A DNA stretch of 64,000 bases. Source: Sphaerolaimus hirsutus (lineage: Eukaryota > Nematoda > Chromadorea > Monhysterida > Sphaerolaimidae). Made by a program: the position numbers and the translations under genes. Where the stretch lies: NCBI GenBank assembly GCA_964036195.1, contig OZ038455.1, positions 10,929,855-10,993,854 on the forward strand, written 5' to 3'. The number at the start of each line of letters is the position of its first letter. Position 1 is the stretch's first letter. The notes beneath the pieces are model-generated. The model did no database searches and was not told where the DNA came from. It worked only from the letters and a program-made list of their open reading frames with translations. Shown here piece after piece: positions 1 to 64,000 of this stretch.

Positions 1-277
1 CTTGTTTGATCACCATTCCGTGCCAAACTTTACCTGAAGTCATGAACATTCGACTATAAGGCGATATACGAACGATATGTCGACGAAAAATGGATATTTT
101 TGACACAAATCACCACTTATAATGCTATCCCATGGCTCCACAGCCATTATATGGTCATATTTAACATCACAGAGTATTGCCAGTGTCTGATATACCTATA
201 TATGTTGACACTAGGTCATATCTGGGAGCTTTTAAAAAAAAACATCGAGTTAAAAAAAACGTTTTTTTCCAACCCTA
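1..277 (+). mobile_element. hAT-like foldback element A1 (3' part)
   Basis: Right-hand part of a nonautonomous inverted-repeat element whose left part lies outside the window. It ends in the family terminus CCAACCCTA after a block of A/T runs around ACGTTTTTT. The same sequence recurs at 5378-6039, 8645-9549, 14726-15427 and 18795-19476. It carries no coding capacity. It appears inserted into an older relative, because the following bases continue the internal sequence of the family. Confidence 0.8.
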
Positions 278-1297
278 GGCATGGAATAGTGCTTTAATTT
301 GGCTATAAAAGAAGACTAATACATGACAGTGATGTTTCACACAGTAGAAAAATGGAAGCACATTGGCTGGATATTATTTACTACACTGACATATCTCCTC
401 AACTTATTATTACATGATACCATGCAGGAATAGAAGCAATGCCACTAAAATGCTACAAAACCAATTAAAACAACCACCAATGGCAATTTGCATGTGAAAT
501 TATGGGCTTGCGCGCAAAAAAATTGCAAAATACCCAGTGCATGAGTACTAAAATTTTTGCCTAGGGTTGGAAAAAAACGTTTTTTTAACTCAATGTTCTT
601 TTGAATAAAAAACGTTTTTTTAAAAGCTCCCAGATATGACCTTGTGTCAACATATATAGGTATATCAGACAGTGGCAATACTCTGCGATGTTATATATGA
701 CCATATAATGGCTGTTGAGCCATGGGATAGCATTATAAGTGGTGATTTGTGTCAAAAATATCCATTTTTTTGTCGATACATTTGTATATCGCCTTATAGT
801 CGAATGTTCATGACTTCAGGTAAAGTTTGGCACGGAATAGTGATGAAACAAGGTTATAAAAGGAGGTTGTTACTTTGGGAGTGAAGTTACACACTGTGGA
901 GGTACATGGAAGCACATTACCTCAATATTATATACTACACCGACATATGACGGCTTATTAACCCATGGAAGCATATATAAATGGATACTTTGATACTAAA
1001 AATGCCACAAAACCAATGAAAACAACCACCAATGACAATTTGTGTGTGAAATTGCGCGCTTGCGCGCAAAAAATTTGCAAAATACCTAGTGCTTAGTACT
1101 AAAAATTTCGGTCGATGTTTTTTTTAAAAAAACCACATTTCGGACGTCATGTTTTTTTTTATAAAAAAAACGTTTTAAAAAACATCAGCCAACCCTAATT
1201 TTGCCAGCGCTTTTTTGCGCTGGGACCCTTGCGCTTTTTTATAAAAAGCGGCGTTTTAAAAAAAAAAAGCGCTTGAAAAAAGCGCCTGCCATCCCTA
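278..1297 (-). mobile_element. Older relative of family A, interrupted by A1 and A2
   Basis: Segments 278-561 and 1198-1297 together read as an internal and terminal part of an older, diverged copy of the family. Its terminal word is GCGCTTTTTT instead of ACGTTTTTT, and it ends in GCCATCCCTA. Two younger copies (1-277 and 562-1197) are inserted in it, giving three layers of insertion. No protein is encoded. Confidence 0.6.
562..1197 (-). mobile_element. hAT-like foldback element A2
   Basis: Complete copy in reverse orientation. It runs from TAGGGTTGG to CCAACCCTA with ACGTTTTTT-rich arms at both ends. Flanks TTTTTGCC (554-561) and ATTTTGCC (1198-1205) are an 8-bp duplication with one mismatch. 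It is nested in an older family member. Confidence 0.8.
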
Positions 1298-1300
1298 TCC

Positions 1301-1455
1301 TAGACCCTGTAAAGTGTCAAATGACATTGCATGACATTTGACACTTTATTTCACATCTTACTGGGTCTGCGATTGGCACCGGGGGCACTCCGAGATCCTG
1401 TATAATATTTGACATCTCACAGAGCATTTTCCAAGGTCCGGAATTGGCACCAGTA
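1301..1455. mobile_element. Family M foldback element (GACCCTGT type)
   Basis: Short palindromic element made of alternating GTCAAATGTCATG-like words between GACCCTGTAAA and TTTACNGGGTC ends. Related copies occur about a dozen times in the window. Coding capacity is absent. This copy looks composite, with two partial units side by side. Confidence 0.55.
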
Positions 1456-1460
1456 CTCAC

Positions 1461-1672
1461 CTGACATTTGGCTCATAACTGACAGCCGGAAATTGACCCT
1501 GTTTCCAAGCGAGCAAAGTCTGCACGGAATTCGTCAGCAATTCCAAACTTTCAACTGAATCTTTGCCATCCGAAGTCAGAAAGCCCTGATTTGAGTTCGA
1601 CGATGACGGGCACAAATTGTTGCCATTCGCGTCGCGTTCCAAACCGATTTCCATGCTCGTGCGAGCGGACAT
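1461..1672 (-). CDS. First coding exon of an unrecognised gene
   Basis: A 70-codon open exon starts at ATG 1672 and reads leftwards to a textbook donor (AG|GTGAGT, exon end 1461), leaving phase 2. The encoded N-terminus begins MSARTSMEIGLERDANGNN, is polar and Ser/Asn/Asp-rich, and then has a more ordered stretch containing LELLTNSVQTLLAWKQG. There is no signal peptide and no motif I recognise. The remaining exons must lie to the left, outside the window or hidden beyond the repeats at 1-1300. The reading frame, balanced codon use and perfect donor make a real exon likely. The function is unknown. Confidence 0.55.
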
Positions 1673-2427
1673 TGTGCCGTTTGCGAAGGAGCTTAGCGGT
1701 TAAGGTGGGCGTATCCTTTTCTAGTTTTATTTTATTTTTTTTCCGTAGAAGGATACACTTGTACCAGAAGATGCGCAGTGTCCATTTTCTACGCCGATAA
1801 TTTTTTTTCGTTGCCGCGAAAACTGGAGTTATCTTTACGGGTTCGTTCATGTTCATTTATTTCACATTCACATTCAGGAACAGTCAAAGTTTTTTATTAC
1901 TGAATTAAGAAATTACAGCGACACGGTAAACAACAATTACTGAGAAAAGTTTCATCACACTTTTCAATCCAACTAAAATCACAAAATTCAATTAAAGTTG
2001 AATTTCCCCCTCCAGTAGAAATTTCGTCTCTTTTTGCCGAAAAGTTGCGCTGCTTTTTCGTCATCATCATACTCCAATGTTAAAGTTTCCACTATGTAGG
2101 GACAATCGTGTGTGAAGAATACTTGATCCACAATCCTGGGAGAGTATTTTTTGAATGGTTCAGGAACATTAGGTTTTTGATTAGCATTGAAAAATGTAAA
2201 AAAAGTATGATATTGTAAATATCTCTATGTGAGACTGGGGAAGTAAAAATAAATATAAACCTTTTTCTATCTTCTGATATTTTTAAAAATATCTGACACT
2301 CTCTCAAAATAGAAATATAATCAAATTACTTTGGAAAATATTGGGAAAAAATAAAGATATAAACAACATGTTAAATTTAATAGGTACCTATTTTGTGATA
2401 TGTTTTAAATATACTCAAATTTCAATG
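1673..2427. other. Intergenic, no gene seen
   Basis: Between the unrecognised exon and the secreted-protein gene, both on the minus strand. About 1700-1860 would be the 5' untranslated or promoter region of the exon at 1461-1672. The part around 2150-2340 is AT-rich with short inverted words (AGATATTTT/AAAATATCT) that resemble the core of the element at 59.0-59.3 kb. Confidence 0.4.
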
Positions 2428-4007
2428 CTAATTATAATAAAGCGATAACAGCACAAAATTAGCCAACTGTTTTCCAGCAGCATCTCTCAGAAACTGCACA
2501 ACATTGTGGCAAGTGAATTTGGTGACAACATATCCCTCGGCGGCCGTGTGCTCCCCCGGTCTGAGTCTGGCATTCACAAAGTGCCTTTCGCATGTTTGTG
2601 GAACGCCCAGTTTGAAGTTGTCCGCCGTGCAGCAGATTGGAAAGATACTGTAAATTGGGATGATTTATGAGCTTTTTGATGAAACAGGTGGCACTCCAAG
2701 ACCCTGAAAAATGTCAAATGTCATACAAACTGTCAAAGGTGATGTAAAGTGTCAGGTAAAATGTCATGCAAAGCGTGAAAAGTCATGTAAAATGCCCTGT
2801 AAATGTCAAACGTTTTTGCTGGTCGTTTGACAGTTTTCATAATACCTATTTTACATGACTTTTGACACTTTGCATGATATTTTTCATTTTACAGGGTCTG
2901 GGAGTGCCCCCAGGATCTATAATTCCCAAAACACGTACACATCGGCCCCAGTGCCGGTTTTGATCACTTCCAATCCCTTCATATAAGTGTCCGGCTCATT
3001 ACAGCCATCTGGAATTTCCAAATCACATGTCAGTGATAGCTCTCTCGTTTCACATTCGGAATTCTGTGAAGAGATTGTTAATTAAGCGAAAATGCTGATG
3101 CAAGGAATGGAAACAATGGAATTTTGAAAACTCATCAAATCAGCTTTGAACGCATTTGAGTTTACTGGAATAGTACGGCTGTCAAGTACATTTAATGGGC
3201 ATTAAATATGACGTATTTCGGTGAACTCAAATGCGTTTGAAATTTGATTTATAAGTCTTCGATCTAAAAACTAGTGTGTGTAGGCTACTGATGGAAAAGC
3301 GCCAGTTAAAATGGTCGCCAGCGCCAAGTCGTCATTCCATTAGTATTTTACTTTAGGCACATTGAACAAAAAACTTGCCACGAGTGGTACAATTGGCTTT
3401 CCACAAATCACTTTCATCATGCCAGGTCCGTCCCTTTTGTAGCCGATGACAAATTCACCATCCGGACAAACTAAATCCGATCCAGCGCCATCATCGCCTT
3501 CCTGGATTTGAATTTTTTGTTGGTTTGTTGTCATATTTGAACCCAAATATGGTCAGTAGGTGAGAAAATCTATACCTACCATATCTTCTTGAATAATCCC
3601 CTGGGGAATTATTTTTTCGTTAAAATTTTTAAGCATATTTACATCAATTCACTTCACGAAATATGCTTTATTAACAAAAAACGTGCCATTTTTGTTAAAA
3701 TTGGGCACAGCAAATTGACCAAATCTCTTAAGAGGGGAATTATTCAGAGGGAAATTCATATTTCCTCACTTGTCTTACAGGGGGAATTATTCGATAGGGG
3801 GATTTATTCAAGGGGGGGCTATTCAAGCAAATACGTTATGTTATTTAAGGGCGCCCTTCTATTTGAAGAAATACGGTAATTTAAAAGCAAGCCCACCTCA
3901 TCTATCGGCGGTTCCTCGATCTTGTTGTATTGACCCTGACCCAGCAAATGGAATTGAGCCAAACTTCCACTGATAGTGACCAGAAGAATGATAAAGTTGA
4001 CAATCAT
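2428..4007 (-). CDS. Small secreted Cys-containing protein, 4 exons
   Basis: Hand-built gene with exons 3897-4007, 3352-3501, 2933-3063 and 2428-2647 (612 nt, 203 codons plus TAG). All junctions are GT-AG and the phases match. The product starts with a hydrophobic signal peptide (MIVNFIILLVTISGSLAQ), so it is probably secreted. The mature part is acidic near its start (EEGDDGAG). It then has segments containing LVCPDGEFVIGYKRDG, SLTCDLEIPDGC and FPICCTADNFKLGVPQTC, suggesting disulphides. I do not recognise the family. The donors of exons 2 and 3 (GTAAAATAC, GTTTTGGG) are weak, and in both cases read-through reaches a stop quickly, so shorter isoforms ending at 3340 or about 2917 are possible. 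Mobile elements fill the introns. Confidence 0.6.
2685..2915. mobile_element. Family M foldback element
   Basis: Palindromic element in intron 3 of the secreted-protein gene. It starts GGCACTCCAAGACCCTG, ends CAGGGTCTGGGAGTGCC, and has arms of GTCAAATGTCAT / ATGACTTTTGACAC words. No ORF. Confidence 0.75.
3088..3290. mobile_element. Family C-like foldback element (degenerate)
   Basis: Imperfect palindrome in intron 2 of the secreted-protein gene. The arms contain CATTTGAGTTTACTGGAAT and its approximate complement, and the right end is AACTAGTGTGTGTAGGC, the family C terminus. The left terminus is eroded. Confidence 0.5.
3578..3884. mobile_element. Family H foldback element (diverged)
   Basis: Begins ACCATATCTTCTTGAAT and ends ATTTGAAGAAATACGGT, a diverged form of the ACCGTATTTCCTCGAAAT inverted ends seen at 16.8, 38.1, 60.5 and 61.9 kb. 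The interior has G-rich GGGGGATTTATTC words near both ends. It lies in intron 1 of the secreted-protein gene. Confidence 0.5.
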
Positions 4008-4127
4008 TTTTGGGGGATATTTTGACCTGAACTGACTTTTTGATGTACCTATTTAAAATGTGTACGGCGCGTCACTGTTTACAGTTTTGAATATGGCACA
4101 GTGTGCTGAACCAGACAGGGGTCAGTC

Positions 4128-4380
4128 CCACACTCATTAAAATGTCATGGAAAATGTCAGGCAAATTTGTCAAGTGTCAGGTAAAATTTCTAGTGCCTGG
4201 TCAAGTCTTTATTGCGATTCTACTCGGTAATTTATTTTACATTTTACATGAAATTTTGTGTGAAATTTTATATTTTACATGAGACTTGAAAATTTTGTGT
4301 GAAATTATAATTTTACATGACACTTCAAAACTGTGTGAAATTTTACACTTGACATGACTACAGGTTTTGAAAGCGGCCCC
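4128..4380. mobile_element. Family M foldback element
   Basis: Tandem and inverted AAAATGTCATG / TTTTACATGACA words upstream of the secreted-protein gene. The termini are diverged and no ORF is supported. Confidence 0.5.
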
Positions 4381-5078
4381 AGCACACGCAATTCTACCAC
4401 GCCATTGATTATTTAATTTTCCCACTTAATTGTGGTAAGGCACATTGCATGTGCACATGAAAGGTTCCAATCGTGTTGATATTTTACCTGTGATATTCTC
4501 TCGTTGCAAGGGTCCTTTGTTTTAAGTTTACAACAAAATTCATGGCGTTAATGAACAGTAACTGTGTAATGTGTTGCATACATTTAAAAAAATTATTCTC
4601 TGGCATTGAATTGTGACACCACGGAATATTTGATGCCGGATCGTTTCAAAAATCAGATGAGAGAGTCAACCGATTTATATCGAAAGTGGTTTTAGGTTAA
4701 TTACAAAATTGCAGCGTGTATCCAATTAACACCGGGCGACAAATTGATCGAAATAAAAAATGCAAATGTCAACAGTTGTTACCGCGAAGGAAACAGTTGT
4801 TCGTGAATTTACACTTATGTATTCAATTTCTGATCATTTTTCGATCTAAATGTTAGAAACAACACGTTTGTGTCATAAAAATGCACAGATCTAACAGGGA
4901 TAATAAGAGAAGCTTATTTTGCGGGACTCACATCAAATTCCTGAATTCTGATTCGTCAACGGCAAATTTCCTCCCCGCGTTACCGTAACCCAAATTTCGT
5001 AAAAGCAGGCATCGAAACGCAAATCTGGACATATTCGCTCGAAATATCCTATGCGTTGATTTCGATCGGGCGGTCGTC

Positions 5079-8000
5079 ATGTCGGGCAAATCGTGGGCCG
5101 CTCGAAAAGCGGCGAAGCAGCGAAAAATGATGGAAGTTGGTTTGAATGGCTCTTCACACACTAGTTGACAGCAACACCAAATGTCAACTGGTTCCCATCC
5201 CAATTCAAGCTGACGAGCCGACGAACGACGTTCAAATGTAAAAGTGTTGAATCGTTTTGCAAATGAAGTTTAAGTATTGCCGTCAATTTAATGTTTAATA
5301 TAATTTGAATATAGCCGTAAATATGTGCAGGTTTGCATGAAGTATGTATGTATATTTACAATAATGGGCAGTGTTACTAGGGTTGGCCGATTTTTTTTTT
5401 AACGTTTTTTATTATATAAAAAAACGTTTTTTTTATTTTAAACATGACGTCCGAAATGTTTTTTTTAAAAAAAACATCGGCCGAAATTTTTAGTATTAAG
5501 CACTAGGTATTTTGCGAAAATTTCGCGCGCAAGGGCGCAATTTCACACACAAATTGACATTAGTGGTTGTTTTCATTGGTTTTGTGGCATTTTTAGTATC
5601 AAAGTATCCATTTCTATCTGCTACCATGGGTTATTAAGCCGTAATATGTTGCTGTAGTATATAATATTGAGGTAATGTGCTTCCATGTACCTCCACAGTG
5701 TGTAACATCACTCCCAAAGTAACAACCTCCTTTTATAACCTTGTTTGATCACTATTCCGTGCCAAACTTTACATGACGTCACGAACATTCGACTATAAGG
5801 CGATATACGAACGATATGTCGATGAAAAATGGATATTTTTGACACAAATCACCACTTATAATGCTATCCCATTGCTCCACAGACATTATATGGTCATATA
5901 TAACATCACCGTGTATTGCCACTGTTTGATATACCTATATACCGTTGACACAAGGTCATATCTGGGAGCTTTTAAAAAAAAATTTGAGAAAATTTTTTTT
6001 TTTAATTTGAGTTAAAAAAAACGTTTTTTTCTAACCCTAAGTGTTACTTCTCAGCAAGCTTTGAATTAGGATCGAAACCAGTTGACATTTGGTGTCCTTG
6101 TCAACTAGTGTGTGTACGACTAATGTGAAGAAATTAGCGGTTCTATTTTATATGTGTACATATGTGAAGTCTGTCGCTAAAGTGTCAGTGGACTGAGAAT
6201 TTTGTACGTGCGTGTAAAGTGTGTCGTACTCACTCGGAAAAGTAACGCCCACTTTAATTGCGTTATAAACCACATAAAAGGCTCTAAAAATTCCATCAAT
6301 TTGCAGATCGAAGACGAGCTAGATGTCTTGAATGCAAAATGTGCAAAGTTGGCGGAGTGGATCAAAAGTGCACGCTGCACTGTGGTGTATACTGGCGCCG
6401 GAATATCCACAGTGGGCTTTTTTGATTTTGAAAAATTTACTGTTTTTTGGTGGGAATTTTTGTGAAAAAAATCTTTCTTTTTCCTAGTCCGCTTCCATTC
6501 CCGATTATCGAGGACCGACAGGAATTTGGACGCTGGCTGAGCAGGGAAAAACGCAAGAATTGATGAGCAGGTTTGTGCGCTTTTTAGTTGTATGTCGTAA
6601 CCAAACAGCACATGGAATAGTCTGTCTAATTCGAAGTGCTTCCCAAAATTTCCAGACTTTTTTTTCAGATGCGTAGACCCAATTGGCGCCGAGCCAACAA
6701 GCAGCCACATGGCTTTGGTCGAGTTGCACAGAAACGGTTACGTGCGCCATGTGGTATCCCAGAACTGTGACGGTTTGCATTTGAGGTGCGTTGGGTTGGC
6801 CGTTGTTTTTTAAATGTTTTTGATTGGCTCAGCCCCCCCCCTCCAAACTTTTACTGACAAAGACACGGAATGGCGTTTTGGCGTTAGCGCAATACATAGG
6901 CGCCACGCAATGGCGCCATTGGCGCTGGCGCTGAGAACCGCGGTATATGTATGTAAATATGCATACTGCATCATGTAAATATGCATGATTTGGGGTTGCA
7001 GCAACGGATTTACCGAAAATACCTGTTCTTTATGGAATATGCGCGTTCGCGCGCAAATTGTTTTACAAACATCTATAAAATTCATACCGAAAGTCGCATT
7101 TTCCGGCATTGTTTCATGTCTCACCCCCGGGTACGTCTTTACTAAAGTTTCACAATATGCAAAACCCCTAGTTATCATTCTATAGCCTTCCGTGAACTTA
7201 TAAGTAGGGTTGGCAAGCGATTTTTTTTAAGCGATTTTTTTAAAAAAAATTTCGATTTTTTTTAAAAAAAATCGCAGCACCCGTACCGATTTTTAAAAAA
7301 AAAAATCGCTGGCAAAAAATTTTGGTACTCAAGCACTAGGTAAAATGCAAAAATTTTGCGCGCAAGCGCGCACTTTCATGCAAACAATCCACAATTTGCT
7401 TTTTTCATGGCTTTGACAACATATTTGGGGGGTGTAGTACCCATTTATGTGTGCTTTCAAGCGTGTAAGGTAGGCTGTGAATTATTTTAGGAAGTATTCA
7501 TAGTTATGCTTTGTGTTGTCACATCAAACATTGATGCAAAATGCATCCATGTTCACTTCCAATATCATTTATATTTTGTTCTGAGCAAGAACATGCTATT
7601 TCTGCAAATAAAATTGCAAATTGTCGATGAAGTGTGATTCACGTCACAAATATAACAATTTTATTACATTTACACTTAAAAATAACTGACTTTCAAGCTT
7701 TTCCAAAGCTCTACTGTACTTATATTAGCACAGAAAGTATAAGTGTGCACTCCCAACCAATTTATATGGCTTTTATTACCCCCAGAGGCGATTTTAGGCA
7801 GAAATGGGGCTAATTTTGACCCCAGCGATTTTTATTTAAAAAAATCGATTTTTTTTAAAAAAAATCGATTTTTTTAAAAAAAATCGGGGTCGTTAAAAAA
7901 AATCGATTTTTTTCCAACCCTACTTATAAGTATCAGTACGTAATTCCATTCCTAACGCAGATCTGGCTTTCCGCAAAATGTTCTGTCGGAAATTCACGGA

Positions 8001-11000
8001 AATATGTATATCGAAGCGTGTACGAGCTGCGAACCCCTGCGGCAGTATATACGGTAGTTTTTGGGGCGGGGGGTTGTGCTGTAGTAGCTACTAGTTTGTA
8101 CTTTTTAGTTTACCATTTTTTGGAAAAACATAAAAAGATAGTGTAATATTTGATTTTACATTTGTTTGTTTATTATCAAAAACGCAAAAGTTAGCAATTC
8201 CATTTATTTGGCGCACGGTACACTGGGAATTTCTTTCCCCATCCGAACAGTTTTTGCACGCTGAAATATTTAAATCTGGAAACCAGAAATCTGCCTCGTT
8301 TGAAGGGGAAAAAGTAGCCTCATGTCAAAATAAAAACGAAGTTGCATGATTGATCACTAATTCATTCAAACATTGTGTCCCTTCATTTCAAAACCAAAAT
8401 CAAAAACCTTCGGACGCGGAATAAATTTTTTTCAGTGTACCATGCGACGCTGTTGCCACGCACACTAGTTGACGGCCGACTTTTCCAAGGCTGATAAATC
8501 ATATTCGAATGCGGATTGAATTTACCGGAAAAGGAGTTCGTAAACTGCTATTGACAGAAAAAAAACGATTCATTCTAATAAACTACAAAACAGATTTATC
8601 AGCCTTGGGAATCCTGGCTATTCTCTCAATTTTTAACTTGTTACTAGGGTTGGCCGATGTTTTTTTAAAAACAAAACAACGTTTTTTTAAATAAAAAACA
8701 TGACGTCCGAAATGTTTTTGTTTTTTTTTAAAAACATCGGCCGAAATTTCTAGTACTAAGCACTAGGTATTTTGCAAAAGTTTTGCGCGTAAGCGCGCAA
8801 TTTCACACACAAAATGACATTGGTGGTTGTTTTCATTGGTTTTGTGGCATTTTTAGTATCAAAGGTCCCACACACGCTAGTTGACGCCAAAATTAGCGTC
8901 AACTCAGAGTCAACTGGTCAAAAATTCAAATAACTCTGAGCCATATAAAATATGTATCCAAAAAATCCCCTTCTTTCATTCTACATCAATCGACTTCTCA
9001 ATATTTCTTAATCAACACAGGTAAAAAATTAAAAATAGTTATACTTAAAACAGTTGACTCTGAGTTGACTCAATCGACTTCTAAAAAGTAGCGTCAACCA
9101 CCGTGTGGAGCGCCAAAGTATCCATTTCTATGTGCTACCATGGGTATATAAGCCGTCATATGTTGCTGTAGTATATAATATTGAGGTAATGTGCTTCCAT
9201 GTACCTCCACAGTGTGTAACTTCACTCCCAAAGTAACAACCTCCTTTTATAACCTTGTTTGATCACTATTCCGTGCCAAACTTTACCTGAAGTCACGAAC
9301 ATTTGACTATAAGGCGATATACGAACGATATGTTGACGAAAAATGGATATTTTTGACACAAATCACCACTTATAATGCTATCCCATGGCTCCACAGACAT
9401 TATATGGTCATATATAACATCACAGAGTATTGCCACTGTCTGATATACCTATATATGTTGACACAAGGTCATATCTGGGAGCTTTAAAAAAACAACGTTT
9501 TTTATTTAAAAAAACATCGAGTTAAAAAAACGTTTTTTTTCCAACCCTACTTGTTACATTTCAAAATTTACATTGCCTTCGCTTAAATTTGAGGCCCTAC
9601 GACGTGACCCGTTTGACCGGCTTTAGAAGACACGCCACCGGCAGAAGGTGCGACAAATGTCACGCAAATTTGATGGATACAATTGTGCATTTTGGTGAAG
9701 TTGGCAGATTGGAGTGGCCTTTGAATTGGCACGGTGAGGTTTTGAGAACTTTGAATTTGTGCCAAATGTGGCAAATATATGTTTCTGTTGAAATAAACCT
9801 GAATTTGATAAACCTAAACTTGATATGGACCATAGATATGAATCTTCAATATGAAACAGTGGTCGATATCCGATGTTCGATATGAAAAATAGTCGATAAT
9901 TGATATTTTTTCAATATGTTTGTTATCGATATTCAATATTGAAAATATCGATATTCGATACGATATATCGTCCCAACACAATATATAGTTTCATTACATA
10001 GAATCACAAGTCTGTCGATCTCGCATTATTTTTAATGGGCGGCATTTTCACACCGTTTTCATTTTTCAGGCATCGAAAAGATCCTGTCGGAAGACTGCTG
10101 TGATTTGATATTGGTCTTAGGTTCGAGTCTCAAAGTCATGGGCAAATACAAATTTTTGTGGCCAGATTCAAAACAGAGAAAAAAGGTAAAAATTGTGATA
10201 GTTAATTTGCAGTGGACCAGCAAAGACCAAATTTCCGATTTGAAAATACATGGTTGGTCAATTTTTTTCTGAGATCCTGACAACATTCTTGTCAATTCTT
10301 GACACCACTATTTTTTCCAGGGAAATGCGATGACGTAATGCGGAGAGTGACCGATTTGCTTAATTTGAACATACCTCGCTACTGCAGGTTCAGTTTATTT
10401 CAGTGTCTCAAGCTAAAATTAGAATGTATAGCATTATATAGAAAGTTTGGTGCGTGTGTTTCTTTTCCAACATTTACCAGAGGACAATCTAGTGAACATC
10501 GATAACAGTTTTAACTTATCCCGATTCAAGTGCAAAATTGGGTCTTGGGAACCGAGTTCATAGCATAATGTGGGGGGGGGGGGTTATCCGCCGAGTGGGT
10601 TGTGATGCTGTTTTACAAAGACTTATTTTGTATATTGGTGTTTTGTGTCAAAACTCATGTAAAATGTGAAATTTTATTTTATTTTACTATAGTTGGATTT
10701 TTTATGACTTTTTTCATGTCTTTTGTTACTTTGCATCATATTTGACATGTTACAGAGGGTCTGGGAGTAGCCCCAGGTTATCAGTCGTGTCGAAACTTTT
10801 GCAATTTTCCAAACCTCAGTTAAAGTTTTCATAGCTGCTTTTTAACAAAATCTTGACATGAATCCAAATGTCAGATCGTGCGATCGAGTGCTGGACAATC
10901 GACGGCGCATTACGCACAATGCGAGAATTATGTCCCAGTTGGCATTGTGCCAATGCAGAAATAACTCTAAGGGCACTCTGAAGAGGAAAAATGGTTCTAC

Positions 11001-13118
11001 TAATGTTGATTTGAACGGTTGGTGGTGTTTTTCTCCTGATGTAGAACAAAATTTATATAACAGCAGAACCGTACCCTAAATGGGGGTAGCAGAATTTGCC
11101 GTACCGCGTACCGCACTTTTCAGATTTACGGTACTGTACCGCGTACCGCAAAATTGAAGATTGACCGTACCGTACGTTTTACCGCAAAATAGAAAATTTA
11201 CCTTTACCCTGCCGTCTGCCACCCTACTAAAATACAACGTTGAATATTTGCCACAAAGTATTTTATGGGAACCTTTAAATACAACTACAAAGATATTTTC
11301 AAAAGCACTATGGGAAGTACGATTTAACGATTTTTCCCGATTCTACAGGCACCGACAAAGACAACAATAATTGTGTAAAGTTATCAAACGGCATTCAAAT
11401 GGATACTTCGAATAGCAACTCGAATGTTATTCCCGGCTGGTGGGCGGCTGGATTTCAAGCGCAAGTGAAAAAAGTGAAATTGTTGAAACAGAGGAGCACC
11501 ATGGCTGCTAAACGTTTGTTATGTGACGTTTTGTGTGACGTTTTTAAAAACTTGTGCGTTATTCGTCGCTGCGTGGCGTTACTAGCGGAACTAGCGGTAC
11601 GCTCTCCGGACCTTCGGCCCGGTTTCGCAGTATTAAAACTAAGGCTTGGCTAGGGTGTCAACTTTCCGTTTTCCGTTTCCGCTTTCCGCAGGCCAATTTT
11701 TTTCCGTTTCCGTTTTCCGGCTGCTAAATTTTTTTTCCGTTTCCGTTTCCGTTTTTCCGGCTCATTTTCCGTTTTCCGGCTAAAATTTCAGTTTTTCCGC
11801 CTTTTTTCCATTTTACGACTCAATTGTCTGTTTTTCCAACTTTTTTTTCATTTTCTGCCTCAATTATCTGTTTTCTGTTTCAGCCAAACTGGTAAACATG
11901 CATGCAGGTTCTCAATTATGTGAATTGTTTCTATTTCTAGCAAGATTTCTGCAAATTTTTTGATTTCTGGATAAATTTCTGCAAATTTTTTTTCTGTTTC
12001 CAGCAAAATTTCAGCAAATTTTTTCCGTTTCCGGCATAATTTCAGCAAATTTTTCCGTTTCCGTTTCCGTTTTCCGGCCTTTCATTTTTCCGTTTTCCGT
12101 TTTCTGGCAGGTGCAAGATTTTTTCCGTTTCCGTTTTCCGGCGAGTGCAAATTTTTTTCCGTTTCCGTTTTCCGCCAAAAAGTTTTTGTTGACACCCTAG
12201 GCTTGGCTCTGATAATCATCCATCTCAACTTACTGGAAGGTGGTGTTCGTCATGCACCTAAAGTGGACTGAGAATGGCATAATTTTCCCCAAAACCAGTC
12301 GTGAATAATCGCGAGCACAATTTCCCTATGCTAAGTGTCTTAACACCACGTCTTAATTTTCCTACCGCGAAGGTGTATTTTTCGCCTTGAAAACTGATTA
12401 CAGGTATGCGTGTGTTCTGTGTGTTGCGAAATATACATAGTAATCGACTCAGTGCTACTGATGGCAAACGAAAATTAGAAAATATTTTCGGATTATTCGG
12501 ATTTAAAAAATAATTAGCTATTTTTAACACCGGAATGTGTGCAGCCTTTTTGTGTGGAACTTTTTCTATATAAATATAAATGCATCTGAATTGGGTTTCA
12601 AAACTTTCTGAATTTGACAAGGATAGCTGGCGATTTTCAAGTCGACCGAAGTGTTTTTTCAATTGCGGTACATTATCATTTATTAAAATGAAAAAGAGTC
12701 GAGTAGGTTTCAATAAAAATGCTAAAAACACTCCTTGAGACGATATCTCGATAGCTGGCGAATCGATTTAGAATTTGGTGCTGCTGTTATTTACATCTAT
12801 ATATTTTAAAAACGATTTTCGGAATTTGCCTATCTCATAAATAAATATGTTTTTACAGGCGCCAGGGAGTCAATATCGTCGGATCTCCCGTATGTGGAAG
12901 AAACGCGTGAAAAATCTACGCGCAAAAAGCGACCGGTACGCGAGAAAATCGCGAAAGCCAAAGTGAAAGTGAAAGCCAACGTGAAAGTGAAAGCCAAAGT
13001 GAAAACGAGAAAGGTGTCAAAAGTGGGACATAAGTCTCGAAGTTGTCGAAGAGTCAAACGTGTGGACGACCAAATTTCACAGTGTGTCCAGGATATTTTG
13101 GATCAAGTTTGTGGGTAA
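5079..13118 (+). CDS. SIRT7: SIRT7-type NAD-dependent protein deacylase
   Basis: Eleven exons: 5079-5135, 6307-6411, 6488-6570, 6669-6785, 7961-8053, 9594-9733, 10070-10252, 10321-10387, 10875-11017, 11349-11513, 12859-13118. They total 1413 nt, or 470 codons plus TAA, and every junction is in phase. The product is a class IV sirtuin, which uses NAD+ to remove acyl groups from lysine; animal SIRT7 is nuclear/nucleolar. Visible motifs: [16 protein letters not shown] (about 48-63), [12 protein letters not shown], catalytic His133 in SEIHGNMY, zinc Cys pairs CTSC (141-144) and CDKC (171-174), [23 protein letters not shown] and HGKCDDVM. These match the order I recall for human SIRT7, including a C-terminal GWW segment like GGWFGRG. 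The last exon adds a basic tail of alternating K-V-K words, so the protein is longer than human SIRT7 (400 aa). Exon 1 is the least certain. An ATTAAA lies at 13128. Confidence 0.92.
5155..6116. mobile_element. Family C foldback element, split by A3
   Basis: Outer palindrome in SIRT7 intron 1. The left end is CACACACTAGTTGACA and the right end TGTCAACTAGTGTGTG, with matching inner words CACCAAATGTCAACTGGTT and AACCAGTTGACATTTGGTG. The element at 5378-6039 is inserted near its centre. It starts about 20 bp after the proposed SIRT7 exon 1 donor. Confidence 0.75.
5378..6039 (+). mobile_element. hAT-like foldback element A3
   Basis: Complete 662-bp element from TAGGGTTGG to CTAACCCTA with an exact 8-bp duplication AGTGTTAC at 5370-5377 and 6040-6047. 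Both ends carry ACGTTTTTT words. The interior shares the conserved AAGCACTAGGTATTTTGC and CTATCCCAT segments of the family. No protein is encoded. Confidence 0.9.
6815..6945. repeat. GGCGCCA-rich short segment
   Basis: Part of SIRT7 intron 4 with repeated GGCGCCA/TGGCGCCAT words. Similar stretches are seen near 14025-14085, 15465-15500 and 18470-18520. It may be a fragment of another inverted-repeat family; ends are not defined. Confidence 0.35.
7205..7922 (+). mobile_element. hAT-like foldback element, GCGATTTT subfamily
   Basis: 718-bp element from TAGGGTTGG to CCAACCCTA with an exact 8-bp duplication CTTATAAG (7197-7204, 7923-7930). The same terminal nonamer as family A is used, but the arms repeat GCGATTTTTT / AATCGATTTTT. 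It sits in SIRT7 intron 4, 38 bp before the exon 5 acceptor. Noncoding. Confidence 0.9.
8455..8610. mobile_element. Family C-like foldback element (decayed)
   Basis: Left end CACGCACACTAGTTGACGG followed by CCAAGGCTGATAAATC, with GATTTATCAGCCTTGG as the inverted partner near 8591. The right terminus is not clear. It lies in SIRT7 intron 5. Confidence 0.45.
8645..9549 (+). mobile_element. hAT-like foldback element A4, with nested insert
   Basis: From TAGGGTTGG to CCAACCCTA with an exact 8-bp duplication CTTGTTAC (8637-8644, 9550-9557). It is longer than its relatives because a 249-bp palindromic element sits at 8865-9113. It lies in SIRT7 intron 5, ending 44 bp before exon 6. Confidence 0.9.
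8865..9113. mobile_element. Family C foldback element nested in A4
   Basis: 249-bp element with ends GTCCCACACACGCTAG and CCGTGTGGAGC and inverted words AGCGTCAAC/GTTGACGCT. The 5-bp duplication CAAAG (8860-8864 and 9114-9118) is directly confirmed because uninterrupted family A copies read ATCAAAGTATCC at this point. Confidence 0.85.
9855..9975. repeat. GATATCGAT-rich inverted segment
   Basis: Dense ATCGATATT/AATATCGAT words ending CGATATATCGTCCCAACA, in SIRT7 intron 6. Related GATAT-rich sequence surrounds the element at 58918-59443. Probably another foldback transposon; termini not resolved. Confidence 0.45.
10617..10780. mobile_element. Family M foldback element (decayed)
   Basis: ATGTAAAATGTGAAATTTT words and an inverted end TTACAGAGGGTCTGGGAGTAGCCCC in SIRT7 intron 8. 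Only the right terminus is well preserved. Confidence 0.5.
11088..11230. repeat. ACCGTACCGCGTACCG word array
   Basis: About 140 bp of degenerate TACCGTACCGC words in SIRT7 intron 9, ending GTCTGCCACCCTA. Its right terminus resembles the CCCTA ends of the 8-bp-duplication families, but I could not find a matching flanking duplication. Confidence 0.4.
11651..12199 (+). mobile_element. hAT-like element filled with TTCCGTTTCCG repeats
   Basis: 549-bp element in SIRT7 intron 10. Inverted ends are TAGGGTGTCAAC and GTTGACACCCTA, with an exact 8-bp duplication GGCTTGGC (11643-11650, 12200-12207). The body is almost entirely same-strand TTCCGTTTTCCGG-type words with diverged central copies (AAATTTCTGCAAATTTTT). 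Noncoding. Confidence 0.88.
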
Positions 13119-13127
13119 TTTTACGCA

Positions 13128-13133
13128 ATTAAA
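13128..13133 (+). terminator. Candidate poly(A) signal of SIRT7
   Basis: ATTAAA, a common variant of AATAAA, begins 10 bp after the SIRT7 stop codon. This is close to the stop, so a downstream signal cannot be excluded. Confidence 0.3.
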
Positions 13134-14025
13134 CTACTCGTGCACCACTTGCTTGTTCATATGTATGGTATTCATGTTTTCACCCACTTATTGTTATGTA
13201 TTTCCTTAAAGTGGAATGTATGTTTTTGTTCCACTTGTTATTCCAGAGAGTTATGCATTTTGTTCCATGCTGGAACATTTCATCTCGAAATGTCCCACTT
13301 TCTACTGATTTTCTCCTTCATGCATAGTTTGAGTATTGTATTTGGCGCATTGCCGAATTATTGGGACAGTGACATCTGCTCATCCGTGTTTTCTACGAAT
13401 TTTAAGTTGAAAATGTTGAAAACCATTTTGCCTATTTCCCTCCACGATTTCATTATTCATACATTGGTATTTAAAATTTAGACTTTTTTGTCTAAAAATG
13501 TATTGAAAAACATCGGCCAGGCGAAAGATTATCCTAATATAGTGTTGTCAGTGATTTGAAAATGTTTTCCTGAAAATGTTCCATGCTTTCCTCGGAGTAA
13601 GCCCTCCATTTTATGGCTTTAATTATTGTTATCTTAGTGTGAGCGATTTGAAAATTGCAGCTGCTAGTGCATATAAGTTTTGAATTCTGATGTTTTACCA
13701 TTAATGTTTTTCGAAAATGCGATAAAATGCACATTTCACTGTCCCATTAATCCATACACTCACCACATAGTATGTTCATTTTTATTTTCTTGGTGTCGGT
13801 GTAGATGTTGAAATTCATCATTTTTTCTTCGTTTTATAGCCCAAAATCTCGTGTTTAAAGAGTAATTCTTAAGCATACCAGGAAATCAATTTGACCTATT
13901 TACATGTTTGTATTCGTTGGAAAGGGTGTCTAACAAATCTCACGCCAATACTGTTATAGGTTTTAGCATTTTGTCAAATATAATGATAGTTGGCCATAAG
14001 TTTCCTTTTTAGTGATGCAAAAGCG
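13134..14025. other. Intergenic, nothing recognised
   Basis: AT-rich sequence after SIRT7. Open frames are short and lack splice-site support or motifs. No repeat family termini seen. Confidence 0.5.
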
Positions 14026-14107
14026 CCAGACGCCATGGCGCCATATTAAAATGCAGCGCCTGGCGCCAATGGCGCCACGGCTCTCTTAAGAAATGTGCCT
14101 ATGCACA

Positions 14108-14305
14108 GTAGTTGACAACTGAAATATCTAATACTGATAAATGCGTTTTGAACACATTTGAGTTTACTATACAGAATAATGTTTGATATCCATCGACAGT
14201 GGTTGACTGACAAACGCCTCATCCCGATGAATTCAAATGTATTGAACGCATATTACTATTCAGCTTTGGAAATTTTGGTTGTCAGCTGGTGTGTGTAGGC
14301 CCAAT
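14108..14305. mobile_element. Family C-like foldback element (diverged)
   Basis: Imperfect palindrome from GCACAGTAGTTGACAACTG to GGTTGTCAGCTGGTGTGTG, with inner inverted words ACACATTTGAGTTTACT and GAATTCAAATGTATTG. It matches the layout of elements at 3088-3290 and 47364-47569. Confidence 0.5.
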
Positions 14306-14337
14306 ATGGATGCGTCGCATGGCATTTTCATTTGATA

Positions 14338-14690
14338 ACAACCGTATTCCCTCGAAATGCTCCCAGGGGGTTAATTATTTCGCCAGAAAATTGAGAGAGG
14401 GGGGCTTATTTCGTTTTATTGGGTTTTTTATTATTTCGTCAGAAATATTCGTGAATGATCATAGTAAAAATAGGCTTTTTTAATACATACCGAAACTGGT
14501 AATAATTGTGACAAAACAGGATATCTTTGGACATATATACCGGTAGGTATTTATCTACACAAACCAGTTTATGTGTAGCTGCGATGCATTCAAATACATG
14601 ATGTACATAATTCAAGACGGGTTTGTATTTCGAGGGGGGTTATTATTTACCCAGGTCGCTCAGACCTGTGGGTATTCCGGGGGGGGGGGG
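14338..14690. mobile_element. Family H-like foldback element
   Basis: Starts ACCGTATTCCCTCGAAATG and has GTATTTCGAGGGGGGTTATT near its right side. G-rich runs replace the inner arms. The right end is eroded. Confidence 0.45.
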
Positions 14691-14725
14691 GGGGGGTCAA
14701 TTCGATATAATACGACATGCAGGTT

Positions 14726-15427
14726 TAGGGTTGGCCGATGTTTTTTTTAAACGTTTTTTATTTAAAAAAAACGTTTTAAAAAAAAACAAACATGACGTCC
14801 CAAATGTTTTTTTTTAAAAAAAAAACATCGACCGAAATTTTTAGTACTAAGCACTAGGTATTTTGCAAAAATTTTGCGCGCAAGCGCGCAATTTCACACA
14901 CAAATTGACATTGGCGGTTGTTTTAATTGGTTTTGTGGCATTTTTAGTATCAAAGTATCCATTTCTATGTGCTACCATGGGTTAATAAGCCGTCATATGT
15001 TGCTGTAGTATATAATATTGAGGTAATGTGCTTCCATGTACCTCCACAGTGTGTAACTTCACTCCCAAAGTAACAACCTCGTTTTATAACCTTGTTTGAT
15101 CACTATTCCGTGCCAAACTTTACCTGAAGTCACGAACATTCGACTATAAGGCGATATACGAACGATATGTCGACGAAAAATGGATATTTTTGACACAAAT
15201 CACCACTTATAATGCTATCCCATGGCTCCACAGACATTATATGGTCATATATAACATCACAGAGTATTGCCACTGTCTGATATACCTATATATGTTGACA
15301 CAAGGTCATATCTGGGAGCTTTTAAAAAAAAACGTTTTTTATTAAAAAAAACGTTTTTTTTTAAAAAAAAACGTTTTTTTTTTTTAAAAAACATCGAGTT
15401 AAAAAAAACGTTTTTTTTCCAACCCTA
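14726..15427 (+). mobile_element. hAT-like foldback element A5
   Basis: 702-bp element from TAGGGTTGG to CCAACCCTA with an exact 8-bp duplication TGCAGGTT (14718-14725, 15428-15435). Long AAACGTTTTTT arms at both ends; noncoding interior shared with A1-A4 and A6. Confidence 0.9.
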
Positions 15428-16047
15428 TGCAGGTTACAATTTCATCGAAGGTTGTGGTGCAATTTCAAATGGCGCCACAGAAAAATGGTGCCATGGCGCG
15501 GCGACTTTCTATTTACCATGGCATTACATCAGTAGTCATAATGTTTACATATTCGTAACGGTTTGTGTTAAAAAGTCTAGAAAAGGTGTGAATTGGATCA
15601 TTGTGCCAATGAAATAGCATTTGTGGTCTGGTTGTGTGTTGTTTTCGACGCGGCAGCTTTGTTTTGCTTTTGCACAGCCCGTGCGAATATTTTCCTTGCG
15701 TCGGTCATGTGTTTCTAAGATTTATGTGAACATATTGCCAGTGGTCTTCAATCTCTACCCTTGTTGCTTTTCACATATCAGTGTCGATCTGTTTTTTATG
15801 CATATTTATAGCGAGTTTCTTTTTTTCCGTCCCCTGAAACCCCGCCACCCCGTGAACCCATTACGGTCCAACACCTGGACTGGCAACCCCAAAAATTTAT
15901 ACATTAACTTTTTTAGTAATATTTTATCAATTCCTCTGCCTATCGCGTGGCTGGGAGTCATTGTCAACTAGTGTATGTGGCAGAGTTGTCAAAATGTATT
16001 TCGATTTACTCGAAAAAGACGCACTCGAGTATTGGGTAAATACATTT
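15428..16047. other. Intergenic, nothing firm
   Basis: Contains GGCGCCA-type words near 15470-15500 and a 5' fragment of GTCAACTAGTGTATGTGG (15961). Open frames here have no supporting splice sites or motifs. Confidence 0.4.
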
Positions 16048-16680
16048 GAGGCGTCCAATTCTAAAAGTCGACAAGTCCAAATATGAAAATTTCGAGTTAG
16101 GCCCGGAAATGTCATCTGGGGCTACTTCCGCTCATTTTTCATCATTTTCCATAAAATTTTTGACCTCACATGCCCATATGGCATAGTGCCAAATTTTGGG
16201 GGAAAATGCAAAAAATTTGGGCAAGAAGTCGACAAGTCCACTTAGTTTTGGGCTATAAGTCGACAAGTCCATCCTGCGCATCTTTTTTTTATGGGAAAAA
16301 AACGCAAGAAATGTGATAAGTCCACTATGGGTACCGATTTCTAAAAGTCGAGAAGCGCATAAATTTCCCATAAGGGAGGCGCAACGCGGGCGGAAACAAA
16401 AATGTTCTCGCGTGCAAGAGGGCGACAAGTCCATTTCCCTCCCGAAAACAGTTTTGCTCTGACCGAATGGAATTTTATGGACACCCCATTTTTCACATAT
16501 ACGTTGAGATTTGGGGCTGAAAATTTGACACTTTATTGTCAACATATGGAACTTAATGAAAAGCATGAGAGAGCCAAATTGGACACGCACCACGGGCCTG
16601 GAATTGGGTTTGAAACTTAAAATGCGATTTACTCTAAATCACATTTTGTGGACTTGTCGACTTTTAGAATTAGACGCCTC
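16048..16680 (+). mobile_element. Family K foldback element K1
   Basis: 633-bp element with ends GAGGCGTCCAATTCTAAAAG and TTTAGAATTAGACGCCTC and a 4-bp duplication ATTT (16044-16047, 16681-16684). A second, near-full-length copy in the opposite orientation is at 34826-35459. Repeated GTCGACAAGTCCA words run through it. No ORF of substance. Confidence 0.85.
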
Positions 16681-16790
16681 ATTTACATATACTTGTATAA
16701 AAGGACCTGTACATGTTTCAAAAGTAGACGTGTAGAGAAAATGTATTTCAGAAAAATGCATTGCAATTTTGTTGCTAAAATAAAGGAACT

Positions 16791-17057
16791 ACCGTATTTC
16801 CTCGAAATACACCCCCCCTCTCGAAATACCCCCCCCCCTCAAAATGGGCACTATGAATTTGTGGTCCGGTAAATGCATAACAGACGTTCAAAACACTTAC
16901 TATGTTACGTTAGAATATCGTTTATACCATCTACATCCTTATATAAGGCTGTAAAAACTTATAAATGGTAGTTATTGTTGCATTTTTCACGTTTTTCTCT
17001 CACAATTTTCACTCTGAAAAAATAAACCCCCGGGGGGTAATTCGAGGAAATACGGTA
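16791..17057. mobile_element. Family H foldback element
   Basis: Inverted ends ACCGTATTTCCTCGAAAT and ATTCGAGGAAATACGGT, each followed inward by CCCCC/GGGGG runs. The centre is unique AT-rich sequence. Noncoding. Confidence 0.8.
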
Positions 17058-17632
17058 ATCAAATCATTTTCCTATAGAATTACTAAATAATAATTAAAAT
17101 GACATCTGTTGTGTATTCCAGTGAAAAAATCGCTTTCCCATGTAAAAAGTAGTTGCTTTTACATTTTCCATGAAAAAGTGCCCATTTTTACGTATTCTAT
17201 AAATAAAAGTACTCGCTTTTACAGTTACCGTGGCAAAAAGTACACGCATTTTCACTTTCCTTGAGAAAAAGTATTTTACTCACAGGCACTCATAAGTACA
17301 GGTAAAAAAGTATTTTACATTTTCTGTATTCAGGGATAAGTAAAAAAGGTATTTTACATATACATATACCTCGAAAAAAATTCAGTAATTCTAACAGCTC
17401 GTTTGTACTCCTAACTGTGTAGGACTTTGTTTTCTTTACATCCTGTCACATTACGCCCTCATTCCAGGTATTTCCTCAGTCATAAAAATTCAATTCTAGT
17501 CATTTAGGCTGTTTTACCCGATGGCTTTCTATGCTGAAAAAGGTGCAAAATTACCGATTCATCGTTCCATCGTGGCTGATTTCCAGGTTTGTGTTGCGTT
17601 TGATTTGTGTGAAATCTAGAGTTTTTGTTGGT
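17058..17632. other. Intergenic, nothing recognised
   Basis: Contains a loose 50-60 bp repetition of AAAAAGTATTTTACA / GTACTCGCTTTTACA words at 17150-17370, otherwise unremarkable. Confidence 0.4.
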
Positions 17633-17771
17633 GGGACACGCTAGTTGACATCGACACCAAATTTTAACTGGTTTTTATCCCAATTCAAAGCTTAAGTATG
17701 AACGTAGGTTTGAATCTGAATCTGAACCAGTTGACATTTGGTCTCGATGTCAACTAGTGTACGTGGGCCCA
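17633..17771. mobile_element. Family C foldback element
   Basis: Compact 139-bp palindrome from GGGACACGCTAGTTGACA to TGTCAACTAGTGTACG with a 5-bp duplication TTGGT (17628-17632, 17772-17776). This is the shortest complete member in the window. Confidence 0.8.
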
Positions 17772-17889
17772 TTGGTACAAGTCGCCGTACTAGTTTACGG
17801 GTTTTATCTGTTTTGAACGCATTTGAGTTCGCCGGAATGGGGGGGTCGTCAACTGCTGTTGGCGGAAATCTAATCATGCGTGATAAATA

Positions 17890-17965
17890 AAGTTTTCACT
17901 AAACTAGTGCACTGGAGAGCCAATTCCAGGTGAGTGGGTTCGATTCCCAGCTCAGATCATACATT
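17890..17965 (+). other. tRNA-like T-arm, possible SINE relic
   Basis: GGTTCGATTCC is the classical B-box/T-loop word, and TGGG/CCCA around it can pair. An A-box-like TAGTGCACTGGAGAGCC precedes it at the right distance. No acceptor stem closes the structure, so it is not a working tRNA; a decayed tRNA-derived SINE head is the likelier reading. Confidence 0.3.
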
Positions 17966-17994
17966 TTTCAAAATGGATTACCTAGTTGACATGT

Positions 17995-18062
17995 CAGGGG
18001 TCTCCTAGGGGGGGGGCAGCCCCCCCCCAGCCCCCCCCCCCCCTAGGAGACCCCTGGCACGG
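17995..18062. repeat. Perfect hairpin with G8/C13 runs
   Basis: CAGGGGTCTCCTAGGGGG and its exact complement CCCCCTAGGAGACCCCTG flank poly-C/poly-G tracts. It would form a very stable hairpin or G-quadruplex. It may be a tiny foldback element or an assembly-sensitive site. Confidence 0.6.
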
Positions 18063-18794
18063 GGTGATCGCACACAATTGAATCCTTTTTATGCATCGTT
18101 ACATTTTTCTTTGTCGCTACCACAGACACCTTCCAAATGTGTCAAACTTAGGTTAGGTTCCTTACGGCGCCATTCCTTCATTCGGTTAATGTTTCTGCAC
18201 GAATGCGGTTCTTGCGAAAACAAAAAGTACATAAGGTCGAGTGTCGATTCCGAATTTTTTGCACTGTTTCAAGATAAGGTCTATGCGCATGAAATGACAA
18301 TGCTTTATTTGCTCACAGTGACTGATAAAGTGGCTTCTTTTTGCCCGTGATGTGATTGTTTTGTTGAAAAGTTTGTCATTGATGGAAAATCACAATTTTG
18401 AAAGCGCGTTTGTAACGAATAGATCGGCGCCCCCCCTAAAATTTGACCCCTGTGGTAAAGGTATGGCGCCTTGGCGCCAGCGCCATTCGTAGGCGCAACG
18501 CCATGGCGCCATTGGCGTTGGCATTGGCGCAAAATACTGCTGTACTTGTAAATATGTATTTTCATGGATATAAATACAGCGACGGGGACACATTTTGAGC
18601 GCTTTTTTGTCCAAAACCACAGGTACAAATTAAATATACTGTGCGGCGCCGAAATGCGCGCTTGCGCACAAAATTTTTCTCAGTTGCCGATAAAATTGCC
18701 TCATGGAAGTTCCATTTCTGGCATATTTTTTTGTCCGACCCGGGAAGGGGGGGGGGCGGCCGCCCCCCCCCCACGCCCCCCTGGCTACGTCCTT
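18063..18794. other. Intergenic with low-complexity tracts
   Basis: Holds a GGCGCCA-word segment (18460-18530) and a G/C-run segment ending CCTGGCTACGTCC (18736-18790), also seen as GGACGTAGCCACC at 57820. No gene seen. Confidence 0.4.
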
Positions 18795-19476
18795 ATCCGA
18801 TGTTTTTTTTAAAACGTTTTTTATTAAAAAAAAAACGTTTTTTTTTTTTTTTTAAACATGACGTCCGAAATGTTTTTTTAAAAAAAAAAACATCGACCGA
18901 AATTTTTAGTACTAAGCACTAGGTATTTTGCAAAATTTTTGCGCGCAAACGCGCAATTTCACACACAAATTGACATTGGTGGTTGTTTTAATTGGTTTTG
19001 TGGCATTTTTAGTGTCAAAGTATCCATTTCTATGTGCTACCATGGGTTAATAAGCTGTCATATGTTGCTGTAGTATATAATATTGAGGTAATGTGCTTCC
19101 ATGTACCTCCACAGTGTGTAACTTCACTCCCAAAGTAACAACCTCGTTTTATAACCTTGTTTGATCACTATTCCGTGCCAAACTTTACCCTGAAGTCACA
19201 AACATTTGACTATAAGGCGATATACGAACGATATGTCGACGAAATATGGATATTTTTGACACAAATCACCACTTATAATGCTATCCCATGGCTCCACAGA
19301 CATTATATGGTCATATATAACATCACAGAGTATTGCCACTGTCTGATATACCTATATATGTTGACACAAGGTCATATCTGGGAGCTTTTAAAAAAAAACG
19401 TTTTTTATTTAAAAAAAACGTTGTTTTTTTTAAAAAAACATCGAGTAAAAAAAAAACGTTTTTTTTTCCAACCCTA
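18795..19476 (+). mobile_element. hAT-like foldback element A6
   Basis: Family A body with a preserved right end CCAACCCTA (19476). The left TAGGGTTGG is missing: the element begins at CCGATGTTTTTT directly after another repeat, so the 5' end is deleted or replaced and no target duplication is found. Confidence 0.8.
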
Positions 19477-19916
19477 TCTAGACCTCTCTTGTTTGCCTGG
19501 GGTCAGTGTCCGGGGTGGTCATGTCGGCGTGGGGTACCCACTGTCCATTGGGGGGGGGGGGTATTTTTGTTTTTGCGATGGCGCTTTCACCCCACTACTA
19601 TCAATAAAGATACCTCTAGTTGCAAAATTACTACATTTGATTGCGCCACACATTGCAGTATGTCTTCATTAAATAGTGCTACTGCGCTAAATTTGTAATT
19701 AGTGTTCGTTTTTGAGCATTAATGTTGCGGCTTCAGTGCGCGTTTTAGTTATTTTTTGTTCAATCCCACAATGGCGAAACAACTCTGTTATTTACCTAGT
19801 TGTGTTTATATCTGAGTTTTTTTAGTGTGGCGTTTATTGCGCGTTTTCGGCATGATGTTGCATTTTCGGTATTTTTTGAAAATTTTTGAAAGTAGAAATC
19901 ATCTCTGGTAGAAACG

Positions 19917-20292
19917 GCCCTGTGCCATTACGCATGTAAACCCATTATGTATTAGAACAAGAACGAATCTAACTATACCAGGCATGCTGAAAATATGCGA
20001 TAAAACACATGACCTAGTGATTTTAAAGGTGAAATCCTATTAAAAGTATGAAATCTAGCGACTTTGGGTGAAAATTAGGGTAAAATTGCTCAAAAGCGAT
20101 CCAGATAGCTAGATAGCTAGGCAATTTGCTTGGGGGGGACTCTGTTCAGGGAAAAGTAACGAAAAAATTTGCATCCTGAATAGATAGATTTGGCATTTTG
20201 GGGTGGGGAAACCGCCCCCTTTCTTACCCCCTGCGGGTATAATGTGTCTATAATGGATGTAGATGCGTAATGGGTTTACATGCATAATAGGC
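19917..20292. mobile_element. Family P inverted-repeat element
   Basis: Inverted ends around GGCCCTGTGCCATTACGCAT and TGCATAATAGGCCTG, with inner TGTAAACCCATTA/TAATGGGTTTACA. The interior shares AGCGATTTTGAGTGAAAATT-type and TAGATAGCTAG words with the elements at 28300-28870 and 44165-44550. Noncoding. Confidence 0.55.
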
Positions 20293-21245
20293 CTGACACG
20301 TAGAAACCATCACAGTAGAAAAATAAATAAAAATTTCTTTTTTCAAAAAACAATACATTTTTGAGAAGGCGAGTCGCATGCTTTCCGCGCACCGACGAAA
20401 TTTCTGTTCAAAGCGTCAAAATATTGTCTAATATTATACTGTAAATTTATTTATTTATACTGATTTACACGAAAATTAAGTTGCCATTGTTCGCTGATTG
20501 TATCTAATTACGATATAATAATTGCATGAGTTTTGCCTCATAATGCCCGTTCCATTTTACTCCGTGTTCAATACCGTGTGTCCCATTTATTCAGGGGAAT
20601 TAAATTGAAATTCAGAGGCCAGATTAGACTTATGAAACAATAAAAACAACAAATTTGAGTTTCGCTAGGCTCTTTATTTTGCGGTTTTATCTGCGCTTGA
20701 ATCAATTTCTTGAAAACTCGCATGGAAAGTTCATTTTCATAGATTTTTTTCGTATCATGGCTATTTTCCACCACTCCACAGCCATTAAAGGTCCACGATA
20801 AACAATGTGACAACGTGTACATTCCTTCATTTCATAAAAATTACTTGGCCATTTAAAAACAGATTTTAATTTTAGAATTTTTTCAACCAATCAGGTTAAA
20901 AAATAGATTTTGTCATTTCTAATCATTTAATTGACCACACTGTACACGTCTGACAAAATGCACTTTATTTTATGTCTACTTGAAAACTACCAACTTGCCA
21001 ATAGTCAGTCATTGTCCACACTTGTGCAATTGTAAATAACTAGCAGGATTCTCTCCGACCTTCGGTCGGGTTTTGTGGTTCTCTACAATTAATACCATTG
21101 GAGAAAATATGATACTTTAGTTAAGTTTGCCCACATGCTAGGCATGTGTTTTGAAATGCGGTATGTAATCTACCAACAATAACAAGACCAATACCAAAGA
21201 TGCAATGTTTTGGAATGGATTTTTGTAAACTTCTGAAAAATGGTT
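20293..21245. other. Intergenic, nothing recognised
   Basis: AT-rich, with a short TCTCCGACCTTCGGTCGG hairpin at 21052-21069 that is similar to TCTCCGGACCTTCGGCCCGG at 11601. No supported gene. Confidence 0.4.
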
Positions 21246-21249
21246 GGGC

Positions 21250-22085
21250 ATGAAACTGCCCAAAAATGGGACCCCCTAGGGCCCCACAAATATGGCACCC
21301 CCTGAGGAGCAGCAAAAAATGGCACCCCTTAGGGACCCCCCAAAAATGGCACCCCTTAGGGACCCCCCAAAAATAGCACCCCTGGGGACCCCCCAAACAT
21401 GGCACCCCCTAGGAACCCCCACAAAAATGGCACCCCCTGGGGACCCACCCAAAGTTGGCTCCCCCTGGTGACTCTACAAAACCCAACTGAAGGTTGGAGA
21501 GAATCCTGCTTTAGGTACCCACTTCTCAGAGGCTTGCAAAAACTGACACCCCAATGGGGACCCCCCTCCAAATGGCACCCCCTGGGGAACCCCCCAAAAG
21601 TGGCACCCCCTGGGAACCGCCCAAAAATGGGACCCCCTAGGGCCCCACAAATATGGCACCCCCTGAGGACCACCAGAAAATGGCACCCCTTAGGGACCCC
21701 CTAAAAATGGCACCCCCTTGGGACCCCCCAAAAATAGCACCCCCTGGGGACCCCCCAAACATGGCACCCCCTAGGAACCCCCACAAAAATGGCACCCCCT
21801 CTGGACCCACCCAAAGTTGGCTCCCCCTGGGGACTCTCCAAAAATGGCACCCCCCTGGGGACCCCCCCCCCTCAAAATGGCACCCCATATGGACCCCCCC
21901 CCCGCAAAAAAAATATAGCACCCCCCTGAGGACCACCAAAAAATGGCACCCCTGGGGACCACCCAAAAAATGGCATCCCATGTGGACCCCCTTGAAATGG
22001 CACCCCCATATGTACCTCCAGAAAATGGCACCCCCTGGAGACCCCCCAAAAATGGCACCCCATGGGGACCCCCTCTAAATCCTGT
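21250..22085. repeat. GC-rich minisatellite, ATGGCACCCC unit
   Basis: About 30 tandem, diverged copies of a 25-30 bp unit, roughly AAAATGGCACCCCCTGGGGA plus CCCCCC. The long open frames on both strands are a by-product of the repeat period and should not be called genes. The array contains an internal interruption (21470-21545). It directly abuts the satellite on its right. Confidence 0.9.
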
Positions 22086-25000
22086 AAACACAGCCCCTAG
22101 TTTGGAAACTCCTGTAAACTCAGCCCCTAATTTGGAAAATGGTATGAATATTTCAAAAAATCACTATCATCAATCCACAAATGCATCAATTCACAATTTT
22201 CAATTTTTTAGCCCCAGGGGTTAGACTTAAAAAGTTATGGTAATGTAGAGTAGAAATGGAGTGCACATCTCAAATCAGTGCAATAAAAAACCCACAAATG
22301 CATCATTTCACAAATTGAAAGTTTTTGTGCCCAGGGGTTCATTATCAGGGTTTTAGTAATGTGGTGTCAAAATGGAGTGCATATTTGAAATCGCTACAAT
22401 CAGAAACCCACAAACACATCATTTTATGATTTGAAAATTTTTGGCCCTGGGGGTTCATTTTCAGGGTTATGGTAATGTAGTGTCAAAATGAAGTGCATAT
22501 TTGAAATCAAGGCAATCAAAAAGCCACAAATGCATCATTTCACAATTTCTAATTTATTAGCCCCATGGGTTCAATTAAAGGCTTACAGTAATGTAGAGTT
22601 GAAATTGAGTCATTTCAAATCAGTGCAATTAGAAACCTGCAAAACGCATCATTTCACAATAAGAAATTTTTGGGTCTAGGGGTTCAATTTCAGGGTTTTA
22701 GTAATGTAGTGTCAAAATGGAGTGCATATTTGAAATCGCTACAATCAGAAACCCACAAATGCATCATTTTATGATTTGAAAGTTTTTGGCTTAGGGGGTT
22801 CATTTTTATGGTTATGGTAATGTAGTGTGAAAATGAAGTGCATATTTCAAATGAGTGAAATCAGAAACCTGAAAATTTATGATTTCACAAATTGAAAGTT
22901 TTTGGCTCCAGAGGTTCATTTTCAGGGTTATGGTTATGTAGTTTTCAGGGTTTTGTAGTGTCAAAATGGATTGCATATTTCAAATCAGTGCAATTAGAAA
23001 CCCACATCAAATCATTTCACAATTTCTAATTTTTTAAGCCCTGGGCATATTTGAAATTGCTACACTCAGAAACCCACAAATCCATCATTTTATGGTTTGA
23101 AAGTTTTTGGCCCAGTGGGTTCATTTTTAGGGTTATGGTAATGTAGTGTCAAAATGAAGTGCATATTTCAAATGAGTGCTTTCAGAAACCCGAAAATGCA
23201 TCATTCCTCAAATTGAAAGTATTTGGCCCCATGGGTTCATTTTTAGGGTTATGGTAATGTAGTGTCAAAATGGAGTGCATATATCAAATTGGTGCAATCA
23301 GAGACCCAAATTTGAAATCAGTGCAATCAGAAACCCAAAAATGAATGATTTCACAAATTGAAAGTTTTTGGCTCCAGAGCTTCATTTTCAGGGTTATGGT
23401 TATGTAGTTTTCAGGGTTATGTAGTGTCAAAACAGAGTGCATATTTCAAATCAGTGCAATTAGAAACCCACATTGAATCATTTCACAATTTCTAATTTTT
23501 TAAGCCCTGGGCATATTTGAAATCGCTACACTCAGAAACCCACAAATCCATCATTTTATGGTTTGAAAGTTTTTGGCCCAGGGGGTTCATTTTAGGGTTA
23601 TGGTAATGTAGTGTCAAAATGAAGTGCATATTTCAAATGAGTGCTATCAGAAACCCAAAAATGCATCATTTCTCAAATTGAAAGTATTTGGCCCCATGGG
23701 TTCATTTTGAGGGTTATGGTAATGTAGTGTCAAAATGGAGTGCATATATCAAATTGGTGCAATCAGAGACCCAAATTTGAAATCAGTGCAATCAGAAACC
23801 CAAAAATGAATGATTTCACAAATTGAAAGTTTTTGGCTCCAGAGGTTCATTTTCAGGGTTATGGTTATGTAGTTTTCAGGGTTATGTAGTGTCAAAACAG
23901 AGTGCATATTTCAAATCAGTGCAATTAGAAACCCACATTGAATCATTTCACAATTTCTAATTTTTTAAGCCCTGGGCATATTTGAAATCGCTACACTCAG
24001 AAACCCACAAATCCATCATTTTATGGTTTGAAAGTTTTTGGCCCAGGGGGTTCATTTTAGGGTTATGGTTATGTAGTGTCAAAATGAAGTGCATATTTCA
24101 AATGAGTGCAATCAGAAACCCGAAAATGCATCATTTCTCAAATTGAAAGTATTTAACCCCATGGGTCCATTTTGAGGGTTATGGTAATGTAGTGTCAAAA
24201 TGGAGTGCATGTATCAAATCAGTGCAATCAGAAACCCAAATTTGAAATCAGTGCAATCAGAAACCCAAAAATGCATCATTTCACAAATTGAAAGTTTTTG
24301 GCCCCAGTGGTTCATTTTCAGGGTTATGGTAATGTAGTGTCAAAATGAAGTGCATATTTCAAATGAGTGCAATCAGAAACCCAAAAATGCATCATTTCTC
24401 AAATTGAAAGTATTTGGCCCCATGGGTTCATTAACGGGTTATGGTAATGTAGTGTCAATGGAGTGCATATATCAAATCAGTGCAATCAGAAACCTAAATT
24501 TGAAATCAGTGCAATCAGAAACCCAAAATTGCATCATTTCACAAATTGAAAGTTTTTGGCCCCAGTGGTTCATTTTCAGGGTTATGGTAATGTAGTGTCA
24601 AAATGGAGTGCATATATCAAATTGGTGCAATCAGAGACCCAAATTTGAAATCAGTGCAATCAGAAACCCAAAAATGAATGATTTCACAAATTGAAAGTTT
24701 TTGGCTCCAGAGGTTCATTTTCAGGGTTATGGTTATGTAGTTTTCAGGGTTATGTAGTGTCAAAACAGAGTGCATATTTCAAATCAGTGCAATTAGAAAC
24801 CCACATTGAATCATTTCACAATTTCTAATTTTTTAAGCCCTGGGCATATTTGAAATCGCTACACTCAGAAACCCACAAATCCATCATTTTATGGTTTGAA
24901 AGTTTTTGGCCCAGGGGGTTCATTTTAGGGTTATGGTTATGTAGTGTCAAAATGAAGTGCATATTTCAAATGAGTGCAATCAGAAACCCGAAAATGCATC

Positions 25001-27760
25001 ATTTCTCAAATTGAAAGTATTTAACCCCATGGGTCCATTTTGAGGGTTATGGTAATGTAGTGTCAAAATGGAGTGCATGTATCAAATCAGTGCAATCAGA
25101 AACCCAAATTTGAAATCAGTGCAATCAGAAACCCAAAAATGCATCATTTCACAAATTGAAAGTTTTTGGCCCCAGTGGTTCATTTTCAGGGTTATGGTAA
25201 TGTAGTGTCAAAATGAAGTGCATATTTCAAATGAGTGCAATCAGAAACCCAAAAATGCATCATTTCTCAAATTGAAAGTATTTGGCCCCATGGGTTCATT
25301 AACGGGTTATGGTAATGTAGTGTCAATGGAGTGCATATATCAAATCAGTGCAATCAGAAACCTAAATTTGAAATCAGTGCAATCAGAAACCCAAAATTGC
25401 ATCATTTCACAAATTGAAAGTTTTTGGCCCCAGTGGTTCATTTTCAGGGTTATGGTAATGTAGTGTCAAAATGGAGTGCATATATCAAATTGGTGCAATC
25501 AGAGACCCAAATTTGAAATCAGTGCAATCAGAAACCCAAAAATGAATGATTTCACAAATTGAAAGTTTTTGGCTCCAGAGGTTCATTTTCAGGGTTATGG
25601 TTATGTAGTTTTCAGGGTTATGTAGTGTCAAAACAGAGTGCATATTTCAAATCAGTGCAATTAGAAACCCACATTGAATCATTTCACAATTTCTAATTTT
25701 TTAAGCCCTGGGCATATTTGAAATCGCTACACTCAGAAACCCACAAATCCATCATTTTATGGTTTGAAAGTTTTTGGCCCAGGGGGTTCATTTTAGGGTT
25801 ATGGTTATGTAGTGTCAAAATGAAGTGCATATTTCAAATGAGTGCAATCAGAAACCCGAAAATGCATCATTTCTCAAATTGAAAGTATTTAACCCCATGG
25901 GTCCATTTTGAGGGTTATGGTAATGTAGTGTCAAAATGGAGTGCATGTATCAAATCAGTGCAATCAGAAACCCAAATTTAAAATCAGTGCAATCAGAAAC
26001 CCAAAAATGCATCATTTCACAAATTGAAAGTTTTTGGCCCCAGTGGTTCATTTTCAGGGTTATGGTAATGTAGTGTCAAAATGAAGTGCATATTTCAAAT
26101 GAGTGCAATCAGAAACCCAAAAATGCATCATTTCTCAAATTGAAAGTATTTGGCCCCATGGGTTCATTAACGGGTTATGGTAATGTAGTGTCAATGGAGT
26201 GCATATATCAAATCAGTGCAATCAGAAACCTAAATTTGAAATCAGTGCAATCAGAAACCCAAAATTGCATCATTTCACAAATTGAAAGTTTTTGGCCCCA
26301 GTGGTTCATTTTCAGGGTTATGGTAATGTAGTGTCAAAATGGAGTGCATATATCAAATTGGTGCAATCAGAGACCCAAATTTGAAATCAGTGCAATCAGA
26401 AACCCAAAAATGAATGATTTCACAAATTGAAAGTTTTTGGCTCCAGAGGTTCATTTTCAGGGTTATGGTTATGTAGTTTTCAGGGTTATGTAGTGTCAAA
26501 ACAGAGTGCATATTTCAAATCAGTGCAATTAGAAACCCACATTGAATCATTTCACAATTTCTAATTTTTTAAGCCCTGGGCATATTTGAAATCGCTACAC
26601 TCAGAAACCCACAAATCCATCATTTTATGGTTTGAAAGTTTTTGGCCCAGGGGGTTCATTTTAGGGTTATGGTTATGTAGTGTCAAAATGAAGTGCATAT
26701 TTCAAATGAGTGAAATCAGAAACCTGAAAATTTATGATTTCACAAATTGAAAGTTTTTGGCTCCAGAGGTTCATTTTCAGGGTTATGGTTATGTAGTTTT
26801 CAGGGTTATGTAGTGTCAAAACAGAGTGCATATTTCAAATCAGTGCAATTAGAAACCCACATTGAATCATTTCACAATTTCTAATTTTTTAAGCCCTGGG
26901 CATATTTGAAATTGCTACACTCAGAAACCCACAAATCCATCATTTTATGGTTTGAAAGTTTTTGGCCCAGGGGGTTCATTTTAGGGTTATGGTTATGTAG
27001 TGTCAAAATGAAGTGCATATTTCAAATGAGTGCAATCAGAAACCCGAAAATGCATCATTTCTCAAATTGAAAGTATTTAACCCCATGGGTCCATTTTGAG
27101 GGTTATGGTAATGTAGTGTCAAAATGGAGTGCATGTATCAAATCAGTGCAATCAGAAACCCAAATTTGAAATCAGTGCAATCAGAAACCCAAAAATGCAT
27201 CATTTCACAAATTGAAAGTTTTTGGCCCCAGTGGTTCATTTTCAGGGTTATGGTAATGTAGTGTCAAAATGAAGTGCATATTTCAAATGAGTGCAATCAG
27301 AAACCCAAAAATGCATCATTTCTCAAATTGAAAGTATTTGGCCCCATGGGTTCATTAACGGGTTATGGTAATGTAGTGTCAATGGAGTGCATATATCAAA
27401 TCAGTGCAATCAGAAACCTAAATTTGAAATCAGTGCAATCAGAAACCCAAAATTGCATCATTTCACAAATTGAAAGTTTTTGGCCCCAGTGGTTCATTTT
27501 CAGGGTTATGGTAATGTAGTGTCAAAATGGAGTGCATTATATATCAAATCAGTGCAATTAGAAACCCACAATGCATCATTTCACAATTTGAAAGTTTTGG
27601 CCCCATTTTGGGTTCAATTTCAGGGTTATTGTAATGTACTGTCAGAATGGAGTGCATATTTCAAATCATTGTAATCAGTAACCCACAAATGCATTATATC
27701 ACAATTTATATTTTTTAGCCCCGGGGGCCTCACTTAAGGATTATGGTAATGTTATTGTTA
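22086..27760. repeat. Satellite array with 868-bp higher-order repeat
   Basis: 5.7 kb of tandem, 100-125 bp units built from AATGTAGTGTCAAAATGGAG, TCAAATCAGTGCAATCAGAA, ATGCATCATTTCACAAATTG and GTTCATTTTCAGGGTTATGG. In the middle the units form a higher-order repeat: near-identical blocks start at 24350, 25218 and 26086 (exactly 868 bp apart), and a further copy lies 1188 bp on at 27274. Edge units are more diverged, as expected for a satellite homogenised from the centre. The 81-aa open frames repeated every 868 bp are incidental. Confidence 0.93.
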
Positions 27761-28020
27761 ACTCCCATAAACTCAGCCCCTAATTTGGCAAACACCCATC
27801 AACTCAACTCCCATAAACTCGGCCTCTAATTTGTGAACTTGTGTCAACAGCCCCTTATTTTTAAACTTCTGTCAACTCAACCCTAATTTATAAACACCCA
27901 TCAACTCAACCCTGAATTGTAAACTCAGCCCCTAAAAACTCAAGTCAACCCCCTATACATGTGCAATTGCATTCTTGGGAAGCAACTTTGCCATCTACTA
28001 ACCCTGTTTGTCAAGATTGT
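27761..28020. repeat. AACTCAGCCCCTAATTT minisatellite at array border
   Basis: Several diverged copies of AACTCAGCCCCTAATTTGG. The same word is found on the other side of the satellite at 22086-22138, so both borders of the array carry the same short repeat. Confidence 0.65.
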
Positions 28021-28299
28021 GGATCGTGTTTGTAAAGGGCATTTGTACTAATAAATAGTGACTGCATTGTGTGCAAAAACACACACGAATTGGGCACAAT
28101 GAGGCCTGTGATTGTGCGTCCTATCTTTTACATTAGGCATACCTAGCACGCAATTCTTTCACAATTGTATATGTTTTGATACCTAGATGTTCTAGTAGCT
28201 ACATATCTTGGCAACGATATATTTGTTGCATCAGATATCGAGTATCGAGTATTCTTCCTATACAAATACTGGCAAGATTCTCGTTGACCTTTTGGTCGG

Positions 28300-28870
28300 A
28301 TTGGGTGCAGGGGTTTTGTAGATTTGGACCCCCGCGGGGGTTCATATAGATAGAAAATTGCTCCTCCGGAGGGATAGATAGCTGAAAAAAAATTTTTTTT
28401 GCGCGGGGGAGGGGGGGTTCGCAGGGGTTCAATATATAGGCTTTTCCGAGGTATGGAAGGAAGAAAAGGGAAAAAATCGCTAAAAATAGGAAAAAAAATA
28501 CTAAAAATAGGTATATAAGTACATATAGTACAAAAAATAGCCGAAAATAGGCAATATGGAACATGAATTAGAATTTTGAATGTGAAAAACTATAAAAAGG
28601 TGCGACAATTAGCGATTTTGAGCGAAAATTGGGGCAAAATTTCTTTAAAATCGCTCCAGGTAGATAGATAGCTGGCCGATTGGAGGGGGGGGGGGGTTTA
28701 GGGGATAGTAGCCCAAAATTTTGCCTCCGGGATAGATAGATAGATGATAGCTGAGCGGGCCTCCGGGATAGGTAGATAGCTGGCGGATTTGGGGGGTAAC
28801 CCCCCCCCCCAACCTATCCCTACTAAACCCCTGGTTAGGTGTCTCCAATCGGGGGGTGGGGAAGCCCGGC
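28300..28870. mobile_element. Family P element, GATAGATAGCTGG type
   Basis: Begins GCAGGGGTTTTGTAGATTTGG, then CTCCGGAGGGATAGATAGCT, AAATAGG words and further GATAGATAGCTGG words. Parts recur at 31450-31570 (reverse), 37210-37625 (reverse) and 44165-44550. G/C runs make termini hard to place. Noncoding. Confidence 0.5.
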
Positions 28871-30269
28871 TCAAATCGGCCAGCTATAGATCTAGATCTA
28901 GGTATCCCGGAGGGCCAACATGAATTAGTGATTTTGAAGGTAAAAATCTAAAACAAAGATGTGAAAATAAGTGATTTTGAGCAAAAATTGGGGTGTAATT
29001 TCTAGAAAAATGGCTCCAGCTTGGGAGGTAGCAGGGGTCTCCAATGGGGGGGGGGTTATCTACCATAGCTGGGCAATTTTTTTTGGTCGGGGGGTGGGGG
29101 GGGGGCTTGAAGGTATATTAGCCAAAAAATTGCGTCCGGGATAGAAAAATAAATCTGGGTGATTTTGGGGGGTGACCATCAATTTTGGGGAAATCACGTC
29201 AACAAAAGGACACCAAATGTGCTTGTATATTAATTGATTTTGAACCCAGATGGACAGTTTCACCGATTGTTTTGAAAACTGGTTTATTTTTCATAATTTC
29301 CTTTCCTGGTGTCATTTTCCAATGGGAGAACCTTCGGGTTTTTGCTGGTTATAAATTATTTTGCTCGCAATAAATATTTGCAAGATAGGTGGTCAAATTT
29401 GAATTTTTTATTTTTCGGGTGATCCTTTTTCCTGTTCGTTAATCCAACATTGCACTTTTTATGTCAATTGAAACATCTCGTATGGATCTTTTGACATGCC
29501 ATTTTGACCTTCGAGGGGCCACTTCAGATCAGACACATTGTAGTTATTGTTCTTTATTGTATTAGTTCACAATTTCGCGGCGAGAATTCGTTAAAATTGA
29601 CCAATCTTTTTATAAAATTTTGATAGTTTTTCCGATCAAGCCATATTTTTGATGACTGATGATGTGTTCTTGTGCATTTGAAAAATTGTCTTTGTTATTG
29701 ATGCAAAATCTTTGTGTTTGATTGATTGTTCAGATTTGATTTTATTTGTGAATATTTTATTTTATTCCGTGTGAAAATTTTTGAGCGGTTTTACTCTTAG
29801 CTCTATAAGCGAGAACTGGGCCTTGGTTTTGAGACTTTTGTTTTTTGAATTCTTCTGAAGCATACTGAAAAATTGAACCGTTTGACCCCGTAGCAAATCG
29901 GGAAAAAAATGTTGAAAATCGGGTGGCACCAATTACACGATAATTAAAATGTCGTTGTGTGGGATGAAAACCGGAGCATGGAACTTCGGTGAACCGTACG
30001 GTACAGTAAAATCGTATTTATTTATTTTTGTTCAACTTTTATTTTATATCTGTATTCTGTACCTATCCGTTTTCCTGTGCGGATAGATGATGTCATAATT
30101 TTTCCATGCACACTGATATAAAAAACATTGTTCTCACAGTTCAAATAGAAAACACAAATTCATTTCTTTGTATGCAGGATCGCTGCTATCACAAACACCC
30201 AGAATTATTGTTGCAATTTTGGCTTTCATACATAAAATATGCATTTGCATTGTTCAGTTAGACCTTGAT
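28871..30269. other. Intergenic, decayed family P sequence then nothing
   Basis: 28.87-29.17 kb has more GATAG/CCGGGATAG words of family P. From 29.2 kb onwards the sequence is AT-rich with no supported exon or repeat terminus. Confidence 0.4.
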
Positions 30270-30277
30270 GTCATGTA

Positions 30278-30813
30278 TAGGGTTCAAACGGGATTGACTT
30301 TTCGGGATCGGGATCGGGATTCACTTTTTGAGATTTCGGGATCGGGATCGGGAATGGGGTTTTGGGATCGGGATCGGGATTGGTATTTTGAGATTTCGGG
30401 ATCGGGATCGGGATTGGCCGGGATTGGGGTCACGTGATCGGGATCGGGATCGGGATTGGGGTCTAGGGATAGAGATTTTCGTCACTGTTCTGGCATTCAC
30501 AGTTGTTCATAAAGGTCTCAAAACACTGTTGGATGCCAGAAAAGTGACATAAAATGGACGCTGGAGGTTTGCGTTCACATTTTTGCACGCAAAATTGTTA
30601 TTTTTTCACTTTTTATAATTTCCACTATTTTTTCCGGGATCGGGATCCCGGACTTGGGAGATTCTCGGGATCGGGATCGGGATTTGAAAGTTTTCGGGAT
30701 CGGGATCGGGATTGGTATTTTTGGATTTCGGGATCGGGATCTGGATTGGGGTTTCGGACTGCTAAATCCCTGAATTCCACGGGATCCGGGATCGGGATCC
30801 CGTTTGAACCCTA
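30278..30813. mobile_element. hAT-like element filled with GGGATC repeats
   Basis: 536-bp element with ends TAGGGTTCAAACGGGAT and ATCCCGTTTGAACCCTA and an exact 8-bp duplication GTCATGTA (30270-30277, 30814-30821). Most of the body is GGGATCGGGATCGGGATTGG-type direct repeats, with a short unique middle. The Arg/Asp-rich open frames are repeat by-products. Confidence 0.9.
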
Positions 30814-30821
30814 GTCATGTA

Positions 30822-31449
30822 TGGATGTCAATTCTTTCCCGTTTCCGGTGGCGCCATTTTCAAAGTTTCCATTTACATTCCCAAAGCCGCCATGCATTTT
30901 CCAGTTGTCTATCTAGTTCAGGGGAATTGTATTTCCAAAAACACCTCAACACCAGAACATTGTTTTTACACTAGAACATGCACAGGTAAATTGTAAAGAT
31001 TGAGGAAAATGTGCCTTGAAATTATAGCGCATACAGATACATCTAGTGTTAGTAAGGGATTTTTTATATAAAAAGTTGCTAGCATATTTTTTGTGCACAA
31101 CTGCATGTTAAAAGTGAGTTGGGTAAAATAGGTTTAAAATAGATAAAAAAATTAAAATTAATTTTTTTTAAATAGATAAAAAGATAATAAAAAATAATAA
31201 AAATAGATGAAAAAGGAGCTGAAAATAGTTATAGTTAAATAGCTAAAAATATATAAAAATATGTTACCATTTATTTATATAGGCCAAAGAGTGACTTTGA
31301 AGGTAAAAATTGGCAGCATGGATAAAAATTTGTATGTGCAATTTGGGAAAAAAAAATTATTTAAAATGTTAGCTGAGTGATTTGGGATTTTGTTAGCGAT
31401 TTTTCCCCTTTTCTTCCTTCTATTCTTTGAAAAAAAACAGTATATTGAA
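30822..31449. other. Intergenic, AT-rich
   Basis: Includes a low-complexity AAAATAGATAAAAA stretch at 31130-31270 that leads into family P sequence. No gene seen. Confidence 0.4.
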
Positions 31450-31712
31450 CTCCCGTGACCCCCCCCCCCCCACCTAAATTTTTCTTCTCCAGCTATCTAT
31501 CCCTCCGGAGGAGCGATTTACTATTTTTATCTTTTTCGGAGGGCGGTCCAAATCTACAAAACCCCTGTTGCACGCAAAGATTTTGCAAAATACCTAGTGA
31601 ATATGTGCTAAAAGTCTGCCGGCAGCCGTTTTTCAAATGCTGTTTCGATGCTACTGTTTCATAAAAACGATGTTTTTAAAAAAAGTTGAAAAAAATGCCG
31701 ACCATCCCTACT
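31450..31712. mobile_element. Family P fragment followed by a family A fragment
   Basis: 31480-31570 is the inverted counterpart of the start of the element at 28300 (CTCCGGAGGAGCGATT, GGTCCAAATCTACAAAACCC). 31572-31710 is a decayed family A end (TTTTGCAAAATACCTAGTG to CCATCCCTA). Confidence 0.5.
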
Positions 31713-32835
31713 GTAGACAGTGTGGACTTAACCTACTAGGTAATTGTTCCTAATCGATATTTTGAGGCAATTTTCTGAAAAAATGTATTTTCGGTCGCAG
31801 TCGCATTGTTCGATTATCACTGACATAACATGAGCACATAACAGTGGCCAATAGCGTTATGCAATGTTATGTCCATTTTCATGTGTCTTCTGAATTGACA
31901 ACATCGCCCACTTGTGCGTTGCTCAATGGGCATTCTTTTGTAGAACTTCTACGGAATCGCGGCATTTTTGTACTTTTTTGTGCATTTCTCAATGACTTCT
32001 TGAAAACGTTGTGCACCCCGTCTATCGGAAAACATCAAGGTTTTTGGAAAAGTGTGTGATATTGACATGAAACCGTGGTCGTGTCAAGTTTAAAAAAAAT
32101 AATTATAGGTGGCCAATTTGTTGTTGTTGTTGTTGTTTTTTTGTTCGGTGCTGGTTTTCGGTGGACTTTTATCTGTATCACTTGTGACTAGACAGCACAA
32201 TTAACCCTTCCGTAAGGACTAAATAAATAGCTGAGGTGTCCGCCGTATTTGTTGATTATCTTACGTATTTTCCACATATTTGTACATCTGTAGCCGTTCT
32301 TTTATCAATTTTTTAAAGTTATTTCACCCTTTCCCCTTTTACATTCCACCTCTAGAAAAGCCTATAAATTTAATGACTACCAAACGCAAGAATTTTTTTG
32401 GTATTTTTTGATATTTTTTTACCTTTACCTCCACAGGAGCAATTTCATCCCTGCGAAGGTCCTGCAAAACCTAAGAGGCCCTTGCGTTTAGGCACTAAAA
32501 TGCCTTTCCAATGTACGATTTATGATTTTATCCATTTCAGATTAATTATGCTGGAAGTACCCAAGTACCCACATAAATATCATGTGTTGACAAGCTACTT
32601 GACTTGACCTTGACGGGCTTGTTCTCACTATTTGTAAAAAATTGTCATTCGATGTAAATACAAGTTTATTTTCTATAACAAACTTTGGAGGAAGATATTT
32701 AGAAAGCTGGATAATTAAGGATGACCGGAATATTGCGCATGGCTTAAGTTGAGTGATAATACCTTCGAAAACATCTAGAAACACTAATAAACTCAATGCA
32801 CTTCACTGTAGTGCGGTAAATGTAATTGCAAACAT
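31713..32835. other. Intergenic, nothing recognised
   Basis: Only a short TTG microsatellite (32120-32140) and unsupported open frames. Confidence 0.4.
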
Positions 32836-33060
32836 ATCCTTAAGTGATCATCGCCCAGATAAAAAAGCGCCAAAACATAATTAACGAGCCATAATTAACC
32901 AAAAATAATGAGCCAAAAATTATACAATTTTTTTCATCAAAATATTTCATTTTTACTGTGGAATAATTAATTACGAAATTTATCACAAGATTTTATTCAT
33001 TAAATTATTGTAGGATTTTGCAGATACTTTGCTGTCCACCGAGTATACCTTTGTATTGCA
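32836..33060. mobile_element. Diverged copy of the element at 60125-60345
   Basis: Shares AATAATGAGCCAAAA, TTTTTCATCA, AATATTT, AAATTTATCA and GCTGTCCACCGAGTATAC in order with 60125-60345. That copy has inverted CCTACCATAA/TTATGGTAGG arms; here they have decayed. Confidence 0.5.
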
Positions 33061-33644
33061 TTTTGTTTCCGCAAATTTTGTGCTAAGATGTCAATTCTTA
33101 ACAACTTCCGTCATTTAATGTATAGAGTTTGATGCATAAAGGTTTGCGTACGATTAGGCTGAATAATGCACTTTGTGCGAACTTTAGTTACGTTTGATTT
33201 CCGAACTTTATATTTACAAAAGGGATTCGTTCGCGGTGATTTTTTTTCGTCAAAATTTACTTCTGTAGCATTTTACTGGTATGTAGGTATGCATTTTTAT
33301 ACACCAGAAGTTGAGATTTTATGCAGAGCATTTGCTACATTGTGCAAATATCAGCTGTGTGAAAAATGTAGCCGGAAAAATACTTTTTTCTTGTGCAAAG
33401 AAATTGAGCTTGTTTATTTGATATGAGTGTTTGGTTGGAGTGTTTATTTCTTTTTGAAACAGAAATGTGTGCAATCTGCACTATATATTTATCGTTTTTG
33501 ATCAACTTTCAGTTTTAGCGATGGTGGCGAAAATTTGAACTCATCGTTGCATTTATCTATTTATCTAAAATAAAGATGAACAGCAAAAAATGAGTTGAGG
33601 CGGGCTAGATGCGCGCTTCTACACTCATCTAAAGCATAGTGAAA
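33061..33644. other. Intergenic, nothing recognised
   Basis: An 86-codon open frame (33166-33426) is present but shows no motif and no coding-like bias. Confidence 0.35.
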
Positions 33645-34566
33645 TTGGGGCCCACACACAACATAGTTGACATCAAAATACGTGTCAACTAGGGATGGCC
33701 AAAAAAGGTTTTTTTTCAACGACAGGGTTTTTTTCAACCGTTTTTTCAAAAACAGGGTTTTATTTTAAAATAAGACCGTTTTTTTCAAAAGCTCCCAGAT
33801 TGGCCATGAGTCAACGTATACAGGTAAATCAGACAAGTGAGAGTACTTTGTGATGTTATATATAGCCATAGAATGCCGGTGGAGCCATGGGATATCATTA
33901 TAAGTGGTGATTTTTGTCAAAAATATCCGGTTTATGTCGACTTATACGTATATAGGCTTTTGTCGAACATTCATGACGTCAAGTAAAGTTGGCAATGGAA
34001 TAGTGTTTAAATTAGGTTGCAATAGAAGGCTAATCTATTAGCAGTGATTTTTCACACTGTACAAGTATATGGAGACACATTGACTGGGTATTATATACTA
34101 CACTTACATATCACGGCTTATCATGGCGCAATAGCATGTACAAATGGAAGCTTTCACACTAAAAATGCCTCAAAACCAATGAAAACAACCACCAATGGTA
34201 ATGGGTATGTGAAATTGCGCGCTTGCGCGCAAAAAATTGCAAAATACCTAGTGCTTAGTAGTAAAATTTTGGCCAAGGTTTTTTTTAAACGGTTTCGATG
34301 GTCGGGTTTAAAAAAAAAATAAAACGTTTCTTTTATTTTAAAAAACCTTTGAAAAAAACCTTGGCCATCCCTAGTGTCAACCAAATTGAATTTTGGTTAA
34401 TTTTGTAATTTCAAATTTCCGTTGTGATAGAGCATATACCTGGTTAATTTTTATGGTGACACTCAATTTCCATTGTTTCTGTTAACTGTGACGCTTTTAA
34501 TTTTTCTATGTTATTTAGTTGACATTCAGTTGACACGAATTTGCGATGTCAACTAGTGTGCGTGGC
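33645..34566. mobile_element. Family C foldback element, split by A7
   Basis: Left part CCCACACACAACATAGTTGA (33650) and right part TGTCAACTAGTGTGCGTGG (34547) form the ends of one palindromic element interrupted at GTGTCAAC by the element at 33690-34373. A fragment of the same right half is at 37985-38015. Confidence 0.65.
33690..34373 (-). mobile_element. hAT-like foldback element A7 (TAGGGATGG subfamily)
   Basis: 684-bp copy, family A interior in reverse orientation. Termini are TAGGGATGGCC and GGCCATCCCTA, with an exact 8-bp duplication GTGTCAAC (33682-33689, 34374-34381). Arms use GGTTTTTTTCAA instead of ACGTTTTTT. Noncoding. Confidence 0.9.
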
Positions 34567-34825
34567 ACCATTCCGCGTGGAGTGTCTCCCACATGCTTCA
34601 CCGTTTCGCCACCGCCAAAGTTTTTTAAGACACTTCACGGCGTTGGCGCTCTCACCGTTTTTGTCTGACGTTGTGTTGGCAGACACCGTGTTAAAATGCG
34701 TCAAGTGGCTTCAGGAAAAATGTCCTCATGTGCTATCAAAACGCAAAATGCCGTTGCGTGAAGCGTCGGAAAGTAAATATTGGCGTGAAGTGACTTCACG
34801 ACGCATCGCCGCGCATCACACAATT

Positions 34826-35459
34826 GAGGCGTCTAATTCTAAAAGTCGACAAGTCCACAAAATGTGATTTTGAGTAAATCGCATTTTAAGTTTCCGATCC
34901 AATTCCGGGCCCGTGGTGCATGTCCAATTTGGCTCTCTCATGCTTTTCATAAAGTTCCATATGTTGACAATAAAGTGTCAAATTTTCAGCCCCTAATCTC
35001 AACGTATATGTGAAAAATGGGGTGTCCATAAAATTCCATTCGGTCAGAGCAAAACTGTTTTCGGGAGGGAAATGGACTTGTCGCCTTCTTGCACATTTTT
35101 GTTCCCGCCCGCGTTGCGCCTCCCTTATGGGAAATTTATGCACTTGTCGCCTTTTAGAAATCGGTTTCCATAGTGGACTTATCACATTTCTTGCGTTTTT
35201 TTCCCATAAAAAAAGGAAGCGGAGGATGGACTTGTCGCCTTTTAGCCCAAAAGTAAGTGGACTTGTCGACTTCTTGCCCAAACTTTTTGCATTTTTCCCC
35301 CAAAATGTCAAATTTGGCACTTTGCCATATGGGCATGAGAGGTCAAAAAATTTATGGAAAATGATGAAAAATGTGCACAAGTAGCCCCAGATGACGTTTC
35401 CGGGCCTAACTCGAAATTTTCATATTATGGACTTGTCGACTTTTAGAATTGGTCGCCTC
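34826..35459 (-). mobile_element. Family K foldback element K2
   Basis: 634-bp copy of the element at 16048-16680 in the opposite orientation, ends GAGGCGTCTAATTCTAAAAG and AGAATTGGTCGCCTC, 4-bp duplication AATT (34822-34825, 35460-35463). The two copies are very similar along their whole length, so both are fairly young. Confidence 0.88.
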
Positions 35460-35463
35460 AATT

Positions 35464-36041
35464 ATTGTTTGCTGTCAGTTCGCTATCTGTTACACGGGGG
35501 GGTGTTAAATATTATGTTATTTAATGGGGGGTTATTAATGTTATTTAATTGTGGGTTATTGTGTTACTGAATGGCCAGCTGTGGATTATATTAATGAACT
35601 TAGTGCCATCCCGATCCGTCACCCTGTAAAATGTCAGATCAAATTTGTTTTATGTCACGTAAAATTTGCTGTAAATTATTTTGGCACTTTTAATTTTGCA
35701 TGACACGTCTTAAATTGTTTTGACATTTTACAGACAGCTGTACTTGCGAACTGACATGCGGATAGAATCAAACTGCTTTCTCTAGTGTTTTAAAATTAAC
35801 ACAAAAATGTGCCTAAATATTTTCAATATTTTCTTGAATTAAAGGCCTACGGTTACACATAGCCTCAATAAAAGAGCAAATTCTCAATTTATATTCATTC
35901 AATTTCGTTCACAGCTCCAGTGCTACACATACAATTGCTACACTCTGCACGCCACTCTCCCGTGCTACTTTTATTGCAACTGCTAAAATAATCGCTTGAA
36001 GCTGTCAACAATTTCTCTCGACTTTTTTCCACAACTTCAAG
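35464..36041. other. Upstream region of the zinc transporter gene
   Basis: Contains a G-rich GGGGGGTTATTAATGTTATTT patch, a decayed family M palindrome (35625-35745) and about 280 bp of plain AT-rich sequence that would be the promoter/5' untranslated region. I see no clear metal-response element (TGCRCNC cluster) near the start. Confidence 0.35.
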
Positions 36042-39000
36042 ATGGACCCAAATGAAAATCCAAAGATGGATAAAACTGTGAAAATTGAGGAAGCAAATGG
36101 GAAGCAGAAAGATTTGGCCCAATTTACGCCGAATAATGCGGCGCATGGGTCAGTTTTTTTTGCGTGGCTTTTGTGTTCGATGGTAAATTACTGGAAATTT
36201 TGAAACTGGCGGCAGGGTACCACTCCCAGACCCTGTCATGTGTCAAATGTCGGGAAAGCGTCAAAAGTCTTGCAAAATACGTGAAAACTGAAACGATCAT
36301 TTTTGGTCATTTTACATATTTTACATGACATTTTACGCTTTGAATGACATTTTACATGGCATTTTACATGACTTTTTACGTTTGAATGACATTTTACATG
36401 GCATTTTACATGACCTTTCACGCTTTGCATAACATTTTACAATGTATTTTACATGACCTTGCATGACATTTTACATTTTAAAGCTAATTTTACACGATCA
36501 GGACAGGAGGAAAAATGTAACTTCACGCAGGCCGCCCAAAATCGCGCAAAAATCGGCGCACAAAAAGTCCGCGTGCAACACGAAATCATGCCGTTTGGGA
36601 GTGATGCTCTCGATGACCCTGGGCTTTTTCTTCGTGGAAATTATCGTCGGCTATTACTGCGGTTCCATGGCGCTGGTGGCTGACAGTTTCCACATGTTGA
36701 GCGATGTTTTGGCGCTGATTATCGCGTTTTGTTGCATGAAGGTGTGTGGGTTTTTTTGTTTCTTTTTTTTGTTGGAGTTTTTGTGAGATTTGAAATGTCG
36801 GGTAAGGGCGCCGGGGCCATGTAGAATGTCAACTAATCAGAAAGTTCAACTGTGTAGACTTGTCAAGTTTTCTTGATTCAAATTTTCAAGTTTTATCAAA
36901 TATCATGTAAAATGCAAACCGACATCGCAAAATCATGTTTGATCTATTGTCGAATCAATCCAGAGTTGCGATTCTCAAATTAGAAATCAACAATTCCTAT
37001 AAAACCAAATCTCCAAAATCTCATTTAAAAAAATACATCCACACATTCCCAGATCGCCCGTCGACGGTCGATGAAAAATACCTTTGGCTGGGTGCGAGCG
37101 GAAATTTTGGGCGCATTGGTCAATGCGGTTTTCCTACTCGCACTTTGCTTGAGTATTTCCGTTGAGGCCGTGAAGAGGTTACTAGAGGTATTTACGTTTT
37201 GGAATTTGATACCCATTTTGATTCAGGGAGGTATCCAGCGCCAGGGGATTTTTTTGGTGGGGGGCGTTATGTGGGTCTATCCCAGCTATCTATTTATCCC
37301 AGGGGCCGCTCAACTTTTTATCTATTCTGGAGGCAAATTTTTTGGCTACTATCCCCTGAATCGCCCCCCATCCCAAACCTCCCAGCTATCTATCTGGGGC
37401 GATTTTTGAGAAATGTTACTTTTTGCTCAAAATCGCTATTTTTCATAGCTTTAATACATTTCCACTTCCAAAATAACTAAATAGTTCATTTTCCCTATTG
37501 CTTTTTAAAGCTATTTTTAGTACTATATGCTCTTGTATACCTATTTTGGGCTGCTTTACACCTATTTTTAGCGATTTTTCTTCCTTTTTCCCTTGTATAC
37601 CTTGAAAAAGCCTATATTTTTGGAGGGTTACCCTCTAATTGGATACACCTAAATTACGGAATGGACAATTTTTGCGCCCAGCGTCCATATTTTTCACAAT
37701 GACAGCAAATGTGTCTTGGGACATTTTCGCGGAGTTTTTGTAGATTATTTTTCTGGAGGTGTCTCAAGCGACCCCCCCCCCCCTCTGGATACTTCCTTGC
37801 TTTAAATATTTGCACATTTTGGGTCAGAAATTACATTTTGTCGCATTTTTCACAGCCCGAACCTATAGAGGATCCATTATTGGTATTGGTTGTCGGCGTC
37901 ATTGGTTTAGTTGTCAACGTAATTGGAATATTCATGTTCCATGGTTTGTTGCTTTTCGTCATTTCTCTCACTGGTAGTGCCATTCAGTTGACACGAATTT
38001 TTGATGTCAACTATTTAGTATGTTTGCATCCATCCAGTATCAAATTTTTCCACGGTAGAAAGAAATACCTACCGTATTTCCTCGAAAACCCCCCTCGTTA
38101 AACCCCTCGTTTAACCCCCCTGAAAATTTCGACTCTGTAAAAAAAATCCCCCGGAGGGTAATTCGAGGAAATACGGTTGATAAAATACCGGAAAAACATT
38201 CTGTGAAAGACAAACCGTGTTTAAAAACATTGTGTTTTGAAAACCCTTTGGCAACTTTCCAAATTTCCAGGCGCCGCCTCGATGGGCGGTCACGGGCACT
38301 CGCACGGCGGCCATGGGCATTCGCATTCGAAACCCAAGACCTCCCAAAATGTAGATGATGCGGAATTGGGCGGAGTCAGGAAAGAAGGCAGAGAGACATT
38401 TAGTTATGTCAGTGAGAGTCACACTTTTGCCGCCGTCAGGTGTGTGCCCTTTTGATTGCGTTTTACATACTTTGTAATAGTATGTAATACATACATCAAA
38501 TCTATTATCCTGTGTGCGCATTTGCCCCCTATGTCCAACCAGAAAAAATGTCCTGGGAATCAAAATGTCCACCGGAAAATAATGTCCACAACTACAGGTC
38601 ATTTTCATGGCTAATTTCGCCTCGCTTTTAGGGACGCCGTCGGCCAAGAGGAGGAAGAACGAGATTCGGTCGCTGATACAATCGAAAATACAGCCGGCGA
38701 CCACGGCGCCGATAGGAAAGGTTGGTTCCATTTTCGTGTCAATAAATGCTTTTTTTGCATAAAATTGTTGGTGAAGGTAATGTAATAAGAATGTTTACGT
38801 GAATTTTCTGCGATCCCAACCGCTGATGACCTTTTAATCGTGACTGATTTTGATGTTTTATCTTTCATTCTGATGATTTTTTAGTTTCTTTCTTTTTTAT
38901 TGAATCTCTTGCCCAGTCACTTTTGGCTGCCTCCAGATATTTTAACGGATAGGGAATTTTCAACTAAGAAGATTCTATCTATCTGCTTTTTTCATCAGTA

Positions 39001-42000
39001 GATGAAAACCGTGCTGAACTTTAACATTCAATATATGATTGGCTTTTAACAAACCATCGCCATACTTTTTAGTTCACATTAACTGAGTGATTCTAATTAT
39101 ATTTATACTCCAGTGACATGACACTCTGCACACGTAATTATTTATGTCTCACGTTGGAAGCGTACCAATGATAATTAAAGCGTGTAATTTTTGTAAAAAG
39201 ATTTAAAACATCATTTTTGTGACCACGTGACAACAGTGATGATTTTTTTCGGGTTTTTTCAAATGAAAACGACATGCATTCAATATCGTTGGCACGTTTC
39301 CAGCGCGAACCACCCAGGGTGTGAAGTCACTGAAGTAATTTTTCATTTTCATTTAGTTTCTGACCTGAAATTGCAACGAATTAATTTATTTTTGCAACAC
39401 ACACCGAAAATCAGGTTCGTACTGGGACGAGGATTCTCCCGTACTTGCAAGAAGAGCAATTTCGAAGCCGCTGATTGGTCAGTTGTGATTTGGCTTTGAT
39501 TGATGGATTTGATTTGGCCCGCTGCCAAAATTTTGGCGCTCGCTGGCATGGGTGGATGGAAATGAATGTCATGGTAAAGGAAATTGACTAAAGAACGCAG
39601 AAAATGTCACTTGAAACACCATTGTTAATTTTTTTCTGTAGTGCACTTTGAAGTGTAGTTGAGACATTTTTCTGGGAATATAGTTATGCTCGCGGCGTGA
39701 TTTTTGTGACATTCAGAGTTTTACTTTTCATGACGACAGCATGAAAAGTGCGGTGAAGGTTTAAACACATTCTAAACGGCTCACGATACCATGGAATACC
39801 ACAGTTATTTCCCGCCTGCAACCTGGAGATTTTCATTGCATAACTAAACTGCGTTCGGATCAGGTCCGGCAGTCAGTTTTCAAAGTTACCGCTGACGCCG
39901 TATCTCCCGCTATGGTGGGAGTTATGATGTCAAATTTGGGGAGGATGTAGCGCACATCCACCCCCTACTATATACTAATGCGGGGGCCCGGCGAGCCGCC
40001 TAAGTGTCAGTCGCTGTATATGCGGAAAATTTTTTCGAGATTTTCTCTGTCCGCATCAAGTCCGGCACCCAGTGGATTTCGACATCTTCGGGTGCCGTAA
40101 CTCCAGAAACGCGGGCGTGGTGAAGCTGAAATGCGGGGGGATAAAGCCGACACCCCCCCCCTCTATTGTACACTACTGGGTAGGCGTCAGCGACACACCA
40201 AAAGTGTCACTCGCCTCGATTTTCTGTCTTCTATTTCTGTTTTCTGCCAGCTTAATATTTTGACCATATTTACAATAAAAAGCATGGTAAAGTAATTTTT
40301 ACAATTCCACAGTACCATACCATACTGTGCAATACAATGGAATGTCCTGTTCAACACCACAGAACAAAAACACCACAATCCCCCTAGAGTCGCATACCAA
40401 AAATTCACTGTAAGTCAATTTTTTGTTCAACACTTTTAAAGTTGGTTTAGGATGCCCTCTAGGGGAGGGTTTGAGGTGTAAAATGGCGTAAACAACCTTA
40501 CTCCAAAAATGCATCACTGACGAATTTTAATGGGGGTAAATGCAATGACGTCACTTATGACATCATTACAGTACAAAATTGTACTGTGATGATGTCATAA
40601 GTGACGTCATGACATTCACCCCCATTAAAATTCTTCAGTGGGGCATTTTTGGAGTAAGGTTGTTTACGCCATTTTACACCTTTAACCCTCCCCTAGAGGG
40701 CATCCTAAACCAACTTTTCAAGTGTAAAAGGAAAATTTGATTTAAGGTAACTTTTTGTATGTTACTAGAGGGGGCGGGTGTAGCGTTCCTGTTAAGCAGT
40801 GCTGAAAAAAGACTTCCACCGCATGGTATGGTTTGCTACAGTGCTGTTATATTGTAAAATGAGTTGTCCATTGCCCACTTTTTTGAAAAAGGCATATAGG
40901 TGCGGAAATGATGCTGACACCGCTTTAAATTGATTATGTGCAGTAAGTGACGCTTTCGGCTGACCGCTGGCACTCGCAGTTCAGTGTACAGTATGGTGGG
41001 GATGTCAGCTTTATCCCCACCAAGTTCCAACTTCATTGTGCCCGCATATCTAGAGGTCCGGCACCCGAAGTGGCGGAAATCCACTGGGTGCCGGACTTGA
41101 CGCGGACAGCGAAAATCGCAATTTTTTTTTGCCAAAACTGTGACCCTCACATCGGAGGTTTCCGCTGCCCCCCAATGGGTATATAGTAGAGGGGGGGTGT
41201 CGCCTATATTCCCCCCAAACTACAGAGTTATAGGCCCCCCATAGCGGGAGATCCGGCGTCAGTTGTAAGTTTGAAAACTGACTGCCGGACTTGATCCGGA
41301 CGCTGTTTACAAAAGTGTTGTCAACATGCCAACATTTATCCTTTCATCGATTGTGATCGGGTACCGTAAGATACCTGCATGCATTATTTGCACGTTCCTG
41401 TGCTTGCTATTTCTCATTTTATATTTTAATTTTTAAATCTAAATCGGATTAGGTGAGGGAAATTTTTCGCCTTTTTGTATGGTCGACATGTCGATAACTA
41501 CAACAAGGTATAAAATTGGTTTGCTCTTGCATGAAGCTGTACTTTGATACACTTATAGAATTGCATGCGAAAATCTTTTTAGAGACACTGCAGTTTTTTG
41601 ATAATACACATACCTAGTATTTATTCATATTAAACTTTGCACCACTTCTTTATCAGGTTCCTTTGTGCCTGCGCACACTAGTTTTGAACCGAAATTTCGA
41701 AAACTCATAAATCAGCTTAGAATGCATTTGAGTTTCCTAGAATGATGTCTCCGTCAACTACAGTTGACGGACATAAAAAAATGACCCATTCTAGAGAACT
41801 CAACTGCGTTGAAAGCTGATTCACGAGTTTTCGAAATTTCAGTCGAAAACTAGTGTGTGCGGGCACTTTGCGCTATTTGTTTCAACATTGTTTTTTTCAC
41901 ATCACATCCAGACGACAAGAAGAAAGTCGACAATTCCGAAAACGGTGGCGGGAAGCACGGCGAAACGACCGAGGCACACGAAAAACCACAGAAATGTTGG

Positions 42001-45000
42001 TGTTGCGGGCTGTTTTATCCGGGGGGCACTCCCGGACACAGTAAAATGCCTTGTAAAAATGTATAATGTCATGCAAAGTGTCACAAGTCATGTAAAATGC
42101 CCTGAAAAATGGGCAAACGTTTGTTTGCCATTTTAAAGGGCGTTTTACATAACTTTTGACATATTTCACAGGGTCTCGGGGTAGCACCGTTGATATTTGC
42201 TGATTCATCTCAATCGGTCAATTTTCAAATCATCACTTTCTATTGGATGACTTTGATGTAAATGCGTAGATTGTGACCGAAAAAACGCCGGTCGGATTTA
42301 TTTAGCGAAATAACAACTGATGAATCGAAACTTAAAAAAGGCTGATTACAAAAGCCACAAAAAGATCCGCAAAGTGCCATTCTACATTTTCTAAAGTTGC
42401 ACATTCGCGCAGCGTCCGGCTCAACCGCGCAGCAGCTCAACATGCACGGCGTATTTCTGCACATTCTGGGCGACGCTTTCGGCTCGGTCATTGTGGTACT
42501 GAATGCGCTTTTGGTGTGGCAGTTGGACAATGAGAATGTGAAGAAGTATTTGGATCCTAGTTTGAGGTTTTTGGGGTTTTTGGTGGTATTTGGGGTTTTC
42601 ATGGTATTTGGGGGTATCGTTGGTTTTAGACGGGGGCATTTCATATGCGTATGTTTTTGAAATTTTCTCGATTGTGGATGTTCAGAGTGGTGACAGTTAC
42701 CAATCCACCCCCATTTATTTCAGATTTTTTCACAAAACTAAAATGTCTCCATTCCCAGCGTTTGTGGAACTCCGCATTTTCTCAGCTCAACATTTGGATA
42801 ATAAACTGATTTTATTTGGACGTATTTGTCATCACAATTTTTCCCTTTGCACTTTTGATCACTTTTCGTCACTTTTCAGTCTGGTAATGGTATCCATTAT
42901 CTGCATGACCACAGTGCCGCTACGTGAGTAAATTTGGTGCAAATTTTTTACCTTGCTTTTGATGTAAAATGTGAAAACTTTACCGTTAAAATTTCACAGT
43001 GAAAGAAACTGCTCTGATACTGCTGCAAACGGCGCCGAAATTTATGAATATTGAAGCTCTGAAATCGAAATTACTCCAGGTGGGATTTTGGGCTATTGTT
43101 GGGGAGGGGGTTGATTAAAAAAAGAATTGTGGGCATTTATTTTGAAATCAAACCTATTACTTGAACGTCTACGTACTGTGTCTTGTGAGCCAGTTTGAGA
43201 AATTTTGAGTAAAATAAATCATTTGTGGTCTTGTAGATGCTAACTAACAAAAAAATATCGAAAAATAGGCGATTTTGACTGAAAATCGAACAAACAATAT
43301 TTCATACGATTTAAGCTGGTAAACGCTTAAACCGGCGCGAGGTGCTGGTCAAACGGAAAAATACGGAAAAGCACACAAATTCATTCAGTGAAATTTCCGA
43401 CCAGGCGATAAAAGCTCGCCAACCAGCGTCTTAATGACAAATTTCAAAACTTTAAAATTACTGAAAAATTTTCTACACTCAAATAGTTTTTAAGGTGTCA
43501 TAGACGATATTTTCGCATCAGGTTATGAATAACTGAGCAGGGTCTGGTATTGCAGGGAGGGTACCCATCCAAGTCACCCATGTAAATAATCAATTCCAAT
43601 TCACTCAGTTCGATGGGGTGCTAGCGGTGCACGAGTTTCACGTGTGGCGTCTCGCCGGCGCTCGTATAATCGCCACTGCGCACATCAAATTCAATTCGCT
43701 GGATGACTATATTTTGGCTGCTGATAAGATCAAGACTTTTTTCCATAACCACGAAATCCATTCCACTACTATTCAGCCGGAGTTTGAGGAGGTTCGTGAG
43801 GGTTATTAAAGGTTTTTTTTGCCATGTTTTTAATTCCTAGCTTCAAAATGCACATAAATTCACACGTATACTTTTCTGACCGCATGCTATGCATTTTTCT
43901 GAACGAAACACTCCATCATGACGTCATCATAAAAAATAAAAATTGTTCCAACAAATAAAAAAATTATTTTTGGCATAAAACATATGTTGGCTGTACTTGA
44001 CTCCGCCTTTTTCTCTTTAAAATATTTTTATCTGTTTTTGCGTGTGACAAAGTATGGCCTTGATGTGTTACAGCGTAAGATGTAAGTACATATGTGCGGG
44101 TGCAAAGCCAAACAATCACCATTGGCCCCCAACACACTAGTTGACATCGACACCAAATGTCAACGGGCCTGTCCTCGGTGCATGTTTACCCGTTGTGCAT
44201 GTCAGGGGTATTCTAGATTTTGACACTCCTTGATTTCTGTGGATACATAGATCCTCTGGAGGGATAGATTGCTGGAAAAAAATTTTTTGGGGTTCGCGGG
44301 GGTGCATTATATAGGCTTGTTCGAGATGTAAGAAAAAAGTAGAAAAATCGCTAAAAGTAGGTGAAAAATTACTAAAAATGGGTATATAGGCACATTACTA
44401 CAAAAAATAGCTGAGAATAAAAAAAAATAAAACACGCGAGCTAGTGATTTTGAAGGTGAATATCTGTAAAAAGGTATGAAACTTAGCGATTTTGAGTGAA
44501 AATTAGTGTCTACATGCACACCGGGTTAACATGCACAGAAGGCCTCAGTCATGTCAACTGGCTCCGTTCCCAATCCAAAGATTGCTGAAGAGCCAACGAA
44601 CGATGTTCGAATGCAAACTTTTAATTGGGATCGGAACCAGTTGACATTCGTTGTCGATGTCAACTAGTGTCTGTGGGCCCAATAAACCATACAAAATCAC
44701 ACTCAAAAACCCCTCAGATGATTCCAATCTCGCACGCCGCGTCCAGTCAGCATTCCCTCACGGCGCCCAACGATTTTCTACTAAATCAATGTTTTTTGCG
44801 CTGCCCGCCCACGGCCGATTGCGCGGCGGATAAAAAATTGTGCTGCGAACCTTTGAATTTGCCGCCACCCCCGAATACAACGACAGAGGGGGTGCCGCAA
44901 AGTTCCCAATTGACTCAAAGCAGGAGTAGCAATGTTTTGCGGAATCCCGAGGCCGAGGGCACGTTTAAGAGGTCGGTTTTTTTGGTTCAATGGCGCTGCG

Positions 45001-45616
45001 TAATACGCTAAGGAAACTGGAAAAATTGGGAAACTCATAAATCTGTTTTGAAACCATTTTGATTTTTTTGGTTGAGGAATATGTCAACGGAATCCTGTTG
45101 ACAGCCATCAAAATTTTGTTCATTTTGGTAATTTTAAATGTGTTCAAGACAAATTATAAGTTTCCCAAATTTCGATGGTGTACTTTTCGGTCCCTGCCAA
45201 TCGTGAATTAATCTGAATTTTCTAAAAACTAATGAAAACAAATTATTTTCTGTGTTAAGCAAAATACGAAAATCACGCGCGGCGTAAAACTAATGGTTAT
45301 TGTTTTAAAAACATTCAAAATAAGATTTTTTCACGATTGATGGCTGGATGGTTTCTGAGATAGATACAAAACTAGAGAGGTTGAAGGGGGCCACTCCCTC
45401 GGCAACCCCCCCCCCCCCGCACCGGCACTTGCATTTGAGCAAATGACATCATTTGTTCACATTCCACGACTTTTTATCATTTCAAAATTGTACATTTTCA
45501 GAAACATTCGTTCAGTCAGCGAGGCAATGGATTCAGAAGGCACACAATACAACGGTTCTCCGCAAATCGCTGAAAGTAATTCAGCTTATCACACACCGAT
45601 GTCTGTCAGATGTTGA
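36042..45616 (+). CDS. SLC30A1: ZnT1-like zinc transporter (SLC30 family)
   Basis: Thirteen exons: 36042-36148, 36531-36741, 37053-37187, 37856-37943, 38271-38439, 38632-38720, 41912-41995, 42413-42566, 42880-42923, 43000-43079, 43609-43791, 44718-44971, 45502-45616. They give 1713 nt and 570 aa, all in phase. Cation diffusion facilitators export Zn2+ from the cytosol; ZnT1 acts at the plasma membrane. TM2 carries ADSFHMLSD and TM5 HGVFLHILGD, the HxxxD pairs that bind zinc. TM3 is the KNTFGWVRAEILGALVNA block. The TM4-TM5 loop is His-rich (GGHGHSHGGHGHSH). The C-terminal domain has VHEFHVWRLAGARIIATAHI and HSTTIQPEF. Exon 12 adds a Cys-containing tail (CAADKKLCC) like that of ZnT1. Retaining intron 11 gives a shorter form ending REGY at 43809. 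The exon 7 end could instead be 42040, inside a mobile element. Confidence 0.92.
36225..36485. mobile_element. Family M foldback element
   Basis: In intron 1 of the zinc transporter gene. Left end GGTACCACTCCCAGACCCTGT, then GTCAAATGTCGGG and many TTTTACATGACATTTTAC words. The right arm has expanded by internal duplication of TGACATTTTACATGGCAT. Confidence 0.7.
37205..37625 (-). mobile_element. Family P element in zinc transporter intron 3
   Basis: Inverse-orientation copy with CCAGCTATCTATTTATCCC, CCCAGCTATCTATCTGGGG, CTATTTTTAGTACTATAT and CTTGAAAAAGCCTATATTTT, matching 28300-28560 in reverse. Noncoding. Confidence 0.55.
38071..38176. mobile_element. Family H foldback element (short)
   Basis: Only about 105 bp, from ACCGTATTTCCTCGAAAA to ATTCGAGGAAATACGGT with CCCC/GGGG inner runs, in zinc transporter intron 4. 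Confidence 0.8.
39845..41310. repeat. 1.46-kb imperfect inverted repeat in intron 6
   Basis: Left arm words CGGATCAGGTCCGGCAGTCA, CTGACGCCGTATCTCCCGCT and AAGTCCGGCACCCAGTGGAT recur as reverse complements at 41110-41300 and 41080-41110. The arms are roughly 350 bp and diverged. It would form a long hairpin in the zinc transporter pre-mRNA. A younger palindrome (40441-40714) lies in the loop. Probably a decayed foldback transposon; no ORF found. Confidence 0.75.
40441..40714. mobile_element. Near-perfect 274-bp palindrome
   Basis: From GTTGGTTTAGGATGCCCTC to GAGGGCATCCTAAACCAAC, arms of about 137 bp with only a handful of mismatches. Each arm includes a TGACGTCA octamer. It sits inside the larger inverted repeat. 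Confidence 0.85.
41666..41865. mobile_element. Family C foldback element
   Basis: 200-bp palindrome from TGCCTGCGCACACTAGTTTT to AAAACTAGTGTGTGCGGGCA with a 5-bp duplication CTTTG (41661-41665, 41866-41870). It ends 46 bp before zinc transporter exon 7. Confidence 0.85.
42020..42188. mobile_element. Family M foldback element at the end of exon 7
   Basis: GGGGGCACTCCCGGACACAG to CACAGGGTCTCGGGGTAGCAC with GTCATGCAAAGTGTC words between. The open frame of zinc transporter exon 7 continues into it as far as 42066. Confidence 0.7.
44121..44690. mobile_element. Family C foldback element, split by a family P element
   Basis: Left end ACACACTAGTTGACATCGAC (about 44130) and right end TCGATGTCAACTAGTGTCTG (about 44655), matching the element at 17633-17771. 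It is interrupted at ATGTCAAC. It lies in zinc transporter intron 11 and ends shortly before exon 12. Confidence 0.75.
44165..44550. mobile_element. Family P element with 8-bp duplication
   Basis: 386 bp between exact copies of ATGTCAAC (44157-44164, 44551-44558). The ends hold TGCATGTTTACCCG and CGGGTTAACATGCA. The interior has GGAGGGATAGATTGCTGG and AAAAATCGCTAAAAGTAGG words. Noncoding. Confidence 0.75.
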
Positions 45617-46700
45617 TGTCTAAATGTATAGGAGAGTGCTTTTGGGTTATTTTAAGTTACAGTAGATCAATACATAAATACTTTTAATGTTTTAAATACT
45701 TCACTATTTTTAAAATACCTAAATTCTGTCTTGCGTGTGTATTTATTGTTCTGTCTTTTTACTTCCGCTTGCTACGGTGCCATTCATTGGGGTTGTCATT
45801 CTGGCACCACTCCCACGCCATGTAAAATGTAAAGTGCCCTGCCAAGTGTCAAAAAATGGTGTAGAAGGTCAAAATTTATTTTTCTGCTGGCCGTTTGACA
45901 TTTTTCATGACATTTTGCATGACCTTTGGCACTTTGAATGACATTTTGGGGGAATTGTAATTTGTATGGTGTAATTGCCTGGTGTAATCTCTAGAGGGAC
46001 ACTGTTTGAGTGCCCGGGAAATCACTAGCTATCTGGCATGTTGCCATTTCGACACTCTCGATGAATGAAGCTATATATAATGTCATATGGCAATTGATGC
46101 TTCACGGTAAAATTTAGAGAACTTTAGCATGTAAGAAATGTTCGCACATGCGCGATTTTCGCTATTTCGTTTCCAGTGTTTAAAAGCGTAATTGAGACGA
46201 AATATCTCAAATCGCATATGTGCTTCACGATGTGTCATTTTAACGTTGTCTTTTTATTCAGCGGCAGCATTGTAGATAACATAATTGTTTGTAAATTTGG
46301 TAGTAAATAATATTTACAATAAGCCTATTTTACATTATAATGAGCCTACATATTGCAAGACTATTTATGTGAGTATGTAAAATGTTCGTTCATAATAGTA
46401 GTAGCCCTCTGATTTTGACATTGTCAATTGACATCGACACGTGGAAAACGTGCTTACCTCCCGGCGAACCGATGCAGGTATTTACGCGGTGAAAAATCCT
46501 CACCGCAAGCAAATCAAGGGGCCATTGGGTTGATCAGTTTTTTTGTGTTTGCTTTCTGTATATCGTCAAACGTCCGAACTTATGTCCCGAGGACATTTAT
46601 TTTAAAAGTACATTTCTTTTCCTTGCTTGGTGCGTCTTTCCATCAAAGTTTGCTGACCGCACACTTCACTGTAACATACATTTACCATATCCCACCTGGT
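45617..46700. other. Intergenic 3' of the zinc transporter
   Basis: Includes a decayed family M palindrome (45800-45950; CCATGTAAAATGTAAAGTG, GACATTTTTCATGAC). No canonical AATAAA within 100 bp of the stop; AATACATAAATA at 45669 is the closest. Nothing else firm. Confidence 0.4.
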
Positions 46701-46855
46701 GCCAGTTCCGCAAGTGAGAAGTAAAATGGCAAATGCGAAGTAAAAAATTAAAAGTAATTTCCCTTCGCTTTTGCCAATTTCCTTCTCAATTCACTTCTCA
46801 TTTCACTTCGCGTTTGCCATTTTACTTATCACTTCTCAATTTGCGGAACTGGCCC
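46701..46855. mobile_element. Family L foldback element (GCCAGTTCCGC ends)
   Basis: About 150 bp, from GTGCCAGTTCCGCAAGTGAG to CTTCTCAATTTGCGGAACTGGC with AAGTAAAATGGCAAA / TTTGCCATTTTACTT arms. A larger copy is at 58918-59443, and a one-sided piece starts at 63508. Confidence 0.75.
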
Positions 46856-47113
46856 CTGAATAAAATATCAAACAATTTCTTTCTTTTTTAAGCACCCTCA
46901 TTTCAGTTTCTACTCGATTTGATTGATGCATTTGGTGGTGCTTAATTGATCCAGCGACTTTATTCATAAAAATATGGTATTTTAACTCTGTAAAGCGTGC
47001 GTTGCAGATGAAAACATTTATAGGAGTGATAGGCTGGATGTGTTTCATTGGGAATCTACAGCTTTATGTGATTTTTTACAGGTTGAAAAGGCATTCAAAA
47101 AAGTGTAACATTG
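46856..47113. other. Intergenic, nothing recognised
   Basis: Plain AT-rich sequence between two foldback elements. Confidence 0.4.
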
Positions 47114-47356
47114 GCCCTACACACACTAGTTTTCACCGTGACCGATGTGAAAACTGAAATGGCGCCATGGCGACATCTAGCCTACTCTTTTTGTATGCTA
47201 TATGTGCTTTAGTTTTCAAATTTTCATAGTTTAACTTTCATTAATTTAAATTCAAATTTAATTCAAATAAAATTGTTCAACCGTGTTCATTTATTTACAT
47301 TTGAAAAAATTTCAGTTTTCACACGAAGTCACGGTGAAAACTAGTGTGTGTGGGCA
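47114..47356. mobile_element. Family C foldback element
   Basis: 243 bp, ends GCCCTACACACACTAGTTTT and AAAACTAGTGTGTGTGGGC, duplication CATTG (47109-47113, 47357-47361). Inner inverted words TTCACCGTGACC / GTCACGGTGAA. Confidence 0.82.
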
Positions 47357-47363
47357 CATTGTC

Positions 47364-47569
47364 GCTGCGCACTGTAGTTTACTACTGAAATTTTTTATTT
47401 GGCAAACTCATAAAACGCGTTTGAATTTACTGAAATAGGTTTTCATTTTTACTTTTCATCGACTGCAGTTGACGAACACCTATATTCAGTAAACTCAAAT
47501 CATCTTAAAAGTTTATTTATGAGTTTACAATTTTTTTGGTTATGTGTCAGTAAATTAGTGTGCGCAGTG
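47364..47569. mobile_element. Family C-like foldback element
   Basis: Immediately follows the previous element. Ends GCTGCGCACTGTAGTTTACT and AGTAAATTAGTGTGCGCAG, with CAAACTCATAAA / TTTATGAGTTT arms. Confidence 0.65.
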
Positions 47570-49100
47570 TCATTACGGGCGATGTAATGATAAGATTAAC
47601 TGAGTTTTCTGGGCACACAGATTTCTTAGTGATTAGTAAGGATAGGAGTTCAGTAGTGAACTGAAGTTATAAGCGATAAAGTATGCTTACACCTTTCAGA
47701 AGCCATTAGAATTTTTCTGGCAAAATGAAATGTCTACGTCTAATGAAATGTTAGATTTTGAAGATGGTGCCCACGTCACGAATCTGTGCGTCTAGAACTT
47801 TTACGCCGTGTGACATAACAGTGCTATAATTATCACTGCAGGCGGAAAGAGTAAAATTGGGCGTCGCACATTTTTTACATAAAAATGAATAGGTGGTGAA
47901 ATATTGTAAAAGCGCCCTTTTTGCTGAATACACTGGATTCAATTTCGCATTTGTTCAGGTGACAAGAAAGCTGCAATGAATTTTTGGTTGGCACTTGGCA
48001 TGCAGTTTGTAAATTTGTACTTGATTATTGACTCGATAATTGTACTGATATTTGTTATACTCCAGTCACTTTACACCCTGCACGCTTGGTTCCCGCTGGA
48101 AGCGTGCCAACTATTTTGTTACGCATGCGACTTTGATAAAGTTCAAAGAAGTTATCTCTGTTATAACGCTATACGTTTACTTATTCACAGCAGTGATTTT
48201 CCATCTTTTATACAAAAATCGCATGGTTTATCATCATTGGCAATCTTCCAACGTGAGACATAAATGAGTGCGAGGGCAGAGTATCATGTCTGCCGAGTAT
48301 ACTGATACTGTAAATTTCTACTTGATTCGGAATTCCCGCCAGGTGCCACTCACAGACATTGTAAAACGTCAAATATCACGCTAAGTGTCAAAAGTCATGG
48401 AAAATGCTCTGTAAAATGTCAAATCTCACGCTGAGTGTCAAAAGTCACGTGAGATTAACTGTAAAATTTAAAATGACTATTAAAAAAGAAAATTTGACAT
48501 TTTACCGGGCATTATGGGTTTCAGGTGTCAGTTTTTTCATACTGTCTTGTCTTTTACTTCTGAAGCCCTTGTTTGAATTAATCGATTTCCATCCTGTGAT
48601 TTTCACATTTTTTCTTTCTTTTTGTGGTCGTTTTGTTTGAACATTTGTAATAGTATTTCAATTTCACCGAGGTGCGAAACGTAGTGCCTATTCGATGCAC
48701 TAGTAAAACAAATAAATGCTGTATTTCCTCGAAATAGTCCCAGGTGTTTTTTTCCCGTCAAAAAACGTTTTTGCCATCACTTATCATCAAAATTTGCATC
48801 TAGGACTTTGAATAATTTTTTTGCTGAAGCGGTTCATCCCTTTATGCATCGTAAATATAATATGTATTTATCGTCCTTGATAACCGCAGAAAGGTCGCGC
48901 CGGGATTTACGTCTCAAATTTCAATGTCGGCATAAAAATTCGAAAGTTTTTTTAAATTAGAACAGTAAATAGGACTTAATAGATGTCTTGTTGCATAACA
49001 GTGTTCTTCACATTAAACGTATTTACATAGTAACCCAAAAAGTGACGTTTTTTATTTTTGATATGACTCAACCATTCAGCAAATATTGTGCTCAGCTAAT
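47570..49100. other. Convergent intergenic region
   Basis: Lies between the 3' ends of the zinc transporter (+) and monooxygenase (-) genes. Holds a family M palindrome at 48340-48530 (GGTGCCACTCACAGACAT, then GTCAAATATCACGC words) and one family H end at 48719 (GTATTTCCTCGAAATAG). Several short open frames lack support. Confidence 0.4.
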
Positions 49101-49105
49101 TTATT
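49100..49105 (-). terminator. Poly(A) signal of the MOXD1-like gene
   Basis: AATAAA on the minus strand, overlapping the proposed TAA stop codon (49101-49103) of the last exon. Confidence 0.45.
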
Positions 49106-52100
49106 CACAATCATCACAACGACGTTGATAAATTTCTGAATAATGTCTGAGTGTCCCGTCGAAGTCGCTGAATTCGTCGCGCAGCTATCAGTTACAGAAT
49201 ATTCCTTCTTGATATCCACTTTTGTCGACGTTTTACCAAACTGCAAATTTGATCATTTTGAGAAATGTTTTTCGAAAATTTTGAAGAAATTTTTTTTGCT
49301 ACTCTAACCCAGGGACCTCCGAAAGTGCAATACATGTAGCCATCTTTCCCTGCCTTCCACAGGTTCTGAAATTCATCTATTTTCTGTCCTTTCTGCCAAT
49401 CAACATTTTTATCGATGTAATCTTTCAGCGGTGTGAGCTTTTTCGTGTCCGGATTTTTGACAGCGCCACTGTCATGGGAATTTTTTCATGAAATATTCCA
49501 TGACTGCAATGAATTTCGAGTTGTTTCACTACTGTTTTTATGAGTAAAATTTAATTAAATTTTCAGTCAAATTTCCTTGAAATTTGACTGTTGTGTTAAA
49601 ATGCTGCTCTGCAGCATGCCCCCTCCCCCAGTGACACAGGCTTCTATGGCATGACAGTGCAGGAAAATCATCCAGTTGGCAACTCAATGACAGACACACT
49701 CTGGGCAAGCTGCAGGCACCAATTAAGACTTCAACATTTCAGTGATTAAATTTGTAACTTCTGGACATTTTGAACACTATGGATAACATTATGGACACTT
49801 TCACACATGCAAATTGAAATTCATGTATTCTTTTTGGTATTTACACATTGATTTGTTTGATCTCACTGTAAACATGTTTTCTCACTTGTAATTCACTATT
49901 CCATTCTTAGGTACAGTAGAATTTATTCTGTCATGCAAAGTAACTACTTGAGTGCAAATTCTTTACTGTTTTCATGTCCACATAATCTAGGCAACCCACT
50001 GTTTTACCAAATGACCACTTTTCCTTGATGTTTAAGTGTCTCTTTACTGGTTTTAGAAATTCCCACTGCACACATGCATTATCTTCTCAGCAGGTAACTT
50101 TCAGATACATTTTCACAAACACCTTTCCTTGTTGTATTTGACTTAATTATGAGTATTTTACCCAAGCCACTCTTAATCTTAATCACCCACTGTGCATAAG
50201 TATTTTCCCCTTTGAAACTGTTCTTAACCAACATTCACATGTGCAAATCATGGAAGTACCCATGCAGATTGCAATGCACTCAGCATGTGATTTTCTCAAG
50301 GATTTTCCTGCAGGTGCATAGTAATTAGTAATCCACTATTGTTTCATGCACTATTTAAGTGAGAGCTGAACAAAATTTTAGGGCAGTAGAGGACTGATCA
50401 GTATAATTTTTTTTTTTTCTCTCCACCAGTTTTTTTTTCTCTATGTTTTTGTTTTGTGTTTTTTCTCATGCATTTTTTATGAATTTAATCAAGCAGTCAT
50501 AAACAGTGTATAGTAACAGTCAGCATCATGTAGGACAATTTGACACACTGAAAATATGTAGGATTTTCTGAAATTGTATTGACTATGTATTCTCTATTGA
50601 TTTGTAATTTTTAAAATCACATTTGAGCATTGGCAGGACATTTTGCAGGATTTTCTAATTATTTATGTTGATTGGAGTATTTTGTTTCAGAAATTGTGAA
50701 AGTTTCTCTTTCTCTCTTCTTTTTTTTCAATAAAAACATCACAAAAACAAGAGGTTGTAGTTTTTGTGCACTTGGAAATGGAAACAGCAGAACAAACTTG
50801 AGTGGAAAAGTTAGGTATTCAACAGTGAAATGAGTTGTAAAATTTGGTTATTTGCAGTTGCAGGTATAGGTTTTGTATTTGATTGCAGTTGATTGCTGGA
50901 GGCTTATGGATGGATCATACCCGTAGAAGCAGTGCAGTGCAGACATCAGAAAAAACATAGGTATAGCTGGGATACATTTAGAATATTGTGTATAGGTGTT
51001 TTTTTTTGTACATTGTTGTTGTGTCAGATTTCTACACTCTCAGTGACTGACATCAAAAGTGGATACCAACCCATTCACTCAAACTTTCTCACAGATCTCT
51101 ATCATCATCCACTGTCTATCACTCAGAGGTTATACACAACATCATTGCAGTTTTTTTTTGTATTTAGGAAAATGTCATCCCAACATACATAGGTGTGAGC
51201 TATTCAAAAGTTGGCATGTGGCCAAAGGTGCAGTTTTTTTTTGTTCAGATGGTAATTAGTTTGGTGGCAGATTGCAGCATAGAAAGTTGGCTTAGTGCCA
51301 GAGAAACTGAAAGGTTTAGTGTGAACTGTGAATGTGAATAACAATTGGTTTGGTAAGGCATGCAAGTGAAATTGGAAACAGTGGTTGTATGGGGCAGGTA
51401 TGGCAAGTTGCCAGTGTATTGTTGAAAGCAGGGGCTGGTTTGGGCTGTTAGCTTATGTTGCTACAGCTGATTGGCATATGTTGCCATAGCAAGTAGAGCA
51501 TATGTTGCTCTGGTGGTTTAGCATATGTTGCTACCACAGTTCTATCAGGTTGACAGGGTAGTACTGAGCAAGAGAGCCCCCCCAGACATTCTTTGGACAG
51601 CTGCCAATGGTATTTGTGTGTGAAAAGAAATGTGTGAACAGAAATGTGTGTCAACAATTGTGTCAAAAATGTGTGCTGTAGTGCAGAAATTTTTGAATTT
51701 TTTTGCCCCCTTAGTGTTAGTGTTATTGAATTCAGTGTGTGAGTGTCCAATTTCAATACCCTCTGCATTGTATGTAGGTATGAAATTTTACATGTGTGTT
51801 GCATTTGCATTTGTGTGAGCATGTGTTAATGTGTTATTTTCACTTGCATGACTGTGTGTTCCAAAATGTGTGCATTTATTGTGTGTCATTGCTATTATGT
51901 GACCTACATCATTTAGTGAATAATAAGTTTGATTTTTTTCTCTCTTTTGGTGTACCTGTGCTGTGTGTGGTGTCGTGTGGTTTGACACCCCACACCTGTG
52001 TAGTGTCAGGGGGTTTGACACTACATTCAGGTGACTCTGTACAAGCTATTTCATGAATTGCATAGTGTGTAAACAGTTGGTATGGCGGTCCCCCTTAAAA

Positions 52101-55100
52101 CAAACTGTGTGTATTTGGTGTCTCAACACTGTTATGGGCCCCAGTGTTTGAGTGCACCTAAATTGTGTGTATTTTTGCTTCGCTCCCTTATTGCTGCTTT
52201 GTGTGTGTTTATTAATTGTGTGAGCCTATTGTTTTTCAAGACCCCCATACTGACATGGGTGTGTGCATATTTAATTATTCATAAACTGTGCACCAAAACC
52301 CCAAATCAAAATGACAAAATGGTAGCAGCGAGTGGTTTGATAACTCTTTGCCAGTTTATTGTGTGTGTAAATTCTATTGTGTGTCAGTGTGTATATAATC
52401 CAGTGTGAGCAATTATATTGAATTGGCAAAATAACTTCAATAAAGATCACCTTAGTAGGCTCCAACATGCTGTGTAATTCATGTGTGTTTTTGTGTGAAA
52501 TCATGAGTTGAGTGTGTGAAACTATTTCTTTATTTCACTGTTTGTTGACAAATGTTTGCACCAGCCACACAGGTACACCCAAGTCAACTGCATCAAAGCA
52601 CTACAGGATCAACTGCAAAGGAAGAGGATTGGACAACAGGATTCCAGAAACAAAAGAGGAACAGTACAACAGGACCAGGAAAGGACAATCCAAATAGGAT
52701 CAGAAGGAAACTACCAGGAATTTTAAAAGCTGAGTTATCTTTCTATTTTGTAATTTTTTGCTGAGAGTTTGTTTCGTGGTGTCAAGTGCAGAGAAAACCA
52801 TGGCACAGGGTGGTAGCAACATCAACCAACCCATGGCATTTACTGGGATGCCATCAGTTTTGATTGCCATGAATGGTATCATTGAAAAGTTCACTGATGA
52901 GTGCAAAGAACCTTTTGAAGATTGGCATCAACTTTTTGAAGAAACCGCCAGTGCTCTGGGAATTGATAGTGTGCAATGCCTCCACATTTTGCCAACATTT
53001 TTGAGAGGCACTGCTTTGGATACTTTTAGACTGAAAATGGTAACTGAGCCTGACGTTTCTTATGGTGATGTGTGCAAATTTCTGAAACAGAAGCTGTCAA
53101 ATGCATTGCAGGAGCAGAAAAACAGATTAGCTTTTATGGAAACTGTGCAATTTGAAAATGAGTCTGTTCACAACTTTTCCTTGAGATTGCAAAAACTAGG
53201 TTTAAAGGCATTTCCAAATATGAGCTGTAGTGATTTGTACAAAACTTTTGATTTGGCCAGTCATTTTGTATCAAAATTGAAACCAGAATTGAGGTATCAT
53301 GTGCACTTGATGGGTAAACCAAAAACTTTCCAGGAGGCAGAAGAATCTGCAATTTATGCTGAACATTTAGTGGAAGACAATCAAACTTCAAACAAATTTG
53401 ATGAAAAAACTGATTTTTACAAGCAGTGTTGTGCAAAACAAAAACAGTGTGAAAGTAAAGTGTCTAATTTCCCCAAAAACCCTGGTAGGTTGAGCAGTGC
53501 CAGCTCTAAGACAAGAAGTGTAAAAAGTCAAAGGTGTTATGGGTGCAGAAAAAGTGGGCATCAGGCCAAAAATTGTCCAAAAAAGTCAAACAAACCAAGT
53601 GACTGACTCTTGTTTTGGTACAACAATTTCTCAGTTTTAAAAACCAAACCAAATGTGGATTAATTTTGTGTTCTTTTTCTGAAAAATGGATATTCACTTT
53701 GTTGATGTGAAAATTCATCAATACATAACTTTTTAGAAATGGTGCAAAATTTTTGTTTCATTTTTAGCATTTTTTATGTTTTTTTTCACTTTGAAACATT
53801 TTATCCTGTGTTGTGACTTTTTTTTTCTTCAGTGACTGCAATTTACAACCTGGGAGGTGTCCAGCTGAAAATTGCATGCAAATGTAAACAGTACCTCTAA
53901 AAAATTATTTTTTTTTCACAACTAAAAATTTCATTTTTTTTAGTTCAATTTTTTTTAAACCCTGCCAGACAATTGTTAAACCCAACTGTCACAATGTAAA
54001 CTTGCAATGATATTGTTGTTGTTTTTAAATATAAAAAAGAAGTATTTTTACAGCCCTAGGCTGAAAAATACAGCCTGGGAGGCACATTCAACATATTTTT
54101 CTTACTGTGGTGATTTTTGTGTGGTTAATGATTCAAAGATGAATAACTTTTGGTGCAGTAATTTTTACTCACAATTTATTGGTGTGGAGACTTTGTGGTA
54201 GACTTGTTGCAGTAGGTAAATCACATCTTAATTGAAATAATAACTTTTCCCACCCACTTTACAGGCTTCGATTTGGTCACCATTGCAGTTTTTTTTCTTT
54301 TTTTCACCCAACAAACAATAACAAAATATTTCACTCCCAAAAATACCAACAAAAAAATTTCATCAAAATTCATTGCCAACTCCAACTTGGCATCTGAGGA
54401 CAGATGCATTACAGCCTGGGAGACTGTCATGGGAATTTTTTCATGAAATATTCCATGACTGCAATGAATTTCGAGTTGTTTCACTACTGTTTTTATGAGT
54501 AAAATTTAATTAAATTTTCAGTCAAATTTCCTTGAAATTTGACTGTTGTGTAAAAAGGCTGCTCTGCAGCATGCCCCCTCCCCCAGTGACACAGGCTTCT
54601 ATGGCATGACAGTGCAGGAAAATCATCCAGTTGGCAACTCAATGACAGACACACTCTGGGCAAGCTGCAGGCACCAATTAAGACTTCAACATTTCAGTGA
54701 TTAAATTTGTAACTTCTGGACATTTTGAACACTATGGATAACATTATGGACACTTTCACACATGCAAATTGAAATTCATGTATTCTTTTTGGTATTTACA
54801 CATTGATTTGTTTGATCTCACTGTAAACATGTTTTCTCACTTGTAATTCACTATTCCATTCTTAGGTACAGTAGAATTTATTCTGTCATGCAAAGTAACT
54901 ACTTGAGTGCAAATTCTTTACTGTTTTCATGTCCACATAATCTAGGCAACCCACTGTTTTACCAAATGACCACTTTTCCTTGATGTTTAAGTGTCTCTTT
55001 ACTGGTTTTAGAAATTCCCACTGCACACATGCATTATCTTCTCAGCAGGTAACTTTCAGATACATTTTCACAAACACCTTTCCTTGTTGTATTTGACTTA

Positions 55101-58100
55101 ATTATGAGTATTTTACCCAAGCCACTCTTAATCTTAATCACCCACTGTGCATAAGTATTTTCCCCTTTGAAACTGTTCTTAACCAACATTCACATGTGCA
55201 AATCATGGAAGTACCCATGCAGATTGCAATGCACTCAGCATGTGATTTTCTCAAGGATTTTCCTGCAGGTGCATAGTAATTAGTAATCCACTATTGTTTC
55301 ATGCACTATTTAAGTGAGAGCTGAACAAAATTTTAGGGCAGTAGAGGACTGATCAGTATAAATTTTTTTTTTTCTCTCCACCAGTTTTTTTTTCTCTATG
55401 TTTTTGTTTTGTGTTTTTTCTCATGCATTTTTTATGAATTTAATCAAGCAGTCATAAACAGTGTATAGTAACAGTCAGCATCATGTAGGACAATTTGACA
55501 CACTGAAAATATGTAGGATTTTCTGAAATTGTATTGACTATGTATTCTCTATTGATTTGTAATTTTTAAAATCACATTTGAGCATTGGCAGGACATTTTG
55601 CAGGATTTTCTAATTATTTATGTTGATTGGAGTATTTTGTTTCAGAAATTGTGAAAGTTTCTCTTTCTCTCTTCTTTTTTTTCAATAAAAACATCACAAA
55701 AACAAGAGGTTGTAGTTTTTGTGCACTTGGAAATGGAAACAGCAGAACAAACTTGAGTGGAAAAGTTAGGTATTCAACAGTGAAATGAGTTGTAAAATTT
55801 GGTTATTTGCAGTTGCAGGTATAGGTTTTGTATTTGATTGCAGTTGATTGCTGGAGGCTTATGGATGGATCATACCCGTAGAAGCAGTGCAGTGCAGACA
55901 TCAGAAAAAACATAGGTATAGCTGGGATACATTTAGAATATTGTGTATAGGTGTTTTTTTTTGTACATTGTTGTTGTGTCAGATTTCTACACTCTCAGTG
56001 ACTGACATCAAAAGTGGATACCAACCCATTCACTCAAACTTTCTCACAGATCTCTATCATCATCCACTGTCTATCACTCAGAGGTTATACACAACATCAT
56101 TGCAGTTTTTTTTTGTATTTAGGAAAATGTCATCCCAACATACATAGGTGTGAGCTATTCAAAAGTTGGCATGTGGCCAAAGGTGCAGTTTTTTTTTGTT
56201 CAGATGGTAATTAGTTTGGTGGCAGATTGCAGCATAGAAAGTTGGCTTAGTGCCAGAGAAACTGAAAGGTTTAGTGTGAACTGTGAATGTGAATAACAAT
56301 TGGTTTGGTAAGGCATGCAAGTGAAATTGGAAACAGTGGTTGTATGGGGCAGGTATGGCAAGTTGCCAGTGTATTGTTGAAAGCAGGGGCTGGTTTGGGC
56401 TGTTAGCTTATGTTGCTACAGCTGATTGGCATATGTTGCCATAGCAAGTAGAGCATATGTTGCTCTGGTGGTTTAGCATATGTTGCTACCACAGTTCTAT
56501 CAGGTTGACAGGGTAGTACTGAGCAAGAGAGCCCCCCCAGACATTCTTTGGACAGCTGCCAATGGTATTTGTGTGTGAAAAGAAATGTGTGAACAGAAAT
56601 GTGTGTCAACAATTGTGTCAAAAATGTGTGCTGTAGTGCAGAAATTTTTGAATTTTTTTGCCCCCTTAGTGTTAGTGTTATTGAATTCAGTGTGTGAGTG
56701 TCCAATTTCAATACCCTCTGCATTGTATGTAGGTATGAAATTTTACATGTGTGTTGCATTTGCATTTGTGTGAGCATGTGTTAATGTGTTATTTTCACTT
56801 GCATGACTGTGTGTTCCAAAATGTGTGCATTTATTGTGTGTCATTGCTATTATGTGACCTACATCATTTAGTGAATAATAAGTTTGATTTTTTTCTCTCT
56901 TTTGGTGTACCTGTGCTGTGTGTGGTGTCGTGTGGTCCTGACACTACACAGGTGTGGGGTGTCACCACCATATCTTTGCTTGATAATCTGCATATGAGAA
57001 ATTCGTGCGCTGTAAATTTTTGGCGGGAATCTGGGGGCACTCCCGCACCCTGTAAAGTACCAAATGTCATGTAAAACTCGTTACCGAGTTTTGATAATTT
57101 GCATGACATTTTACGTGACACTTAACACTTTACAGGGTGCGGGACTGCCACCTGTGCCAATCCGAGACCGTGTAAAGTATAAGGTGAAGCGTCAAATTCA
57201 GGTGAAATGTCAAACAAACAAAAAATATATAAGATTTTATTAGTGAACTTTGTATGTCAATTGACACGTTTGCATGTCAATTGACAATTGACACGATTTA
57301 CGTCTGTCGTGACACGTGAAGCCGAAATCTGAGTTGACACATAGACCAATGACGCAAATGTGTGTTAACTAGTGTGCGGGCAGTTACATACATTCTTTTT
57401 TGGAATGTCCATAAAGTCGGTCAAAAACGCCTCGTCTCTTGGCCCATTCACACAAACGAAGCCGGAGCTATTGTCAATTTTTGGATAAGTCAGCAAGAAC
57501 GCGAGGCACATTTCATCCCGCGTACTTGGGCCACCCTGTATGGTACAAACTTTTTATAGACACTTTTGTGATGTTAAGAAAAAACAAACAATTTTTGAGA
57601 CTGACAAATGTTGTCTTTTCTCTGTCGGATGTGTCGTACACGCACTCCAGGATGAACTCATCACCCTGTAAGCGGAAAATAATTGGCGTTGCATATCATT
57701 TTGATTATACATATTTACAAAAGAGGCATCCCTTGTGTAACTCCCTCTGCCAGTTGTGTTGGAAAAAATACACCCCTAAATAGGTAAAACCTATATCTGT
57801 TGGTGGGACAATTGCAGTCAAGGACGTAGCCACCCCCCCCCGATCGCCGGGCTCCGTATACAATACGCCCCCCCCCCCCCGCTCAAAAATCCTGCCTACG
57901 TCTCTGATTGCAGTATACAAAAGAATGCATTGCATCTACTCTTATTATGCCTAAATTGATGGATTTTCAAGGGCAGTAATTTTACTTGAATTTGTGTGTA
58001 ATGATGAAAAAATCGCATTTCGTAAATTTCGCTTTGTTCTGTTCCCTTCTTAAATTTGACATGTAGTTCAATAGCTACACATGTATTTAGCTAACAAAAA

Positions 58101-61100
58101 ATCACTGACTGGTAAAACCTTGACAGGTTCATTAAGCAAATTCATTTGTTGGTAGTTGAAGTCATAGTGGCGATCATCGAATATTGGCTTCAGCTCTGTC
58201 CCATTTCGCACGTGTCTCATTTTGACTCTTTTTCCAGCCAAATGAGTGTGAACAAAACCGGCCAAAAAGTGATGGCCCTCATCTCTCAAATTGTTGGTGC
58301 ACGGCGCCGTGCAGTATGAGTATACTGTAAATTCCTGTGTTTTGAAGCGATTTTTACTTGATTTTTGACAAATGCAGAGTGGTATTATACTCATCTCATT
58401 CTCGCGTTATTTATTTTTACATAAAATTTTTGCAGTGCATGGCCAGTAATTTTGAGTGACCAATTATTATTTTGTTGAAAGTCGTAGGGGCACAATAAAT
58501 CGCACCAGATACTAGTGAACGTCGCTTACTGCAAACTTAGTGCCAATACCAGACTGAAAAATGTCAAATGCCATGTAAAATCATTTTCCTGGGCATTTTA
58601 CATGATATTTGACATTTCACAGGGTTTGTTACTGCACCTTCGCAATTTCGAGAGAAACATCTTTTATTTTACACAAAACCTTTTGTTTCGGTGGAACAAT
58701 GATATCCCAAGCCTGTATACCAGGTCCAAAAAGGCCCATTTGTGCAGAGAGTTTCTGATGTTCGGTTGTCGTGTAAAACTGCAGCCCAGACGAGTCAACA
58801 ATGTCTGCGTGTTTCATCGTGAATAGGATCGGGGCGATATGACTGTTCGATATTGGTAACCGATATATCGGTATGGACCTTCGTTATTGATATTCGATAT
58901 GAAATAATGGTCGATATGGTGCCAGTTCCGCAAAATGAGAAGTGAGAAGTGAAATGGAAAAGGCGAAATAAAAGCGCAAAGGCGAAGTGAAACGGCAAGT
59001 GAATTGGCAAAAGCGAAGAAAGATTAGGTACTTTTTATTTTTTACTTCGCTTATGCCAATTAGCATTGAAAAAATCTCTGGGAGATTTATATTTTAAAAA
59101 TCTCAGAAAATATAAGAGTTTCTGAGATTTATATTTTTCACACGATTTTCTAGAGAGATTTAATTATATTTTCTTTTTGAGAGATTTTCTGAGATTTTTA
59201 AAAATATCAGAAAATCTCTCAAATTCTGATATTTATATTTATTTATATTTTTTCCAGCTTTTTTGAGAGAGATTTAATTATGTATTTTTTCTTGAGAGAT
59301 TTCTGAGATTATATTTAATTATATTTTCCAAAAATTGATGATTTTTTCAATGCTAATGCCAATTCACTTGCCGTTTCACTTCGCCTATGCGCTTTTACTT
59401 CGCCTTTGCCATTTCACTTCTCATTTTGCGGAACTGGCCTATGGTCCGATTTTCAATATCGATATTAGATATGAAAAAATTGTTGATACTCGGTATTCTA
59501 CATCACATGTAGTGTGTCTATTAAATTGACTCTACCTTTCTTGTTTTTTGGGTTGTCATAATGCATTTCCAACATGTAGTAGCTGGATCGTCCAAAAATT
59601 GGTTGTCCAATGTCTTTGGGAAATACGAACGCCTGCACTTATATCGATTTGTGTAGGAAAATCCAAATTTTAGAATAATCATTTAAAATGAAATGAAAAA
59701 CAGTAAATACCTCCCCTCCATAAGCCCAAGCAGCTGCTACCTCGGAGCAGTAATTCATGGGGTTTATCGCATTCTTTTTAACACCAGGGGACACTCCCAA
59801 ACGCTGTAAAATGCGCTGTAAAATGTCAAATGTCATGCAAAGTGTCAAAAGTCATATAAAACGCCATGTAAAATGGCAAACGTTGGCCATTTTCCAGGGC
59901 ATTTTACATGACTCTTGACACTTTACATGACATTTCACATTTTACAGTTACAGCGTTTGGGAGTGGCACTTGGGTCATTCTGAATCCCGAGACTGAAGCA
60001 TGGACCTTCCCAATTACTTGAATTATCAAAGTCCATGGAAACCAAATTGTCATTGCACCCATATAAAACCATGTGGTGCACGAATGGCCGATTTTCTACC
60101 GGATCTAGCACAATGTCGTACTGTAATAAATAAAAACGAATATTAACGTATATGCGGCGGACATCACACTTAGTATAAAAACCTACCATAACCCATCTGA
60201 ATAATGAACCAAAACTTTTACATTTTTTCATCATAATATTTAGTTTTTACTATGAAATAATAAATTGCGAAATTTATCAAAAAAATTTATTCATAACATT
60301 ATGGTAGGTTTTCATACTAGGTGTGCTGTCCGCCGAGTATACGTATACTGGACGGACAGAGCGCTACACAATGAACGCTACCATATTTTGATGAATAAAG
60401 TTACGTGAAGAGTTGTGAAACGAATGTGATCTGATGAGAAACTTTTTTGTTTGTTCGTTTATTCATATGGGATAAGGTAGATTTTATTGTAAGGTGTACC
60501 GTCAGTAGGGTTTATTATAAATTACCGTATTTCCTCGAAATACCCCCCCTCGTTTGACCCCCCCCCCCCTCTCGAGACAACTATGAAACAATCACCCCCC
60601 CTCGAAATACCCCCCCCCCCCCAAATTGAGTGTAAAGGGAACGTACATGACAATAACTGTAGTTTGTGTTCTGTGTACTGCAGAACACACGTTGAAACAA
60701 TGTCGGTGTCACGTTAGAACAGTGTACATACCATCTACATACTAATATTAGTCTACAGAACCTTATAAATGGCGGTTTTTGTTGCATTTTTCGACGTCTG
60801 CGTACGTTTCAGACGACAATTTCGTACTTGGTTTTCAAAAATTTTCTTGTGAAATAATAACCCCCCCCCCTCGAAATACCCCCCCTCGTTTAACCCCCCC
60901 CCCTCTTGGGACCACTATGAAACAATCACCCCCCGGGGGGTATTTCGAGGAAATACGGTAGATGGTTTTTTACCGCTATAATGCTAGTTTCTGGACGTTC
61001 AAAGTGGAAGAGTTTACACCAATATATGGTGTCATATTGCGAGGGCACTGCGACATTTTCCATCTTGATGTCGATCACTTCAATTTGGCTGCCATCCAAT

Positions 61101-61817
61101 TTTGATAGACGCTCTTTTAGTTCATTTTTTGTTTGTTTATAGAATAGATTTATCGATCTGATCCCACGATTTGAATGTTTTGCTATTGGACCTGAGATGT
61201 TCACTTTCCGTTGTTTAAGTTTTTTAAAAATTTGCTGCACTTTACCTGTGTCACTTTCTGGAATTTCATCTCCAATAGACCAAATTGCTTTCACAGTGTC
61301 GCCTTCGTGTAAGTCGAAATCTTGTGTATCACAAGTTTTCTTTTTCCTGGAAACGTCTGCCCAAATGTGTGTCGCATTTTTGCCTGATTTTAGTAGGTCC
61401 CAATTTTGGTTATCGTCCTTTGGTGGATAGCCATTTTTGGTTCCATGGCGATCGGAAATTTGGCCTACACCCTGTGAGAATCGATTTGACGTCGTATTGA
61501 GTTGAGATTTCAAACATTGCCAGCCCCCTCAAATCACCCAAAATATTGTTGAAAAATTTTTTTAAAGTATTTTATCCCCAGCTTGCAAAGTAGCTAGTAC
61601 GGTAGGTAGTTCCTCCAAAAACTGACATTTTTCTCAATCCACACAATAACCATATCAGCGCCAGCCATCCCACCATTTGGACTGAAGCCAAATCCCACAT
61701 ATCCAGTAGCCTTGGCAGTCAGGGAAAATGTGACTTCATTTTCACTTGTGACCCATTTCAATTGGAAATTGTTCTCCCAATCCAACCACAGTGAGTGAGT
61801 GTATTCTGATTCTGTCA
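49101..61817 (-). CDS. MOXD1: MOXD1-like copper monooxygenase, exon split by retrotransposon
   Basis: Eleven exons on the minus strand: 61627-61817, 60974-61471, 59970-60120, 59711-59793, 59536-59632, 58680-58804, 58110-58334, 57606-57665, 57392-57535, [56965-56987 + 49309-49465], 49101-49184. About 611 codons. The family hydroxylates substrates using two coppers, as dopamine beta-hydroxylase does in the secretory pathway; the substrate of MOXD1 is not established. In order: DOMON domain (TGYVGFGFSPNGGMAGADMV, WDLLKSGKNATHIW), first copper domain (VHHMVLYGC, LEMHYDNP), second copper domain (DSSGLQFY, FVHTHLAGKRV, GDEFILECVYDTSDR, STRDEMCLAF). All expected ligands (HH, H, HTH, M) are present. 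The first exon here starts in phase 1, so a signal-peptide exon lies upstream. The penultimate exon is cut by a 7.5-kb LTR element, so this allele should encode a protein truncated after the catalytic core. The exon 3/4 junction and last exon are the least certain. Confidence 0.85.
49309..49469 (-). pseudogene. Downstream half of the interrupted MOXD1-like exon
   Basis: Encodes a stretch containing KKLTPLKDYIDKNVDWQKGQ and GKDGYMYCTFGGPW, which corresponds to the post-catalytic C-terminal segment of MOXD1. It begins with the CCAC target duplication (49466-49469) at the retrotransposon end. The other half (56965-56987) encodes IIKQRYGG after a CAG acceptor. Together, counting the duplication once, they make 180 nt, phase 0 on both sides. 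Reading from the upstream half into the LTR adds about 30 foreign residues and stops at 56868. Confidence 0.85.
49470..52009 (+). repeat. 5' LTR of the gag-only retrotransposon
   Basis: About 2.54 kb, almost identical to 54425-56964. It begins TGTCATGGGAATTTT. Differences noticed are a few bases near 49597-49606 (GTTAAAATGCTG against GTAAAAAGGCTG), one at the poly-T near 50405, and the final 28 bp. The AATAAA at 50729 could be its polyadenylation signal. The GTGTGT-rich second half gives incidental open frames on both strands. Such a long LTR with near identity implies recent insertion. Confidence 0.9.
50729..50734 (+). terminator. LTR poly(A) signal
   Basis: AATAAA in TTCAATAAAAACATC of the 5' LTR; identical copy at 55684-55689 in the 3' LTR. 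Confidence 0.4.
52320..52332 (+). promoter_or_regulatory. Candidate primer-binding site
   Basis: TGGTAGCAGCGAG begins with TGG, the complement of the universal tRNA 3' CCA, and resembles primer-binding sites of animal LTR elements. Its distance from the apparent LTR end (52009) is abnormal; see the finding on LTR ends. Confidence 0.35.
52800..53606 (+). CDS. Retrotransposon Gag with CCHC zinc knuckle
   Basis: 268-aa ORF. The ATG at 52800 (ACCATGG) is chosen over an upstream non-ATG extension. The middle resembles a retrotransposon Gag capsid region: FEDWHQLFEETASALG, HILPTFLRGTALDTFRL, FLKQKLSNALQEQ, VHNFSLRLQKLGLKAFPN, LKPELRYHV. The C-terminus has a canonical CX2CX4HX4C knuckle (C246, C249, H254, C259; CYGCRKSGHQAKNCP) for nucleic-acid binding, followed by a short basic end. 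The protein would package element RNA. The reading frame is intact, consistent with recent activity. No pol frame follows; a stop comes 10 residues after the knuckle. Confidence 0.9.
   Translation: MAQGGSNINQPMAFTGMPSVLIAMNGIIEKFTDECKEPFEDWHQLFEETASALGIDSVQCLHILPTFLRGTALDTFRLKMVTEPDVSYGDVCKFLKQKLSNALQEQKNRLAFMETVQFENESVHNFSLRLQKLGLKAFPNMSCSDLYKTFDLASHFVSKLKPELRYHVHLMGKPKTFQEAEESAIYAEHLVEDNQTSNKFDEKTDFYKQCCAKQKQCESKVSNFPKNPGRLSSASSKTRSVKSQRCYGCRKSGHQAKNCPKKSNKPSD
53607..54424. other. Noncoding 3' internal region of the retrotransposon
   Basis: T-rich sequence with TACAGCCTGGGAG words (near 53846, 54070, 54412). Contains no frame resembling pol. It may hold packaging or primer signals for trans-mobilisation. 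Confidence 0.6.
54425..56964 (+). repeat. 3' LTR of the gag-only retrotransposon
   Basis: 2540 bp, TGTCATGGG to GGGTGTCA, directly followed by CCAC and the rest of the MOXD1-like exon. Offset to the 5' LTR is 4955 bp throughout. The last 28 bp (56937-56964) are the exact reverse complement of 51983-52010 in the 5' copy. Confidence 0.92.
57033..57165. mobile_element. Family M foldback element
   Basis: Ends GGGGGCACTCCCGCACCCTG and CAGGGTGCGGGACTGCC. Both arms share the private variant GCACCCTG instead of the usual GACCCTG. In the intron before the split MOXD1-like exon. Confidence 0.75.
58541..58640. mobile_element. Family M foldback element (100 bp)
   Basis: AGTGCCAATACCAGACTG to CACAGGGTTTGTTACTGCACC with ATGTCAAATGCCATGTAAAAT arms, in the MOXD1-like intron following exon 6. 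One terminus (minus strand GTGCAGTAAC) could act as an alternative donor. Confidence 0.7.
58826..59500. repeat. GATAT-rich inverted element split by a family L element
   Basis: 58845-58917 and 59444-59500 contain CGATATTGGTAACCGATATATCG, TGATATTCGATATGAAA and ATCGATATTAGATATGAAA words, similar to 9855-9975. The family L element at 58918-59443 interrupts it. In the MOXD1-like intron between exons 5 and 6. Confidence 0.5.
58918..59443. mobile_element. Family L foldback element
   Basis: From GTGCCAGTTCCGCAAAATGA to CTCATTTTGCGGAACTGGC. Subterminal arms are AAGTGAAATGG / CCATTTCACTT words; the core is AGAGATTTTCTGAGATTTTT-type repeats. Flanks both contain TATGGT, a possible 6-bp duplication with one extra base. 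Confidence 0.75.
59785..59969. mobile_element. Family M foldback element forming a MOXD1-like intron
   Basis: Ends GGGGACACTCCCAAACGCTG and CAGCGTTTGGGAGTGGCAC, both carrying the private AAACGCTG variant. On the minus strand the element itself begins GTGCCACTCCC (donor) and its far arm supplies TTTGGGAG|TG (acceptor). Confidence 0.7.
60125..60345. mobile_element. Foldback element, CCTACCATAA arms
   Basis: Inverted arms AAAACCTACCATAA / TTATGGTAGGTTTT around AT-rich sequence, flanked by GCGGCGGACA and TGTCCGCCGAG. A diverged copy is at 32836-33060. In MOXD1-like intron 2. Confidence 0.65.
60523..60961. mobile_element. Family H foldback element (long)
   Basis: Outer ends TACCGTATTTCCTCGAAAT and ATTTCGAGGAAATACGGTA; C-runs with CTCGAAATACCCCCC words near both ends. 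An internal copy of TCGAAATACCCCCC-CTCGTTT words at 60872 suggests two elements or an internal duplication. It ends 12 bp from MOXD1-like exon 2. Confidence 0.75.
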
Positions 61818-61871
61818 CTGTGTGTGATTTGTTCGAGTGGAAATGTGATTAGTGTTATTGTGTTTTGTATT

Positions 61872-62013
61872 TACCGTATTTCCTCGACATCCCCCCTTGA
61901 ATTAACCCCCCTCACGAAAATTTCTGGCGAAATAATACCCCCCTCGAAATACCCCCCTAAAATTTGCACTCTGAAAAATAAAGCCCCTGGTGGATATTTC
62001 GAGGAAATACGGT
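61872..62013. mobile_element. Family H foldback element
   Basis: 142 bp, TTACCGTATTTCCTCGACA to TTTCGAGGAAATACGGTAA with CCCCCCTTGAATTAACCCC inner arms, upstream of the first MOXD1-like exon in the window. Confidence 0.8.
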
Positions 62014-62609
62014 AATTTAGTCGTTTCAAAGAAAATTTTACATCAGTGAAAAATTAGCTACTAGTGTTGGGAACCAGACGATATTGAAAAAAACAGTGCA
62101 AAAACAGTCTGGATTCACGGGCTTAGAAGGAATTGGGGGGTGGCATCTTAGGACGCGGGGTCCATCACGTCCATAACCCCTCCCCTCGAATAACTCCAAA
62201 GTCAAAAGAAATCCGATGCAAAAAATAACTCAACTAAGGATAGGGACTTATTCAAGGATATACGATATATGATACCATGGTCGAAAAAATTTCACATTGA
62301 AAACAAGAGTCAAATCGACATTTACCCGACATAGACATAACTAATCCATCCTTAAAAAATGGAATTTACAGGTTCTGTAACCAGTTTTACTGCGATGTTC
62401 AATTTTTAATTACAGCGCTATTTTTCATGAAGTAAGACTTCACCATAAATTTTGCTCACCTGTAAAACTCCAGTTTTTTTGTATAGCATATAATCAATGA
62501 AAAAAAACTTGAAAGACAATAAAAACTTACATTTCTGGCAGTTAACTATTGTGATAATTGACAGCGCAAACAATTCACGAAGTTGCATACCCAGTGGATA
62601 CGAAGATTT
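62014..62609. other. No feature recognised
   Basis: AT-rich, presumably intron 1 of the MOXD1-like gene. I looked for a minus-strand signal-peptide exon ending in phase 1 and found no convincing one here. Confidence 0.4.
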
Positions 62610-63014
62610 ACCGTATTACCTCTAATTGTAGGTATACCTACAATGATTTCAACACATTTTTCTGGCCTACGATTAGAGGGTAGCTAATATTAGAGGGCAC
62701 CTCTTATTGTTCCGTCAAACATTAAACCGACAGTGAACAGCGACGCAATTCATTTTATCACACTAGAATGTAACAAAATGGTGAACCAGACCCAGTAGAA
62801 GTTGACACAGAGTTCTCTTGTGCCCTTCGGCAACATTTTCATCGTTATCCGCTAATGTTTCGACACTGTTTTTGCAATTTAATGCGTTTCGGCACACAGC
62901 CAGCTGTGCCTTCTATTTGAGCTAGGTATGTCTAATATTCGTCACGTTCAAAAAAGCCAAAATTAGAGGGAAAATTTTATTGGAGGTATGTCTACAATAG
63001 GAGGCAATACGGTA
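62610..63014. mobile_element. Family H-like foldback element, CTCTAATTG variant
   Basis: TTACCGTATTACCTCTAATT to AATAGGAGGCAATACGGTA, with GTAGGTATACC / GGTATGTCTAC arms. It keeps the ACCGTATT terminus but replaces the CGAAATACCCC arm with a TCTAATTGTAGG arm. Confidence 0.7.
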
Positions 63015-63506
63015 CGTATTAATAAAAAGATTGCCAAATAAATATTTATTTCTTTTTTGTGTCCTCGCGACAATTTTGTGAGCTGAGTGCGTTCTTAAAT
63101 ATGCTCACCCGTTTGCTGGTGTTGTTTATTGATCTGTCGATATCACTTTAAACATTTATTTGACACGTTCCAAAATTGATACGTTCCAAAATTCTCAACT
63201 TTGCACAAACAAATATGGATGGTGTTGTAAAATGTATGATGCGCGGTATAATTTTATTTGAAAAACATTGCATTTTTCCTGAGTTGCGAAAACGTATTTA
63301 CGTTTACCCGAAATACCCGGTTATTCGGGTATTTATACTTACGTTTATGTTTATGATTTACAAAAATACCGTTACGTTTTGTTACGTTTTCCTGGCACAA
63401 TTACCCGGGTACCAGCGAAAACATAAAAAATATGTGAACGGAACCTTATTATTTGACCAATGTAGTGTTATATGGTCAGTTCAACATGCTTAAATGTTAA
63501 GAGGTT
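63015..63506. other. No feature recognised
   Basis: AT-rich sequence with a 105-codon open frame (63176-63493) rich in aromatic and basic residues but without motif or splice context. Likely noncoding. Confidence 0.35.
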
Positions 63507-64000
63507 GCCAATTCCGCAAGTGGAGAACTAGAACGATTTATCAGTGAGAAGTCAAAGTTGAGAGAGACATCAATTTATTAGTGCGAAGTGAAATGCAGGT
63601 AAAAAGACAAAAACGTTTTTAGTGTTTTCTTGTTACACTCGCCATTCAACTTGCCATTACCTCTCACTTATAAATTGTTTGTTTTTTAGTTCCCCACTTA
63701 AGAAATTGACAGGGCAAGGTACCATATTTCTTCTAATAGAAGAGCGCCGTTCTATTTTTTTCGTCAACTTTTTTACCTGCCATTCTATTAGAGGTGCCGT
63801 TCTATTGGAGGCTGCCATTCTATTTTTTCACCACTTTTTTCACAGATTTCTCATTTCAAAAATAGCCTTATTTTGAATGAAGCTTAGCAATATTTGAATA
63901 TCAGAGCATCAATTTGAGATTTAACATGTATTTGATTGCTTTGCATGTCCTCCTCACCATCCATTTTTGATTCATTTTTGTGTTTTGGAACACTCCCAAC
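63507..64000. other. Fragments of families L, H and M at the right edge
   Basis: 63508 has TTGCCAATTCCGCAAGTGG (one family L end). 63719 starts GTACCATATTTCTTCTAATA with ATTCTATTAGAGG words (diverged family H). 63990-64000 (ACACTCCCAAC) is the start of a family M copy that leaves the window. Confidence 0.5.

What the first reader, a model, noticed from the sequence alone, without database searches (positions are those of the whole stretch)
49309..56987. Recent LTR retrotransposon splits a coding exon of a MOXD1-like gene
The sequence shows a CCAC duplication at 49466-49469 and 56965-56968 on either side of a TG...CA element. Removing the element and one CCAC joins 56965-56987 to 49309-49465. 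This gives an exon of exactly 180 nt, phase 0 at both ends, with a CAG acceptor and a GT donor, encoding the C-terminal region expected for MOXD1. All copper ligands lie upstream of the break. Read-through into the LTR adds about 30 residues and stops at 56868. So this allele probably makes a truncated but catalytically complete enzyme, or none.
Basis: partly seen in the sequence, partly recalled or inferred. Interest (0 to 1): 0.85.

Follow-up and report, generated by a model that had tools for sequence, protein, structure and literature searches.

The report
Retroelement with copied-primer end splits exon
A young jumping element has landed inside a coding exon of a copper-enzyme gene in an unidentified animal, and the unusual end of that element suggests its family primes DNA copying with a snippet from the start of its own RNA and then builds that snippet into the host genome.

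Summary
A 7,495-bp element (49470-56964) flanked by CCAC splits an exon that rejoins to 180 nt, phase 0/0. A paralogue has an unbroken homologous exon of the same 180 nt. The gene has DOMON and both copper-monooxygenase domains, with the copper ligands before the break. Read-through adds 31 residues and stops at 56868; in-frame skipping of the split exon is also possible. Effect and allele frequency are untested.

The element is unusual. It carries gag only. Its 3' LTR lacks the last 335 bp and ends in a 28-nt cap, the inverse of LTR-internal 51983-52010. Subfamily versions of this cap end other insertions: of 24 read with both ends, 20 have an exact 4-5 bp duplication, and about a dozen are 31-64 bp inverted 'dimers' of the cap with differing junctions. 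Best reading: the 5' end of the element's RNA primes cDNA and is integrated, akin to Tf1 self-priming though its PBS test fails. Main rival: terminal repeats of a DNA transposon.

The parts
49470..56964 (+). whole inserted element, 7,495 bp, antisense to the gene
   Evidence: CCAC duplication, TG...CA ends, repeat pair
49466..49469 (.). target-site duplication, left copy (CCAC)
56965..56968 (.). target-site duplication, right copy (CCAC)
49470..52316 (+). 5' LTR, complete, TGTCA...TGACA, 2,847 bp
   Evidence: second copy on C3 (L021) carries a ~2.85-kb repeat up to the PBS; ends read
51983..52010 (+). LTR-internal 28-nt stem-loop sequence after GGTT; putative start of the element's RNA (R start, inferred)
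   Evidence: exact inverse of 56937-56964; same place in relatives
52320..52339 (+). tRNA-type primer binding site TGGTAGCAGCGAGTGGTTTG, 3 nt after the LTR
   Evidence: 17 of its nt occur at 131 places in the genome, 0 in the reversed control
52800..53606 (+). gag ORF, 268 aa from first ATG (PNMA-like capsid, CCHC knuckle); no pol matched in this copy
   Evidence: ORF, limits; Pfam PNMA 1.3e-6; zf-CCHC 0.0027, which is under its curated cut-off
54415..54424 (+). short purine-rich stretch before the 3' LTR (PPT-like)
   Evidence: read
54425..56936 (+). 3' LTR, homologous to the first ~2,512 bp of the 5' LTR; last 335 bp of the LTR absent
56937..56964 (+). 28-nt cap CCTGACACTACACAGGTGTGGGGTGTCA, inverse of 51983-52010
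   Evidence: same cap at other insertions
56965..56987 (-). 5' part of the split exon (IIKQRYGG)
49309..49469 (-). 3' part of the split exon; 180 nt in all when one CCAC is dropped
57392..57535 (-). preceding exon with the Met copper ligand (GGPSTRDEMC...); phase 0 at its 3' end
   Evidence: splice sites read by eye; alignments
49076..49240 (-). proposed last exon FGKTSTKVDIKK...NIC-stop, after a 68-nt intron
   Evidence: in frame with AG acceptor; no homology support
57392..61815 (-). upstream exons of the gene: DOMON, Cu2_monooxygen, Cu2_monoox_C (approximate range; 5' end of gene not mapped)
56830..56835 (-). AATAAA in gene sense, 33 nt after the read-through stop at 56868
   Evidence: AATAAA occurs about every 681 nt on this strand of the window

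Best explanation
Shown: a gag-only LTR element integrated into a coding exon of a DOMON/copper-monooxygenase gene with a 4-bp duplication and split it. Shown: its right end is not the LTR end but a 28-nt copy, in inverse orientation, of an LTR-internal stem-loop sequence, and subfamily-specific versions of this sequence cap many other insertions. Inferred: that sequence is the 5' end of the element's RNA. A short 5' RNA fragment (about 11-36 nt, for example left by RNase H) anneals loosely to templates, primes minus-strand and sometimes plus-strand cDNA, and is itself copied, so the cDNA gains a TG...CA end that integrase accepts. Two such primers extended on each other give the 31-64 bp inverted insertions. 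In the gene, transcripts most likely end in the LTR and give a protein truncated after IIKQRYGG plus 31 residues, or are lost; this last step is inferred and untested.
For: Exon. Gene domains and ligands. LTR, PBS and second copy. The cap start sits at one fixed place, after GGTT, in the LTRs read of two diverged subfamilies, and in the three elements whose own LTR1 and right end were both read the cap matches that element's own LTR (window and C3: TGACACCCCACACC; C388: TGACGCCTCAC). Their capped 3' LTRs stop at three different points while the LTR pairs are nearly identical (window 3 substitutions, C3 0 substitutions and 1 gap; C388 1442 of 1442), so truncation and cap came with retroposition. 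20 of 24 insertions read with both ends have an exact duplication. Dimers differ in arm lengths and junctions; for L080, L081 and L099 the two arms account for the whole insert. L046 joins arms of two subfamilies.
Against: No RNA data: the RNA start is inferred, and by eye there is no TATA box upstream. No notable complementarity between cap and PBS region (longest run 5 and 6 nt, reached by 601 and 185 of 1000 shuffles), so Tf1-type annealing at the PBS is not supported and priming would have to be promiscuous. L056 (154 bp) has caps round 104 bp that gave only a weak 40-bp match (E 0.002) to one capped insertion, as a MITE might. L079 has one end at an LTR-internal TGACA, which the model does not explain. 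C14 (L049) has an 8-bp repeat and an odd left end. L092 has no duplication. Only three full elements had their 3' ends read, so I do not know how often relatives end normally. Enzyme source unknown: no reverse transcriptase was matched in the parts of relatives' frames that I searched.
Confidence: 0.62

Rival explanations
1. The caps are terminal inverted repeats of a DNA transposon/MITE family with 4-bp duplications; an ancient copy lies in the LTR, and its transposase moves anything bounded by such ends, including LTR elements.
For: Caps at both ends of short insertions with 4-bp duplications; L056 looks like a MITE of 154 bp; GGTT stands on both sides of the LTR stem-loop in the window, C3, C388 and C9:9.2 elements, as a duplication would, though not in the C6 and C7 ones.
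Against: The dimers read do not share an internal junction, as copies of one MITE would; LTR-bearing insertions read in full have the cap at the right end only and LTR pairs nearly identical, which DNA transposition does not produce; in three of three cases the cap follows the element's own LTR; one clear mixed-subfamily insert (L046). A transposase was not searched for.
Confidence: 0.22
2. An ordinary LTR insertion whose 3' LTR later suffered a local deletion and inversion at the stem-loop.
For: The cap is an inverted copy of an imperfect palindrome next to the break.
Against: The same cap ends other insertions directly at exact duplications; a chance later rearrangement would not stop at the duplication.
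Confidence: 0.03
3. Effect on the gene: the split exon is skipped, joining the Met-ligand exon (57392) to the last exon (49240) in frame, so a protein lacking 60 residues but keeping its tail is made.
For: The exon is 180 nt and phase 0/0; the flanking exons end and start in phase 0.
Against: A poly(A) signal and stop lie early in the antisense LTR; no RNA data; the last exon is a prediction without homology.
Confidence: 0.2

Closest known systems
Tf1/Tj1-type self-primed LTR retrotransposons (fission yeasts; Tf1/sushi group)
   Same: A 5' segment of the element's own mRNA serves as primer (PMC4600332, passages read).
   Different: There the PBS is complementary to the RNA 5' end. Here the PBS is tRNA-type and shows no such complementarity, the sites of priming vary, and the primer copy stays in the integrated DNA.
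Hepadnavirus plus-strand priming by the 5' RNA oligomer left by RNase H (recalled; one search gave listings only)
   Same: A short 5'-terminal RNA oligomer primes DNA synthesis after moving to another site.
   Different: Plus strand only, at a defined repeat, and no integrase step (recalled).
Non-autonomous gag-bearing LTR elements (TR-GAG/LARD type, names recalled) and TRIMs (PMC6934838, listing and start of abstract only)
   Same: LTRs and PBS without pol; TR-GAGs keep gag (recalled).
   Different: Two unequal LTRs, the second capped by a copied stem-loop.
Dopamine beta-hydroxylase / MOXD1 / PHM copper monooxygenases
   Same: DOMON and both Cu2 domains; ligands HH, H, HTH, M aligned (residue roles recalled).
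   Different: The coding exon is split here; subfamily not settled.
MITEs and other TIR elements
   Same: Short inverted-end insertions with constant-length duplications.
   Different: Copies read have differing junctions and the ends belong to an LTR element.

Membership tests
LTR retrotransposon | pair of long direct repeats with TG...CA | tested here: met
LTR retrotransposon | PBS next to 5' LTR and purine-rich tract before 3' LTR | tested here: met
LTR retrotransposon | constant-length target-site duplication | tested here: met
   4 bp in the three full elements read
LTR retrotransposon | both LTRs share the same 3' end | tested here: not met
   3' LTR lacks the last 335 bp and ends in the cap; so filed as a variant whose integrated ends are aberrant
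autonomous LTR retrotransposon | own reverse transcriptase and integrase | tested here: not met
   inside the element the only + strand frame over 111 aa is gag (stop to stop, minimum 100 aa); its Pfam matches are gag-type; the rest of the interior was not scanned for decayed pol
Ty3/Gypsy clade | reverse-transcriptase phylogeny | not testable with these tools
   no pol in this copy; none matched in the relatives' pieces searched
Tf1-type self-priming | RNA 5' end complementary to PBS | tested here: not met
   longest complementary runs 5 and 6 nt in the two elements tried, no better than shuffles
Tf1-type self-priming | RNA 5' segment acts as cDNA primer | not testable with these tools
   inferred from integrated DNA only
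MITE/TIR DNA transposon | copies share one internal structure | tested here: not met
   sequence and junction differ among the dimers read; 44 of 78 search rows unread
MITE/TIR DNA transposon | related transposase gene | not tested
DBH/MOXD1 copper monooxygenase | DOMON + Cu2_monooxygen + Cu2_monoox_C | tested here: met
   Pfam 7.6e-25, 2e-29, 3.6e-33
MOXD1 as opposed to DBH | orthology by tree | not tested
   best solved relative is DBH 4zel, 1.7e-54; no animal protein set at hand

The most novel reading that the evidence does not exclude
A lineage of animal LTR elements uses the first 11-36 nt of its own RNA as a promiscuous primer for both cDNA strands, keeps the primer copy as a working integration end, and even integrates bare primer dimers of 31-64 bp, so that its host genome holds dozens of fossil primers, one of which now ends an element that breaks a coding exon.
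Probability: 0.55. Interest if true: 0.8.

Novelty: new variant of a known kind. Interest (0 to 1): 0.6.

Why it matters
The split exon alone is an ordinary, if clean, young gene-disrupting insertion. The cap matters more: if it is a copied RNA 5' end, integrated DNA records which molecule primed reverse transcription, how long it was and where it annealed, event by event. That makes primer choice and RNase H cleavage of an uncultured lineage readable from an assembly, and shows integrase accepting substrates as short as about 31 bp. It would also mean that some tiny 'MITE-like' inverted insertions in animal genomes are retroelement by-products rather than DNA transposons.

Tried and rejected
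Rejected: a later rearrangement of the 3' LTR (the same cap occurs at other insertions). Rejected: a cap made by PBS-paired Tf1 priming. Not found: an empty or allelic second copy of the site in this assembly (the site itself only; the site and the paralogue only). No homology support for the last exon. Exon peptide alone: no Pfam family and no solved structure better than E=1.2. Reverse-transcriptase survey scored 150 of 3823 candidates and names no partner. Paper searches showed no paper on integrated RNA-5' primers in their listings (8 of 110 listed, 12 of 17, 6 of 29); I read passages of PMC4600332, PMC5006619, PMC3601003 and PMC10290214 only. Structure prediction was not used. Of 78 rows were read as sequence (26 of 36 and 8 of 42): all 23 exact rows, and close inverted pairs picked on purpose, so dimers are enriched in what I read. 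In some searches short inserts were found by asking for a repeated flank of 4 bp, so their duplications are not wholly independent of the search; for most of them the outer ends are also recognisable by sequence.
Full report
The exon. Joining 49309-49469 to 56969-56987 on the minus strand gives 180 nt without a stop, encoding IIKQRYGGAVKNPDTKKLTPLKDYIDKNVDWQKGQKIDEFQNLWKAGKDGYMYCTFGGPW, after an AG and before a GT. By itself this peptide matched no Pfam family and no solved structure better than E=1.2. The strongest test is a paralogue in the same genome: a protein search with the peptide, up to E=10, found only the window half and one other place, C3:16757421-16757591, at 32% identity and E=3.1e-5. 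There the exon runs from 16757415 to 16757594, also exactly 180 nt, and the alignment has no gap across the insertion point (one gap lies near the far end). So the two halves were one exon.

The gene. The exon translations that I joined by hand match DOMON, Cu2_monooxygen and Cu2_monoox_C, and the best solved relatives are dopamine beta-hydroxylase 4zel (1.7e-54) and PHM; those alignments end before the split exon. The PHM copper ligands (residue roles recalled) align with VHHM, MHY, HTH and DEMC, all upstream of the break. Splice sites were read by eye, the 5' end was not mapped, and MOXD1 against DBH was not tested. A proposed last exon at 49240-49076 follows a 68-nt intron in frame, but homology does not back it.

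Likely effect. Read-through gives IIKQRYGG plus 31 residues and stops at 56870-56868; AATAAA lies at 56835-56830 in gene sense, where one is expected about every 681 nt. This fits a truncated message, but it is inference. No other copy of the exon half turned up in the assembly besides the paralogue, so nothing is known about an empty allele.

The element. It encodes gag only (PNMA-like capsid; a CCHC knuckle just under its cut-off; frames). LTR1 and LTR2 differ by 3 substitutions over about 2,512 bp, apart from a cluster at the end. With an assumed 2-5e-9 substitutions per site per year this is roughly 0.1-0.3 million years; the rate is recalled and not measured here. The cluster is an inversion: LTR2 ends in CCTGACACTACACAGGTGTGGGGTGTCA, the exact inverse of 51983-52010 in LTR1. 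A second full copy on C3, 94% identical, shows that the real LTR is about 2.85 kb and ends next to the PBS, so the window's LTR2 lacks its last 335 bp.

The cap recurs. In C3 the LTR2 runs to the PBS edge and then ends GGTGTGGGGTGTCA before ATTT, which also precedes its LTR1. An 18-nt cap pattern gave 11 exact hits at 9 loci. With up to 2 mismatches that call found 36 places against 40 for the reversed control, so its near-matches carry no weight; the exact hits do, as 18 specified bases should occur about 0.01 times by chance. Insertions ending in the cap include a 5,461-bp one (GTAG), a 302-bp one (CTCC), a 334-bp one (CTTG), a 64-bp one (GTTG) and a 33-bp one (GTGA). A relative on C388 has LTR2 identical to LTR1 for 1442 of 1442 bp, then GTGAGGCGTCA and the duplication CAAG; that 11-nt end is the inverse of the start of its own LTR stem-loop TGACGCCTCAC. 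Its U5 region, and that of a sister copy on C10, was found only once per copy, as expected if their 3' LTRs lack it; the C10 right end was not read.

Census. Two patterns for the second subfamily gave 36 and 42 rows with 0 in the reversed controls. I read 34 of these 78 rows. In 4 of the 23 exact rows the sequence sits inside an LTR after GGTT (C7:4021440, C9:9217282, C10, C388); of the other 19, 15 belong to insertions with both ends read and 4 were seen at one end only. Over both subfamilies I had 24 insertions with both ends: 20 have an exact duplication, 19 of 4 bp and one of 5 bp (window, C3, C13:7.2, C9:13.2, C15, C7:12.9, C13:5.1, C388, L053, L079, L080, L081, L087, L088, L089, L090, L091, L093, L094, L099). 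The four others are L092 (none), L056 and L096 (3 of 4 bases) and C14/L049 (8-bp repeat, odd left end). L053 has one changed terminal base, the right end of L079 is not a cap, and the right arm of L094 is only 6 nt. Five more had one end only (L048, L095, L097, L098, L100).

Why primers. About a dozen of these are two inverted copies of the stem-loop start and little or nothing else: L080 (24+30), L081 (30+21) and L099 (32+21, one mismatch) are fully accounted for by the two arms, and L088 reads as 32+29. Arm lengths and junctions vary from copy to copy (L080 and L087 are alike in length but come from different subfamilies), which a MITE amplified from one source would not show. L046 joins an arm of one subfamily to an arm of the other; L091 may do the same, but its difference is one base of a C run. 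L079 and L100 have the cap just before an LTR start with AC between them, the last two bases of the purine tract in the window and C388 elements, as if the fragment had primed the plus strand there. I take the fixed start after GGTT as the RNA 5' end. That is an inference; no RNA was seen.

Against it. The PBS is a tRNA-type site, TGGTAGCAGCGAGTGGTTTG; 17 of its bases occur at 131 places with 0 in the reversed control, so ordinary priming probably exists in the wider family. The putative RNA start shows no notable complementarity to the PBS region, unlike Tf1 or Tj1 (PMC4600332, passages). L056 is 154 bp with 104 bp between its caps, of which 40 bp match one capped insertion weakly, and L079 ends inside the LTR. 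GGTT on both sides of the stem-loop in four LTR types could be an old duplication. Only three full elements had their right ends read. No enzyme source was identified: the parts of relatives' frames that I searched gave gag, zinc knuckle and, in C388, a rhabdovirus-glycoprotein-like match, but no reverse transcriptase (the frames were not covered in full). A DNA-transposon origin of the caps stays open at about one chance in five.

Verdict. The gene effect is unproven. The more interesting result is the capped end, a variant of LTR retrotransposition that resembles self-priming but fails its PBS test.

Noticed in passing
L031:2260-3609 (C388): The gag-bearing open frame of a relative (1496 aa) contains a stretch matching Rhabdo_glycop_FD (E 0.00017, just over its cut-off) after the zinc knuckle; described only.
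   Followed up: no
57033-57152: Inverted repeat of 44-nt arms, 84% complementary, in the intron next to the split exon (MITE-like).
   Followed up: no
genome-wide: 135 scored gag relatives (of 523 candidates), many with an open frame of 1470 aa; the five loci L035-L039 read have the same PBS and a U5 ending TGACA two nt before its T or G.
   Followed up: partly
L049 (C14:18444790): A bare 28-nt cap between 8-bp direct repeats GCACTCAA.
   Followed up: partly
window 23791-26439: A chance peptide match repeats at 868-bp spacing (23791, 24659, 25527, 26395), suggesting a tandem array.
   Followed up: no
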